DNA of 40,967 nt, from assembly GCA_002084135.1 (NCBI GenBank), contig MUIB01000139.1, forward strand, positions 1-40,967, in the 5' to 3' direction. Positions 1 to 40,967 of the stretch are shown here, piece by piece; position 1 is the stretch's first letter, and each line of letters opens with the position of its first letter. Both the position numbers and the translations under genes were made by a program. The DNA is from Spirochaeta sp. LUC14_002_19_P3 (lineage in GTDB: Bacteria; Spirochaetota; Spirochaetia; DSM-2461). The notes below the pieces were generated by a model. It made no database searches. It was not told the origin of the DNA and saw only the letters and a program-made list of their open reading frames with translations.

Positions 1-122
1 CCTTGATGAGGCTATTTATATAAAGAAATATAGCATTAAACAATATCATTGATTAGATCTTGTCAATATACGTCTGCTTTCTTTTTCCGCGAGTATTTTT
101 ATCTCTTCGATTTTATTTTTTA

Positions 123-986
123 TTATCGAATCATCCATCCCTTGTTCTCCGGTTCATGGGTTTTTAACAGTAGACTCAATGTCTTTCTCATTTCGGTTCT
201 GTGCACGATTAAATCAACAAAACCTTTCTGAAGCTGGAATTCTGAGCGCTGAAATCCTTCTGGCAGCTTTTCCTTCAAAGTCCCCTCAATAACCCGCTGC
301 CCAGCAAATCCTATCAGGGCACCGGGTTCCGCCAGGGTTATATCGCCCAGCATGGCAAAACTGGCGGTTACCCCTCCGGTCGTGGGATGGGTAAGAATAA
401 TAAAAAGAGGAACTTTAAGATCATCCAGAAGGGCCGCAGCATTGGAGGTTTTAGCCATCTGCATCAGGGAAAAAATGCCTTCCTGCATACGGGCCCCGCC
501 GGAAGAGGTTATCAATATAACCGGTGTGTTTTCATCGGCACCTTTCAGAATGGCCCGGGTAATTTTTTCCCCTACCACCGATCCCATGCTTCCTCCGAGA
601 AAGTGGAATGCCATTACCCCAAGTATTACCCTCCGCTTTTCTATCATTCCCACCCCGGTTACCACCGCGTCATTAATGCCGGATTTACCCTGTGCCTGCG
701 TTATTTTTTCCTCATAGCCGTTTAGCGAGATGGGATTGCGGCTGGTAAGTTCCTGGGAAAATTCAGTAAACGATCCTTCGTCCACAATCGTATAAATGCG
801 GTCGTAAGGATGCATGGGTATATGAAAACCGCATTCAGGGCAAACCTGAAGACTTTTTATCAAATCGGATTTTGAAATGGTATTATTGCATTCTTTGCAC
901 AAAGTATCGGTAAGGGATGCAAATGGCGGGGGAAATGGCGTTGCGCCTTTTTTCCATATTTTTCCTTTAATGGCATCTATTCCCAT
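123..986 (-). CDS. accD: Acetyl-CoA carboxylase carboxyltransferase subunit beta
   Basis: 287 aa; N-terminal C-x2-C...C-x2-C zinc ribbon (CKECNN...CPECGF) and carboxyltransferase signature (SSGGARMQEG, THPTTGGVTASFAMLGD); directly downstream of accB/accC. Confidence 0.96.
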   Translation of the reverse strand: MGIDAIKGKIWKKGATPFPPPFASLTDTLCKECNNTISKSDLIKSLQVCPECGFHIPMHPYDRIYTIVDEGSFTEFSQELTSRNPISLNGYEEKITQAQGKSGINDAVVTGVGMIEKRRVILGVMAFHFLGGSMGSVVGEKITRAILKGADENTPVILITSSGGARMQEGIFSLMQMAKTSNAAALLDDLKVPLFIILTHPTTGGVTASFAMLGDITLAEPGALIGFAGQRVIEGTLKEKLPEGFQRSEFQLQKGFVDLIVHRTEMRKTLSLLLKTHEPENKGWMIR

Positions 987-988
987 AA

Positions 989-2329
989 TTACCTCTTAAT
1001 AATCTGGCCATAGAGACGTGTATCAAAGTTTCCGCTGCGAAATTGCGGAGACTCAAGAATGCTAAGCTGTTCTTTGAGGTTTGTCTCTATGCCTTCAATT
1101 GTTATTTCACGCAGTGCGCGGGACATCCGCGCAAGGCCAGTCTTCCGATCCGGTGCCCAGATAATCACTTTGGCTGCCAGGGAATCATAGTGGGGAGAAA
1201 GGGTGCAGCCAGGGTATAAAAATGTGTCGGTTCGGACAAATGGACCCGCAGGGGGAATGAAGGAGGTAACCTTTCCCGGCGTAAGGGCATTCAGCCGGGT
1301 TTCCAGTGAATAGCCCCGGATGGCAAAGGAATCTTTGGTAATATCCATACGGCCTTCACTACAGGCAAGTATCTGTTCCCGGATAATATCTACCCCGGTG
1401 GTACATTCGGTTACCGGGTGTTCCACCTGAACACGGGCATTCACTTCCATAAAATAGTGCTTATCGTTTTCAACCAGAAATTCCACGGTTGCGGCTCCTG
1501 CGTATTTCAGTTTGTGGAAGAGCCGCAATACATCATGCTTAATTGATTCCCGCAGTTTTGGGCTTACCGCGGTGGAAAGACTTTCTTCGAGCAGTTTTTG
1601 ATGATTTTTCTGCACGGAACAATCCCGTTCACCGAGATAGATAACTTCTCCATTACCGTCAGAGAGAACCTGTGTCTCTACATGACGGGGACTTTCCATG
1701 AACTTTTCTATAAAAATAGTGCCGTCGGAGAAAAAATTCGCGGCTTCGGCGGCGGCAATGCGGATGCTTTCCTCAAGTTCCACCATGTTTCTGATAATAC
1801 GCATTCCCCGTCCGCCGCCGCCCGCGGCCGCCTTTATAATCAGCGGCAGCCCAATCTTTTTGGCAATGTGGATGGCCTCGTCAATGTTTTCCACGGCTCC
1901 ATTGCTGCCGGGAATGAGGGGCAGTCCCGCTTCCTGGGCGGTGGTTTTAGCTCGAATCTTATCGCCGAGAAGCTCAATGGTTTCCGGTTCGGCACCTATG
2001 AAAATTAACCCCGCCTCTCTCACCGCCGCCGCGAACTCGGCATTCTCGGAAAGAAACCCCACACCGGGATGAATGGCATCGCAGTGGGTAATAAGGGCTG
2101 CCGTAATAAGGGCTTTTTGATTAAGATAACTGGCCGTGGATGCCGCCGGTCCAATACAAACCGCCTGATCCGCCAGCTTAACATGAAGGGCATCAATATC
2201 CGGTTCCGAATAAACCGCAACCGTTTTTAGTCCCATTTCCTTGCATGTACGGATAATCCGTACAGCAATTTCCCCGCGGTTGGCGATGAGTATGCTTCTG
2301 ATAAGGGGAGGGGGCTGGTTTTTTTTCAT
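989..2329 (-). CDS. accC: Acetyl-CoA carboxylase biotin carboxylase subunit
   Basis: Start trimmed to MKKNQPPPLIRSILIANRGEIAVRIIRTCKEMG (track ORF extends to 2398); contains KAAAGGGGRGMRI ATP-grasp loop and EVNARVQVEHPVTE. Confidence 0.96.
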   Translation of the reverse strand: MKKNQPPPLIRSILIANRGEIAVRIIRTCKEMGLKTVAVYSEPDIDALHVKLADQAVCIGPAASTASYLNQKALITAALITHCDAIHPGVGFLSENAEFAAAVREAGLIFIGAEPETIELLGDKIRAKTTAQEAGLPLIPGSNGAVENIDEAIHIAKKIGLPLIIKAAAGGGGRGMRIIRNMVELEESIRIAAAEAANFFSDGTIFIEKFMESPRHVETQVLSDGNGEVIYLGERDCSVQKNHQKLLEESLSTAVSPKLRESIKHDVLRLFHKLKYAGAATVEFLVENDKHYFMEVNARVQVEHPVTECTTGVDIIREQILACSEGRMDITKDSFAIRGYSLETRLNALTPGKVTSFIPPAGPFVRTDTFLYPGCTLSPHYDSLAAKVIIWAPDRKTGLARMSRALREITIEGIETNLKEQLSILESPQFRSGNFDTRLYGQIIKR

Positions 2330-2330
2330 A

Positions 2331-2792
2331 TCAGCCCTGAATTCGCTTAACCTCAAACAGCGGCGTTTTAAACTCCACCATCTGTCCGTTTTCGGCAAGT
2401 ATTTTTACAATTTCGCAGGAAAATTCCGCTTCCAGCTTGTTCATAATTTTCATGGCTTCGATAATGCACAGGGAGTCCCCCGCCTTAACTTTGCTTCCCT
2501 CATCGATAAATACCGGTGCATCCGGGGCGGGAGATCGGTAAAAAGTTCCGATTATGGGCGAGGTTATAGTCTCTGTGTCCTTCGAAGTTGGTGCAGGATC
2601 GGCTGGAGAGGGCACTGAGCCTGGTACAGCCGTTGGCATGAGCTGAGGAACCGCTGCACTGTCACAGAAACAGTCGTGCGCCTTCTTCATGGTAATCTTT
2701 TCACTATCCGATTCAATTTTCAGCATGGCAATATCGCTGGCCGAAAATTTTTCCATCAATTCATATAATTGCTTGTGTTCCATAATTATCAT
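2331..2792 (-). CDS. accB: Biotin carboxyl carrier protein of acetyl-CoA carboxylase
   Basis: 153 aa; C-terminal biotinyl domain with EAMKIMN motif; immediately upstream of accC. Start could be the internal Met at about 2783. Confidence 0.95.
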   Translation of the reverse strand: MIIMEHKQLYELMEKFSASDIAMLKIESDSEKITMKKAHDCFCDSAAVPQLMPTAVPGSVPSPADPAPTSKDTETITSPIIGTFYRSPAPDAPVFIDEGSKVKAGDSLCIIEAMKIMNKLEAEFSCEIVKILAENGQMVEFKTPLFEVKRIQG

Positions 2793-2892
2793 TTTCCTTA
2801 ACGTAATAATTCTGACAAATTGTACAGAACGGATTATTTCATGTCAAGGGTTTATTCCCGCTGATTGCAAACCTAAAGAAGTTCAATCGGGA

Positions 2893-4866
2893 TTATTTTT
2901 TCAAAAGTGCTATTTGCATGGAAATATCACAGGACTGCGATTGCAGGGGGGGCAGTTCCAGCTCCCAGCAGGGCATAAAACAGCTTGCCTGATAGGCATG
3001 GCGCAATTCCTGCCCAACTCTGTAATCCATGTACAGGGAATGCCTGCGTAAAATCGCAGGCCGGGATAAATCAAATTGGATAACTGTGCTTCGTTCATCA
3101 TCCAGAATGAACCATTTGCTAACATCTTCATCCAAACCGCTCTCTGATGCCGGTGAAGATTCCTGCTGAAACGTGTTCAAATAAACTTTGCGCTGCTCTG
3201 GGTTATCAGACAGAGCCAGATTAATTTCCGTTCCCAGGCTGAATTTCAGGGATCGGGGAGTTAAGTTGGTCAATTCATAGTGAAGGTCCAGTTTATTCCG
3301 GCGAAAAGAATAGGTTTTGGAGAGTCTTAAGTCATCCTCATCCTGGCTGCATACCGCCCCCTGTACAGTGAATGTTACGGAGGATTGATCCCTGCTTACT
3401 TCCGCAGGAGTATAATAAAGCTGGGGGAATTGACTGTTTTGCCGGAAGGTTTCATCCTGCCCCAATACTGGCATAATATGATCCATAAACGCATGACGGG
3501 GGTAGGCATCCTCACCTGGAGCACTGCCGTCCCGCAGGTGATAATCTTCCCGATATTGGGAAAAAGTCGCCAGATAATTATGGGACACAGGCAGATAATC
3601 CAATTCAAACAGAACCGCGCCATAGGTGTGGATGTAAGCATTGAAATTCAGTCCGTTATAGAGATATTCCTTTTCTCCATCCATATCAAAATCAATGGAT
3701 GAAAGAGCCGCCTTGAAAATACCCCGTTCACGTGTGGCTTTTTCCGCCTCAAGCAGGGCCTTATAGGCATGATAGCGGAGCTTATTGTTATAAATTCCTC
3801 CGCTGGGGCCATGCCAGTAAGCATAATGCTCCTGCCCGCGCCATAATTCTTCCTTGGCATTTTTTTTGCGCGACTTATCCCTCAGTACCTGATTCGCGAG
3901 AACAACAATATGCATCATTTTGGCATAAAGAAGACTACTTTCCCTGTATTTAGAAAGAAATTCCCGGCAATTCAGCTCTCTATAATCCGATGAGGGTTTT
4001 TTCCCCTCCGGCTCTTCAGGTAATTGCTGCCAGTCCATTAAAGCGGAATAGTTTGGCCCTGACATATAGATTTTATTTCTGGAAATATGAGCGGATCGGA
4101 GATAGTTCCAGGGATGAACTGTTTCCAGCCACGAATCAGACTCCTCTATCGCCTCAAAAAACCCTTCAAGCCACTTCTCTTGATAGCAGAGTTTATTTGT
4201 ATCCCCACCCCCAAGATTCAGGCCGTCCAAAATGAGAGATACCACACATTCCCTGCCGCCGCGAAATTCCCGCTGCCGAAGGGATTCAAGAATCTGCATC
4301 GGCGGTACTTTCAGAAACTGATTAACAAGAATATTCCTTACGGGCAAAAGAATAATCGTTTTTCCCTGATCTTCACCAATAAGTGGCTGCTGTATCGCTT
4401 TGGGGGATGAATAGGGAAAAGTCTTCTCGGTAAGAAACGCATAGTTCATTCCACTGGTCCGCAACGAGGAAACAAGCTGGGTTTCCCACACCTGACCGCT
4501 TATCCAGCATCCCCGCGGCCTCTTGCCGAATTTGCGGCGCTGAAAAGTTGTCATCAACTCAATCTGTCCCACCCGATCCGCTGAAGGGATGAGATTCAGC
4601 ATGGGCTCCCAATATGCCCCCCCGAGCAGTTCCAGGGTTTTATTTGATGTTAATTCATTCAGTACCGTAAGAAATTCAGAATGATGCTTTTCAAGCCATC
4701 CCAGGAGTGCACCGGAATAAAACAGTGTCGCATTGATATTGGGATGGTTGTACAGTGTGGTTAAAAACGGCTTGAAAGCCTTCTGATAGGCTTCTTCAAA
4801 GGTTTCATTGTTTTCGCCGCAGGGTATGGCATTATGAGTTCCGAATATCAGTTTTACCTTGTTCAT
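2893..4866 (-). CDS. GH57-family (4-alpha-glucanotransferase/alpha-amylase-like) protein, possibly catalytically inactive
   Basis: 657 aa; overall GH57 layout (IFGTHNAIP..., GGAYWEPMLNLIP, GCWISGQVWE, GGIYNNKLRYHAYKALLEAE) with C-terminal beta-rich domain; conserved motifs partly degraded. Confidence 0.8.
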   Translation of the reverse strand: MNKVKLIFGTHNAIPCGENNETFEEAYQKAFKPFLTTLYNHPNINATLFYSGALLGWLEKHHSEFLTVLNELTSNKTLELLGGAYWEPMLNLIPSADRVGQIELMTTFQRRKFGKRPRGCWISGQVWETQLVSSLRTSGMNYAFLTEKTFPYSSPKAIQQPLIGEDQGKTIILLPVRNILVNQFLKVPPMQILESLRQREFRGGRECVVSLILDGLNLGGGDTNKLCYQEKWLEGFFEAIEESDSWLETVHPWNYLRSAHISRNKIYMSGPNYSALMDWQQLPEEPEGKKPSSDYRELNCREFLSKYRESSLLYAKMMHIVVLANQVLRDKSRKKNAKEELWRGQEHYAYWHGPSGGIYNNKLRYHAYKALLEAEKATRERGIFKAALSSIDFDMDGEKEYLYNGLNFNAYIHTYGAVLFELDYLPVSHNYLATFSQYREDYHLRDGSAPGEDAYPRHAFMDHIMPVLGQDETFRQNSQFPQLYYTPAEVSRDQSSVTFTVQGAVCSQDEDDLRLSKTYSFRRNKLDLHYELTNLTPRSLKFSLGTEINLALSDNPEQRKVYLNTFQQESSPASESGLDEDVSKWFILDDERSTVIQFDLSRPAILRRHSLYMDYRVGQELRHAYQASCFMPCWELELPPLQSQSCDISMQIALLKK

Positions 4867-4935
4867 CAGCCTTCAATTTGTTTCATCATTCCAGCATTGC
4901 TGCTGGAGAAAATTAACCCGCGGCTACAGTTTCAT

Positions 4936-5784
4936 TCATGTTTTCAAAAGAGTTTTGCTGCCAGCCTGAATTATACACTTTGCGGGGCAAGCTTGAGCTG
5001 CCTCCATTCTGCCTTCATTATCTTTTTTATTATAATTCAAACTGGCAAGGTTGTCTTCTACCTGGAAGCCGGATTCGGGAAATTTTTTCTCACAAATTCG
5101 GCAGCCGATGCAGCCAGCACTGCATAAAGCCTTGGTAAGCTTCCCTTTATCCCGGGAATTGCAGGCAACAAAAAAGTCGGTATCGGCGGGAATCATTTTC
5201 ATTACCCCCGAAGGGCAAACTTTTACGCACAGTTCACAGCCTATGCACCGTGCGGCACTCACTTCTACCAAACCGTTATCCGTTTTGGAAATAGCGTCTA
5301 CAGGGCATACCTTTATGCAGGAGCCGAGCCCCATACAGCCGTATTTGCAGCCTTTATCGCCATCAAAATGTAGCTTTAAGGATTCGCAGTCCTCATAGGC
5401 CTGAAAGGAAAAATCCTGAACGGCTATTCCTGTTCCGCCGAGACAGGCCAGCCTGGCAACCATGCGTTTAGTACCCGCGCTGGATTCAATGCCAAGAATT
5501 TGGGATATTTCATCTATAGTAGCCTGCCCGCCGGGACGGCATTTCCTGGTGTCAGATTCCTTTTCCAGAGACAGGGCTTCCGCATAAGCCTCACAGCCTG
5601 TGTAGCCGCATATACCGCAGTTCAATCCAGGCAGTGCCGCCGATATTTTTTCCAGGGTGGGGTTTTTTACCACACGGAATTTTTTGGCGGCGATAGCCAG
5701 TCCAAATCCCAGCAGGGCCGCAAAAAGCGAGGTGGAAGCAACAGCACCAAAAATTCGTAAAAAATCTTCCATCCTAAGCTCCAA
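4936..5784 (-). CDS. rnfB: Electron transport complex subunit RnfB
   Basis: Four-Cys LNCGICGYTGCEAYAEA Fe-S motif plus multiple ferredoxin-type CxxCxxC motifs (CIGCELCVKVCP); last gene of rnf cluster. Start may be internal Met at about 5772. Confidence 0.95.
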   Translation of the reverse strand: MELRMEDFLRIFGAVASTSLFAALLGFGLAIAAKKFRVVKNPTLEKISAALPGLNCGICGYTGCEAYAEALSLEKESDTRKCRPGGQATIDEISQILGIESSAGTKRMVARLACLGGTGIAVQDFSFQAYEDCESLKLHFDGDKGCKYGCMGLGSCIKVCPVDAISKTDNGLVEVSAARCIGCELCVKVCPSGVMKMIPADTDFFVACNSRDKGKLTKALCSAGCIGCRICEKKFPESGFQVEDNLASLNYNKKDNEGRMEAAQACPAKCIIQAGSKTLLKT

Positions 5785-6367
5785 TAATGTTGGCCAGGAG
5801 AGCCTTGTCGAATGCCATAAAGGCCAGTGCCATCAAGCCGCCGGAAATAAACGCAATGGGCGTTCCCCTCAGGTATTTTGGCACCCTTTCCAGCTCCAAA
5901 CGCTCACGAATGGCCGACATGAACAGCAGGGCAACAAGAAAACCCAGTCCTGCCGAGAGTCCGGCCAGAAAGCTCTCAACAGCATTATAGTCTTCATTAA
6001 CACTGATAAGCGCAATGCCCAGCACGCCGCAGTTTGTTGTAATAAGCGGCAGGTAGATGCCCAGTGCCTTGTAGAGCGGCGGCGAGGTTTTTCTCACCAC
6101 CATTTCTACAAGCTGCACGATGGAAGCAATCACCAAAATAAAGGTAACCGTTTGCAGAAAGACGACATTGAGCGGTATGAGGACAAAGTGCTGGAAGGCC
6201 CAGGTAATCAGGGAAGCTGTACTCATAACAAACATTACTGCGAATCCCATTCCCACCGCGTTTTCGGTTTTGTTAGACACGCCGATGAATGGGCAAAGGC
6301 CAAGGAACTGAGTCAGCACCAGATTGCTAACAAATACATAAGTAAAAATAATGCCGATATATGTCAT
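5774..6367 (-). CDS. rnfA: Electron transport complex subunit RnfA
   Basis: 197 aa integral membrane protein; FVSNLVLTQFLGLCPFIGVSNKTENAVGMG characteristic of RnfA/NqrE. Confidence 0.95.
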   Translation of the reverse strand: MTYIGIIFTYVFVSNLVLTQFLGLCPFIGVSNKTENAVGMGFAVMFVMSTASLITWAFQHFVLIPLNVVFLQTVTFILVIASIVQLVEMVVRKTSPPLYKALGIYLPLITTNCGVLGIALISVNEDYNAVESFLAGLSAGLGFLVALLFMSAIRERLELERVPKYLRGTPIAFISGGLMALAFMAFDKALLANIIGA

Positions 6368-7002
6368 TTTTTCACCTCACTGTTTTTTTCAGGCCGATCT
6401 TCTCCCAGCCGACGAAAAAGTGCCTGCAGGAAACCAAGCACGATAAGCGCTCCGGGAGGAAACACGAAAACCAGAGCCGGCGCGGAAGAAAGCCCGGGGA
6501 TTTTTATCGTAGAACCAGAACCACCTAAAGTAATCCTGCCCGCGCCGAGAACCTCCCTTACCAATGCTATGGCGGTAAGGCCGATGGCAAAGCCCAATCC
6601 CATAACAAGCGCATCCATGATAGAGCGGGAGACAGAATTTTTACTGGCAAAGGATTCCGCCCGGCCCAGAATGATGCAGTTTACAACAATGAGCGGAATG
6701 AATATCCCCAGAGACTTGGACAGTTGGGGCAGATAAGCCTGCATCAGCATGTCCACCAGGGTTACAAATGTTGCAATGATAACAATGTAGGCCGGAATGT
6801 GAATGTCGTCGGGTATTTGCTTGCGCAGAGCACTGATAACAATGTTGGAACCAAGCAGTACCATAAAAGTTGCCGCACTCATTCCCAGCGCATTGTTTAC
6901 CGTCGTAGACACCGCCAGGGAAGGGCAGAGTCCCAGCCCCATCATCAGAATGGGATTATCCTTAATTATGCTGCCGATTATCTTTTTCACTGTGCCTCCC
7001 AT
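6364..7002 (-). CDS. rnfE: Electron transport complex subunit RnfE
   Basis: NPILMMGLGLCPSLAVSTTVNNALGM motif; 4-nt overlap with rnfA. Confidence 0.95.
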   Translation of the reverse strand: MGGTVKKIIGSIIKDNPILMMGLGLCPSLAVSTTVNNALGMSAATFMVLLGSNIVISALRKQIPDDIHIPAYIVIIATFVTLVDMLMQAYLPQLSKSLGIFIPLIVVNCIILGRAESFASKNSVSRSIMDALVMGLGFAIGLTAIALVREVLGAGRITLGGSGSTIKIPGLSSAPALVFVFPPGALIVLGFLQALFRRLGEDRPEKNSEVKK

Positions 7003-7520
7003 TCCTTTACCAGATTGGAGCCAAGCCGTAATGCTTTGCTTATGCCGTTAAATGTTATCGTCGCGCCGGACACGGTGTCCGCATCCCCGCCCAAGTCATC
7101 TTTGCTTTGGGGAATATCGGCACCCTTGTCTACAAAAATATCCATGTAGCCGGGAGCTTCCGCCTTCTTTCCAAAGCCCACAGTTTCATTGTTGTCCAGA
7201 AGCTTTGCGGACATTATCCGGCCATCGGGGTGATAGGCGGCGAGCAGTGTCATGTTTCCGCCGTAGCCTTTGGCTGTTATTTCCAATATCCAGCCGCCGC
7301 CGGGGGAAATGGGCCAGCGGCTACTTACATCCAGAGCCGGATCGGCCTCTTTGGCACCGGGCGTTCCACCGCCCACGAGAAGTTTAAGGGCACTTTGCAC
7401 CCTCTCCCGGCTGAGTTCTTCAATAACCGGTTCAGTGAAATAATTCACCAGAGCGAGCAGGAGCGCCGCCGCAGTGCCTATCAGCCCCAGCCGTATACTC
7501 ATGTTTGCCAGATTGTTCAT
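6987..7520 (-). CDS. rnfG: Electron transport complex subunit RnfG (FMN-binding)
   Basis: 177 aa; N-terminal TM helix; covalent flavinylation-type motif DTVSGATITFNGI. Confidence 0.94.
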   Translation of the reverse strand: MNNLANMSIRLGLIGTAAALLLALVNYFTEPVIEELSRERVQSALKLLVGGGTPGAKEADPALDVSSRWPISPGGGWILEITAKGYGGNMTLLAAYHPDGRIMSAKLLDNNETVGFGKKAEAPGYMDIFVDKGADIPQSKDDLGGDADTVSGATITFNGISKALRLGSNLVKEWEAQ

Positions 7521-8524
7521 TTGTGTTTCCCATACCTTTTTGGCGTCATATATCTGTCTATAAGGGGGGTGAGAATATTCATGAAAATGATCGCCAAACT
7601 CACTCCCTCAGGAAGACTGCCAAACACCCGGATAACAAAGGTCATTAGGCCGCAGCCGATACCGAAGATGATACGCCCTCCGCGAAGCAGCGGCGAAGTT
7701 ACCAGGTCCGTGGCCATGAACCAGGCACCAAGCATCAAGCCGCCGCTGAGCAGATGAAACAGGACATCCCCGCTGAACATTCCCCCGCCGTAGCTGTATC
7801 CGTCGAAGATCCAGATGAGCAGCGCAAAGGAGGCAATGTAGAACACCGGTATCTCCCAGTTGGCAATACGCAGAACGCATAGCAGAAGCCCGCCAAGGAT
7901 TAACAAAAGTGCCGATATTTCGCCCAGAGAGCCAGGTACCCGGCCAAGGAACAAATCCATATAGCTCACCGGCATTCCGCTGCCCGCCAACAGTTCCATT
8001 GGGCCGTGTACAGACGGCGGAAGATTGGTAAGCGCCGTTTTAACTCCGCCCAGAGCCGTGGCCGCGCTTACGGCGTCCGCCGCGGAGCCAAACCGTGGCA
8101 GAGTCCATTGCGTCATACCCGCGCCCCAGGAGAAGAATACGAATACCCGGCCCGCGAGTGCTGGATTCATCCAGTTGGCACCCAGGCCGCCAAAGCTCCA
8201 CTTTACAACCGCTATCGCGAACACCGAAGCGGCAATGGGAATAAAAAGCGGCACCTGAGGGGGCATGTTGTACCCGATGAGAACACCAGTTACAGCCGCG
8301 CTCAAGTCGCCCAGAGTAAAACTTTTTTTGAAAATACGATTCAGAAGATATTCGGTACAGACAGCCGCCGCCGTTGCCGCCGCTATTACCACAGCCGCCC
8401 GCAGCCCAAACATTATAACACTCCACACCCCGGCGGGAAGCAGAGCAATGAGTACCCAAGCCATAACCGAACGTGTCGAACCGCCGCCGTGAATATGCGG
8501 TGAAGTGGAAATTGTCAGTTTCAT
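7517..8524 (-). CDS. rnfD: Electron transport complex subunit RnfD
   Basis: 335 aa polytopic membrane protein; SPHIHGGGSTRSVMAWVLIALLPAG N-terminus and SAATALGGVKT flavinylation-like motif. Confidence 0.95.
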   Translation of the reverse strand: MKLTISTSPHIHGGGSTRSVMAWVLIALLPAGVWSVIMFGLRAAVVIAAATAAAVCTEYLLNRIFKKSFTLGDLSAAVTGVLIGYNMPPQVPLFIPIAASVFAIAVVKWSFGGLGANWMNPALAGRVFVFFSWGAGMTQWTLPRFGSAADAVSAATALGGVKTALTNLPPSVHGPMELLAGSGMPVSYMDLFLGRVPGSLGEISALLLILGGLLLCVLRIANWEIPVFYIASFALLIWIFDGYSYGGGMFSGDVLFHLLSGGLMLGAWFMATDLVTSPLLRGGRIIFGIGCGLMTFVIRVFGSLPEGVSLAIIFMNILTPLIDRYMTPKRYGKHK

Positions 8525-9858
8525 CCTTTATCCTTTCTTGCCACAGCAAGACGACGGCGGCGCCCGCGGGCTGCCTTCATGGCCGATACCAGAGGAATAT
8601 GGGCGGGACAGGAAAAGGCGCAGGCACCGCAGAGTATGCAGTCGTCCAGGCCAGCTTTGGCTGCATCGTCCAGCCGCTCATTGTCAATATATTTAAAAAT
8701 AGCCGTTGGCGAAAGCCCCATGGGACAGGCCTCGGCGCATCTGCCGCAGGAGAGGCAGGCCGTTTGGGAGAAGTAATGCGCCTCGCGGGCGGTAAAGGCA
8801 AGTATGCCACTGGTTCCCTTTGTTACCGGTGTATCAAGGTTGTAGAAGGTGAAACCCATCATGGGGCCACCACTGATAAGTTTCGCTGGTTCTTCGGTAA
8901 AGCCGCCGCATTCCTCGATAAGGCTGCGGATTGGGGTGCCAATCCGCGCAAGCAGATTTCCCGGATGTTTAATGGCACCGCCGGAGATGGTAATAACCCG
9001 GTCTATAACCGGCCTGTCGTCCCGTACCGCATGACACACCGACACGATGGTACCGACATTGGCATTGATTACGCCAACCTCAATGGGAAGTTTTCCGGAA
9101 GGAACCTCCCGTCCCAAAATAGCTTCAATAAGATTTTTCTCCGCGCCCTGCGGGTATTTTTTCTGCAGGAGCATAACTTCAAAGTTATGCTCTTTAGAGA
9201 CCTCCTGGAGTAATTTATAGGCTTCCATCTTGTTGGATTCCAGGCCGAATACGATGCGTTTGGGATTGAGCAGTCGCCGAATTATCCGTAAGCCTTCAAG
9301 CAAATCATCTCTTCGTTCCAGTATGACACGATGATCGGCGGTGAGATAGGGTTCGCATTCTGCCGCATTGATAATAAAGACCTCAAAATTGCGGCCTTTT
9401 GGAATGGTGTATTTGACATGGCTGGGAAAAGCGGCACCTCCCTGGCCTACTACGCCGTAATCCTTGAGTATTTTGAGTATCTCTTCGTTGCTTAATTCCT
9501 CCCACTGCCGGTGCTGGACAGGTTTTCCTGTAAGGGTAAAATCACCGGACATTTCTATCAGTGCCGCTGTACTCTTCATTCCGCTGGCCAGATAGATTGT
9601 CTTCAAGTCCTTTACTTCGCCGGGTACGGGAGAATGAACGGCCGCCGATACAAAACTGTTCGACTCGGCAATCATCTGTCCCTCTTTTACGAAGTCTCCA
9701 ACGGCAACCTTGGGCAGCAGAGGTGCTCCAATGTGCTGAAGGAACGGCACCAGAGCCATCGTTGGCAGGGGTGCACTTCGAATGGGACAAGCCGCGGTTA
9801 ATTCCTTAAAATCCCGTGGGTGCACTCCGCCGCGTGAGAAAGTTTTCATCTTAATCAT
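8521..9858 (-). CDS. rnfC: Electron transport complex subunit RnfC
   Basis: 445 aa; GVHPRDFKELT..., GVVGQGGAAFPSHVK, NAAECEPYLTADHR, and two C-terminal 4Fe-4S motifs (CLSCGRCAEACP, CILCGACAFSCP). Confidence 0.96.
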   Translation of the reverse strand: MIKMKTFSRGGVHPRDFKELTAACPIRSAPLPTMALVPFLQHIGAPLLPKVAVGDFVKEGQMIAESNSFVSAAVHSPVPGEVKDLKTIYLASGMKSTAALIEMSGDFTLTGKPVQHRQWEELSNEEILKILKDYGVVGQGGAAFPSHVKYTIPKGRNFEVFIINAAECEPYLTADHRVILERRDDLLEGLRIIRRLLNPKRIVFGLESNKMEAYKLLQEVSKEHNFEVMLLQKKYPQGAEKNLIEAILGREVPSGKLPIEVGVINANVGTIVSVCHAVRDDRPVIDRVITISGGAIKHPGNLLARIGTPIRSLIEECGGFTEEPAKLISGGPMMGFTFYNLDTPVTKGTSGILAFTAREAHYFSQTACLSCGRCAEACPMGLSPTAIFKYIDNERLDDAAKAGLDDCILCGACAFSCPAHIPLVSAMKAARGRRRRLAVARKDKG

Positions 9859-11322
9859 TCAGGTCATCCTTTTCTGTATTCCGGCTCCCGGTATCAGGGG
9901 GACAGCGGCAATCATCAGCATCGCTATTATAATGACTGGTATCTTTACGGCTGCCCTCAGGTGGGAAGCACCGTACTGCGGCTGGGCGGTGCGGAAAATT
10001 GGAGAAGGACCTCCCAGGGAGGCATACAAGCGCCCGATGCCGTCAGAAAATACCGTTTCCATAGTCTTTTTATACCAGTCTTCATCGTAAGTAATCAAAT
10101 TTGTTTCTATCGGTCGAATTCGTTCGCCGTCCCGGCGGTAAGTATACTGCTTAAGGGCTGTGCCCGGCAAGGGCAGACCATATTGAGCACCCTGCATAAA
10201 TCCTTCCTGAAAAACAGCCGATGCGATAATATCAGCCGCATCAGGGAGAATACCTCCATCCTGAAAGAGTTGCTGTAGTGCCGCTAGAGAGTTATAGCCG
10301 CCTGCAGGTTCTCCAGCGGCTGGAACCGGATAAATATTTTCAGAATTGTAATTTATTATTGCGAAAGGGATAAGCGCGGCAGCGGCCAGAATAATTTTTA
10401 CAGTGCTTATCAAAAGAGGGTGAGAGGCCTCGCTCTGAGGTTTGCGGAGTAGATACAGCGGTTCAAAGAGCTGATGTTCCCGGATTCGCCAGACACGCAG
10501 TTTATACCGATGAGAGGGAATTGTAGCTTTGGGCGGATACATCCGGCGCAGTATGGCAAACAAAGCTCCGCTCACAAGCGCCGCAATTCCCAGGCAGAAC
10601 AGTTCGCTCCGCGATAAAAATATCCCGGCAAGCACAAGAAGAACAGAGCTGCCGGCTAAAGACGCAGCGGATCTTCCTCCTGAACCGCAATAGGCCGCGC
10701 AAACCGCCAGGGCCAGACTGAACAGAATAATGGAAGGCCCCACTGTAAAAACGGCAAAAAGCCAGGGAAGAAAGGCCGTAAAGGAAATAAGGGGATTCAC
10801 TGGCAGAATAAACACAAACACAGTCAGTGCCGGAATGAAAAGCAACTGAAAAAGAATGAAATCCCATCTCTGATCGTCCAGTAGCACCACTTCGTTCAGT
10901 ACCGGTGAACTTTTCAAAATACGGCGAATTCCGGACAATCCATAATGCTCAGGCAGATAAATCAGATACGCATCTTTGCTTTGAAACAAACTGCCGATGT
11001 TGTGCAGAAATTTGTCCCGGCGAGGGTCTCCCACGGCGAGTACATCGTCAATTTGGGCGGCGGGGATGGAATTTATTTGAGGAATATCCATGTAACGGAC
11101 GTATGCCGTAGATGCGGAGAGCATATCGTCCACGCCCTGTGCAAGCAGAGCGGCGATAACGACATCCTCCTCAGCGGAGGAAGGAACGCGCAGAATGAAC
11201 CAGCCCGGCCAGTACTGCGGTTTTTGCTTCCCCACGATGCCTATGGTGGCCGCAGTAAAAGCAAGAGTAAAAGCAATTGCCAGCCATGATAAAAATGCTT
11301 TTCGGTATGTCGATAATTTCAT
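9859..11322 (-). CDS. Uncharacterised polytopic membrane protein, TGA stop directly abutting rnfC ATG
   Basis: Long ORF (track to 11400; likely start MKLSTYRKAFLSWLAIAF at 11322); multiple hydrophobic helices; adjacent TGA/ATG with rnfC suggests translational coupling. Confidence 0.75.
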   Translation of the reverse strand: MKLSTYRKAFLSWLAIAFTLAFTAATIGIVGKQKPQYWPGWFILRVPSSAEEDVVIAALLAQGVDDMLSASTAYVRYMDIPQINSIPAAQIDDVLAVGDPRRDKFLHNIGSLFQSKDAYLIYLPEHYGLSGIRRILKSSPVLNEVVLLDDQRWDFILFQLLFIPALTVFVFILPVNPLISFTAFLPWLFAVFTVGPSIILFSLALAVCAAYCGSGGRSAASLAGSSVLLVLAGIFLSRSELFCLGIAALVSGALFAILRRMYPPKATIPSHRYKLRVWRIREHQLFEPLYLLRKPQSEASHPLLISTVKIILAAAALIPFAIINYNSENIYPVPAAGEPAGGYNSLAALQQLFQDGGILPDAADIIASAVFQEGFMQGAQYGLPLPGTALKQYTYRRDGERIRPIETNLITYDEDWYKKTMETVFSDGIGRLYASLGGPSPIFRTAQPQYGASHLRAAVKIPVIIIAMLMIAAVPLIPGAGIQKRMT

Positions 11323-11407
11323 AGGAAGCACAGCCCTATTTTTGGCATGGTGCGGAAAATTGTCAAGGGGCGGCAGGGAAGGGGGTGAGGGCTTAAGCAA
11401 CCCTGTG

Positions 11408-13738
11408 CTACCATTTGCGCGCTATGCCTAGCTCAAGGAGTTCCTGACTGTATTGTGCCGATTTTTTTTCATACTCATCGGCACTCGGGGTGTCGTCGAG
11501 GCCAAGAGCCGTAAAGCGGGCATAGCCGCAAAGCAGTTTCATCGCATTCAAATGCAGGGCATATCCGTTCTGCTGCTCGTATTCGGATTTATGCTGTTCA
11601 AAATCTTTCAGGCGGCTTTCGCTGAATTCCAGCACAGCAGGCTGTAAATGCGGAATAAGCGCGGCGGTTTGGATTATGTCCATGAGCGGAGCCTTGGATG
11701 GAAATTCATTATATGCGGCAATAATCTGCGCCAGTCCCCTTGTCTGTTCCTCCGCAGATGTTCCATTAACCAGATTATAATGACCCTGATTCAAATTGCG
11801 GGTAAAACTGTCCGGGTACAGGGAATCTCCGGTTCCGATACCATCAAAGAGCCGCTTTCCCCGTACGTCTTCCACATCTACAAAAAGAGTATGATTATTG
11901 TCTATGAAAACCACTTTCCAGGAGGGGCTGTAATTCAAGGCAATGTAGAAATTACTGCTGTAGTATTTTCTTGGCACCAGCGCCGCCCATATTGCATTTG
12001 CGCGAAGGTTTATACTTACCCAGGAGGCCATATCCTGCGATACTTCCAGACTGGGGCTGATGGAGCCAGTAGCCAATTTATGCCCAATTTCTCCGCCGCT
12101 CCACAAATAGTTGTAAATGTCATAGACCCCAATGCTGTATGCGGCCTGGGCCCGCCCGTCTATAAAGACCCGCATGGCCGGCTGTCCGCTCTTCTCTCCT
12201 GTTTCCTGGGCCCACGCCAAGAAGCCCCCTTCCGTCCATTCATTGAATATCCGACCACGCATGCCGTTCAAGCGCATAAATCCAGTAGCGGCATAAGGCA
12301 TCTGATAAGAACCCGTAAGACGCGTGTACACCGAAGCATGATAAAGATCATAAGGCCAGGGAGCCATGTAATTCCGATGGAATCGAATACCTGTCCAAAC
12401 CGCGAATGCGGCTGTCGCCGCCATGCTGCCAATCAGAATGATTTTTTTCACCTTTGCCGATGGATGGGCGTTGAAAATATCGCGCAGCAGTAGCATTAGC
12501 AGCGGGCAAAGGACAATCGCGGCCATGGGGATGAAGCGGCGCGACTGTATCGCCATATAAACAGTAAGCAGTGCAATTCCCCAAAAAGCCGGAGACACAG
12601 TGGGCCGCTTTTTCCCATCTTCTTTTCGGGTAAATCTCTCCGAATGGCGGACCGCAGGCACCCGTAGCGCAAACCAGGCCATCGCCAAAACTCCCGCCAG
12701 AATCAGCAAATACACAAAGGGACGGGTATTGCCTAATCTATTTGTGAAATCAAAAGCTGGGTGCCACTCATCTATAACCCGCCAGCGTTCGGCTTCCGGG
12801 CCTATGCTTATTTCCAGAATATGGGTAAAGTTGCTGAAAAGATAGGGATTGAAAAGAACCGCGGAAACAAATGCCGCCGCCCCGGCTCCAGTCGTATGAT
12901 AAATACCGTTCAGGTTCAAGGTTTTACAATAGCTCTGAAAGGGCCTGGCGCAAAAATTAACACCGATGAATGGCACGAGCGTTATAAACAGATAAATGTA
13001 CCCGCCGTGAACATTGCACCAGAACACCGCCAATGGAACTATCAGCCAAATAAATTTATGTCCGCGGTAAGAGGTGAGCAGCAAAACAAGAATATAAACC
13101 GCCGTAAGCAGATTTGTGAAATCGGCGGGACGCATGCCCAGAAAAGTGCGGCTAACAAACAGTGCCAGACAGGTTCCCAGCGAAGCAAAAAATATATTGC
13201 CTCCCATAATTCGGCAAGCAGCGTAGATACATGCTGCGGTAAGGAAGTAGACGAGAAATTTCCAATACACGAGTGCACCCATAAAGGGGTACTCTTCGCT
13301 TCCGATTGCAGTGGTAAGCCGGTAAAAAAACAGATGGGTAAGCCAATTCTGGTTTATCCACCCGGTGGGATGCCAGCGGCGCAAGGTTTCGGAAGGCATT
13401 TTCTCCGCAATATTCTGAGCCCAAGACGGCCAGTCTTCAATCTCCCGGTCGGAGGGCCCCGGCGGGAGAGAATTGTAGCTGAAAGGATCGGGTGTATTTA
13501 CTCCATGGCTAGAAATATGCCGTCCAGCCGCCATGGCCATCCAAGTATCCCCGGAACCGATTATACTGGTAACGGAATGCGCCGTAAACACGGTAATACA
13601 CAGCCAGGCGGCAATTACTGGCCAGGAGATGGGGCGCGGAAATGTAGCCAGCCGCCTGTTTTGCGGATGGCTTTGTCTTGGCTGTTTTTTCACAGTGCTA
13701 TTTCCAATCGCGGCTTCTGTTTTCATGGTTGAGCCCAT
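11408..13738 (-). CDS. Large polytopic membrane protein, GT-C glycosyltransferase-like
   Basis: 776 aa with many hydrophobic helices; early luminal-loop-like segment GDTWMAMAAGRHISSHGVNTPDPFSYNS...WINQNWLTHLFFY resembles GT-C family membrane proteins. Confidence 0.6.
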   Translation of the reverse strand: MGSTMKTEAAIGNSTVKKQPRQSHPQNRRLATFPRPISWPVIAAWLCITVFTAHSVTSIIGSGDTWMAMAAGRHISSHGVNTPDPFSYNSLPPGPSDREIEDWPSWAQNIAEKMPSETLRRWHPTGWINQNWLTHLFFYRLTTAIGSEEYPFMGALVYWKFLVYFLTAACIYAACRIMGGNIFFASLGTCLALFVSRTFLGMRPADFTNLLTAVYILVLLLTSYRGHKFIWLIVPLAVFWCNVHGGYIYLFITLVPFIGVNFCARPFQSYCKTLNLNGIYHTTGAGAAAFVSAVLFNPYLFSNFTHILEISIGPEAERWRVIDEWHPAFDFTNRLGNTRPFVYLLILAGVLAMAWFALRVPAVRHSERFTRKEDGKKRPTVSPAFWGIALLTVYMAIQSRRFIPMAAIVLCPLLMLLLRDIFNAHPSAKVKKIILIGSMAATAAFAVWTGIRFHRNYMAPWPYDLYHASVYTRLTGSYQMPYAATGFMRLNGMRGRIFNEWTEGGFLAWAQETGEKSGQPAMRVFIDGRAQAAYSIGVYDIYNYLWSGGEIGHKLATGSISPSLEVSQDMASWVSINLRANAIWAALVPRKYYSSNFYIALNYSPSWKVVFIDNNHTLFVDVEDVRGKRLFDGIGTGDSLYPDSFTRNLNQGHYNLVNGTSAEEQTRGLAQIIAAYNEFPSKAPLMDIIQTAALIPHLQPAVLEFSESRLKDFEQHKSEYEQQNGYALHLNAMKLLCGYARFTALGLDDTPSADEYEKKSAQYSQELLELGIARKW

Positions 13739-13835
13739 GGTTTACTTTTGCCTTCTAAGCCAGGAATTTAACAATCAGAATAATGGAAGTTATTATGCTA
13801 AAACCGGAAAACATCATAACTGACATGGATGTAAA

Positions 13836-14546
13836 TCATTTATTCATTTGTTCCTGCCACTTGTTCATATCCTCGCGCTGTTCAGTAAACCGTCTGTTCA
13901 CATCCTCCCGCTGCATGGCAATCTGCTTCTCCAGCATATCAAAGCGCTTATCCACCTGCTCAAAGCGCTTATCCACCTGCTCAAAGCGTTTTTCCATATT
14001 CTCATGCTGCAGGGCAAACTGTTTATCCACCTGCTCAAAGCGTCTTTCCATCTCCTCCCGCTGTAGAGCAATCTGCTTCTCCACTTGCTCAATACGCTTG
14101 TCCACCTGCTCAAAGCGTCTTTCCATCTCCTCCCTCTGTAGAGCAATCTGCTTCTCCACTTGATCAATATGCTTATCCATCTGATCAAAGCGTCTTTCCA
14201 TCTCCTCCCGCTGCAGGGCAAACTGCTTATCCACCTGCTCAATACGCTTGTCCACCTGATCAAAACGTCTTTCCATCTCCTCCCGCTGCAGGGCAAACTG
14301 CTTATCCACCTGCTCAAAGCGTTTTTCCATATCCTCCCGCTGTAGAGCAATCTGCTTGTCCACCTGCTCAATACGCTTTTCCATCAGCTGAATTGTCTGT
14401 TCATTCAGGTTCCCCCGGGATGGCCCGAGAAGAACATCTGATTGTATCAAGGTTTGATATTGTTCTTGAATGTGTGCAAGAATTTCTTTGAGCTGAGATT
14501 CGCTGAATTCTGAGTACTGAACCGCTTCAGTAGCCGCGCTTTGCAT
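13836..14546 (-). CDS. Coiled-coil tandem-repeat protein
   Basis: Start trimmed to MQSAATEAVQ, preceded by AGGAGG at 8-nt spacing; repeated MERRFEQVDKQFALQREE (18 aa, sometimes expanded by a 7-aa VDKRIEQ unit). Confidence 0.85.
   Translation of the reverse strand: MQSAATEAVQYSEFSESQLKEILAHIQEQYQTLIQSDVLLGPSRGNLNEQTIQLMEKRIEQVDKQIALQREDMEKRFEQVDKQFALQREEMERRFDQVDKRIEQVDKQFALQREEMERRFDQMDKHIDQVEKQIALQREEMERRFEQVDKRIEQVEKQIALQREEMERRFEQVDKQFALQHENMEKRFEQVDKRFEQVDKRFDMLEKQIAMQREDVNRRFTEQREDMNKWQEQMNK
13900..14385. repeat. In-gene direct tandem repeats encoding 18/25-aa coiled-coil units
   Basis: Recurring plus-strand blocks such as 'caaagcgtctttccatctcctcccgctg[ct]ag[ga]gcaa[at]ctgctt[ac]tccacctgctc'. 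Confidence 0.85.
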
Positions 14547-14730
14547 AAAGCCTACCTCCTGCAATTGGGATATTAAAAACCATCCTGTTGATTTTTAGGA
14601 AGCTCCCCCTAATTCTATATTGAATAGGTAAAAATTGTCAACTTTTTTTCCACGAAAGGCACGAAAATCATGAAAAGGTTCAAAAGACGCTCCTTATTCA
14701 AGAAAAGCACACCCGATCCCCCAAATAGCA

Positions 14731-14885
14731 GGGCACCTCTAAAAAACTCATTTAGTTCTTGACTCGAACTTTTCCGCCGCTCTTAAGTTGTCAAAATGCT
14801 CACGTAGCTTAGGCTGGCTTAAGCTTTTGCCGCCCGACAAAAAATTTCTTCGTCAATTTCCTAAAGCTGTTTTTTAGAGGAATCC
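14731..14885. repeat. MITE-like dispersed repeat, copy 1
   Basis: GGGCACCTCTAAAAA...TTTTTAGAGG(AATCC) ends; core nearly identical to copy at 22179-22332 (CCGCCGCTC-TTAAGTTGTCAAAAT, CTTTTGCCGCCCGACAAAAAATTT, TTCGTCAATTTCCTAAAGCTGTTTTTAGAGG). Confidence 0.85.
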
Positions 14886-14953
14886 ATAAATATTTTTCGG
14901 CTTTTCTTACCATTCGCTCCTTTCGTAAACCATTACCACCTGCGGATTCCCTC

Positions 14954-16417
14954 TCACTCTGACAAGGCTTTCATGCCCTTCATCTGTGTCCGCAAAGTTT
15001 TGCCAATAATTTCAATCGGATGATTCCGAATTGCCGCATTTACCCGGATAAGCACTTCATCGTCAACTTTCTTGTCGGCGGGGTAGGGCTGGGCCCAGTC
15101 CTCCCTGGGAAGGGCACTTATGAAGGGTCTCAGAAGGGGAATGCAGGCATGAGAGAACAGGTAGTTGCCGTATTCGGCAGTGTCGGAGATAACCCGGTTC
15201 ATTTCGTAGAGTTTTTTTCGGCTTACGAGATTGGCTATAAGGGGGAGCTCATGGAGCGATTCGTAGTAAGCCGATTCTTCTTTTATGCCGGAAGTGGCCA
15301 TAACCTCGAAAGCCAGTTCCACGCCGGCCTTTACCAGAGCCACCATTACCACCCCGCAGTCGAAGTAAACCTGGTAGGGGAGGCGTTCGGCACTGGAAGT
15401 TTTTTCAAAGGCTTCCGCACCAGTCTCTTCCCGCCATGCGAGGAGCTTCTTGTCGCCCGCTTTCCAGTCCTCCATCATCTCTCTGGAAAAGGTGCCGGAG
15501 AGAATATCGTCTATATGCTTAAGGTAGAGATTGGCAAGGATTTTCTTAACATCCTCCGCGAGTTCAAAGGCTCGTATCTTGGCCGGGTTGGATAGGCGAT
15601 CCATCATATTGGTTATGCCGCCGTGCTTAAGGGCCTCGGTTATGCCTTCCCATCCGTACTGTACCAGGGAGGCGGCTCTTTTTTCGGCTATGCCGTGCTT
15701 GAGCATCATGTCATAGCAGAGCAGAGTACCCGTTTGGAGCATACCGCAGAGAATGGTTTGCTCACCCATCAGATCGGATTTTACCTCGGCCACGAAGGAG
15801 CTGGCCAGAACACCGGCCCGGTCCGAACCGAGACCCGACGCATACGCCTTCGCGATATCCCAGCCCTTGTTCTGAGGATCGTTTTCCGGGTGCACGGCAA
15901 TGAGGGTAGGTACTCCAAAACCGCGCTTGTACTCTTCCCGCACCTCCGTTCCCGGGCTTTTGGGCGCCACCATAATTACAGTAATATCTTCGCGAATCTT
16001 CATCCCTTCTTCCACAATGTTGAAACCGTGGGAGTAGCCCAGGGCGGCACCTTTTTTCATAAGCGGCATAATTTTTGCCGTAACTCCGCTGTGCTGCTTG
16101 TCTGGAGTAAGATTCATAAGCACATCGGCCTTTGGGACAAGCTCCTCAAAGGTGCCAACAGTGAAAGAGTTCTCCGTGGCGTTTTTCCAGGAAAGCCTTT
16201 TCTCCGCTATGGCATCGGCGCGCAAAGCGTAACTTACGTCCAGGCCGCTGTCCCGAAGGTTCAAACCCTGGTGAAGCCCCTGGGCCCCACAGCCCAAAAT
16301 AACAATTTTTGCCCCCTTCAGGGCATCCGTGCCGTGAAATTCATCGGCCTCCATAAACCGGCAGGTTCCCAGCTGCCGCACTTGCTCCCGAAAGGGAAGT
16401 CCGCTGAAATAATTCAT
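14954..16417 (-). CDS. ilvC: Ketol-acid reductoisomerase, class II (long form)
   Basis: About 487-491 aa; strong similarity to E. coli-type IlvC ([80 protein letters not shown]). Start likely MNYFSG at 16417. Confidence 0.96.
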
Positions 16418-16469
16418 GTTTAACTCCAATATATCTTATTTTATTTGAGTCAATTAAAAACTTTCTCCT

Positions 16470-16591
16470 GGGCGTTCCCCGCCTTACCCGGCTAAGCCGT
16501 GGGCTTATCCGGGTAAAGCGGGTCGGGCTTTCCGGGGGTACCGCCTGCCTTTGGCAGGCCGCTTTGCGCCCCTCCAATCCCTAACGCACCC
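16470..16591 (+). repeat. GC-rich structured intergenic element, copy A
   Basis: Closed by GGGCGTT/AACGCaCCC; contains long hairpin CCCGC-c-TTACCCGG-c-TAAGCC-gtg-GGCTTA-t-CCGGGTAA-a-GCGGG (16478-16522) and GCCTGCC-ttt-GGCAGGC (16543-16559). Confidence 0.75.
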
Positions 16592-16621
16592 GATTCATTA
16601 AAAGGTTTTGAAAAGTCTCAT

Positions 16622-17614
16622 TTAATTTCCTATTGTTGCAAGCATTATCGCCTTAATAGTATGCATGCGGTTTTCGGCCTCATCGAAAACCACAGAATGC
16701 CGGGAGCGAAACACGTCATCGCTCACCTCCATGGAATCCAGGCCATAGTCGCGGGCTATAAGCTTAGCTGTTTCTGTTTCGCAGTCGTGAAAAGCCGGCA
16801 GGCAGTGAAGGAACAAGGCCTCTGAATTGCCAGTTTTCGCCATAAGCGCCGCATCCACCTTGTAGGGCTTGAGCAAGGCAATCCGTTCGGCAAATTTCTC
16901 CTCTTCTCCCATAGAAACCCAGACATCGGTGTACACCGCATCGGCACCCTTTACCCCTTCCGCGATATCCGAAGTTACGGCAATGCGGGCACCCGTTTCA
17001 GCCGCAGTTTTTTTCGCACAGGAAACAATGTCCTCCGCCGGGAAAAGCTCCTTCGGAGCAACCGCGGTAAAGCCAAGGCCGAGTTTGGCCGCCCCAATCA
17101 TCAGCGAATTGCCCATGTTATTGCGGGCATCCCCAACAAAAGCCAGCTTCATATTCCGAAAAGGCCGCTGCAAGTGCTCTTTCAGAGTCATGAAATCGGC
17201 GAGAACCTGGGTGGGGTGATAAAGATCAGTAAGGCCGTTCCACACTGGCACACCGGCATATTTCGCCATAAGCTCAGCCGTTTTCTGCTCAAAACCACGG
17301 AATTCAATGCCGTCATAATAGCGTCCCAGCACCTTGGCCGTATCTTCTATGGACTCTTTTTTGCCCATCTGGCTATTGGTAAGAAAGGTAACACGTCCAC
17401 CTTCGTCGAAAGCCGCCACTTCAAAGGCACACCGGGTTCGTGTCGAAGCCTTCTCAAAGATCAGAATAATATTCCGCCCCTCCAGACCCCGCCCGCCTAT
17501 CCCGGAGCGTTTTTTCGCCTTCAGATCAATGGCAAAATCGATAAGCCAGGTAATTTCTTCCGGAGTAAAGTCCCGAAGAGTAAGCAATGAACGTCCCTTA
17601 AGATTGACTGGCAC
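16622..17614 (-). CDS. argF: Ornithine carbamoyltransferase
   Basis: 330 aa; FEKASTRTRCAFEVAAFD, WNGLTDLYHPTQVLADFMT, FLHCLPAFHD; GTG start preceded by AGGAGAA. Anabolic (argF) versus catabolic (arcB) role not resolved. Confidence 0.93.
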   Translation of the reverse strand: MPVNLKGRSLLTLRDFTPEEITWLIDFAIDLKAKKRSGIGGRGLEGRNIILIFEKASTRTRCAFEVAAFDEGGRVTFLTNSQMGKKESIEDTAKVLGRYYDGIEFRGFEQKTAELMAKYAGVPVWNGLTDLYHPTQVLADFMTLKEHLQRPFRNMKLAFVGDARNNMGNSLMIGAAKLGLGFTAVAPKELFPAEDIVSCAKKTAAETGARIAVTSDIAEGVKGADAVYTDVWVSMGEEEKFAERIALLKPYKVDAALMAKTGNSEALFLHCLPAFHDCETETAKLIARDYGLDSMEVSDDVFRSRHSVVFDEAENRMHTIKAIMLATIGN

Positions 17615-17681
17615 TGAAATTCTCCTTATAGTACTATTCTAACTGAATTCAGAATTAAACTGCAATCAGGGAAGGGAAACT

Positions 17682-18053
17682 ATGATAAAAAAAAATAATA
17701 AGAGAACCCTCTACCTTATTCTTGTGAGCTGCGGCCTGTTCCTCATCCCCATGCTCACAGTGCTCCTGCTCTTTTGGCACGGCGGCACCCAAGCCAGTCT
17801 CTTTAACAAAGCTCTTATCGTTGGCACAATCGTAACCGCGCTCTACCTCCCCATACTTCTGCGCCTCTACCTGCGCTCCGACACCTACACAGGCATCCCC
17901 CTCGAAGAAGTTGAACTCACGGAAGAAGACCTAAAAGATGCCATTGCCGACTGGGTTTACATTCGCCGCCGCAAACAGCTCGAAGGCGGAATCCGCCTTA
18001 GTGAAGACAAGGAAAACAACATAAAATGCCGGATTACTATCAGAACCGAGTAA
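17682..18053 (+). CDS. Small hypothetical membrane protein
   Basis: 123 aa; two predicted N-terminal hydrophobic helices and charged tail; preceded by AGGGAAGGGAAA. Confidence 0.7.
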   Translation: MIKKNNKRTLYLILVSCGLFLIPMLTVLLLFWHGGTQASLFNKALIVGTIVTALYLPILLRLYLRSDTYTGIPLEEVELTEEDLKDAIADWVYIRRRKQLEGGIRLSEDKENNIKCRITIRTE

Positions 18054-18082
18054 ATGGTTTGCTATCCCATAGCCTTCCTGGA

Positions 18083-19378
18083 TTAAAGCTCCCTGCATGC
18101 GGCATAGAGGTTGGCAAACAGCGCGGCAATTTGATTCTGCGGCAAACAGGAATAGGCCACCCGAATCAGGCTGCCCAGAGCGATAACGCCAGTATCGTAT
18201 CGGGAAAGAAGTCTCTGCCTTACAGCCTCCGCATCGCCTTTCTTCAGCTTAACGCACATAAAGTAGCCGGAATTAAAGGGAAGAGCTTCAAATTCCTCTT
18301 TGTATTCCTCATGGCGCTCCAGCTCGGCGGCAACAGCTTCAAAGCGGGATTTCAGGAGTTTGCGGGCCCGTTCCTTTTCGCCCTTGTAGGAGGCATCCTG
18401 ATAGGCGGCAAGCAACAGGGACTGGGAGAGGTGGGAGGTATTGGAAATGCTGCCGCGCACCCGTCCGGCGGCTTTGTCCTCCAGCACAGCCAAGGCTTTT
18501 TTGCTCAGCCCTTTACCGGCAAAAGTAATGAACCCAACCCGGAAACCCCAGGCATAGTCTTCCTTCGTAGCACCATCTAACTTACAGGCAAGAATGTTTT
18601 CATGAAGGTTGGCAAAGCGTGCGAACAGGGACTCCGTAAATACCCCATTTTTGTATACCAAACCAAAATAGGCATCGTCGGTAATAACAAGAATGGTTTT
18701 CCCGGACTGGGCGGCGCTATGTATAGCCTCTACAATGTTTTCCGCTTCCTGTTCGGTAATGGTGTAGCCAGTCGGATTGTTGGGAAAGTTGAACAGGAGA
18801 ATTTTCTTTTCTCCCGGACTCTTGAGCTGAGCGCTTAATCCGCTAATGTTGAATTCGGCGTTCCTGCCTCCTTCCGTAAAAGTGGGGAAGGTTTTCAGCA
18901 CCGCGCCACAGGCCTCGGAAAAGACGAGCCGATAGTTGCCCCAGTAATGCTCCGGGAGAATAATTTCATCGCCCTCATTGGCAAACAGATAGGCCGCAAC
19001 GGAGAGCCCGTGGGTAAGGGCATTTGTTACGACTGGCCGGGAAATTTCAGTGTTGCCGAGCGAGGGATTCTTTTCTCGTATCATGGCCTGCCATTTGTCT
19101 CTCAGTGCTGGTTCACCGAAACTTGGGGCATAGGTAAAAATTTGAGCCGGATCGAGCTCTACCAAATTGGCCAGCGACATAAGCCGAAGCGGAGAGCCAT
19201 TGTCTTCTTTCGCCTCTCCAATCGAGGCATTAATAGCCTTGCCCCTGGCTTCCAGCCCCTGCGCTACCAAGCCTTTTCGCGGAAAAAATATGCTTTTCCC
19301 TCTCTCCGACAGCAGTTTCAATGCTACTCGGCCTTCGGCCTTCAGTACTACGTTTAATTCTTCCGCCTGCGGATTCAT
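18083..19378 (-). CDS. Pyridoxal phosphate-dependent aminotransferase, class I/II
   Basis: 431 aa; FNFPNNPTGYTIT, VITDDAYFGLVY, and the PLP-lysine region CKLDGATKEDYAWGFRVGF. Confidence 0.88.
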   Translation of the reverse strand: MNPQAEELNVVLKAEGRVALKLLSERGKSIFFPRKGLVAQGLEARGKAINASIGEAKEDNGSPLRLMSLANLVELDPAQIFTYAPSFGEPALRDKWQAMIREKNPSLGNTEISRPVVTNALTHGLSVAAYLFANEGDEIILPEHYWGNYRLVFSEACGAVLKTFPTFTEGGRNAEFNISGLSAQLKSPGEKKILLFNFPNNPTGYTITEQEAENIVEAIHSAAQSGKTILVITDDAYFGLVYKNGVFTESLFARFANLHENILACKLDGATKEDYAWGFRVGFITFAGKGLSKKALAVLEDKAAGRVRGSISNTSHLSQSLLLAAYQDASYKGEKERARKLLKSRFEAVAAELERHEEYKEEFEALPFNSGYFMCVKLKKGDAEAVRQRLLSRYDTGVIALGSLIRVAYSCLPQNQIAALFANLYAACREL

Positions 19379-19502
19379 ATATTACTCCTGTTCCGATTGT
19401 ATCAATATTTCAGGTTCGTATAAAGGCCATTCAGTGCTTTTTCCCTAATTGTATTCTCCCGCTACTTGCATTTATCCTGATTTTAAAGTATTGTACGAAG
19501 CA

Positions 19503-20366
19503 ATGCGAATAAAAGACTTGTTGAAAACCGGAAAAACAGCTATCAGCTTTGAATTCTTTCCACCCAAAACAGCCGGAGGCTGGGAGAAACTCTTTGGCAC
19601 CATTGCCGGTTTAGTGCCTCTCAATCCGGCATTCGTGAGTGTTACCTATGGGGCAGGCGGTTCTACCCGGGAAAAAACCCATGAGCTTGTGGCCCGTCTC
19701 CAGCAGGAGGCACAGCTTAGCGTATGCGCCCATCTTACCTGCGTTGGCCACAGCCGCGGGCAGATACGGGAAATCCTGAACCAATACGCAGCCATCGGTG
19801 TAAACAACATCCTCGCTCTGCGGGGCGATATTCCCCAAAACACCATCGAAGGCGAGTTCCGCTATGCCGCCGATTTGGTGCGCTTCATCCGTAGTGAACA
19901 GCCCGATATGAGCATAGGAGTTGCCGGATTCCCCGAAGGGCATCCGGAATCCCGCAGCCGTCTGGATGAAATTGACCGTTTAAAAGAAAAAACGGATGCC
20001 GGTGCGGACTACATCATTACCCAGCTTTTTTTTGATAACAGGGATTATTTTGACTTTGTCTCCCGCTGTGAACTGGCCGACATTAAGCTGCCAATTATCG
20101 CGGGCATCATGCCGGTAACCAGCACAGCCAACATAACGCGCATGGCTGAACTGGCACCGCGCACCCGTTTCCCCGCCAGTCTTCTGCGGGCTGTAAATCG
20201 GGCCGCGGGCAAAGAGGGAGTGGAACATGCCGGAATACACTGGGCGGCCGAGCAGGTTAGAGGCCTGCTGGACAAGGACGTTCCGGGCATACACCTGTAC
20301 ACTCTGAATCACTCACGAGCCGTACTTGGCATCCTTGACGCTCTTGGATTGGCCACCCCTGCTTGA
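19503..20366 (+). CDS. metF: Methylenetetrahydrofolate reductase
   Basis: Start trimmed to MRIKDLLKTGKTAISFEFFPPK; SVTYGAGGSTREKTHELV, HLTCVGHSRGQI, ALRGDIP, TQLFFDN. Confidence 0.94.
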   Translation: MRIKDLLKTGKTAISFEFFPPKTAGGWEKLFGTIAGLVPLNPAFVSVTYGAGGSTREKTHELVARLQQEAQLSVCAHLTCVGHSRGQIREILNQYAAIGVNNILALRGDIPQNTIEGEFRYAADLVRFIRSEQPDMSIGVAGFPEGHPESRSRLDEIDRLKEKTDAGADYIITQLFFDNRDYFDFVSRCELADIKLPIIAGIMPVTSTANITRMAELAPRTRFPASLLRAVNRAAGKEGVEHAGIHWAAEQVRGLLDKDVPGIHLYTLNHSRAVLGILDALGLATPA

Positions 20367-20404
20367 AATTTCCTGTAAACGGTATTGGTATACTTCCTTT
20401 ATAA

Positions 20405-22144
20405 ATGCTAAAATATCCCATGAAAACGAATCTAAAACGCTTTGTTAATGTGGCCGCCGGGCGTGAAGAGGCCGATCTGGTGCTTAAAAATGCCCGTGTC
20501 GTGAATGTCTTTACCCGCGAAATAGCGGAAAGCAGTATTGCTGTTAATCAGGGGAAGATTGCCGGTATCGGGAATTATCGGGGGCGGGAAGAAGTAGACC
20601 TTGGCGGGCGCCATGTTACACCGGGGCTCATCGACAGCCATGTTCACATTGAATCCGCACTGGTATCCCCGGAGCAGTTTGCCCGCCTTGTCGTGCCGCG
20701 GGGAACTACGGCGATAGTTGCGGATCCCCATGAAATAGCCAATGTCCGCGGGCTGGAGGGGATACGCTACATGGTGGAGGCCGCCCGGGGGCTGCCTCTG
20801 GACGTGTACTACATGGTGCCCTCCTGTGTACCGGCCACCCGCTTTGAAAATGCGGGGGCCGTGCTGGATGCAGCGGCCATTGCCTCCATTATGGGGGAAA
20901 CGGGCATACTCGGCCTGGGTGAAATGATGGACTACCCTTCGGTGATAAGAGCGGATGATGATACCCTGGCCAAGCTGGCCGCGGCAGAAAACCATCCCAT
21001 AGACGGCCACTGCCCCATGCTTGAAGGATTCGATCTTGCCGCTTACGCCGCCGCCGGCATTCATACCGACCACGAATGCTCCACCGTGGAGGAAATGAAC
21101 AATCGTCTGCGGCTTGGCATGAGAATACTTATCCGCGAGGGTTCGGCGGCACGTAACCTCAAGGCTCTAATAAAAGGTGTAAACAACGCCAATGCCCACC
21201 GCTGTTCATTCTGCACCGATGATAAGCAGCCCGAGGATATTTTCAGGGAGGGGCATATCGATTACAACATTCGCCTGGCAGTGGAATGCGGCCTGGATGT
21301 TCTTACAGCACTTCAAATGGCCACTCTCAATGCGGCTTTGGGTTATGGCCTGCGGGGCAAGGGGGCCATTGCACCGGGCTACGATGCCGATATTGCTGTT
21401 TTAGACAATCTTGAAACCTTCAGGGTTCATTCCGTTTACAAGAAGGGAGTGAAGGTGGCTGAAAACGGAGAGTCCTTGTTCCAGGTAGGCTGCCCCGATA
21501 TTTCTGCGGTAAGCCATACCGTAAAACTGCCGCCCCTAAGTGCCGATTCCTTTGCGCTCAGGCTGAAAGGCTCCAGTGCCCATGTTATTCAGATTCAGCC
21601 AAACACCCTTATTACCCCAAAAGCTGTCCGCGAAGTAAGAAGAAATTCCGCCGGCTTTTTTGCGGCTAACAGGAATACCGATGTGCGCAAAATTGCCGTA
21701 ATTGAACGCCATCGGGCTAGCGGCAGCATCGGCCTGGGGCTGGTGGAGGGCTATGGAGTTACAGGCGGGGCCGTGGGACTCTCCATTGGCCACGATTCCC
21801 ACAATCTTGTTATCTGTGGCGACTGCGATGGGGATATGAGGCTGGCAGCGGAGGAACTGGAACGCATGGGGGGCGGCATTGTGCTGGTGAAGAACGGCGC
21901 ACTGCTGGATACCCTGCCGCTTCCCATCGCCGGCCTCATGAGTAACAGGCCCGCCGACGAGGTGAACAAAAAACTCCAAAGGCTTAACCAACTGGCCTAC
22001 GATAAACTCCATATCAATAAAAACATCGATCCAGTTATAATGCTCTCGTTTCTTACCCTGCCGGTAATCCCGGAGCTAAAAATTACCGACAAGGGGCTGT
22101 TCGATGTGAAGGCCTTCGATTTTATTGAGGTGAGCGCGGGTTGA
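20405..22144 (+). CDS. ade: Adenine deaminase
   Basis: 579 aa; amidohydrolase motif GLIDSHVHIESALVSPEQFARLVVPRGTTAIVADPHEIANV, CTDDKQPEDIFREGHIDYNIRLAVE. Confidence 0.95.
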   Translation: MLKYPMKTNLKRFVNVAAGREEADLVLKNARVVNVFTREIAESSIAVNQGKIAGIGNYRGREEVDLGGRHVTPGLIDSHVHIESALVSPEQFARLVVPRGTTAIVADPHEIANVRGLEGIRYMVEAARGLPLDVYYMVPSCVPATRFENAGAVLDAAAIASIMGETGILGLGEMMDYPSVIRADDDTLAKLAAAENHPIDGHCPMLEGFDLAAYAAAGIHTDHECSTVEEMNNRLRLGMRILIREGSAARNLKALIKGVNNANAHRCSFCTDDKQPEDIFREGHIDYNIRLAVECGLDVLTALQMATLNAALGYGLRGKGAIAPGYDADIAVLDNLETFRVHSVYKKGVKVAENGESLFQVGCPDISAVSHTVKLPPLSADSFALRLKGSSAHVIQIQPNTLITPKAVREVRRNSAGFFAANRNTDVRKIAVIERHRASGSIGLGLVEGYGVTGGAVGLSIGHDSHNLVICGDCDGDMRLAAEELERMGGGIVLVKNGALLDTLPLPIAGLMSNRPADEVNKKLQRLNQLAYDKLHINKNIDPVIMLSFLTLPVIPELKITDKGLFDVKAFDFIEVSAG

Positions 22145-22178
22145 AGTAAGAAACAGGTACGAAGCTCAAGATACTAAA

Positions 22179-22332
22179 GGGCAACTCTAAAACCCCCATT
22201 GAGTTCTTAACTCGAACTCTTCCGCCGCTCCTTAAGTTGTCAAAATTCTCACGTAGCCTGGCTACGCTCTGCTTTTGCCGCCCGACAAAAAATTTTTTCG
22301 TCAATTTCCTAAAGCTGTTTTTAGAGGTACCC
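22179..22332. repeat. MITE-like dispersed repeat, copy 2
   Basis: GGGCAACTCTAAAA...TTTTTAGAGGTACCC ends; core shared with 14731-14885. Confidence 0.85.
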
Positions 22333-22455
22333 TATATTTTATCCATAAGACGCCAATTTTCTGAAATACCCGGGCATCAAAAAACCTCCTTCATTACAAA
22401 TTCACGGGAGCATAAGCCCAATCGTTGAAATGTCTTCAGAGGCATGGTATTCCAG

Positions 22456-24693
22456 TTAATTTTCTGGTTCCGTTAGCCATTTGAGGCCCACAACACGTCG
22501 ACCAAAATTCGCTTCGCTGAGATACATCAAAGCAGAAGAGTCGGTTTGTTTATACGAGATTTCCCTATTATTAGTTTCAAGGGCATGCCAATGCCCCATG
22601 GATACTATCCGTATTCCTTCATCGCCTTCACCTTCCCAGGGAATGACATAAAACATCCTGTGGCGTATATCCTCATCATCCCTATTGGTTAAGGACCGCA
22701 ATCCAAGCTGGGATAAAGACTTTACCGCGAGATACTGAACAAGCTGCTCTGAACCAGGGTTTATATAGTATAATATTCCGCCATGAACATCATCACTACT
22801 CCATGGGTGGAGTATATTCTGTGTTGACATCCATAATACCCAAATACGGTTTTTAAACACAAACAGGTTTCCTGGGAAATCATGTACGCCAGATTCACTT
22901 GGACGAGCGGCAGTGATACGGCTCCAGGACTCACCGTCTGAAGTTTTCCAAATGGCACCATCAACATTGTATGAGCTGCCTGCACCGTAGTAGAGTTGGC
23001 CCTGGTAAACCACCGCGTCTGCACCCATCGCATTATATGTATCAGCGTAAGACGCATTTGCCTGATTGAACGATTCTTTCCAGGGTGCATTATCCGTTTT
23101 CTTTGTCCAGGCATCTTTGTCCTCTATATCGATAGTATTCCAAATATCCGTTCTGGCTATATAGAGAGTAGCAGCTCCCCACCGACCTATGCCATCGCCC
23201 CCCCCGCCCATAAGCCATATCTTGCCGTTAAAGGGTATCGCGGTAAAGCCGAAGCGGGCAGGCCAGGGGGCATCATAGAGTTTGGTGAAGGTTATGCCAC
23301 CGTCTTCGGATTTATACACGGCATTCAGAGCTGTAGTGGTATTATCGCTTGGGATAGCTGTACTTGAGCCGCCGAGGTGGTATACCGCCCCATTGTATTC
23401 TACCATAACACCCCAGTAAATGCCCTGCAAGCCCGAGTTCCCGGTTTGTTTTGTCCAGGATGCGCCGCCATCGGTGGATATGTAGCTTTGTGCGAATTCA
23501 CCGCCGGTAAGCACAATAGCACCGTCTTCCCGGTAAAGCAGGCAACCAAAGAGATCCGGCTTGGTGCTATCCTGCCAGTCGGTGGGCACAGAAGTTTGAA
23601 CACGCCGAATATTCTTGGCGAGATATTCCAGATTCACCTGAAAGGGGCCGATAAGAGCCGGTGGTTCGTACTTGTTGCTTGCTACAGCATAGAGATCGTA
23701 AAAACCCACATCCAGATGAACTTCTCCGTTCAGGGCCTGTACCTCACTGCTATCAAAAGAATAAGTCTGCCATTGAATCCAGTCCGTAGCACTGCTTCCC
23801 GAAGGCTGTGCTTTGCCTCTGCTGGCCAGATAGTACACCACATCGGGAGTAGGATTGCCAAGCACATCGCCCTCACTAAGCGCAAAGACACCCATATCTA
23901 TATCGCTGGGGGTAATTTGCGGCCCGCCCTGCCATTCCGGCTTGAAGCCCGTTACCTCAAAAGGAATCGGATTGCTCCGCAGAGCGGAAGGTCCGCCATT
24001 GTGTGCTACGGCATAGAGTGTATACTCATGGGCCTGTACCTGTATGCCCGCAAGACTTTTTTGGGATTCCGCATCGCTGCCCGAAGTGCCAACATATTCC
24101 CAGCCCTCATAGAGCCAATCGAATCTTGTATCTTCGCCCTCAGGCGGAATAGATGGATCCAACTTTTTGCGGCCAATGTAGTAATCGTATTCCGGGAGGG
24201 GGTCTCCACCGATAGCCACAGGGGGAACGATGGTTATCATCCCCGCCTGTCCGGTATCGACACTGGGCTGATTGCTCCATGCCGTAGGAGAAAGGGCCTC
24301 AACGATGCTGCCTTCGGCACGAGGACTGCGAACCACTCCCTTAACATTGGAGGCCACGGCAACAAGAAGATAATTTCCGTTTTTCAGGCCGATTACCGGA
24401 CTGGCAATGTCCTCCACCAGCTTCCATTCCGCGCTTAGCCAGTCTTCGTCTTCATTGAAGCCGGCTTCAGGCATGGCCATTCCCTCCGCCGCATAATAAT
24501 AGGCCACTTCCGGGGCCGGGCTTCCACCCGCCACGCCGGGAAGAACAGTAAAGCGTCCCCGCACCGCAACATCAAGCTGTGGGCTCTCGGTCCAGAAGGG
24601 AGCGGTGGAGCCGCTCCCCGTTTCATTTACCTGCACACAAGCCGCAAGAAGAAAAAAACACAGTATTAAAAACAGTTGATTTTTTTTATTCAT
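22456..24693 (-). CDS. Lipoprotein: three YYYA-type repeats plus kelch-like C-terminal domain
   Basis: Start trimmed to MNKKNQLFLILCFFLLAACVQ (lipobox LAAC); preceded by AGGAG; repeats PTPDVVYYLAS...GFYDLYAVASN; kelch-like YNGAVYHLGGSS..., NGKIWLMGGG.... Confidence 0.8.
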   Translation of the reverse strand: MNKKNQLFLILCFFLLAACVQVNETGSGSTAPFWTESPQLDVAVRGRFTVLPGVAGGSPAPEVAYYYAAEGMAMPEAGFNEDEDWLSAEWKLVEDIASPVIGLKNGNYLLVAVASNVKGVVRSPRAEGSIVEALSPTAWSNQPSVDTGQAGMITIVPPVAIGGDPLPEYDYYIGRKKLDPSIPPEGEDTRFDWLYEGWEYVGTSGSDAESQKSLAGIQVQAHEYTLYAVAHNGGPSALRSNPIPFEVTGFKPEWQGGPQITPSDIDMGVFALSEGDVLGNPTPDVVYYLASRGKAQPSGSSATDWIQWQTYSFDSSEVQALNGEVHLDVGFYDLYAVASNKYEPPALIGPFQVNLEYLAKNIRRVQTSVPTDWQDSTKPDLFGCLLYREDGAIVLTGGEFAQSYISTDGGASWTKQTGNSGLQGIYWGVMVEYNGAVYHLGGSSTAIPSDNTTTALNAVYKSEDGGITFTKLYDAPWPARFGFTAIPFNGKIWLMGGGGDGIGRWGAATLYIARTDIWNTIDIEDKDAWTKKTDNAPWKESFNQANASYADTYNAMGADAVVYQGQLYYGAGSSYNVDGAIWKTSDGESWSRITAARPSESGVHDFPGNLFVFKNRIWVLWMSTQNILHPWSSDDVHGGILYYINPGSEQLVQYLAVKSLSQLGLRSLTNRDDEDIRHRMFYVIPWEGEGDEGIRIVSMGHWHALETNNREISYKQTDSSALMYLSEANFGRRVVGLKWLTEPEN

Positions 24694-24704
24694 TGCTAGC
24701 ACTC

Positions 24705-26873
24705 CTACTCCCCAATCCACACAGCCTTAAGCACTGTATAGCTTGGATCGTCCTTGATTAGAATTATGTTCCCAAAATGAAAAACGCCAGGGTTTTTATA
24801 TGCTCCATTCGCATAATAATAGAACACTTTTGTCCACTCCCTGCCATTGAAGGAGTGCCAGACATCCTTAAAGTTTGTAATGTTGTTTTTGCCGCCAATA
24901 AGCCAGAGCCTGTCCTGGTAGACAAAGAAGCTATGGCCCATACGGGAACCCCATTTTTTCCCCACTGTGGGTTCCCTCAGCCAGCTTATCCCATCGCTGG
25001 ACGACCAGACATCGTCCAGCATGACACCAGTGCTATCCTTTCCTCCCGACACCCATATCCTGTCCTTGTAAACGACGGCGGCGGCCCGGCTGCGGGCGGG
25101 CCATGGGGCGTTGGCTATGTTCTCCCAGTTGCGTCCATCCTCTGAAACCCAGACATCATTCAGGGCCGCACCGTCTTCATTTTCGCCGCCGAACAGATAA
25201 ATCTTGTTGTTGTGAAATACGCCAGACGCATAAATGCGGGGCTCCCACCTATTGTGATACCATCCGGGATTATCGGCGAGTGACTTCAGGTCTGGAGCCC
25301 CATATCTATCCCTCTTCTCGGCGGGGGCTTTGTAGCCGGCGGCGTCTATTAGAATCGGGTAAACAGCTACAAAAAGTCTTGAACTTTTAGCAAAACTGTA
25401 ACTGTTATTGGTATAGCTGTTATTGAGTATTCCACCCATCAGATAAAAATTACCGCTACGGTCGGTTACGAGGGTGTACTTTGTATAAGTTAAATCAGTT
25501 GCCCACGTAACACTGCTCCCAATAGCATTGGTGGTGCTTCTAGTCTTATGGGTGATTGGTTTGGAAGCATATAAACCGCCTTGAAAAAACAGGCTTAAGC
25601 CATTGTTGAAGGATTTTGGATACAGGAAGCCATAATAGCTTACCCCATTATATAGAGTACCATCCTCTGTTAGTGGATCATCTATCGGGCTAATATAGGG
25701 TATGGCTTCAGCATCAACCTCAGCAGTAAATACCGTCCTATAATAAGCATTGCTTGCCTGGGTAACGAATTCCCCCAATCCATATACAGTGAACTTCAAC
25801 GGTTCCGATACACCAGCGCCAAACTGGTTTGAAGCTACTCCATAAAACTGGTAATTTCTTGATGCGGGCACAACATTTTCCACTGTGTCGTCTATTTTAA
25901 TGGGCTTCCAGCCTTTTTCCACCCATTTCTCTGCCAGGCCCCAGTCCGCTTCTTCCGGCGGCGAAAGGTTGAGCCCGTAATAATAGTTGGCATCGTCGGC
26001 AGAGGCAAGCGGGTAGCCGCCGGGTGCACCGCCGTTTGCAAAGCGGAAAGAGCTTTCCCCCATGGTTTCCACCGTTGGAAGGGTGGGCCAGCTCGGCACG
26101 CCGCCAAAGGTTAAGGAATTGAGTTTAAGGCGAACTGAGCCGCCGTTGTTGGAGGCCACAGCGTAAATATCGTACTTGCCAGGGTCCATGTTATAGGCCT
26201 TATTGAATTGAATCGGCTTCCAGCCTCCATTTACCCAATCCAGCAGAGCATCTTTATTTTCTTCGGGGATAAGAGGGGCTGTTTCCTCATCGTTTTCATC
26301 CAGGGTGTATGCGGCGAAGTAGTAACGGTAATCGGGCTCCGGATCTGCCGGAGTAACATCGCCTGTATTGGGGTCTTTGGCGTTTACTGCCGTACCCTTG
26401 CCTATGACATGCGCCACTCCGTTGGAGGTATTTGTATCCAGCACGGGAGTATCCGTCCATAGTGTGGGAGCAACGGGAACACCCACCACAACCTCAATTC
26501 TATTGCTGAGCACCTTGTACTCACCGCTAAGGGCCAGCCCTGCAACCGAGTAGTTTCCGCCAGTGGACAGGTTGTAAACCGGCTGCTGGGGATTCTCTAT
26601 TTTGAGCCAGCCGGATGCCTCCCAACTTGTGTTATCGGCGGGTAGTGCCGCGGTCGATTCGGCGTAATAATACGTTATGTTGGCCTCGCTGTCTACCGCG
26701 CCTTCGGTAAGGGAAAACTGCCCCTTTGCCGTGGATGCCACTGCGGGCTGCATGTTCCACACCGGGGGGGAAGCATCCGGCGTGGGATTGGTATTATCTG
26801 TATCTACATTGGTAAGGGTGCAAGCTATTAAAACATACAAAATACCTATGAGTAAAAATATCCATTTTTTCAT
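24705..26873 (-). CDS. Lipoprotein: three YYYA-type repeats plus kelch-like C-terminal domain
   Basis: Start MKKWIFLLIGILYVLIACTL (lipobox LIAC) with GAGGAG upstream; kelch-like NNKIYLFGGENEDGAALNDVWVSEDGRNW..., KDRIWVSGGKDSTGVMLDDVWSSSDGISW, QDRLWLIGGKNN. Confidence 0.82.
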   Translation of the reverse strand: MKKWIFLLIGILYVLIACTLTNVDTDNTNPTPDASPPVWNMQPAVASTAKGQFSLTEGAVDSEANITYYYAESTAALPADNTSWEASGWLKIENPQQPVYNLSTGGNYSVAGLALSGEYKVLSNRIEVVVGVPVAPTLWTDTPVLDTNTSNGVAHVIGKGTAVNAKDPNTGDVTPADPEPDYRYYFAAYTLDENDEETAPLIPEENKDALLDWVNGGWKPIQFNKAYNMDPGKYDIYAVASNNGGSVRLKLNSLTFGGVPSWPTLPTVETMGESSFRFANGGAPGGYPLASADDANYYYGLNLSPPEEADWGLAEKWVEKGWKPIKIDDTVENVVPASRNYQFYGVASNQFGAGVSEPLKFTVYGLGEFVTQASNAYYRTVFTAEVDAEAIPYISPIDDPLTEDGTLYNGVSYYGFLYPKSFNNGLSLFFQGGLYASKPITHKTRSTTNAIGSSVTWATDLTYTKYTLVTDRSGNFYLMGGILNNSYTNNSYSFAKSSRLFVAVYPILIDAAGYKAPAEKRDRYGAPDLKSLADNPGWYHNRWEPRIYASGVFHNNKIYLFGGENEDGAALNDVWVSEDGRNWENIANAPWPARSRAAAVVYKDRIWVSGGKDSTGVMLDDVWSSSDGISWLREPTVGKKWGSRMGHSFFVYQDRLWLIGGKNNITNFKDVWHSFNGREWTKVFYYYANGAYKNPGVFHFGNIILIKDDPSYTVLKAVWIGE

Positions 26874-26902
26874 TTTATGCACTCCTCTACTTTTACCTGA
26901 AA

Positions 26903-29500
26903 CTACTGTACGGTAAAGCTTATTTTTTCTGAATGAAAATAGTTTTCTGCCTTTGCCACAACTAAAAGATGGTAGTCGCCAGCCGCTACAACTTCTGGTA
27001 CATTGAATTCAGCAACAGATGCTTCATAGGAATTCCAATACAGTTCATCCATATATACGGGATTTCCCAAAACTGAAATGTAATCGTCCTCTCCAAAAAC
27101 CTTCAAGTTAGTATTGTCTAATACATCTTTGTGATAATACACATAGGCTATTTGAGTTTCATTTAGATCTGTGTTGGTTTCAGCGGCAACCGTTATAGTA
27201 AACTGACCGGGCGTGCTGGTATCAATGGTTGGAGCCTTAACAAGGTTACCCTTGGTACCTAAGGGTATCGTTATCGTAATATTCCTTATAACCGTATCCT
27301 CGCTATTCGTGGCTACAGCAATAAAGTCGTATTCATCCGGAAAAACACCAACGTCGGTGTCCGGATCAACTTTTGTGTAGCCGTTATTCGTCCAGTCTGT
27401 ATCGCTCCAGGTTTTCTGCCATGCTGGAGTAGCAACATGAACACCCCTGTAATACGTTACTGTTGGCACGGGAGAACCGCTTACCTGTGCGGGTATAAAG
27501 CGGTAACTGGAGGTATCGGCAATTACCATCGTTTCCACACTGTGTTCCACATCAAAAGAAGGAACGGCAGGGGGGCTTATGGAAAAAACCACCTCGGGAG
27601 TAATAAGCTTGCTATACGTATTTATAGCGGTAGCATAAAAATGATAGTCACCAGTGTCTATGTTCGTTATTTCATTTCCAGCATCGACTTCCGTGGTAAT
27701 GTCGGTAAAAGCACTCCAGTCGCCGTCCGCTTCCGTTGGTGGATCCACGCTGGAGAGGGCATAGTAATACTTACGTGTCACTCCAATTTCATTCGGTAGC
27801 AAAGCTTTGTCCCTTACCCAAAATTTTCCTTTGTTGGCCGTTGTATCTGTTAAATCCGCAGACACTTTGGGCGTACTGTTCCACGTTAGAGTGGACTGCA
27901 CCTGAAATGTTCCCCCGTTCGATACAGCATTCCCCCCGTTGTTGGATGCCAAACCGTAGAAAACGTAATTGCCGGCTTTCAGATAGAGAGGCACATCCGG
28001 ATTGATTTTTACCAGCACCTTGCTGGCATCCCAATCGTCATTCGGCCCCAGAGCTGCCTGGCCTTCCGCGCCGTAGTAATACTTGTCTACTGGAGCTGGC
28101 GTACCGGAGAGAACTCCTCTGGTAAACACAACCTTGTTCGGTTCATCGCTGGTTGCCATGGGATCGGTGGTCCATACCGGCATGGTTGGAGCCGTTACAG
28201 CAAAATTTTTTCTTGTCGATGCCATGCTACCGGCATTATTCCGTGCGACAGCGTAAAGCCAGTAATTGCCTGCTCCCACCTTTATGGGAACACCTTCTTC
28301 TACTTTATTGGTAATATCTGTATAACCGGTCCATGTGCCTCCTGCATCGGCTGGTGGAGTGGTGTTTTCCAGTGCGTAATAATACTTTATGGAAGGTTCG
28401 GGCTGGCCCGTTCCGGTTACGGTGCTTACGGAAAATTCTCCCGCAACTGTGTCATCCACGTTCGGCGTGGGAGGAACGTCCAGAGAAGCAGGGTTCACAC
28501 GGAAGACCGCTTCGGTGCTTGCGACAGTACCATAAGTGTTATTTGCAACTGCGTAAAGAATATAATCTCCCGCGGATGTTACAATAGCCTCTTCTGCGTT
28601 AACTTTTGTGTTGGCAATAAGGATAAATCCGGCATCCGTCCAAGTCGTATCCAAGGAAATATCAATATTCGTATCGTCAAGCGCAGGTGGGGTAGTGCTG
28701 CTTGCGGCATAATAATACTTTACGGAAGGCGTGGGGCCTCCGCGGACAGTGCCGGGTACAACCGTAAACTGACCATTCAGGCTCGTATCAGCACTGGGAG
28801 CATCCTGCCATTGCGGCGTGCCTTTAACGGTAAAGGTTACCTTGGCGGACTTTTCCTTAATCAAACGAACATAGGCCAGGCCGTAGAGATCGTATTCACC
28901 CACAACGTCCTCAACTTTTTTGCCGGGAATCGCTATTTTGAACGCGCTCCAGTCGCCGTAGGCATCGGGGGCTTCCGTACCGGACCGGGCATAATAATAT
29001 TGCACCTGGGGAGTGGGTTTCCCCTCGATTGTTCCGTACGAATTTATGGTAAATTGATTTTCAACAGAAACATCAATTCCGGGAGATATCGTCCACTTCA
29101 ACGGCGAAGTAACAGAAAATACAATAATTTTTGAACGCGCGTAATTGTCATTGGCATCGGCGGCAACAGCGTAAAGCTGATAGTCGCCTGCCCCCGCACT
29201 GTAAGTGCCGGAATCATCCAGGCGTGTCCAATTTGTCCATTCACTATCGGCGTTTTTTCGCGCCTCAGGTGCTTTAATGCCTACAGTGCTGTAATAATAT
29301 AGCACCAGTATAGCATCGCCACCTGGAAATCCAGCTTGCAGGCGAAACTCATTCTGCATGCCAGTAACTACCGGCAGCGTGCCATCCTCCCAGTTCGGTA
29401 GAACATTTTCTCTAGGCACGGAGACAGCAAGGTGACATCCGGTGAGCAGAAGACTTCCGGCGTACAAACTCAAAACAGCAATGAATAATATATGCTTCAT
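26903..29500 (-). CDS. Lipoprotein composed of about eight YYYA-type (Ig/FN3-like?) repeats
   Basis: Start trimmed to MKHILFIAVLSLYAGSLLLTGCH (lipobox LTGC) with AAGGAAA upstream; repeats such as GGPTPSVKYYYAASSTTPP...AGDYILYAVANNTYGTVASTEAVFRV. Confidence 0.82.
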   Translation of the reverse strand: MKHILFIAVLSLYAGSLLLTGCHLAVSVPRENVLPNWEDGTLPVVTGMQNEFRLQAGFPGGDAILVLYYYSTVGIKAPEARKNADSEWTNWTRLDDSGTYSAGAGDYQLYAVAADANDNYARSKIIVFSVTSPLKWTISPGIDVSVENQFTINSYGTIEGKPTPQVQYYYARSGTEAPDAYGDWSAFKIAIPGKKVEDVVGEYDLYGLAYVRLIKEKSAKVTFTVKGTPQWQDAPSADTSLNGQFTVVPGTVRGGPTPSVKYYYAASSTTPPALDDTNIDISLDTTWTDAGFILIANTKVNAEEAIVTSAGDYILYAVANNTYGTVASTEAVFRVNPASLDVPPTPNVDDTVAGEFSVSTVTGTGQPEPSIKYYYALENTTPPADAGGTWTGYTDITNKVEEGVPIKVGAGNYWLYAVARNNAGSMASTRKNFAVTAPTMPVWTTDPMATSDEPNKVVFTRGVLSGTPAPVDKYYYGAEGQAALGPNDDWDASKVLVKINPDVPLYLKAGNYVFYGLASNNGGNAVSNGGTFQVQSTLTWNSTPKVSADLTDTTANKGKFWVRDKALLPNEIGVTRKYYYALSSVDPPTEADGDWSAFTDITTEVDAGNEITNIDTGDYHFYATAINTYSKLITPEVVFSISPPAVPSFDVEHSVETMVIADTSSYRFIPAQVSGSPVPTVTYYRGVHVATPAWQKTWSDTDWTNNGYTKVDPDTDVGVFPDEYDFIAVATNSEDTVIRNITITIPLGTKGNLVKAPTIDTSTPGQFTITVAAETNTDLNETQIAYVYYHKDVLDNTNLKVFGEDDYISVLGNPVYMDELYWNSYEASVAEFNVPEVVAAGDYHLLVVAKAENYFHSEKISFTVQ

Positions 29501-29537
29501 GTCTATTTCCTTATAGATGCTTACAGCGGCTCCATAA

Positions 29538-29566
29538 AGTATAAATTTTTTTTGTGTTTTCATCAA
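29538..29566 (-). promoter_or_regulatory. Putative promoter of the lipoprotein gene cluster
   Basis: Minus strand TTGATG-N17-TATACT, 38-66 nt upstream of the ATG at 29500. Confidence 0.5.
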
Positions 29567-29587
29567 AATCGCATAATTTGCGGTTTT

Positions 29588-29638
29588 GTAAATCATTGCT
29601 GTGTAGAAGTAAATGATTTGCACTCTTCCTACACAGCA
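29588..29638. promoter_or_regulatory. Two interleaved inverted repeats upstream of lipoprotein cluster
   Basis: AAATCATT(29590-29597)/AATGATTT(29612-29619) and TGCTGTGTAG(29597-29606)/CTACACAGCA(29629-29638), both perfect. Confidence 0.55.
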
Positions 29639-29851
29639 CCAGCTTATTTAAGGCTTTTCCAGTCTCCATATTTAAACAATACTATATTTTCGGTGTAAGT
29701 GCTAGAAAAAAATATAATTTTTTGTAATTTCGCCTTTTAGAATCAAATAATCCCGGCTGATTTGTCTTCATTTTCTTGTCCTTGCATGATAGAGAATTCT
29801 AATAGCCAAAAAAATTTTTGACAAGTAGCCAGGGTTTGAGAGATACTACCA

Positions 29852-30295
29852 TTACTTTCCTTCCAGGCACTTCTCCAGCGCATGCCAGGCCAGCGCGGCG
29901 CATTTTACCCGCAAAGGGAACTTTACCACCCCGCCGAGAGCGGCCAAATCCCCAAAGGCGTCAAGGCGTTCCGGCGGTGCTTCGCCGCGGAGAACGGCAA
30001 TGAATTCCGCAATGAATTGCCGCGCTTCGGCGGGAGTTTTGCCCGGCAGGCGTTCGCTCAGCAGGGATGCGGATGCCGTGCTTATGGCACAGCCATGCCC
30101 GTCGTGGCGGGCATCGCGGATAGTTCCGTCCGGGTTGAAAATAACTTCGATTTTAATGGAATCGCCGCAAGAGGGATTTTCGTGGAGGGTGCTGTCGTCA
30201 AGGTGGGACAAATCCGTGCGGTTGCGGGGATGCTTGTAATGATCGAGGATAATCTCCATGTAGAGGTTATCGAGGGCGGGGGTGGCGTGGTTCAT
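29852..30295 (-). CDS. sufU: SufU-type Fe-S cluster assembly / sulfur transfer protein
   Basis: 147 aa; LYMEIILDHYKHPRN, NPSCGDSIKIEV, DGHGCAISTASASLLSE; overlaps sufS by 4 nt. Confidence 0.94.
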   Translation of the reverse strand: MNHATPALDNLYMEIILDHYKHPRNRTDLSHLDDSTLHENPSCGDSIKIEVIFNPDGTIRDARHDGHGCAISTASASLLSERLPGKTPAEARQFIAEFIAVLRGEAPPERLDAFGDLAALGGVVKFPLRVKCAALAWHALEKCLEGK

Positions 30296-31527
30296 TTGAA
30301 ATACTCCTTTGCTTTGAGAATAGCATCAATTAGGCGATTTATGTCGCTTAGGGTGTTGTAAGGGGCCAGGGAGGCGCGGGCGGTGGAGGGAATCCCCATG
30401 CACCGCATGGCTGGCTGGGCGCAGTGGTGCCCTGAACGGATGGCGATGCCCTGGGTGTCGAGGAACTGCGCGGCATCATGGCTGTGGACACCTTCAATGT
30501 TAAAGGAAAAAACGCCGCGGCGGCGCTTTGGCTGGGAGGGGCCGTAGAGAGTTATGCCGCTCAGGGAGCTCAGGCGCTGAAAGGCATGGTTTTCCAACTC
30601 TTTTGCCCTGGTTTCCAGGCGCTCCATGCCGGTTTCGGCTATCCAGCCCAGGGCGGCAGCGAGTCCCACTGCGGCGGCGGGATTGGGGGTGCCTGCCTCG
30701 AATTTATAGGGTAGTTCGTTCCAGGTGGAGCGTTCCAGCTTTACGGAGGAAATCATTTCGCCGCCACTCTGCCAGGGGGGCATGCGCTCCAGCCACTTTT
30801 CCCTGCCCCACAGTACCCCGCAGCCCAGCGGGCCATAAATTTTATGAGCGCTGAAGGCAAGAAAATCCGCCCCGCTGGACATAGCCTCCTCCGGCAGATG
30901 CTGCACCGACTGTGCCGCATCCAGCACCAACGGAATATCCCGCTTTTTACACCACTTGGAAACCTCCCTTACCGGATTCACGGTTCCGAAGGCATTGGAA
31001 ACATGGACAAGCGAAACAATTTTCACTCTCTCGCTTCGCCCATCGCGTTCAAGAGTGTCCAAAAAATCCAGGTTGAGAGTGCTATCTTCCAGCACTGGAA
31101 TAAGAACCAGCTCCGCCCCTTTGCGGGCGGCCGCCTGCTGCCAGGGCACGAAGTTGGAATGATGCTCCAGAGTGCTGACAAGAATTATATCCCCTTCTTC
31201 TACAAGAAGTTCGCTAAGCGACCAGGCCAGAAGATTCAGGGCTTCGGTGGTTCCGCGGGTAAATATTACCTCGCGGGGTGTTTCGGCCCGCAGCCAGCGC
31301 TGAACGGTACTCCGTGCATCCTCAAAGGCTGCTGTGGAACGCTCGGCCAGGGAATAAAGGGCACGGTGAACGTTAGCATTGCTGTTCCGGTAGTAATTAT
31401 CCATCGCCGTGAGTACCTGTAGCGGCTTTTGAGTGCTGGCCGCGTTGTCCAGATAGGCCAGATTGGGATAATTCATGAGCAGGGGAAACTGCTCCCTGAT
31501 GCTGTCGTCAATGGGTGCTGTATTCAT
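30292..31527 (-). CDS. sufS: Cysteine desulfurase SufS
   Basis: 411 aa; YLDNAASTQKP, TRGTTEALNLLAWS, SAHKIYGPLGCGVLWG, RSGHHCAQP. Confidence 0.95.
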   Translation of the reverse strand: MNTAPIDDSIREQFPLLMNYPNLAYLDNAASTQKPLQVLTAMDNYYRNSNANVHRALYSLAERSTAAFEDARSTVQRWLRAETPREVIFTRGTTEALNLLAWSLSELLVEEGDIILVSTLEHHSNFVPWQQAAARKGAELVLIPVLEDSTLNLDFLDTLERDGRSERVKIVSLVHVSNAFGTVNPVREVSKWCKKRDIPLVLDAAQSVQHLPEEAMSSGADFLAFSAHKIYGPLGCGVLWGREKWLERMPPWQSGGEMISSVKLERSTWNELPYKFEAGTPNPAAAVGLAAALGWIAETGMERLETRAKELENHAFQRLSSLSGITLYGPSQPKRRRGVFSFNIEGVHSHDAAQFLDTQGIAIRSGHHCAQPAMRCMGIPSTARASLAPYNTLSDINRLIDAILKAKEYFK

Positions 31528-31677
31528 AGTGTTATTCCTTCATCTATAGGGATTTCCAATAGTCTGTACTTCCTCAATGGAAACAGAATTTTTTATTTTT
31601 CAGTTCCTTTTATTGCTAATTATTTTTTTAGGAATTTTTATCCTGAATCGTTTAATTTTTTAGCAATGATACGAATT

Positions 31678-32205
31678 TTATCCAATTCTACGTACCAGGC
31701 GTTTAATTTCATCCTTAAAAGTATCTATAGGCAACAGTCCTGATTTATCCTTTGTGAGCTTGTAGGAAGCATTAGCATTTTTTTCCATACTAACCAAATT
31801 TCCAGCTTTTCCGGTTGTAACATCTGCTTTTGACCACACCCCAAACCTTAATGAAGAAGGAGATACTCCAAGGCATAATAATGCATCATAAGTTCTATGG
31901 TATCTTATATGATTAAATTGAAAATGATTATGAATATCTTCTGTCGCAGTTTTTAATTCAAATTTAATATTCATTATTTTTATATCCCATGGGCTTTGTG
32001 TTGCGTCTTGCCCGCTTTTTGTTTTCGGTAACTCATATTTTATTCCCAATTCACTACACAGCAGGATAATAAAGTCTTGACCAACAGAACCAACCTTTGT
32101 ATTTGATATTATCTTTATCTGTCCAAATAAGGCACCATCCCATTTTGAATCATTGTTATAATTAGAGAGAGCTTTTATAAATAAGTCTCTGTATCTTTCA
32201 AGCAT
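31678..32205 (-). CDS. Putative type II restriction endonuclease (PD-(D/E)XK-like)
   Basis: 175 aa; SPWDIKIMNIKFELKTATED fits D-x(n)-(E)xK; 8-nt overlap with adjacent DNA methyltransferase. Confidence 0.7.
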   Translation of the reverse strand: MLERYRDLFIKALSNYNNDSKWDGALFGQIKIISNTKVGSVGQDFIILLCSELGIKYELPKTKSGQDATQSPWDIKIMNIKFELKTATEDIHNHFQFNHIRYHRTYDALLCLGVSPSSLRFGVWSKADVTTGKAGNLVSMEKNANASYKLTKDKSGLLPIDTFKDEIKRLVRRIG

Positions 32206-33151
32206 CTACGTATCCCATATTTACCATAGCATTTTCTATATGATACATACTGATATGTCTACAATTATGTGTAGCCAAGTTACTATAATTCCTCCAGTCA
32301 ACGGTATATAAATCTTTTTCCACTTGTTTCTTGTCCTTTTTTATTACTATACCATACCCACATACATATTTAACCTTGTCAAAGGTTTTAACTGGTAATG
32401 GAGGCTCTGTATAAAATGTCCTTTGTAAAAAACAATCGGCTTCGGCTAATCTGCGTTGACCGCACAATCTTTCTTTTCTCATGTCTACCGTAAATAAATC
32501 TATCCATTCCTTGCACGTTTGTCTTTCTTTCTTTCTATTTTCACCCTTCCCCCATACTTGCCATAAGGCATTTACCTTAACATTTTTTCCATTAGGATTT
32601 AAAAAAGTATTATCTGGTAAATATTCTGAATATAGTAGTTTCATCCCTTTCACGCGATGTTTAGGGCTTCCTTTTCCATCGCTCTGAAAAGACATGGGCA
32701 ATATAAACCCCACGTATTCCGAGAATTGGGCAGCTTTGTTTAAAAATGAAAGAGCTAGCCAACCCCTATACCCAAAAGGAGGGTTCCCAATAACAATATA
32801 TTTTTTCTTTTTGATATGATTCCATGATAAAAAGTCTTCTTGAATAATCCCTTCTTTATAGGGAATTATATCAATACCTATTCTTTTGTCTTTAGGGAGT
32901 CTATCATAAAAAGCACACATTCCAGCAGATGGTTCTATAAAATGGAAATCATTAATATTGGTTTTTCCATCTTTTTCTACGATGTTTAGCAAAGATGAAT
33001 ATAAATATGCCGCTATATCAGGGTTTGTATAGAATTGATCTAATCCTGCCTTTTCCACATTAACCCATGATGGAACGTAAGAATTGTTTTTCCATTTGTC
33101 ATTTCTTACCTGTATATATGATTCAGGAAACCAATCAACCCCATTACACAT
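32198..33151 (-). CDS. DNA methyltransferase (N6-adenine type predicted)
   Basis: 317 aa; motif X-like LDQFYTNPDIAAYL, motif I FIEPSAGMCAF, motif IV NPPFG. Confidence 0.82.
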   Translation of the reverse strand: MCNGVDWFPESYIQVRNDKWKNNSYVPSWVNVEKAGLDQFYTNPDIAAYLYSSLLNIVEKDGKTNINDFHFIEPSAGMCAFYDRLPKDKRIGIDIIPYKEGIIQEDFLSWNHIKKKKYIVIGNPPFGYRGWLALSFLNKAAQFSEYVGFILPMSFQSDGKGSPKHRVKGMKLLYSEYLPDNTFLNPNGKNVKVNALWQVWGKGENRKKERQTCKEWIDLFTVDMRKERLCGQRRLAEADCFLQRTFYTEPPLPVKTFDKVKYVCGYGIVIKKDKKQVEKDLYTVDWRNYSNLATHNCRHISMYHIENAMVNMGYVDA

Positions 33152-33305
33152 AATGCCTCCCCTTCATCCTCTTAATAGTATCAAAGAATGTTTCCTTTTC
33201 ATCGCTATTGTTATACACATAGCTTATTTCTGCAACATATAAACGGCTTTCTCCCAAATGAATTGTGTTTTTTATGCGTTCTTGCAGAATTAGCAGGTCT
33301 TCATT
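33144..33305 (-). CDS. Small ORF (53 aa) overlapping the methyltransferase start
   Basis: My own translation of the minus strand: MKDLLILQERIKNTIHLGESRLYVAEISYVYNNSDEKETFFDTIKRMKGRHYV*; stop overlaps MTase ATG (CATTATGTGTAA). Below the 60-aa cut-off of the supplied track. Confidence 0.5.
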   Translation of the reverse strand, partial: NEDLLILQERIKNTIHLGESRLYVAEISYVYNNSDEKETFFDTIKRMKGRHYV

Positions 33306-33346
33306 CATAATTGTTTATACCTCAAACACCGCGGGCGGTATACCCC

Positions 33347-33679
33347 CTAAGCGTAATCCGGCAGCTCAAGCCATATTTCTTCCCCGCGCTGCTCCACGGC
33401 GAAGGACTGAACATCTTCCGTTGCGGGCAGGCCCCTCACTTCGCCGCTTCGGCAGTCGAAGGAGGAGCCGTGTTTTTCGCAGTATACCCGGCCATCCCAC
33501 ACCTCTCCCTCCGAGAGTTTTGAATATTCGTGGGAGCAGGTATCGTCCAGGGCTCCCCAGCCGCCGGGGAGTTTGAAGAGAACGATGTCATAGCCTTCCG
33601 CCTCCACTGCCAGGGATAGGCTATCCGCTGGAAGGGAGGCAAAATCAGCCGTATCCGCGGCCTTTACCCATCGGCCCAT
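33347..33679 (-). CDS. Rieske-type [2Fe-2S] ferredoxin, Suf-associated
   Basis: 110 aa; CSH...CEKHGSSFD (CxH-x17-CxxH); overlaps sufD by 16 nt. Confidence 0.88.
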   Translation of the reverse strand: MGRWVKAADTADFASLPADSLSLAVEAEGYDIVLFKLPGGWGALDDTCSHEYSKLSEGEVWDGRVYCEKHGSSFDCRSGEVRGLPATEDVQSFAVEQRGEEIWLELPDYA

Positions 33680-34941
33680 ACAGTGCCCGCTTTGAGAGCC
33701 AATTCAAGATCGGTATGAAGCAGTTCGGCGGCATGGCCGCGCAGGTTTTTCAGCGTTTCGGCAAGAAAGCCCTCGGTAAGTGCCCTTTCGGCCTCCACGG
33801 GGGGAAAGCCCCGGCTCTGGAGGTAGAAGAGCTGAGCACTGTCCAGCTTGCCGCTGGTGGAACCATGGCTGCATTTCACATCGTCGGTAAGAATGTTGAG
33901 CTGGGGCAGGGAGTCCGCACGGGCACCATCGCCAAGGAGCAGGTTGTTGTTGGTAAGGTAGGCATCCGTTTTCGCGGCATCGTGCTGCACCTGAATTAAG
34001 CCCTGATACACACTCCAGCCTCCGGGATAAACCGCCCCCTTGTAGAGGGCATCCGACACCGCCCTGGGTGCCCGGTGATCCTGAAGAGTGCCAATGTCTA
34101 TGTGCTGATCTTTTCCCGCCAGGTACAGGCCGTTGAGCCGGATTTCAGAGCCTTCGCCGTCGAGTATGGCGGAGGTGTGCGTCTTTACCAGCGATGAGCC
34201 GGTATGGGACTCCATAAAGAGGACAAGGGCATCCCGCTCGGCCTGAAAAAGGTTGTTCAAAAAGAATATCATCTCCCCTTTCAGCTTTTGTCTTAAGGTA
34301 ACCCGCAACTTGCTGTTCGCTTCGGCGGTGCCGGTTATGCCGGCGTTTACAACCGGCCGCTGCCCCTGAAGAGAAGCCTCTGAAGCATGCAGAGACCAGA
34401 TTATTTCCGCTTCGCTGCCGCCGCCGGCCTCAATGTGAACATGGGGCGCACTGAACAGATTTTTTCCATCGGCGGAGAGTGTTTCCTCGATAAGAATCGG
34501 CTTGTTCAGACATGCCCCTTTCGGTATTTGTACAATGGCAGCGCCGGGCGTGTTCCGCCAGTGCCATGCCTGTACCCTATCGGGATTATGGAAAAGATGG
34601 TTTTCCAATGCCTCCAAACCAGCGGGAAAATTTTCCGCGCTCTCCCAGAATGCCTTCACCCCGGTGGCGCGGGCCTCTTCGGAAACATATATACTCTGGG
34701 GGCATCCCGCCGAAGTGATAATGCGGACAAAGCAAGTTTCGGCATCCTGTGCCCCGGCAGGGGATAATTTGGACGCATCGATAAGGGAAGTGCCGGGAGG
34801 GGGTGAAGCCGCAGCGGCATCCAGTGTGCCCTTAGGGAGCAGCCGCTCCAGATGGGTGCGCCGCCAGGCTTCATTATCGGGGCCGGGCCATGGAAGGCTA
34901 TCGAACAGTTTGGCCGCTTTGGCCGACAGGTTATTCTTCAT
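33664..34941 (-). CDS. sufD: Fe-S cluster assembly protein SufD
   Basis: 425 aa; C-terminal DDVKCSHGSTSGKLDSAQLFYLQSRG; between sufB and Rieske gene. Confidence 0.94.
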   Translation of the reverse strand: MKNNLSAKAAKLFDSLPWPGPDNEAWRRTHLERLLPKGTLDAAAASPPPGTSLIDASKLSPAGAQDAETCFVRIITSAGCPQSIYVSEEARATGVKAFWESAENFPAGLEALENHLFHNPDRVQAWHWRNTPGAAIVQIPKGACLNKPILIEETLSADGKNLFSAPHVHIEAGGGSEAEIIWSLHASEASLQGQRPVVNAGITGTAEANSKLRVTLRQKLKGEMIFFLNNLFQAERDALVLFMESHTGSSLVKTHTSAILDGEGSEIRLNGLYLAGKDQHIDIGTLQDHRAPRAVSDALYKGAVYPGGWSVYQGLIQVQHDAAKTDAYLTNNNLLLGDGARADSLPQLNILTDDVKCSHGSTSGKLDSAQLFYLQSRGFPPVEAERALTEGFLAETLKNLRGHAAELLHTDLELALKAGTVWADG

Positions 34942-36347
34942 TATCCAACACTCCCTTCCATCTCCAGCTCAATCAGACGGTTCAGTTCCACCGCATACTC
35001 CATGGGGAGCTGCTTCACCAGGGGATCCAGAAAGCCGTTGACTATCATCATAGAGGCCTCCTCCTCGGTGAGCCCCCGCGACATGAGATAAAACAGCTGA
35101 TCCTCGCTGATGCGGCTTACCCGCGCTTCGTGCTCCATAGACACGTCGTCGGATTCTATTTCCATATACGGATACGTTTTGCTCTTGGAGTCGCGGTCGA
35201 GAATCAAGGCATCGCAAACAACGTGGCTCTTTACGTTCTTCAAATTTTCGGCTATTTTGACCAACCCGCGGTAGGTGGCGGTGCCGCCATCTTTGCTGAT
35301 GGACTTGGAGGTGATAACGCTGGAGGTGTTGGAAGCGGTATGAACCATTTTGCCGCCGGTATCCTGATCCTGCCCCTTGCCCCCGAAGGCGATGGAGAGG
35401 ACTTCGCCGTGGGCACCTTCACCCATGAGATACACCGCCGGGTACTTCATGGTGCGCTTGGAACCGATATTGCCGTCTACCCACTCCACGGTGGCGCCTT
35501 CTTTGGCTACGGCGCGCTTGGTTACAAGATTGTACACATCTCCCGACCAGTTCTGAATTGTGGAGTAGCGCACCCTGGCTCCCTTTTCGGCGACAATTTC
35601 AACCACGGCACTGTGCAGGGAATCGGTGGTGTAAACCGGTGCGGTACAGCCTTCAATGTAGTGCACAAAGCTGTTCTCATCGGCAATAATAAGCGTTCGC
35701 TCAAACTGACCGAAATTCTCCGAGTTGATGCGGAAATAGGCCTGGAGCGGAATTTCCACCCTAATGTTGGGCGGAACATAAATAAAACTCCCCCCCGACC
35801 ACACCGCCGTGTTCAGCGCGGCGAATTTATTGTCGTTAAAGGGAATAATGGTGCCGAAATACTTTCGCACAATATCGGGATGCTTTGCCACGGCCTGCTC
35901 AGGGCTTAAAAACAGCACGCCCTGTTTTTCCAGTTCTTCTTTAATAGAATGATACACCACTTCGGAATCGTACTGAGCGCCTACCCCGGCCAGGAAATTC
36001 TTCTCCGCTTCGGGCAGCCCCAGCCTGTCGTAGGTGGCCAGTATGTCTTCTGGCAGGTCTTTCCAGGATTTTACGGCCTGATTGGCTGGTTTGGCGTAGT
36101 AGTAAATGTTATCGAAATCAATGTCGCCTATTTCAGCACCCCAGGCGGGCATGGGCTTGCGCTGGAAGGCTTTCAGACCGCGCAGGCGGTATTCCAGCAT
36201 CCATTCCGGTTCATTCTTCTGGGCACTGATGGCCCGCACGATATCTTCACTCAAGCCCTTGTCCGGTTTGAAGACGGACTTGTCGGGAAAGGAAAACCCG
36301 TATTTGTAATCCGATAATCCGGCTACGGGTGCTTCTGCCTGATTCAT
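34941..36347 (-). CDS. sufB: Fe-S cluster assembly protein SufB
   Basis: 468 aa; [68 protein letters not shown]. Confidence 0.97.
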
Positions 36348-37090
36348 TTCTTCATCTCCTTCACCCAGTCGTAGCCCCGCGCTTCAAGCTCGTTCACAAT
36401 ATCCGGCCCGCCGGAAAGCACAATGTGCCCCTCTACCATAACATGCACCTTATCGGGCTTCACATAATCCAGTATGCGCTGGTAGTGGGTAATAACCAGA
36501 GAGCCGAATTTTCCGCCTCTCAGCTTGTTCACCCCCTTGGCCACAATCCGCAGCGCGTCTATGTCCAGCCCGGAATCCGTTTCGTCCAGAACCGCGAAGT
36601 TTGGATTGAGCATTAGCATCTGAAGAATTTCCATCCGCTTCTTTTCGCCCCCGGAAAATCCCTCGTTCAGATAGCGGTTAATAAAACCCTGATCCATTCC
36701 CATAAAGTCCATGGCACTACGCAGCTCTGTAATGTAACCGCTCACATTGAATTTCCCTTCCTCGCCCCGGCGCAGTTCCACCGCCCGCTTCAGGAATTTC
36801 CCTACCGTAATACCGGGCACTTCCACCGGATACTGAAAGGCCAGAAAGAAGCCGGCCCGCGCCCGCTCATGGGCCTCCAGCTCGGTTAAATCCACATTGC
36901 CCATTGCAATGGTACCCGCTGTCATCTCATACTGCGGATGTCCGGCCAGCACATTCGCCAGCGTACTCTTGCCTGATCCATTCGGCCCCATCAGCGCATG
37001 CACCTCGCCGCTGGGCACTTCTAAACTAATCCCTTTCAAAATCTCCTTGTCCGGCAGCCCGGCCTTGAGATTGGTAATTTTCAGATTCAC
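36344..37090 (-). CDS. sufC: Fe-S cluster assembly ATPase SufC
   Basis: 248 aa ABC ATPase; [44 protein letters not shown]. Confidence 0.97.
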
Positions 37091-37110
37091 TTCTATTCTC
37101 CTTAAATGCG

Positions 37111-37155
37111 ACTATTATGGTAGTATAAGATAAAGGCACTGCGATTTTTTGTCAA
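37111..37155 (-). promoter_or_regulatory. Putative sufC promoter with Rrf2-type operator
   Basis: Minus strand TTGACA (37150-37155)-N17-TATCTT (37127-37132) followed by ATACTACCATAATAGTCG; matches the rrf2 upstream unit. Confidence 0.75.
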
Positions 37156-37181
37156 GGCTCGTGTCTTGCGGGCACAATAAA

Positions 37182-37197
37182 CCTTTTAGAGGTGCCC
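37182..37197. repeat. Possible terminal remnant of the MITE-like repeat
   Basis: CCTTTTAGAGGTGCCC matches the right end of the repeat; a GGGCAC at 37170-37175 faces it. Confidence 0.4.
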
Positions 37198-37229
37198 TTT
37201 AGCAACTGGCCTGCTGCGCCCGGCGCCAG

Positions 37230-37397
37230 CGCGTAAGGGATGCGCAAGGTGCAAAGCAGCCTGTCCAGCCGTTTCAGGGGGCAGTGATTCTATACTGCGG
37301 CAAATATATCTTAAGCGTTTACTGGCTGGACAGGCCGGAGCGTTAGCGGAGCCTGGAGCAGCCCGGCCCGGCCGCTGAAAGCGGGCGGGTTACGCCC
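37230..37397 (-). repeat. GC-rich structured intergenic element, copy B
   Basis: Minus strand begins GGGCGTAACCCGCC and ends GCGCATCCCTTACGC, paralleling copy A; internal perfect 12-bp inverted repeat GCCTGTCCAGCC (37259-37270)/GGCTGGACAGGC (37324-37335). Confidence 0.65.
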
Positions 37398-37448
37398 AAA
37401 GGTATAAACTCCAGGGAAAATACTCTCTTCCCTTTAGCGTTTCACGTC

Positions 37449-37754
37449 CTATATCGGATAGCCCATGAGCAGGCGGGCGTTTTCGCTCATCATGTCCTGG
37501 CTCCACGGGGGATACCAGACAAGGTTCACCCGGACGGCTTCCACATCGGTTTGAGTTTTTACTTGATGCTCAATATCCGAGGCTATCATATCGCTCATGG
37601 GGCAGCCGGGGTAGGTGAGGGTAAAGTCCACTTCGGCAATGTTGTCTTCATTTACCTGCGCCCGGTAAACGAGTCCCAAATCCACAATGTTCATGTTCAG
37701 TTCCGGGTCTATCACGTCGTAAAGGGCGTCTTTTACATCTTGATCGCTGGCCAT
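37449..37754 (-). CDS. sufT: MIP18/DUF59-family Fe-S assembly factor (SufT-like)
   Basis: 101 aa; VIDPELNMNIVDLGLVY...LTYPGCPMSDMIASDIE...VNLVWYPPWSQDMMSE. Confidence 0.88.
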   Translation of the reverse strand: MASDQDVKDALYDVIDPELNMNIVDLGLVYRAQVNEDNIAEVDFTLTYPGCPMSDMIASDIEHQVKTQTDVEAVRVNLVWYPPWSQDMMSENARLLMGYPI

Positions 37755-38186
37755 TTATATTCCTTCTATGAATTTAACTTCTGGCTGAGTAATTTCAGCC
37801 AGTGTGGTGTTCTCCACGAAGTGTATCCATTTGTTCTGAAACACTTCGATAATCGGTTTTATCGTACAGCCGCAGTTCTCCTGCACGCAGTTTCCGTCTT
37901 CGCTAAGGCAGTCTGCGATGCGTTCGGTGCCTCGTACGGCTTGAATAACACGCCCAAGGTTCACGTCGGCGGGACTGAGTGCCAGGCTGTAGCCGCCTTG
38001 AGAGCCTTTCAAGGAGTTAAGAATTCCGTCAGCACCAAGTTTTTGCAGTATCCGCGCCAGGAGCTTGTAGGGTATGAGGTAGCGATCCGATAGCTCCCGT
38101 GCGGAAAGAATTTCATCCGCCGCAAGACGGCTTAACTCCACGAGAGCGATGAGCGCGTATTCAATGTCCTTGTTAAAGCGGAACAT
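37755..38186 (-). CDS. Rrf2-family transcriptional regulator (IscR/SufR-like, Cys-containing)
   Basis: 143 aa; N-terminal winged HTH (YALIALVELSRLAADEILSARELSDRYLIPYKLLARILQKL), Cys cluster CLSEDGNCVQENCGC. Confidence 0.92.
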   Translation of the reverse strand: MFRFNKDIEYALIALVELSRLAADEILSARELSDRYLIPYKLLARILQKLGADGILNSLKGSQGGYSLALSPADVNLGRVIQAVRGTERIADCLSEDGNCVQENCGCTIKPIIEVFQNKWIHFVENTTLAEITQPEVKFIEGI

Positions 38187-38201
38187 TTGGTACCTTATAC
38201 G

Positions 38202-38247
38202 ACTATTATGATAGTATTAAAATAGCTGGGGGTGAATTTTTTGTCAA
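38202..38247 (-). promoter_or_regulatory. Putative rrf2-sufT promoter with operator
   Basis: Minus strand TTGACA (38242-38247)-N17-TATTTT (38219-38224) followed by ATACTATCATAATAGTCG; ACTAT-N4-ATAGT inverted repeat at 38202-38215. Confidence 0.78.
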
Positions 38248-38274
38248 GGGATGGATATGATTCTGCCTTCGCTC

Positions 38275-40683
38275 TTAGCCTCCCGCCCGGTTGAGTTCAT
38301 TATTGGTAATTTTTCCCGATAGCCGCGGCAGTGCCAGGCGTATAACTTCGTCGATGCAGGAAACCGGGTGAAATGTGATGCCTTTTTTCACATTGTCCGG
38401 TATGTCTTCGAGGTCCCGGAGATTGGCTTCGGGGATGATGATGTTTTTCAGTCCGTAGCGCTGGGCGGCTATGGTTTTTTCCTTTAGGCCGCCGATGGCC
38501 AGAACTTTGCCGGTAAGGCTTATTTCCCCGGTCATGGCGAGGGAGTTTTTCATTTTGGTGCCGGTTATCAGGGAGATGAGCGCGGTTGTCATGGTAATGC
38601 CGGCTGAGGGGCCATCTTTGGGTGTGGCTCCGGCGGGGATGTGAAGGTGGAGTAGATGGGTGTTGAAGAAGTTCTGCTTGTCCGGGAAAAAGATTTCCGC
38701 CAATTTGCGGGCTTTGGTGTAGGCTATGGAGGCCGATTCCTTCATTATGTCGCCCATCTGGCCGGTGAGTTTATAGCCGCTTTTTGATTTTACGGCATCG
38801 GCTTCTATAACAAGAACGGCACCGCCCATGCTGGTCCAGGCCAGCCCCAAGGCCATGCCGGGGAGGAGGTTTTTATTGAGCTCTTCTTCACGGAAGTGGG
38901 GCTTTTTCAGGTAGTCTTCCAGAATATCCGCCTTGATGAGGACGGGTATCTCTGTTTCATTCTCCAGCACTTTGCGGGCAACTTTGCGGTGTATTCTATC
39001 TACGGCTTTTTCATAGGCTCGCATTCCCGCATCGCGGGCATAGCCTTCGGCTATGGCTTTAAGGGCTGTTTTATTGTAGCGAATCTGACCTTTTTTCAAG
39101 CCGTGTTTTTTCAGGCTTTTGGGTATAAGGTAGCGCTTGGCTATTTCTATCTTTTCATCCACCACATAGCCCGAGAGACGGATAATTTCCATGCGATCGA
39201 TGAGCGGCTGGGGGATGGTGTCCAGGGTGTTGGCGGTGGCAATGAAGACGATGTGGGAAAGATCGAAAGGTAAGTCCAGATAATGGTCGCGGAAGCTGAT
39301 ATTCTGCTCCGGGTCCAGCACTTCCAGGAGGGCAGAGGAGGGATCGCCCTGATAACTGCTTCCCAGCTTGTCGATTTCATCTATCATAAACACGGGGGCG
39401 CGGGATTTAACGATTTTGAGTCCCTGTATAACTTTACCCGGCATGGCTCCAACGTAGGTGCGGCGGTGGCCTTTTATTTCGGCTTCGTCTCTCATGCCGC
39501 CAACGGAAAAGCGGAAGAAAGGGCGGTTCATAGACCGGGCAATGGATTTGCCGATGGAAGTTTTTCCTACTCCTGGGGGGCCTACAAGGAGGATAATTGA
39601 GCCTTTGGAATCGTGCTTTATTTTTCTTACGGCCAGATATTCAAGTATCCGTTCCTTCACATCCTCCAACCCATAGTGATCTTCATCAAGAATGCCGGAG
39701 GCATTTTGCATATCAATTTCATCTGCCGGCGGTTCAGTCCAGGGCAGGGAGATAATCCAGTCCAGGTAATTGCGTGTTACGATGTATTCACTGCTGGAGG
39801 GTTCCATAATGCGGTACTTTTCCATTTCCTGCTCTACCTGCTCGGCTATTTCTCCTTCAAAATGAAACTCTTCAATAATTTTCTGAAATTTCTGATATTC
39901 GCTGGATCGGGCATCGGCGGGTTCGCCCAGCTCCTTTTTTATGGCTTTAATTTCTTCCCTCAGGAAGTATTCCCGCTGGCTTTTTTCAATTTTTTCGTTT
40001 ATTTCGCCTACGATGCGGCGCTGTATTTTGGATAGCTCATGTTCCTTTTTTATGTAGATGAGCACTTTTTCCATGCGCTTTTTAACATTGAGTGCTGCCA
40101 GAACCTCCTGCTGTTTGTCCCGGTCTATGTTGAGAATGCCGGTAATGAAGTCGGCAATTTTTCCCGGTGCGTCTATGTTTACCATGTTCAGGCGCATTTC
40201 TTCAGAAAACACGGGGTTGCCTTCCATAATTTGCTTCATTTCAGAAAGAAGGGCGCGGGTGAGTCCTTTTATTTCAATGTCTTCGGGGTTATATTCATCG
40301 TTGAGGTATTCCACCGTGGCCAGGTAGGGGCTTTCATCATTAAGAATTTTCTTGATTCGAAAGCGCATGTAGGTGCCGATGTAGATGTTTATTCCGCCGT
40401 CGGGCAGGTTCATGCGCTTGATTATCCGGGCAACAGTGCCAACTTTGTGCAGTTCATTCCGGCTGGGGGGATCGGCTTCGGGATCGGTTGTAAGCACCAT
40501 ACCGATAACTTTATCATTCTCAATAACCTTGTTAATAACGGCAATTTCATCCATGTTGCTAAGCATTATGGGGGTTACAATTCCCGGAAAGATGGGCTTC
40601 CCCTGAAGTGGAATAACATAAATTCGATTGGGAAGGGCTTCCGCCAAGGATATAACCTGATTTTCGTCTTGTTTATCACTCAT
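38275..40683 (-). CDS. lon: ATP-dependent protease Lon
   Basis: 802 aa; Walker A GPPGVGKTSIGKSIARSMNR, catalytic PKDGPSAGITM. Confidence 0.97.
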   Translation of the reverse strand: MSDKQDENQVISLAEALPNRIYVIPLQGKPIFPGIVTPIMLSNMDEIAVINKVIENDKVIGMVLTTDPEADPPSRNELHKVGTVARIIKRMNLPDGGINIYIGTYMRFRIKKILNDESPYLATVEYLNDEYNPEDIEIKGLTRALLSEMKQIMEGNPVFSEEMRLNMVNIDAPGKIADFITGILNIDRDKQQEVLAALNVKKRMEKVLIYIKKEHELSKIQRRIVGEINEKIEKSQREYFLREEIKAIKKELGEPADARSSEYQKFQKIIEEFHFEGEIAEQVEQEMEKYRIMEPSSSEYIVTRNYLDWIISLPWTEPPADEIDMQNASGILDEDHYGLEDVKERILEYLAVRKIKHDSKGSIILLVGPPGVGKTSIGKSIARSMNRPFFRFSVGGMRDEAEIKGHRRTYVGAMPGKVIQGLKIVKSRAPVFMIDEIDKLGSSYQGDPSSALLEVLDPEQNISFRDHYLDLPFDLSHIVFIATANTLDTIPQPLIDRMEIIRLSGYVVDEKIEIAKRYLIPKSLKKHGLKKGQIRYNKTALKAIAEGYARDAGMRAYEKAVDRIHRKVARKVLENETEIPVLIKADILEDYLKKPHFREEELNKNLLPGMALGLAWTSMGGAVLVIEADAVKSKSGYKLTGQMGDIMKESASIAYTKARKLAEIFFPDKQNFFNTHLLHLHIPAGATPKDGPSAGITMTTALISLITGTKMKNSLAMTGEISLTGKVLAIGGLKEKTIAAQRYGLKNIIIPEANLRDLEDIPDNVKKGITFHPVSCIDEVIRLALPRLSGKITNNELNRAGG

Positions 40684-40691
40684 AACTCAAT

Positions 40692-40720
40692 AAAATACTA
40701 AGCAAAGTGAGATTTTTCAA
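40692..40720 (-). promoter_or_regulatory. Putative lon promoter
   Basis: Minus strand TTGAAA (40715-40720)-N17-TATTTT (40692-40697), just upstream of the ATG at 40683. Confidence 0.5.
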
Positions 40721-40826
40721 GGGGAGTAGCTGAAAGTTCACGGAAGAATTTTCATGGGAATGGGGGAGGGTAGGCTGGAGCTTTTAGGCTGGAGGCTTCA
40801 GGTTCGGGGTATGGTTTTTCCTTGTC

Positions 40827-40860
40827 CACCTGCCTGCGCCGAGGCTTCGGCAGGCAGGTG
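40827..40860. repeat. Long GC-rich hairpin upstream of lon
   Basis: CACCTGCCTGC-GCCGAGGCTTCG-GCAGGCAGGTG; perfect 11-bp arms. Confidence 0.65.
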
Positions 40861-40967
40861 AAGGGCGCGAAAAGGTGCAAGGGGTGATTTTTGGCTCTTC
40901 AGGAAATTATGTTGAAGGAGGCATTAAATCCAGCTCGCCCAAATAAAAGAGAATTGTATTTTTGAAC

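What the first reader, a model, noticed from the sequence alone, without database searches (positions are those of the whole stretch)
37111..38247. Duplicated promoter/operator unit upstream of both rrf2-sufT and sufC: candidate Rrf2 Fe-S regulon operator
On the minus strand both genes are preceded by the same architecture: TTGACA-N17-TATTTT/TATCTT followed directly by ATACTA(T/C)CATAATAGTCG, then the start codon 15-20 nt later. The 18-mer differs at one base while the flanking sequence is unrelated, and it carries an ACTAT-N4-ATAGT inverted repeat placed around the expected transcription start. Established knowledge: Rrf2 proteins such as IscR and SufR repress Fe-S assembly operons and often themselves. 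Inference: this Cys-containing Rrf2 protein autoregulates and controls the suf operon through this site, which does not obviously match the E. coli IscR consensus as I remember it.
Basis: partly seen in the sequence, partly recalled or inferred. Interest (0 to 1): 0.62.

Follow-up and report, generated by a model that had tools for sequence, protein, structure and literature searches.

The report
Duplicated switch for iron-sulfur assembly genes
Two promoters in front of the iron-sulfur-cluster assembly genes of this bacterium carry the same protein-binding site, which relatives keep in the same place, so one iron-sulfur-sensing repressor probably controls both itself and the whole assembly operon; the principle is known, but the site, its duplication and its altered half-sites are new.

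Summary
Both 18-mers lie on the minus strand at 37109-37126 and 38200-38217, directly behind TTGACA-N17-TATTTT/TATCTT. Neither is expected by chance, and they are the only exact copies in the 1.95-Mb genome (77.5% complete).

Six genus-mates and about ten further families of the class carry a related dyad at the same spot before the orthologous rrf2-suf operon. The true element is a 25-bp dyad (window 38195-38219 and 37104-37128). Class consensus is AAATACGAC-N7-GTCGTATTT, genus form TAATACTAC-N7-GTAGTATTA. Its symmetrical positions covary.

The dyad starts at the end of the -10 and should cover the transcription start. The Rrf2 protein has three invariant cysteines, and only one Rrf2 gene was detected in the genome. 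The likely mechanism is Fe-S-dependent repression of rrf2-sufT and, through a lineage-specific second copy, of sufCBD and downstream genes.

This works like Myxococcus RisR (GAC-N7-GTC) and resembles the IscR type-1 core, but is not IscR. In relatives related dyads also precede nifS-nifU, an A-type carrier and superoxide dismutase.

The parts
38195..38219 (-). 25-bp operator dyad of rrf2-sufT: TAATACTATC-ATAAT-AGTCGTATAA
   Evidence: R1 match 26.2 bits, E 0.0017 in the window; R2 match E 4.7e-4 in the genome; orthologous dyads at the same place in relatives
37104..37128 (-). 25-bp operator dyad of sufC: TTATACTACC-ATAAT-AGTCGCATTT
   Evidence: R1 match 22.2 bits, E 0.018 in the window; R2 match E 0.0014 in the genome
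38242..38247 (-). -35 hexamer TTGACA of the rrf2 promoter
   Evidence: TTGAC lies 23-36 nt upstream of the operator in all 23 aligned sites, most often 27-29
38219..38224 (-). -10 hexamer TATTTT of the rrf2 promoter; its last base is operator position 1
37150..37155 (-). -35 hexamer TTGACA of the sufC promoter
37127..37132 (-). -10 hexamer TATCTT of the sufC promoter, overlapping operator positions 1-2
37755..38186 (-). rrf2: Rrf2-family regulator, 143 aa, ligand-type Cys93, Cys100, Cys107
   Evidence: PF02082 E 8.7e-29; Cys invariant in 24 homologues; fold matches RsrR, IscR, NsrR, CymR
37449..37754 (-). sufT (MIP18/FeS_assembly_P family)
   Evidence: PF01883; TIGR03406/TIGR02945 hits below cut-off
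37091..37448 (-). 358-bp spacer between sufT and sufC, present only in this genome; holds the second promoter/operator and short repeat-like pieces
   Evidence: sufT-sufC gap about 14-94 bp in genus-mates; short pieces recur on two other contigs
36344..37090 (-). sufC
   Evidence: TIGR01978, 332 bits over cut-off 212.8
34941..36347 (-). sufB
   Evidence: TIGR01980, 706 bits
33664..34941 (-). sufD
   Evidence: SUFBD_core PF01458
33347..33679 (-). Rieske-type ferredoxin of the suf operon
   Evidence: PF00355; conserved in the operon of relatives
30292..31527 (-). sufS
   Evidence: TIGR01979, 507 bits
29852..30295 (-). sufU
   Evidence: TIGR01994

Best explanation
The two motifs are operators of the Rrf2 protein encoded at 37755-38186. 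A homodimer loaded with an Fe-S cluster on its three cysteines binds a 25-bp dyad that begins at the end of the -10 box and covers the transcription start. It thereby blocks RNA polymerase at both the rrf2-sufT and the sufC promoters. When Fe-S clusters become scarce (iron limitation, oxidation), the apo-protein releases, and the regulator and the SUF assembly machinery are made. In relatives rrf2-sufT-sufCBD is one operon with one such promoter. In this lineage the operon was split by a 358-bp spacer, and the promoter-operator unit was copied in front of sufC, keeping both halves under one regulator. Shown by computation: the sites, their conservation, dyad covariation, promoter geometry, gene linkage and the cysteines. 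Inferred: binding by this protein, repression rather than activation, cluster sensing, and the origin of the second copy by duplication.
For: (a) Two sites only, in the genome's two suf promoters. (b) A dyad at the same place before rrf2 in six genus-mates and other families of the class, with TTGAC most often 27-29 nt upstream. (c) Dyad covariation: 26 two-sided changes against 11.5 in shuffles (0/500), and covariation score 0.326 against 0.015-0.111 for slid versions. (d) Sites not used for training: rrf2-sufT-sufC of G013, rrf2 of G043 and G124, rrf2-sufS of G235, nifS-nifU of G010, G015 and G019. (e) In 392 kb of suf-region DNA, 16 of 18 non-training matches of 12 bits or more lie at rrf2 or suf promoters (positions read). 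(f) Only one Rrf2 gene detected in G000. (g) Cys93, 100 and 107 invariant; fold like RsrR, IscR and NsrR. (h) The two window copies share TTGACAAAAAAT and a right half (ATAATAGTCG) that no genus-mate has, as expected of a recent duplication. (i) A working precedent: RisR represses suf and isc through GAC-N7-GTC, and its isc site covers the -10 and the start (PMC9973013).
Against: No binding, expression or 5'-end data exist. The window's own copies are imperfect dyads (left half genus-type, right half class-type). Several class members with sufT-sufC but no adjacent rrf2 also have related dyads, so the partner protein is not proven by linkage alone; another Rrf2 protein could act there. The genome's A-type carrier gene has no site. 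The genome is 77.5% complete, so further Rrf2 genes or sites may be missing. Whether an occupied site represses or activates cannot be read from sequence, although its place over the start favours repression.
Confidence: 0.85

Rival explanations
1. The shared 18-mer is only a promoter feature (discriminator, extended -10 or a special sigma-factor box), not an operator.
For: It abuts the -10 in both promoters, and TTGAC precedes every aligned site.
Against: The symmetrical positions covary over 10 base pairs. The distance from TTGAC varies between 23 and 36 nt. A dyad lies upstream of the -35 in G043, and G003 and G007 have a second dyad upstream of it.
Confidence: 0.05
2. The dyad is an RNA hairpin in the leader (attenuator, thermometer or riboswitch).
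For: The inverted repeat could be partly transcribed.
Against: The expected start lies inside the dyad. The leaders fold no better than shuffles, z 0.38 and 0.54. No Rfam family matches up to E 1. Some sites lie upstream of the -35.
Confidence: 0.02
3. A different metal or redox regulator (Fur/PerR type), or another Rrf2 protein encoded in trans, binds the site.
For: Related dyads occur at suf promoters that lack an adjacent rrf2 gene. In relatives dyads also occur near superoxide dismutase and next to a periplasmic-binding-protein transporter that I guess carries iron.
Against: Core GAC-N7-GTC is the footprinted RisR site and the IscR type-1 core. The site is anchored to rrf2 genes in many families. 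One Rrf2 gene was detected in G000. The half-site change in the genus coincides with a changed recognition helix in this very protein.
Confidence: 0.1
4. Activation rather than repression: apo- or holo-Rrf2 bound here stimulates suf, as E. coli IscR does at its type-2 site.
For: E. coli IscR activates suf from a type-2 site (described in PMC9973013). Some relatives have an additional dyad upstream of the -35.
Against: In the window the only sites overlap the end of the -10 and the expected start, where bound proteins block polymerase.
Confidence: 0.08

Closest known systems
RisR of Myxococcus xanthus (PMC9973013)
   Same: Rrf2 protein with three Cys, first gene of a suf operon that includes sufT; core GAC-N7-GTC flanked by AT-rich DNA; site over the -10/start at one promoter; represses its own operon and a second Fe-S operon.
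   Different: RisR governs suf and a separate isc operon. Here the two targets are halves of one former operon. Outer arms differ (ATAC/GTAT, against T[T/G]GAC/GTCC[T/A]), and the genus has TAC-N7-GTA. Membership of the RisR subfamily (IS6) was not tested.
E. coli IscR with type-1 site ATASYYGACTRWWWYAGTCRRSTAT (PMC6599224)
   Same: 25-bp dyad with the same centre; the class consensus holds the 13-bp core GACTRWWWYAGTC; autoregulation of an Fe-S operon.
   Different: Outer ATA/TAT blocks lie 2 bp nearer the centre. Window sites match only 15/25 and 17/25 positions (counted by hand). The His107 ligand is Lys. Score is far below the IscR equivalog cut-off (61.6 against 207.55).
NsrR, RsrR, CymR and RirA
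   Same: Same superfamily and fold.
   Different: Below the equivalog cut-offs (RsrR has no model there). Not linked to suf in the same way; operators differ (general knowledge).

Membership tests
Rrf2 superfamily | Rrf2 domain above the curated cut-off | tested here: met
   PF02082 100.8 bits (cut-off 30), TIGR00738 97.2 bits (cut-off 73.3)
Rrf2 superfamily | winged helix plus dimerisation helix fold | tested here: met
   AlphaFold model pLDDT 84.5; Foldseek best matches RsrR, CymR, IscR, NsrR
Fe-S-binding Rrf2 regulators | three cysteine ligands | tested here: met
   Cys93, Cys100 and Cys107 invariant in 24 homologues
Fe-S-binding Rrf2 regulators | bound Fe-S cluster that controls DNA binding | not testable with these tools
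   needs purified protein
IscR (TIGR02010) | score above the equivalog cut-off | tested here: not met
   61.6 against 207.55 bits
IscR (TIGR02010) | (Cys)3(His)1 ligands, His107 | tested here: not met
   Lys at the His107 position
IscR (TIGR02010) | type-1 25-bp consensus in its promoter | tested here: not met
   15/25 and 17/25 positions by hand; core partly shared, outer blocks displaced
RisR-like suf/isc regulator | rrf2 first in a suf operon with sufT | tested here: met
   rrf2-sufT-sufC-B-D-Rieske-sufS-sufU
RisR-like suf/isc regulator | operator core GAC-N7-GTC | tested here: inconclusive
   met by most class members outside the genus; in the window the right half is GTC, the left half TAT or TAC
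RisR-like suf/isc regulator | belongs to phylogenetic group IS6 | not tested
   RisR sequence was not obtained with the tools used
SUF regulator TIGR02944 | score above the equivalog cut-off | tested here: not met
   61 against 110.65 bits
SufR (DeoR/ArsR-like) | winged-helix domain of that family | tested here: not met
   only Rrf2 found in Pfam

The most novel reading that the evidence does not exclude
In this genus the operator half-site changed from GAC to TAC on both arms together with the recognition helix of its own regulator. The residue aligned with E. coli IscR Gln44 is Lys in all 17 GAC/GAT-operator relatives tabulated, but Arg (Leu once) in the genus, and the Ser40 equivalent became Lys. 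The window genome is a mixed state with one old-type and one new-type half, and its operator-promoter unit was copied to hold a split operon under one control. This would be a natural specificity switch caught in a set of living relatives.
Probability: 0.4. Interest if true: 0.5.

Novelty: new member of a known kind. Interest (0 to 1): 0.42.

Why it matters
It gives a concrete, testable operator and a small candidate regulon (suf, nifS-nifU, A-type carrier, superoxide dismutase) for Fe-S homeostasis in a group, probably spirochaetes, where I found no described Rrf2 regulon. It extends the GAC-N7-GTC site of RisR and the IscR type-1 core to another group of bacteria. It also offers a set of closely related regulator-operator pairs in which recognition helix and half-site change together.

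Tried and rejected
Plain pattern search of the genome for more sites: only chance-level 3-mismatch hits. RNA leader element: rejected. An intended negative control, suf operons without adjacent rrf2, failed as a control, because many of them carry related dyads. Naming the organism: the one genome-contig scan returned only a weak Fretibacterium homologue. A TrpS comparison with PDB for a class-mate was not decisive, so 'Spirochaetia' is inference from a 917-kb Borrelia-like chromosome in the class. The weak G000 sites C57 and C37 (E 1.25 and 1.56) and the PadR-linked G005 site were taken as chance or unrelated.

Full report
Observation. The two 18-mers and the promoter hexamers are as described. 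With up to 3 mismatches the motif occurs twice in the window and never in 100 shuffles. In the whole genome (G000, 1.95 Mb in 177 contigs, 77.5% complete) these are the only exact copies; looser hits are at the level of the reversed-pattern control. The 18-mer ends 13 nt before the rrf2 ATG and 18 nt before the sufC GTG.

Genes. 37755-38186 (-) is an Rrf2-family regulator (PF02082, E 8.7e-29). It is followed by sufT, then after a 358-bp gap sufC, sufB, sufD, a Rieske ferredoxin, sufS and sufU. The regulator is below every equivalog cut-off (IscR, NsrR, CymR, RirA, suf_reg_Xantho). A model built on 24 homologues has the Rrf2 fold, closest to RsrR, CymR, IscR and NsrR. Cys93, Cys100 and Cys107 are invariant in all 24. 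The position of the IscR His107 ligand is Lys. It is the only Rrf2 match found in G000.

Conservation. Orthologues with 62-69% identity occur in six genus-mates, and more distant ones across the class. Upstream of nearly all of them, just behind a TTGAC / -10 pair, is a dyad. In the genus it is TAATACTAC-N7-GTAGTATTA, elsewhere AAATACGAC-N7-GTCGTATTT or AAATAGGAT-N7-GTCCTATTT. Aligned, the 23 sites (A1) give a 25-bp element. The window versions are TAATACTATCATAATAGTCGTATAA (38195-38219) and TTATACTACCATAATAGTCGCATTT (37104-37128).

Symmetry test. Pairing positions i and 26-i, 84.3% of cells are complementary (shuffles 72.8, 0/500). There are 26 two-sided changes (shuffles 11.5, 0/500), and the covariation score is 0.326. 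Because both arms change together, a symmetrical protein dimer reading DNA is the natural explanation. The relatedness of the sequences inflates such counts, so I weigh the slid controls more than the shuffles.

Promoter geometry. TTGAC stands 27-29 nt before operator position 1 in most of the 23 A1 sites, and 23-36 nt in all. In the window the operator starts at the last base of the -10 (rrf2) or in its last two bases (sufC), and so should cover the start site. That is where a bound protein would block polymerase. RisR covers most of the -10 and the start in the M. xanthus isc promoter (PMC9973013).

Genome-wide specificity. A covariance model of the 25-bp dyad (R1) was run over 148 class genomes, and its best matches are mostly rrf2-suf promoters. 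Sites that were not in the training set include rrf2-sufT-sufC of G013, the rrf2 genes of G043 and G124, rrf2-sufS of G235 found in a later run, and the nifS-nifU operon of three genomes of genus g3 (G010, G015, G019). In 392 kb of fetched suf-region DNA, 16 of 18 non-training matches of 12 bits or more lie at rrf2 or suf promoters (by comparing positions). A genus-only model (R2) finds just the two window sites with good E-values in G000, 4.7e-4 and 1.4e-3; the next place is at 1.25.

Wider regulon in relatives. In genus-mates dyads precede an A-type Fe-S carrier (G008, 20.7 bits; weaker in G007), Fe/Mn superoxide dismutase (G007, 27.3 bits; G003, 18.3 bits), nifS-nifU (weaker dyads at a constant distance from the start codon in most genus-mates; G003 and G004 score low in the gapless matrix but show the dyad by eye), an acyl-CoA dehydrogenase-like gene (two genomes) and a D-lactate-dehydrogenase-like gene. 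Families are from Pfam. G000's own A-type carrier gene has no site, and no superoxide dismutase or nifS match was found in G000 at the thresholds used. In this genome the detectable regulon is therefore suf alone.

Why two copies. In genus-mates rrf2, sufT and sufC are contiguous, with about 14-94 bp between sufT and sufC. Only G000 has the 358-bp spacer, which contains short pieces found on two other contigs. The two G000 units share TTGACAAAAAAT and a right half (ATAATAGTCG) that no genus-mate has. I infer that the promoter-operator unit was duplicated when, or after, the operon was split.

Recognition helix. Aligned to E. coli IscR, the Gln44 position is Lys in all 17 relatives tabulated that have GAC/GAT-type operators, but Arg in six and Leu in one member of this genus, whose operators are TAC-type (CAC once). 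The Ser40 position is Lys in the genus and in none of those 17. Structures show that IscR Glu43 and Gln44 contact bases and that the central 7 bp are not read (PMC9338935), which fits the N7 spacer. This is one evolutionary change in one clade, so it is a hypothesis and not a statistical result.

Comparison with known systems. It works like RisR and like IscR at type-1 sites. The class consensus contains the IscR type-1 core, but the ATA/TAT blocks lie 2 bp closer to the centre. It is not IscR by score, by the fourth ligand or by site. RisR membership is plausible but untested. I found no paper describing an Rrf2 regulon in spirochaetes in the held library; subscription journals are not covered.

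Limits. No binding or expression data. Suf operons without adjacent rrf2 in the class have related dyads, some close to the IscR type-1 form, so other Rrf2 proteins may act in trans there. The taxon is inferred.

Noticed in passing
window 31678-33151 (-): A type II restriction endonuclease (31678-32205) and methyltransferase (32198-33151) pair sits inside the suf operon between the Rieske gene and sufS; in the genus-mates examined those two genes are adjacent.
   Followed up: partly
L087-L118, upstream of sufT: Suf operons without an adjacent rrf2 carry related dyads, some close to the E. coli IscR type-1 form, e.g. ATACCTGACCTATTTAGTAAGGTAT in L100. The regulator there is unknown.
   Followed up: partly
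L038:1972-1996, L041 near 7779, L055 near 5841, L105 near 1654: Second dyads near or upstream of the -35 of rrf2 promoters, suggesting tandem operators in several relatives.
   Followed up: no
L206 (G276:C1:2822571-2822595): A near-perfect genus-type dyad ATATACTACTAATTTGGTAGTATAT upstream of a large ORF, possibly pyruvate dehydrogenase E1 (my guess from the sequence), in a distant class member.
   Followed up: no
L172:1501-1525 (G007:C269): A dyad between an alpha/beta hydrolase gene and a periplasmic-binding-protein ABC transporter that may carry iron (my guess from the sequence; Pfam says only solute-binding).
   Followed up: no
window 37160-37448: The spacer between sufT and sufC holds a 12-bp perfect inverted repeat (37259-37270 / 37324-37335) and pieces recurring on contigs C157 and C162, possibly a small mobile or repeat element.
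   Followed up: partly
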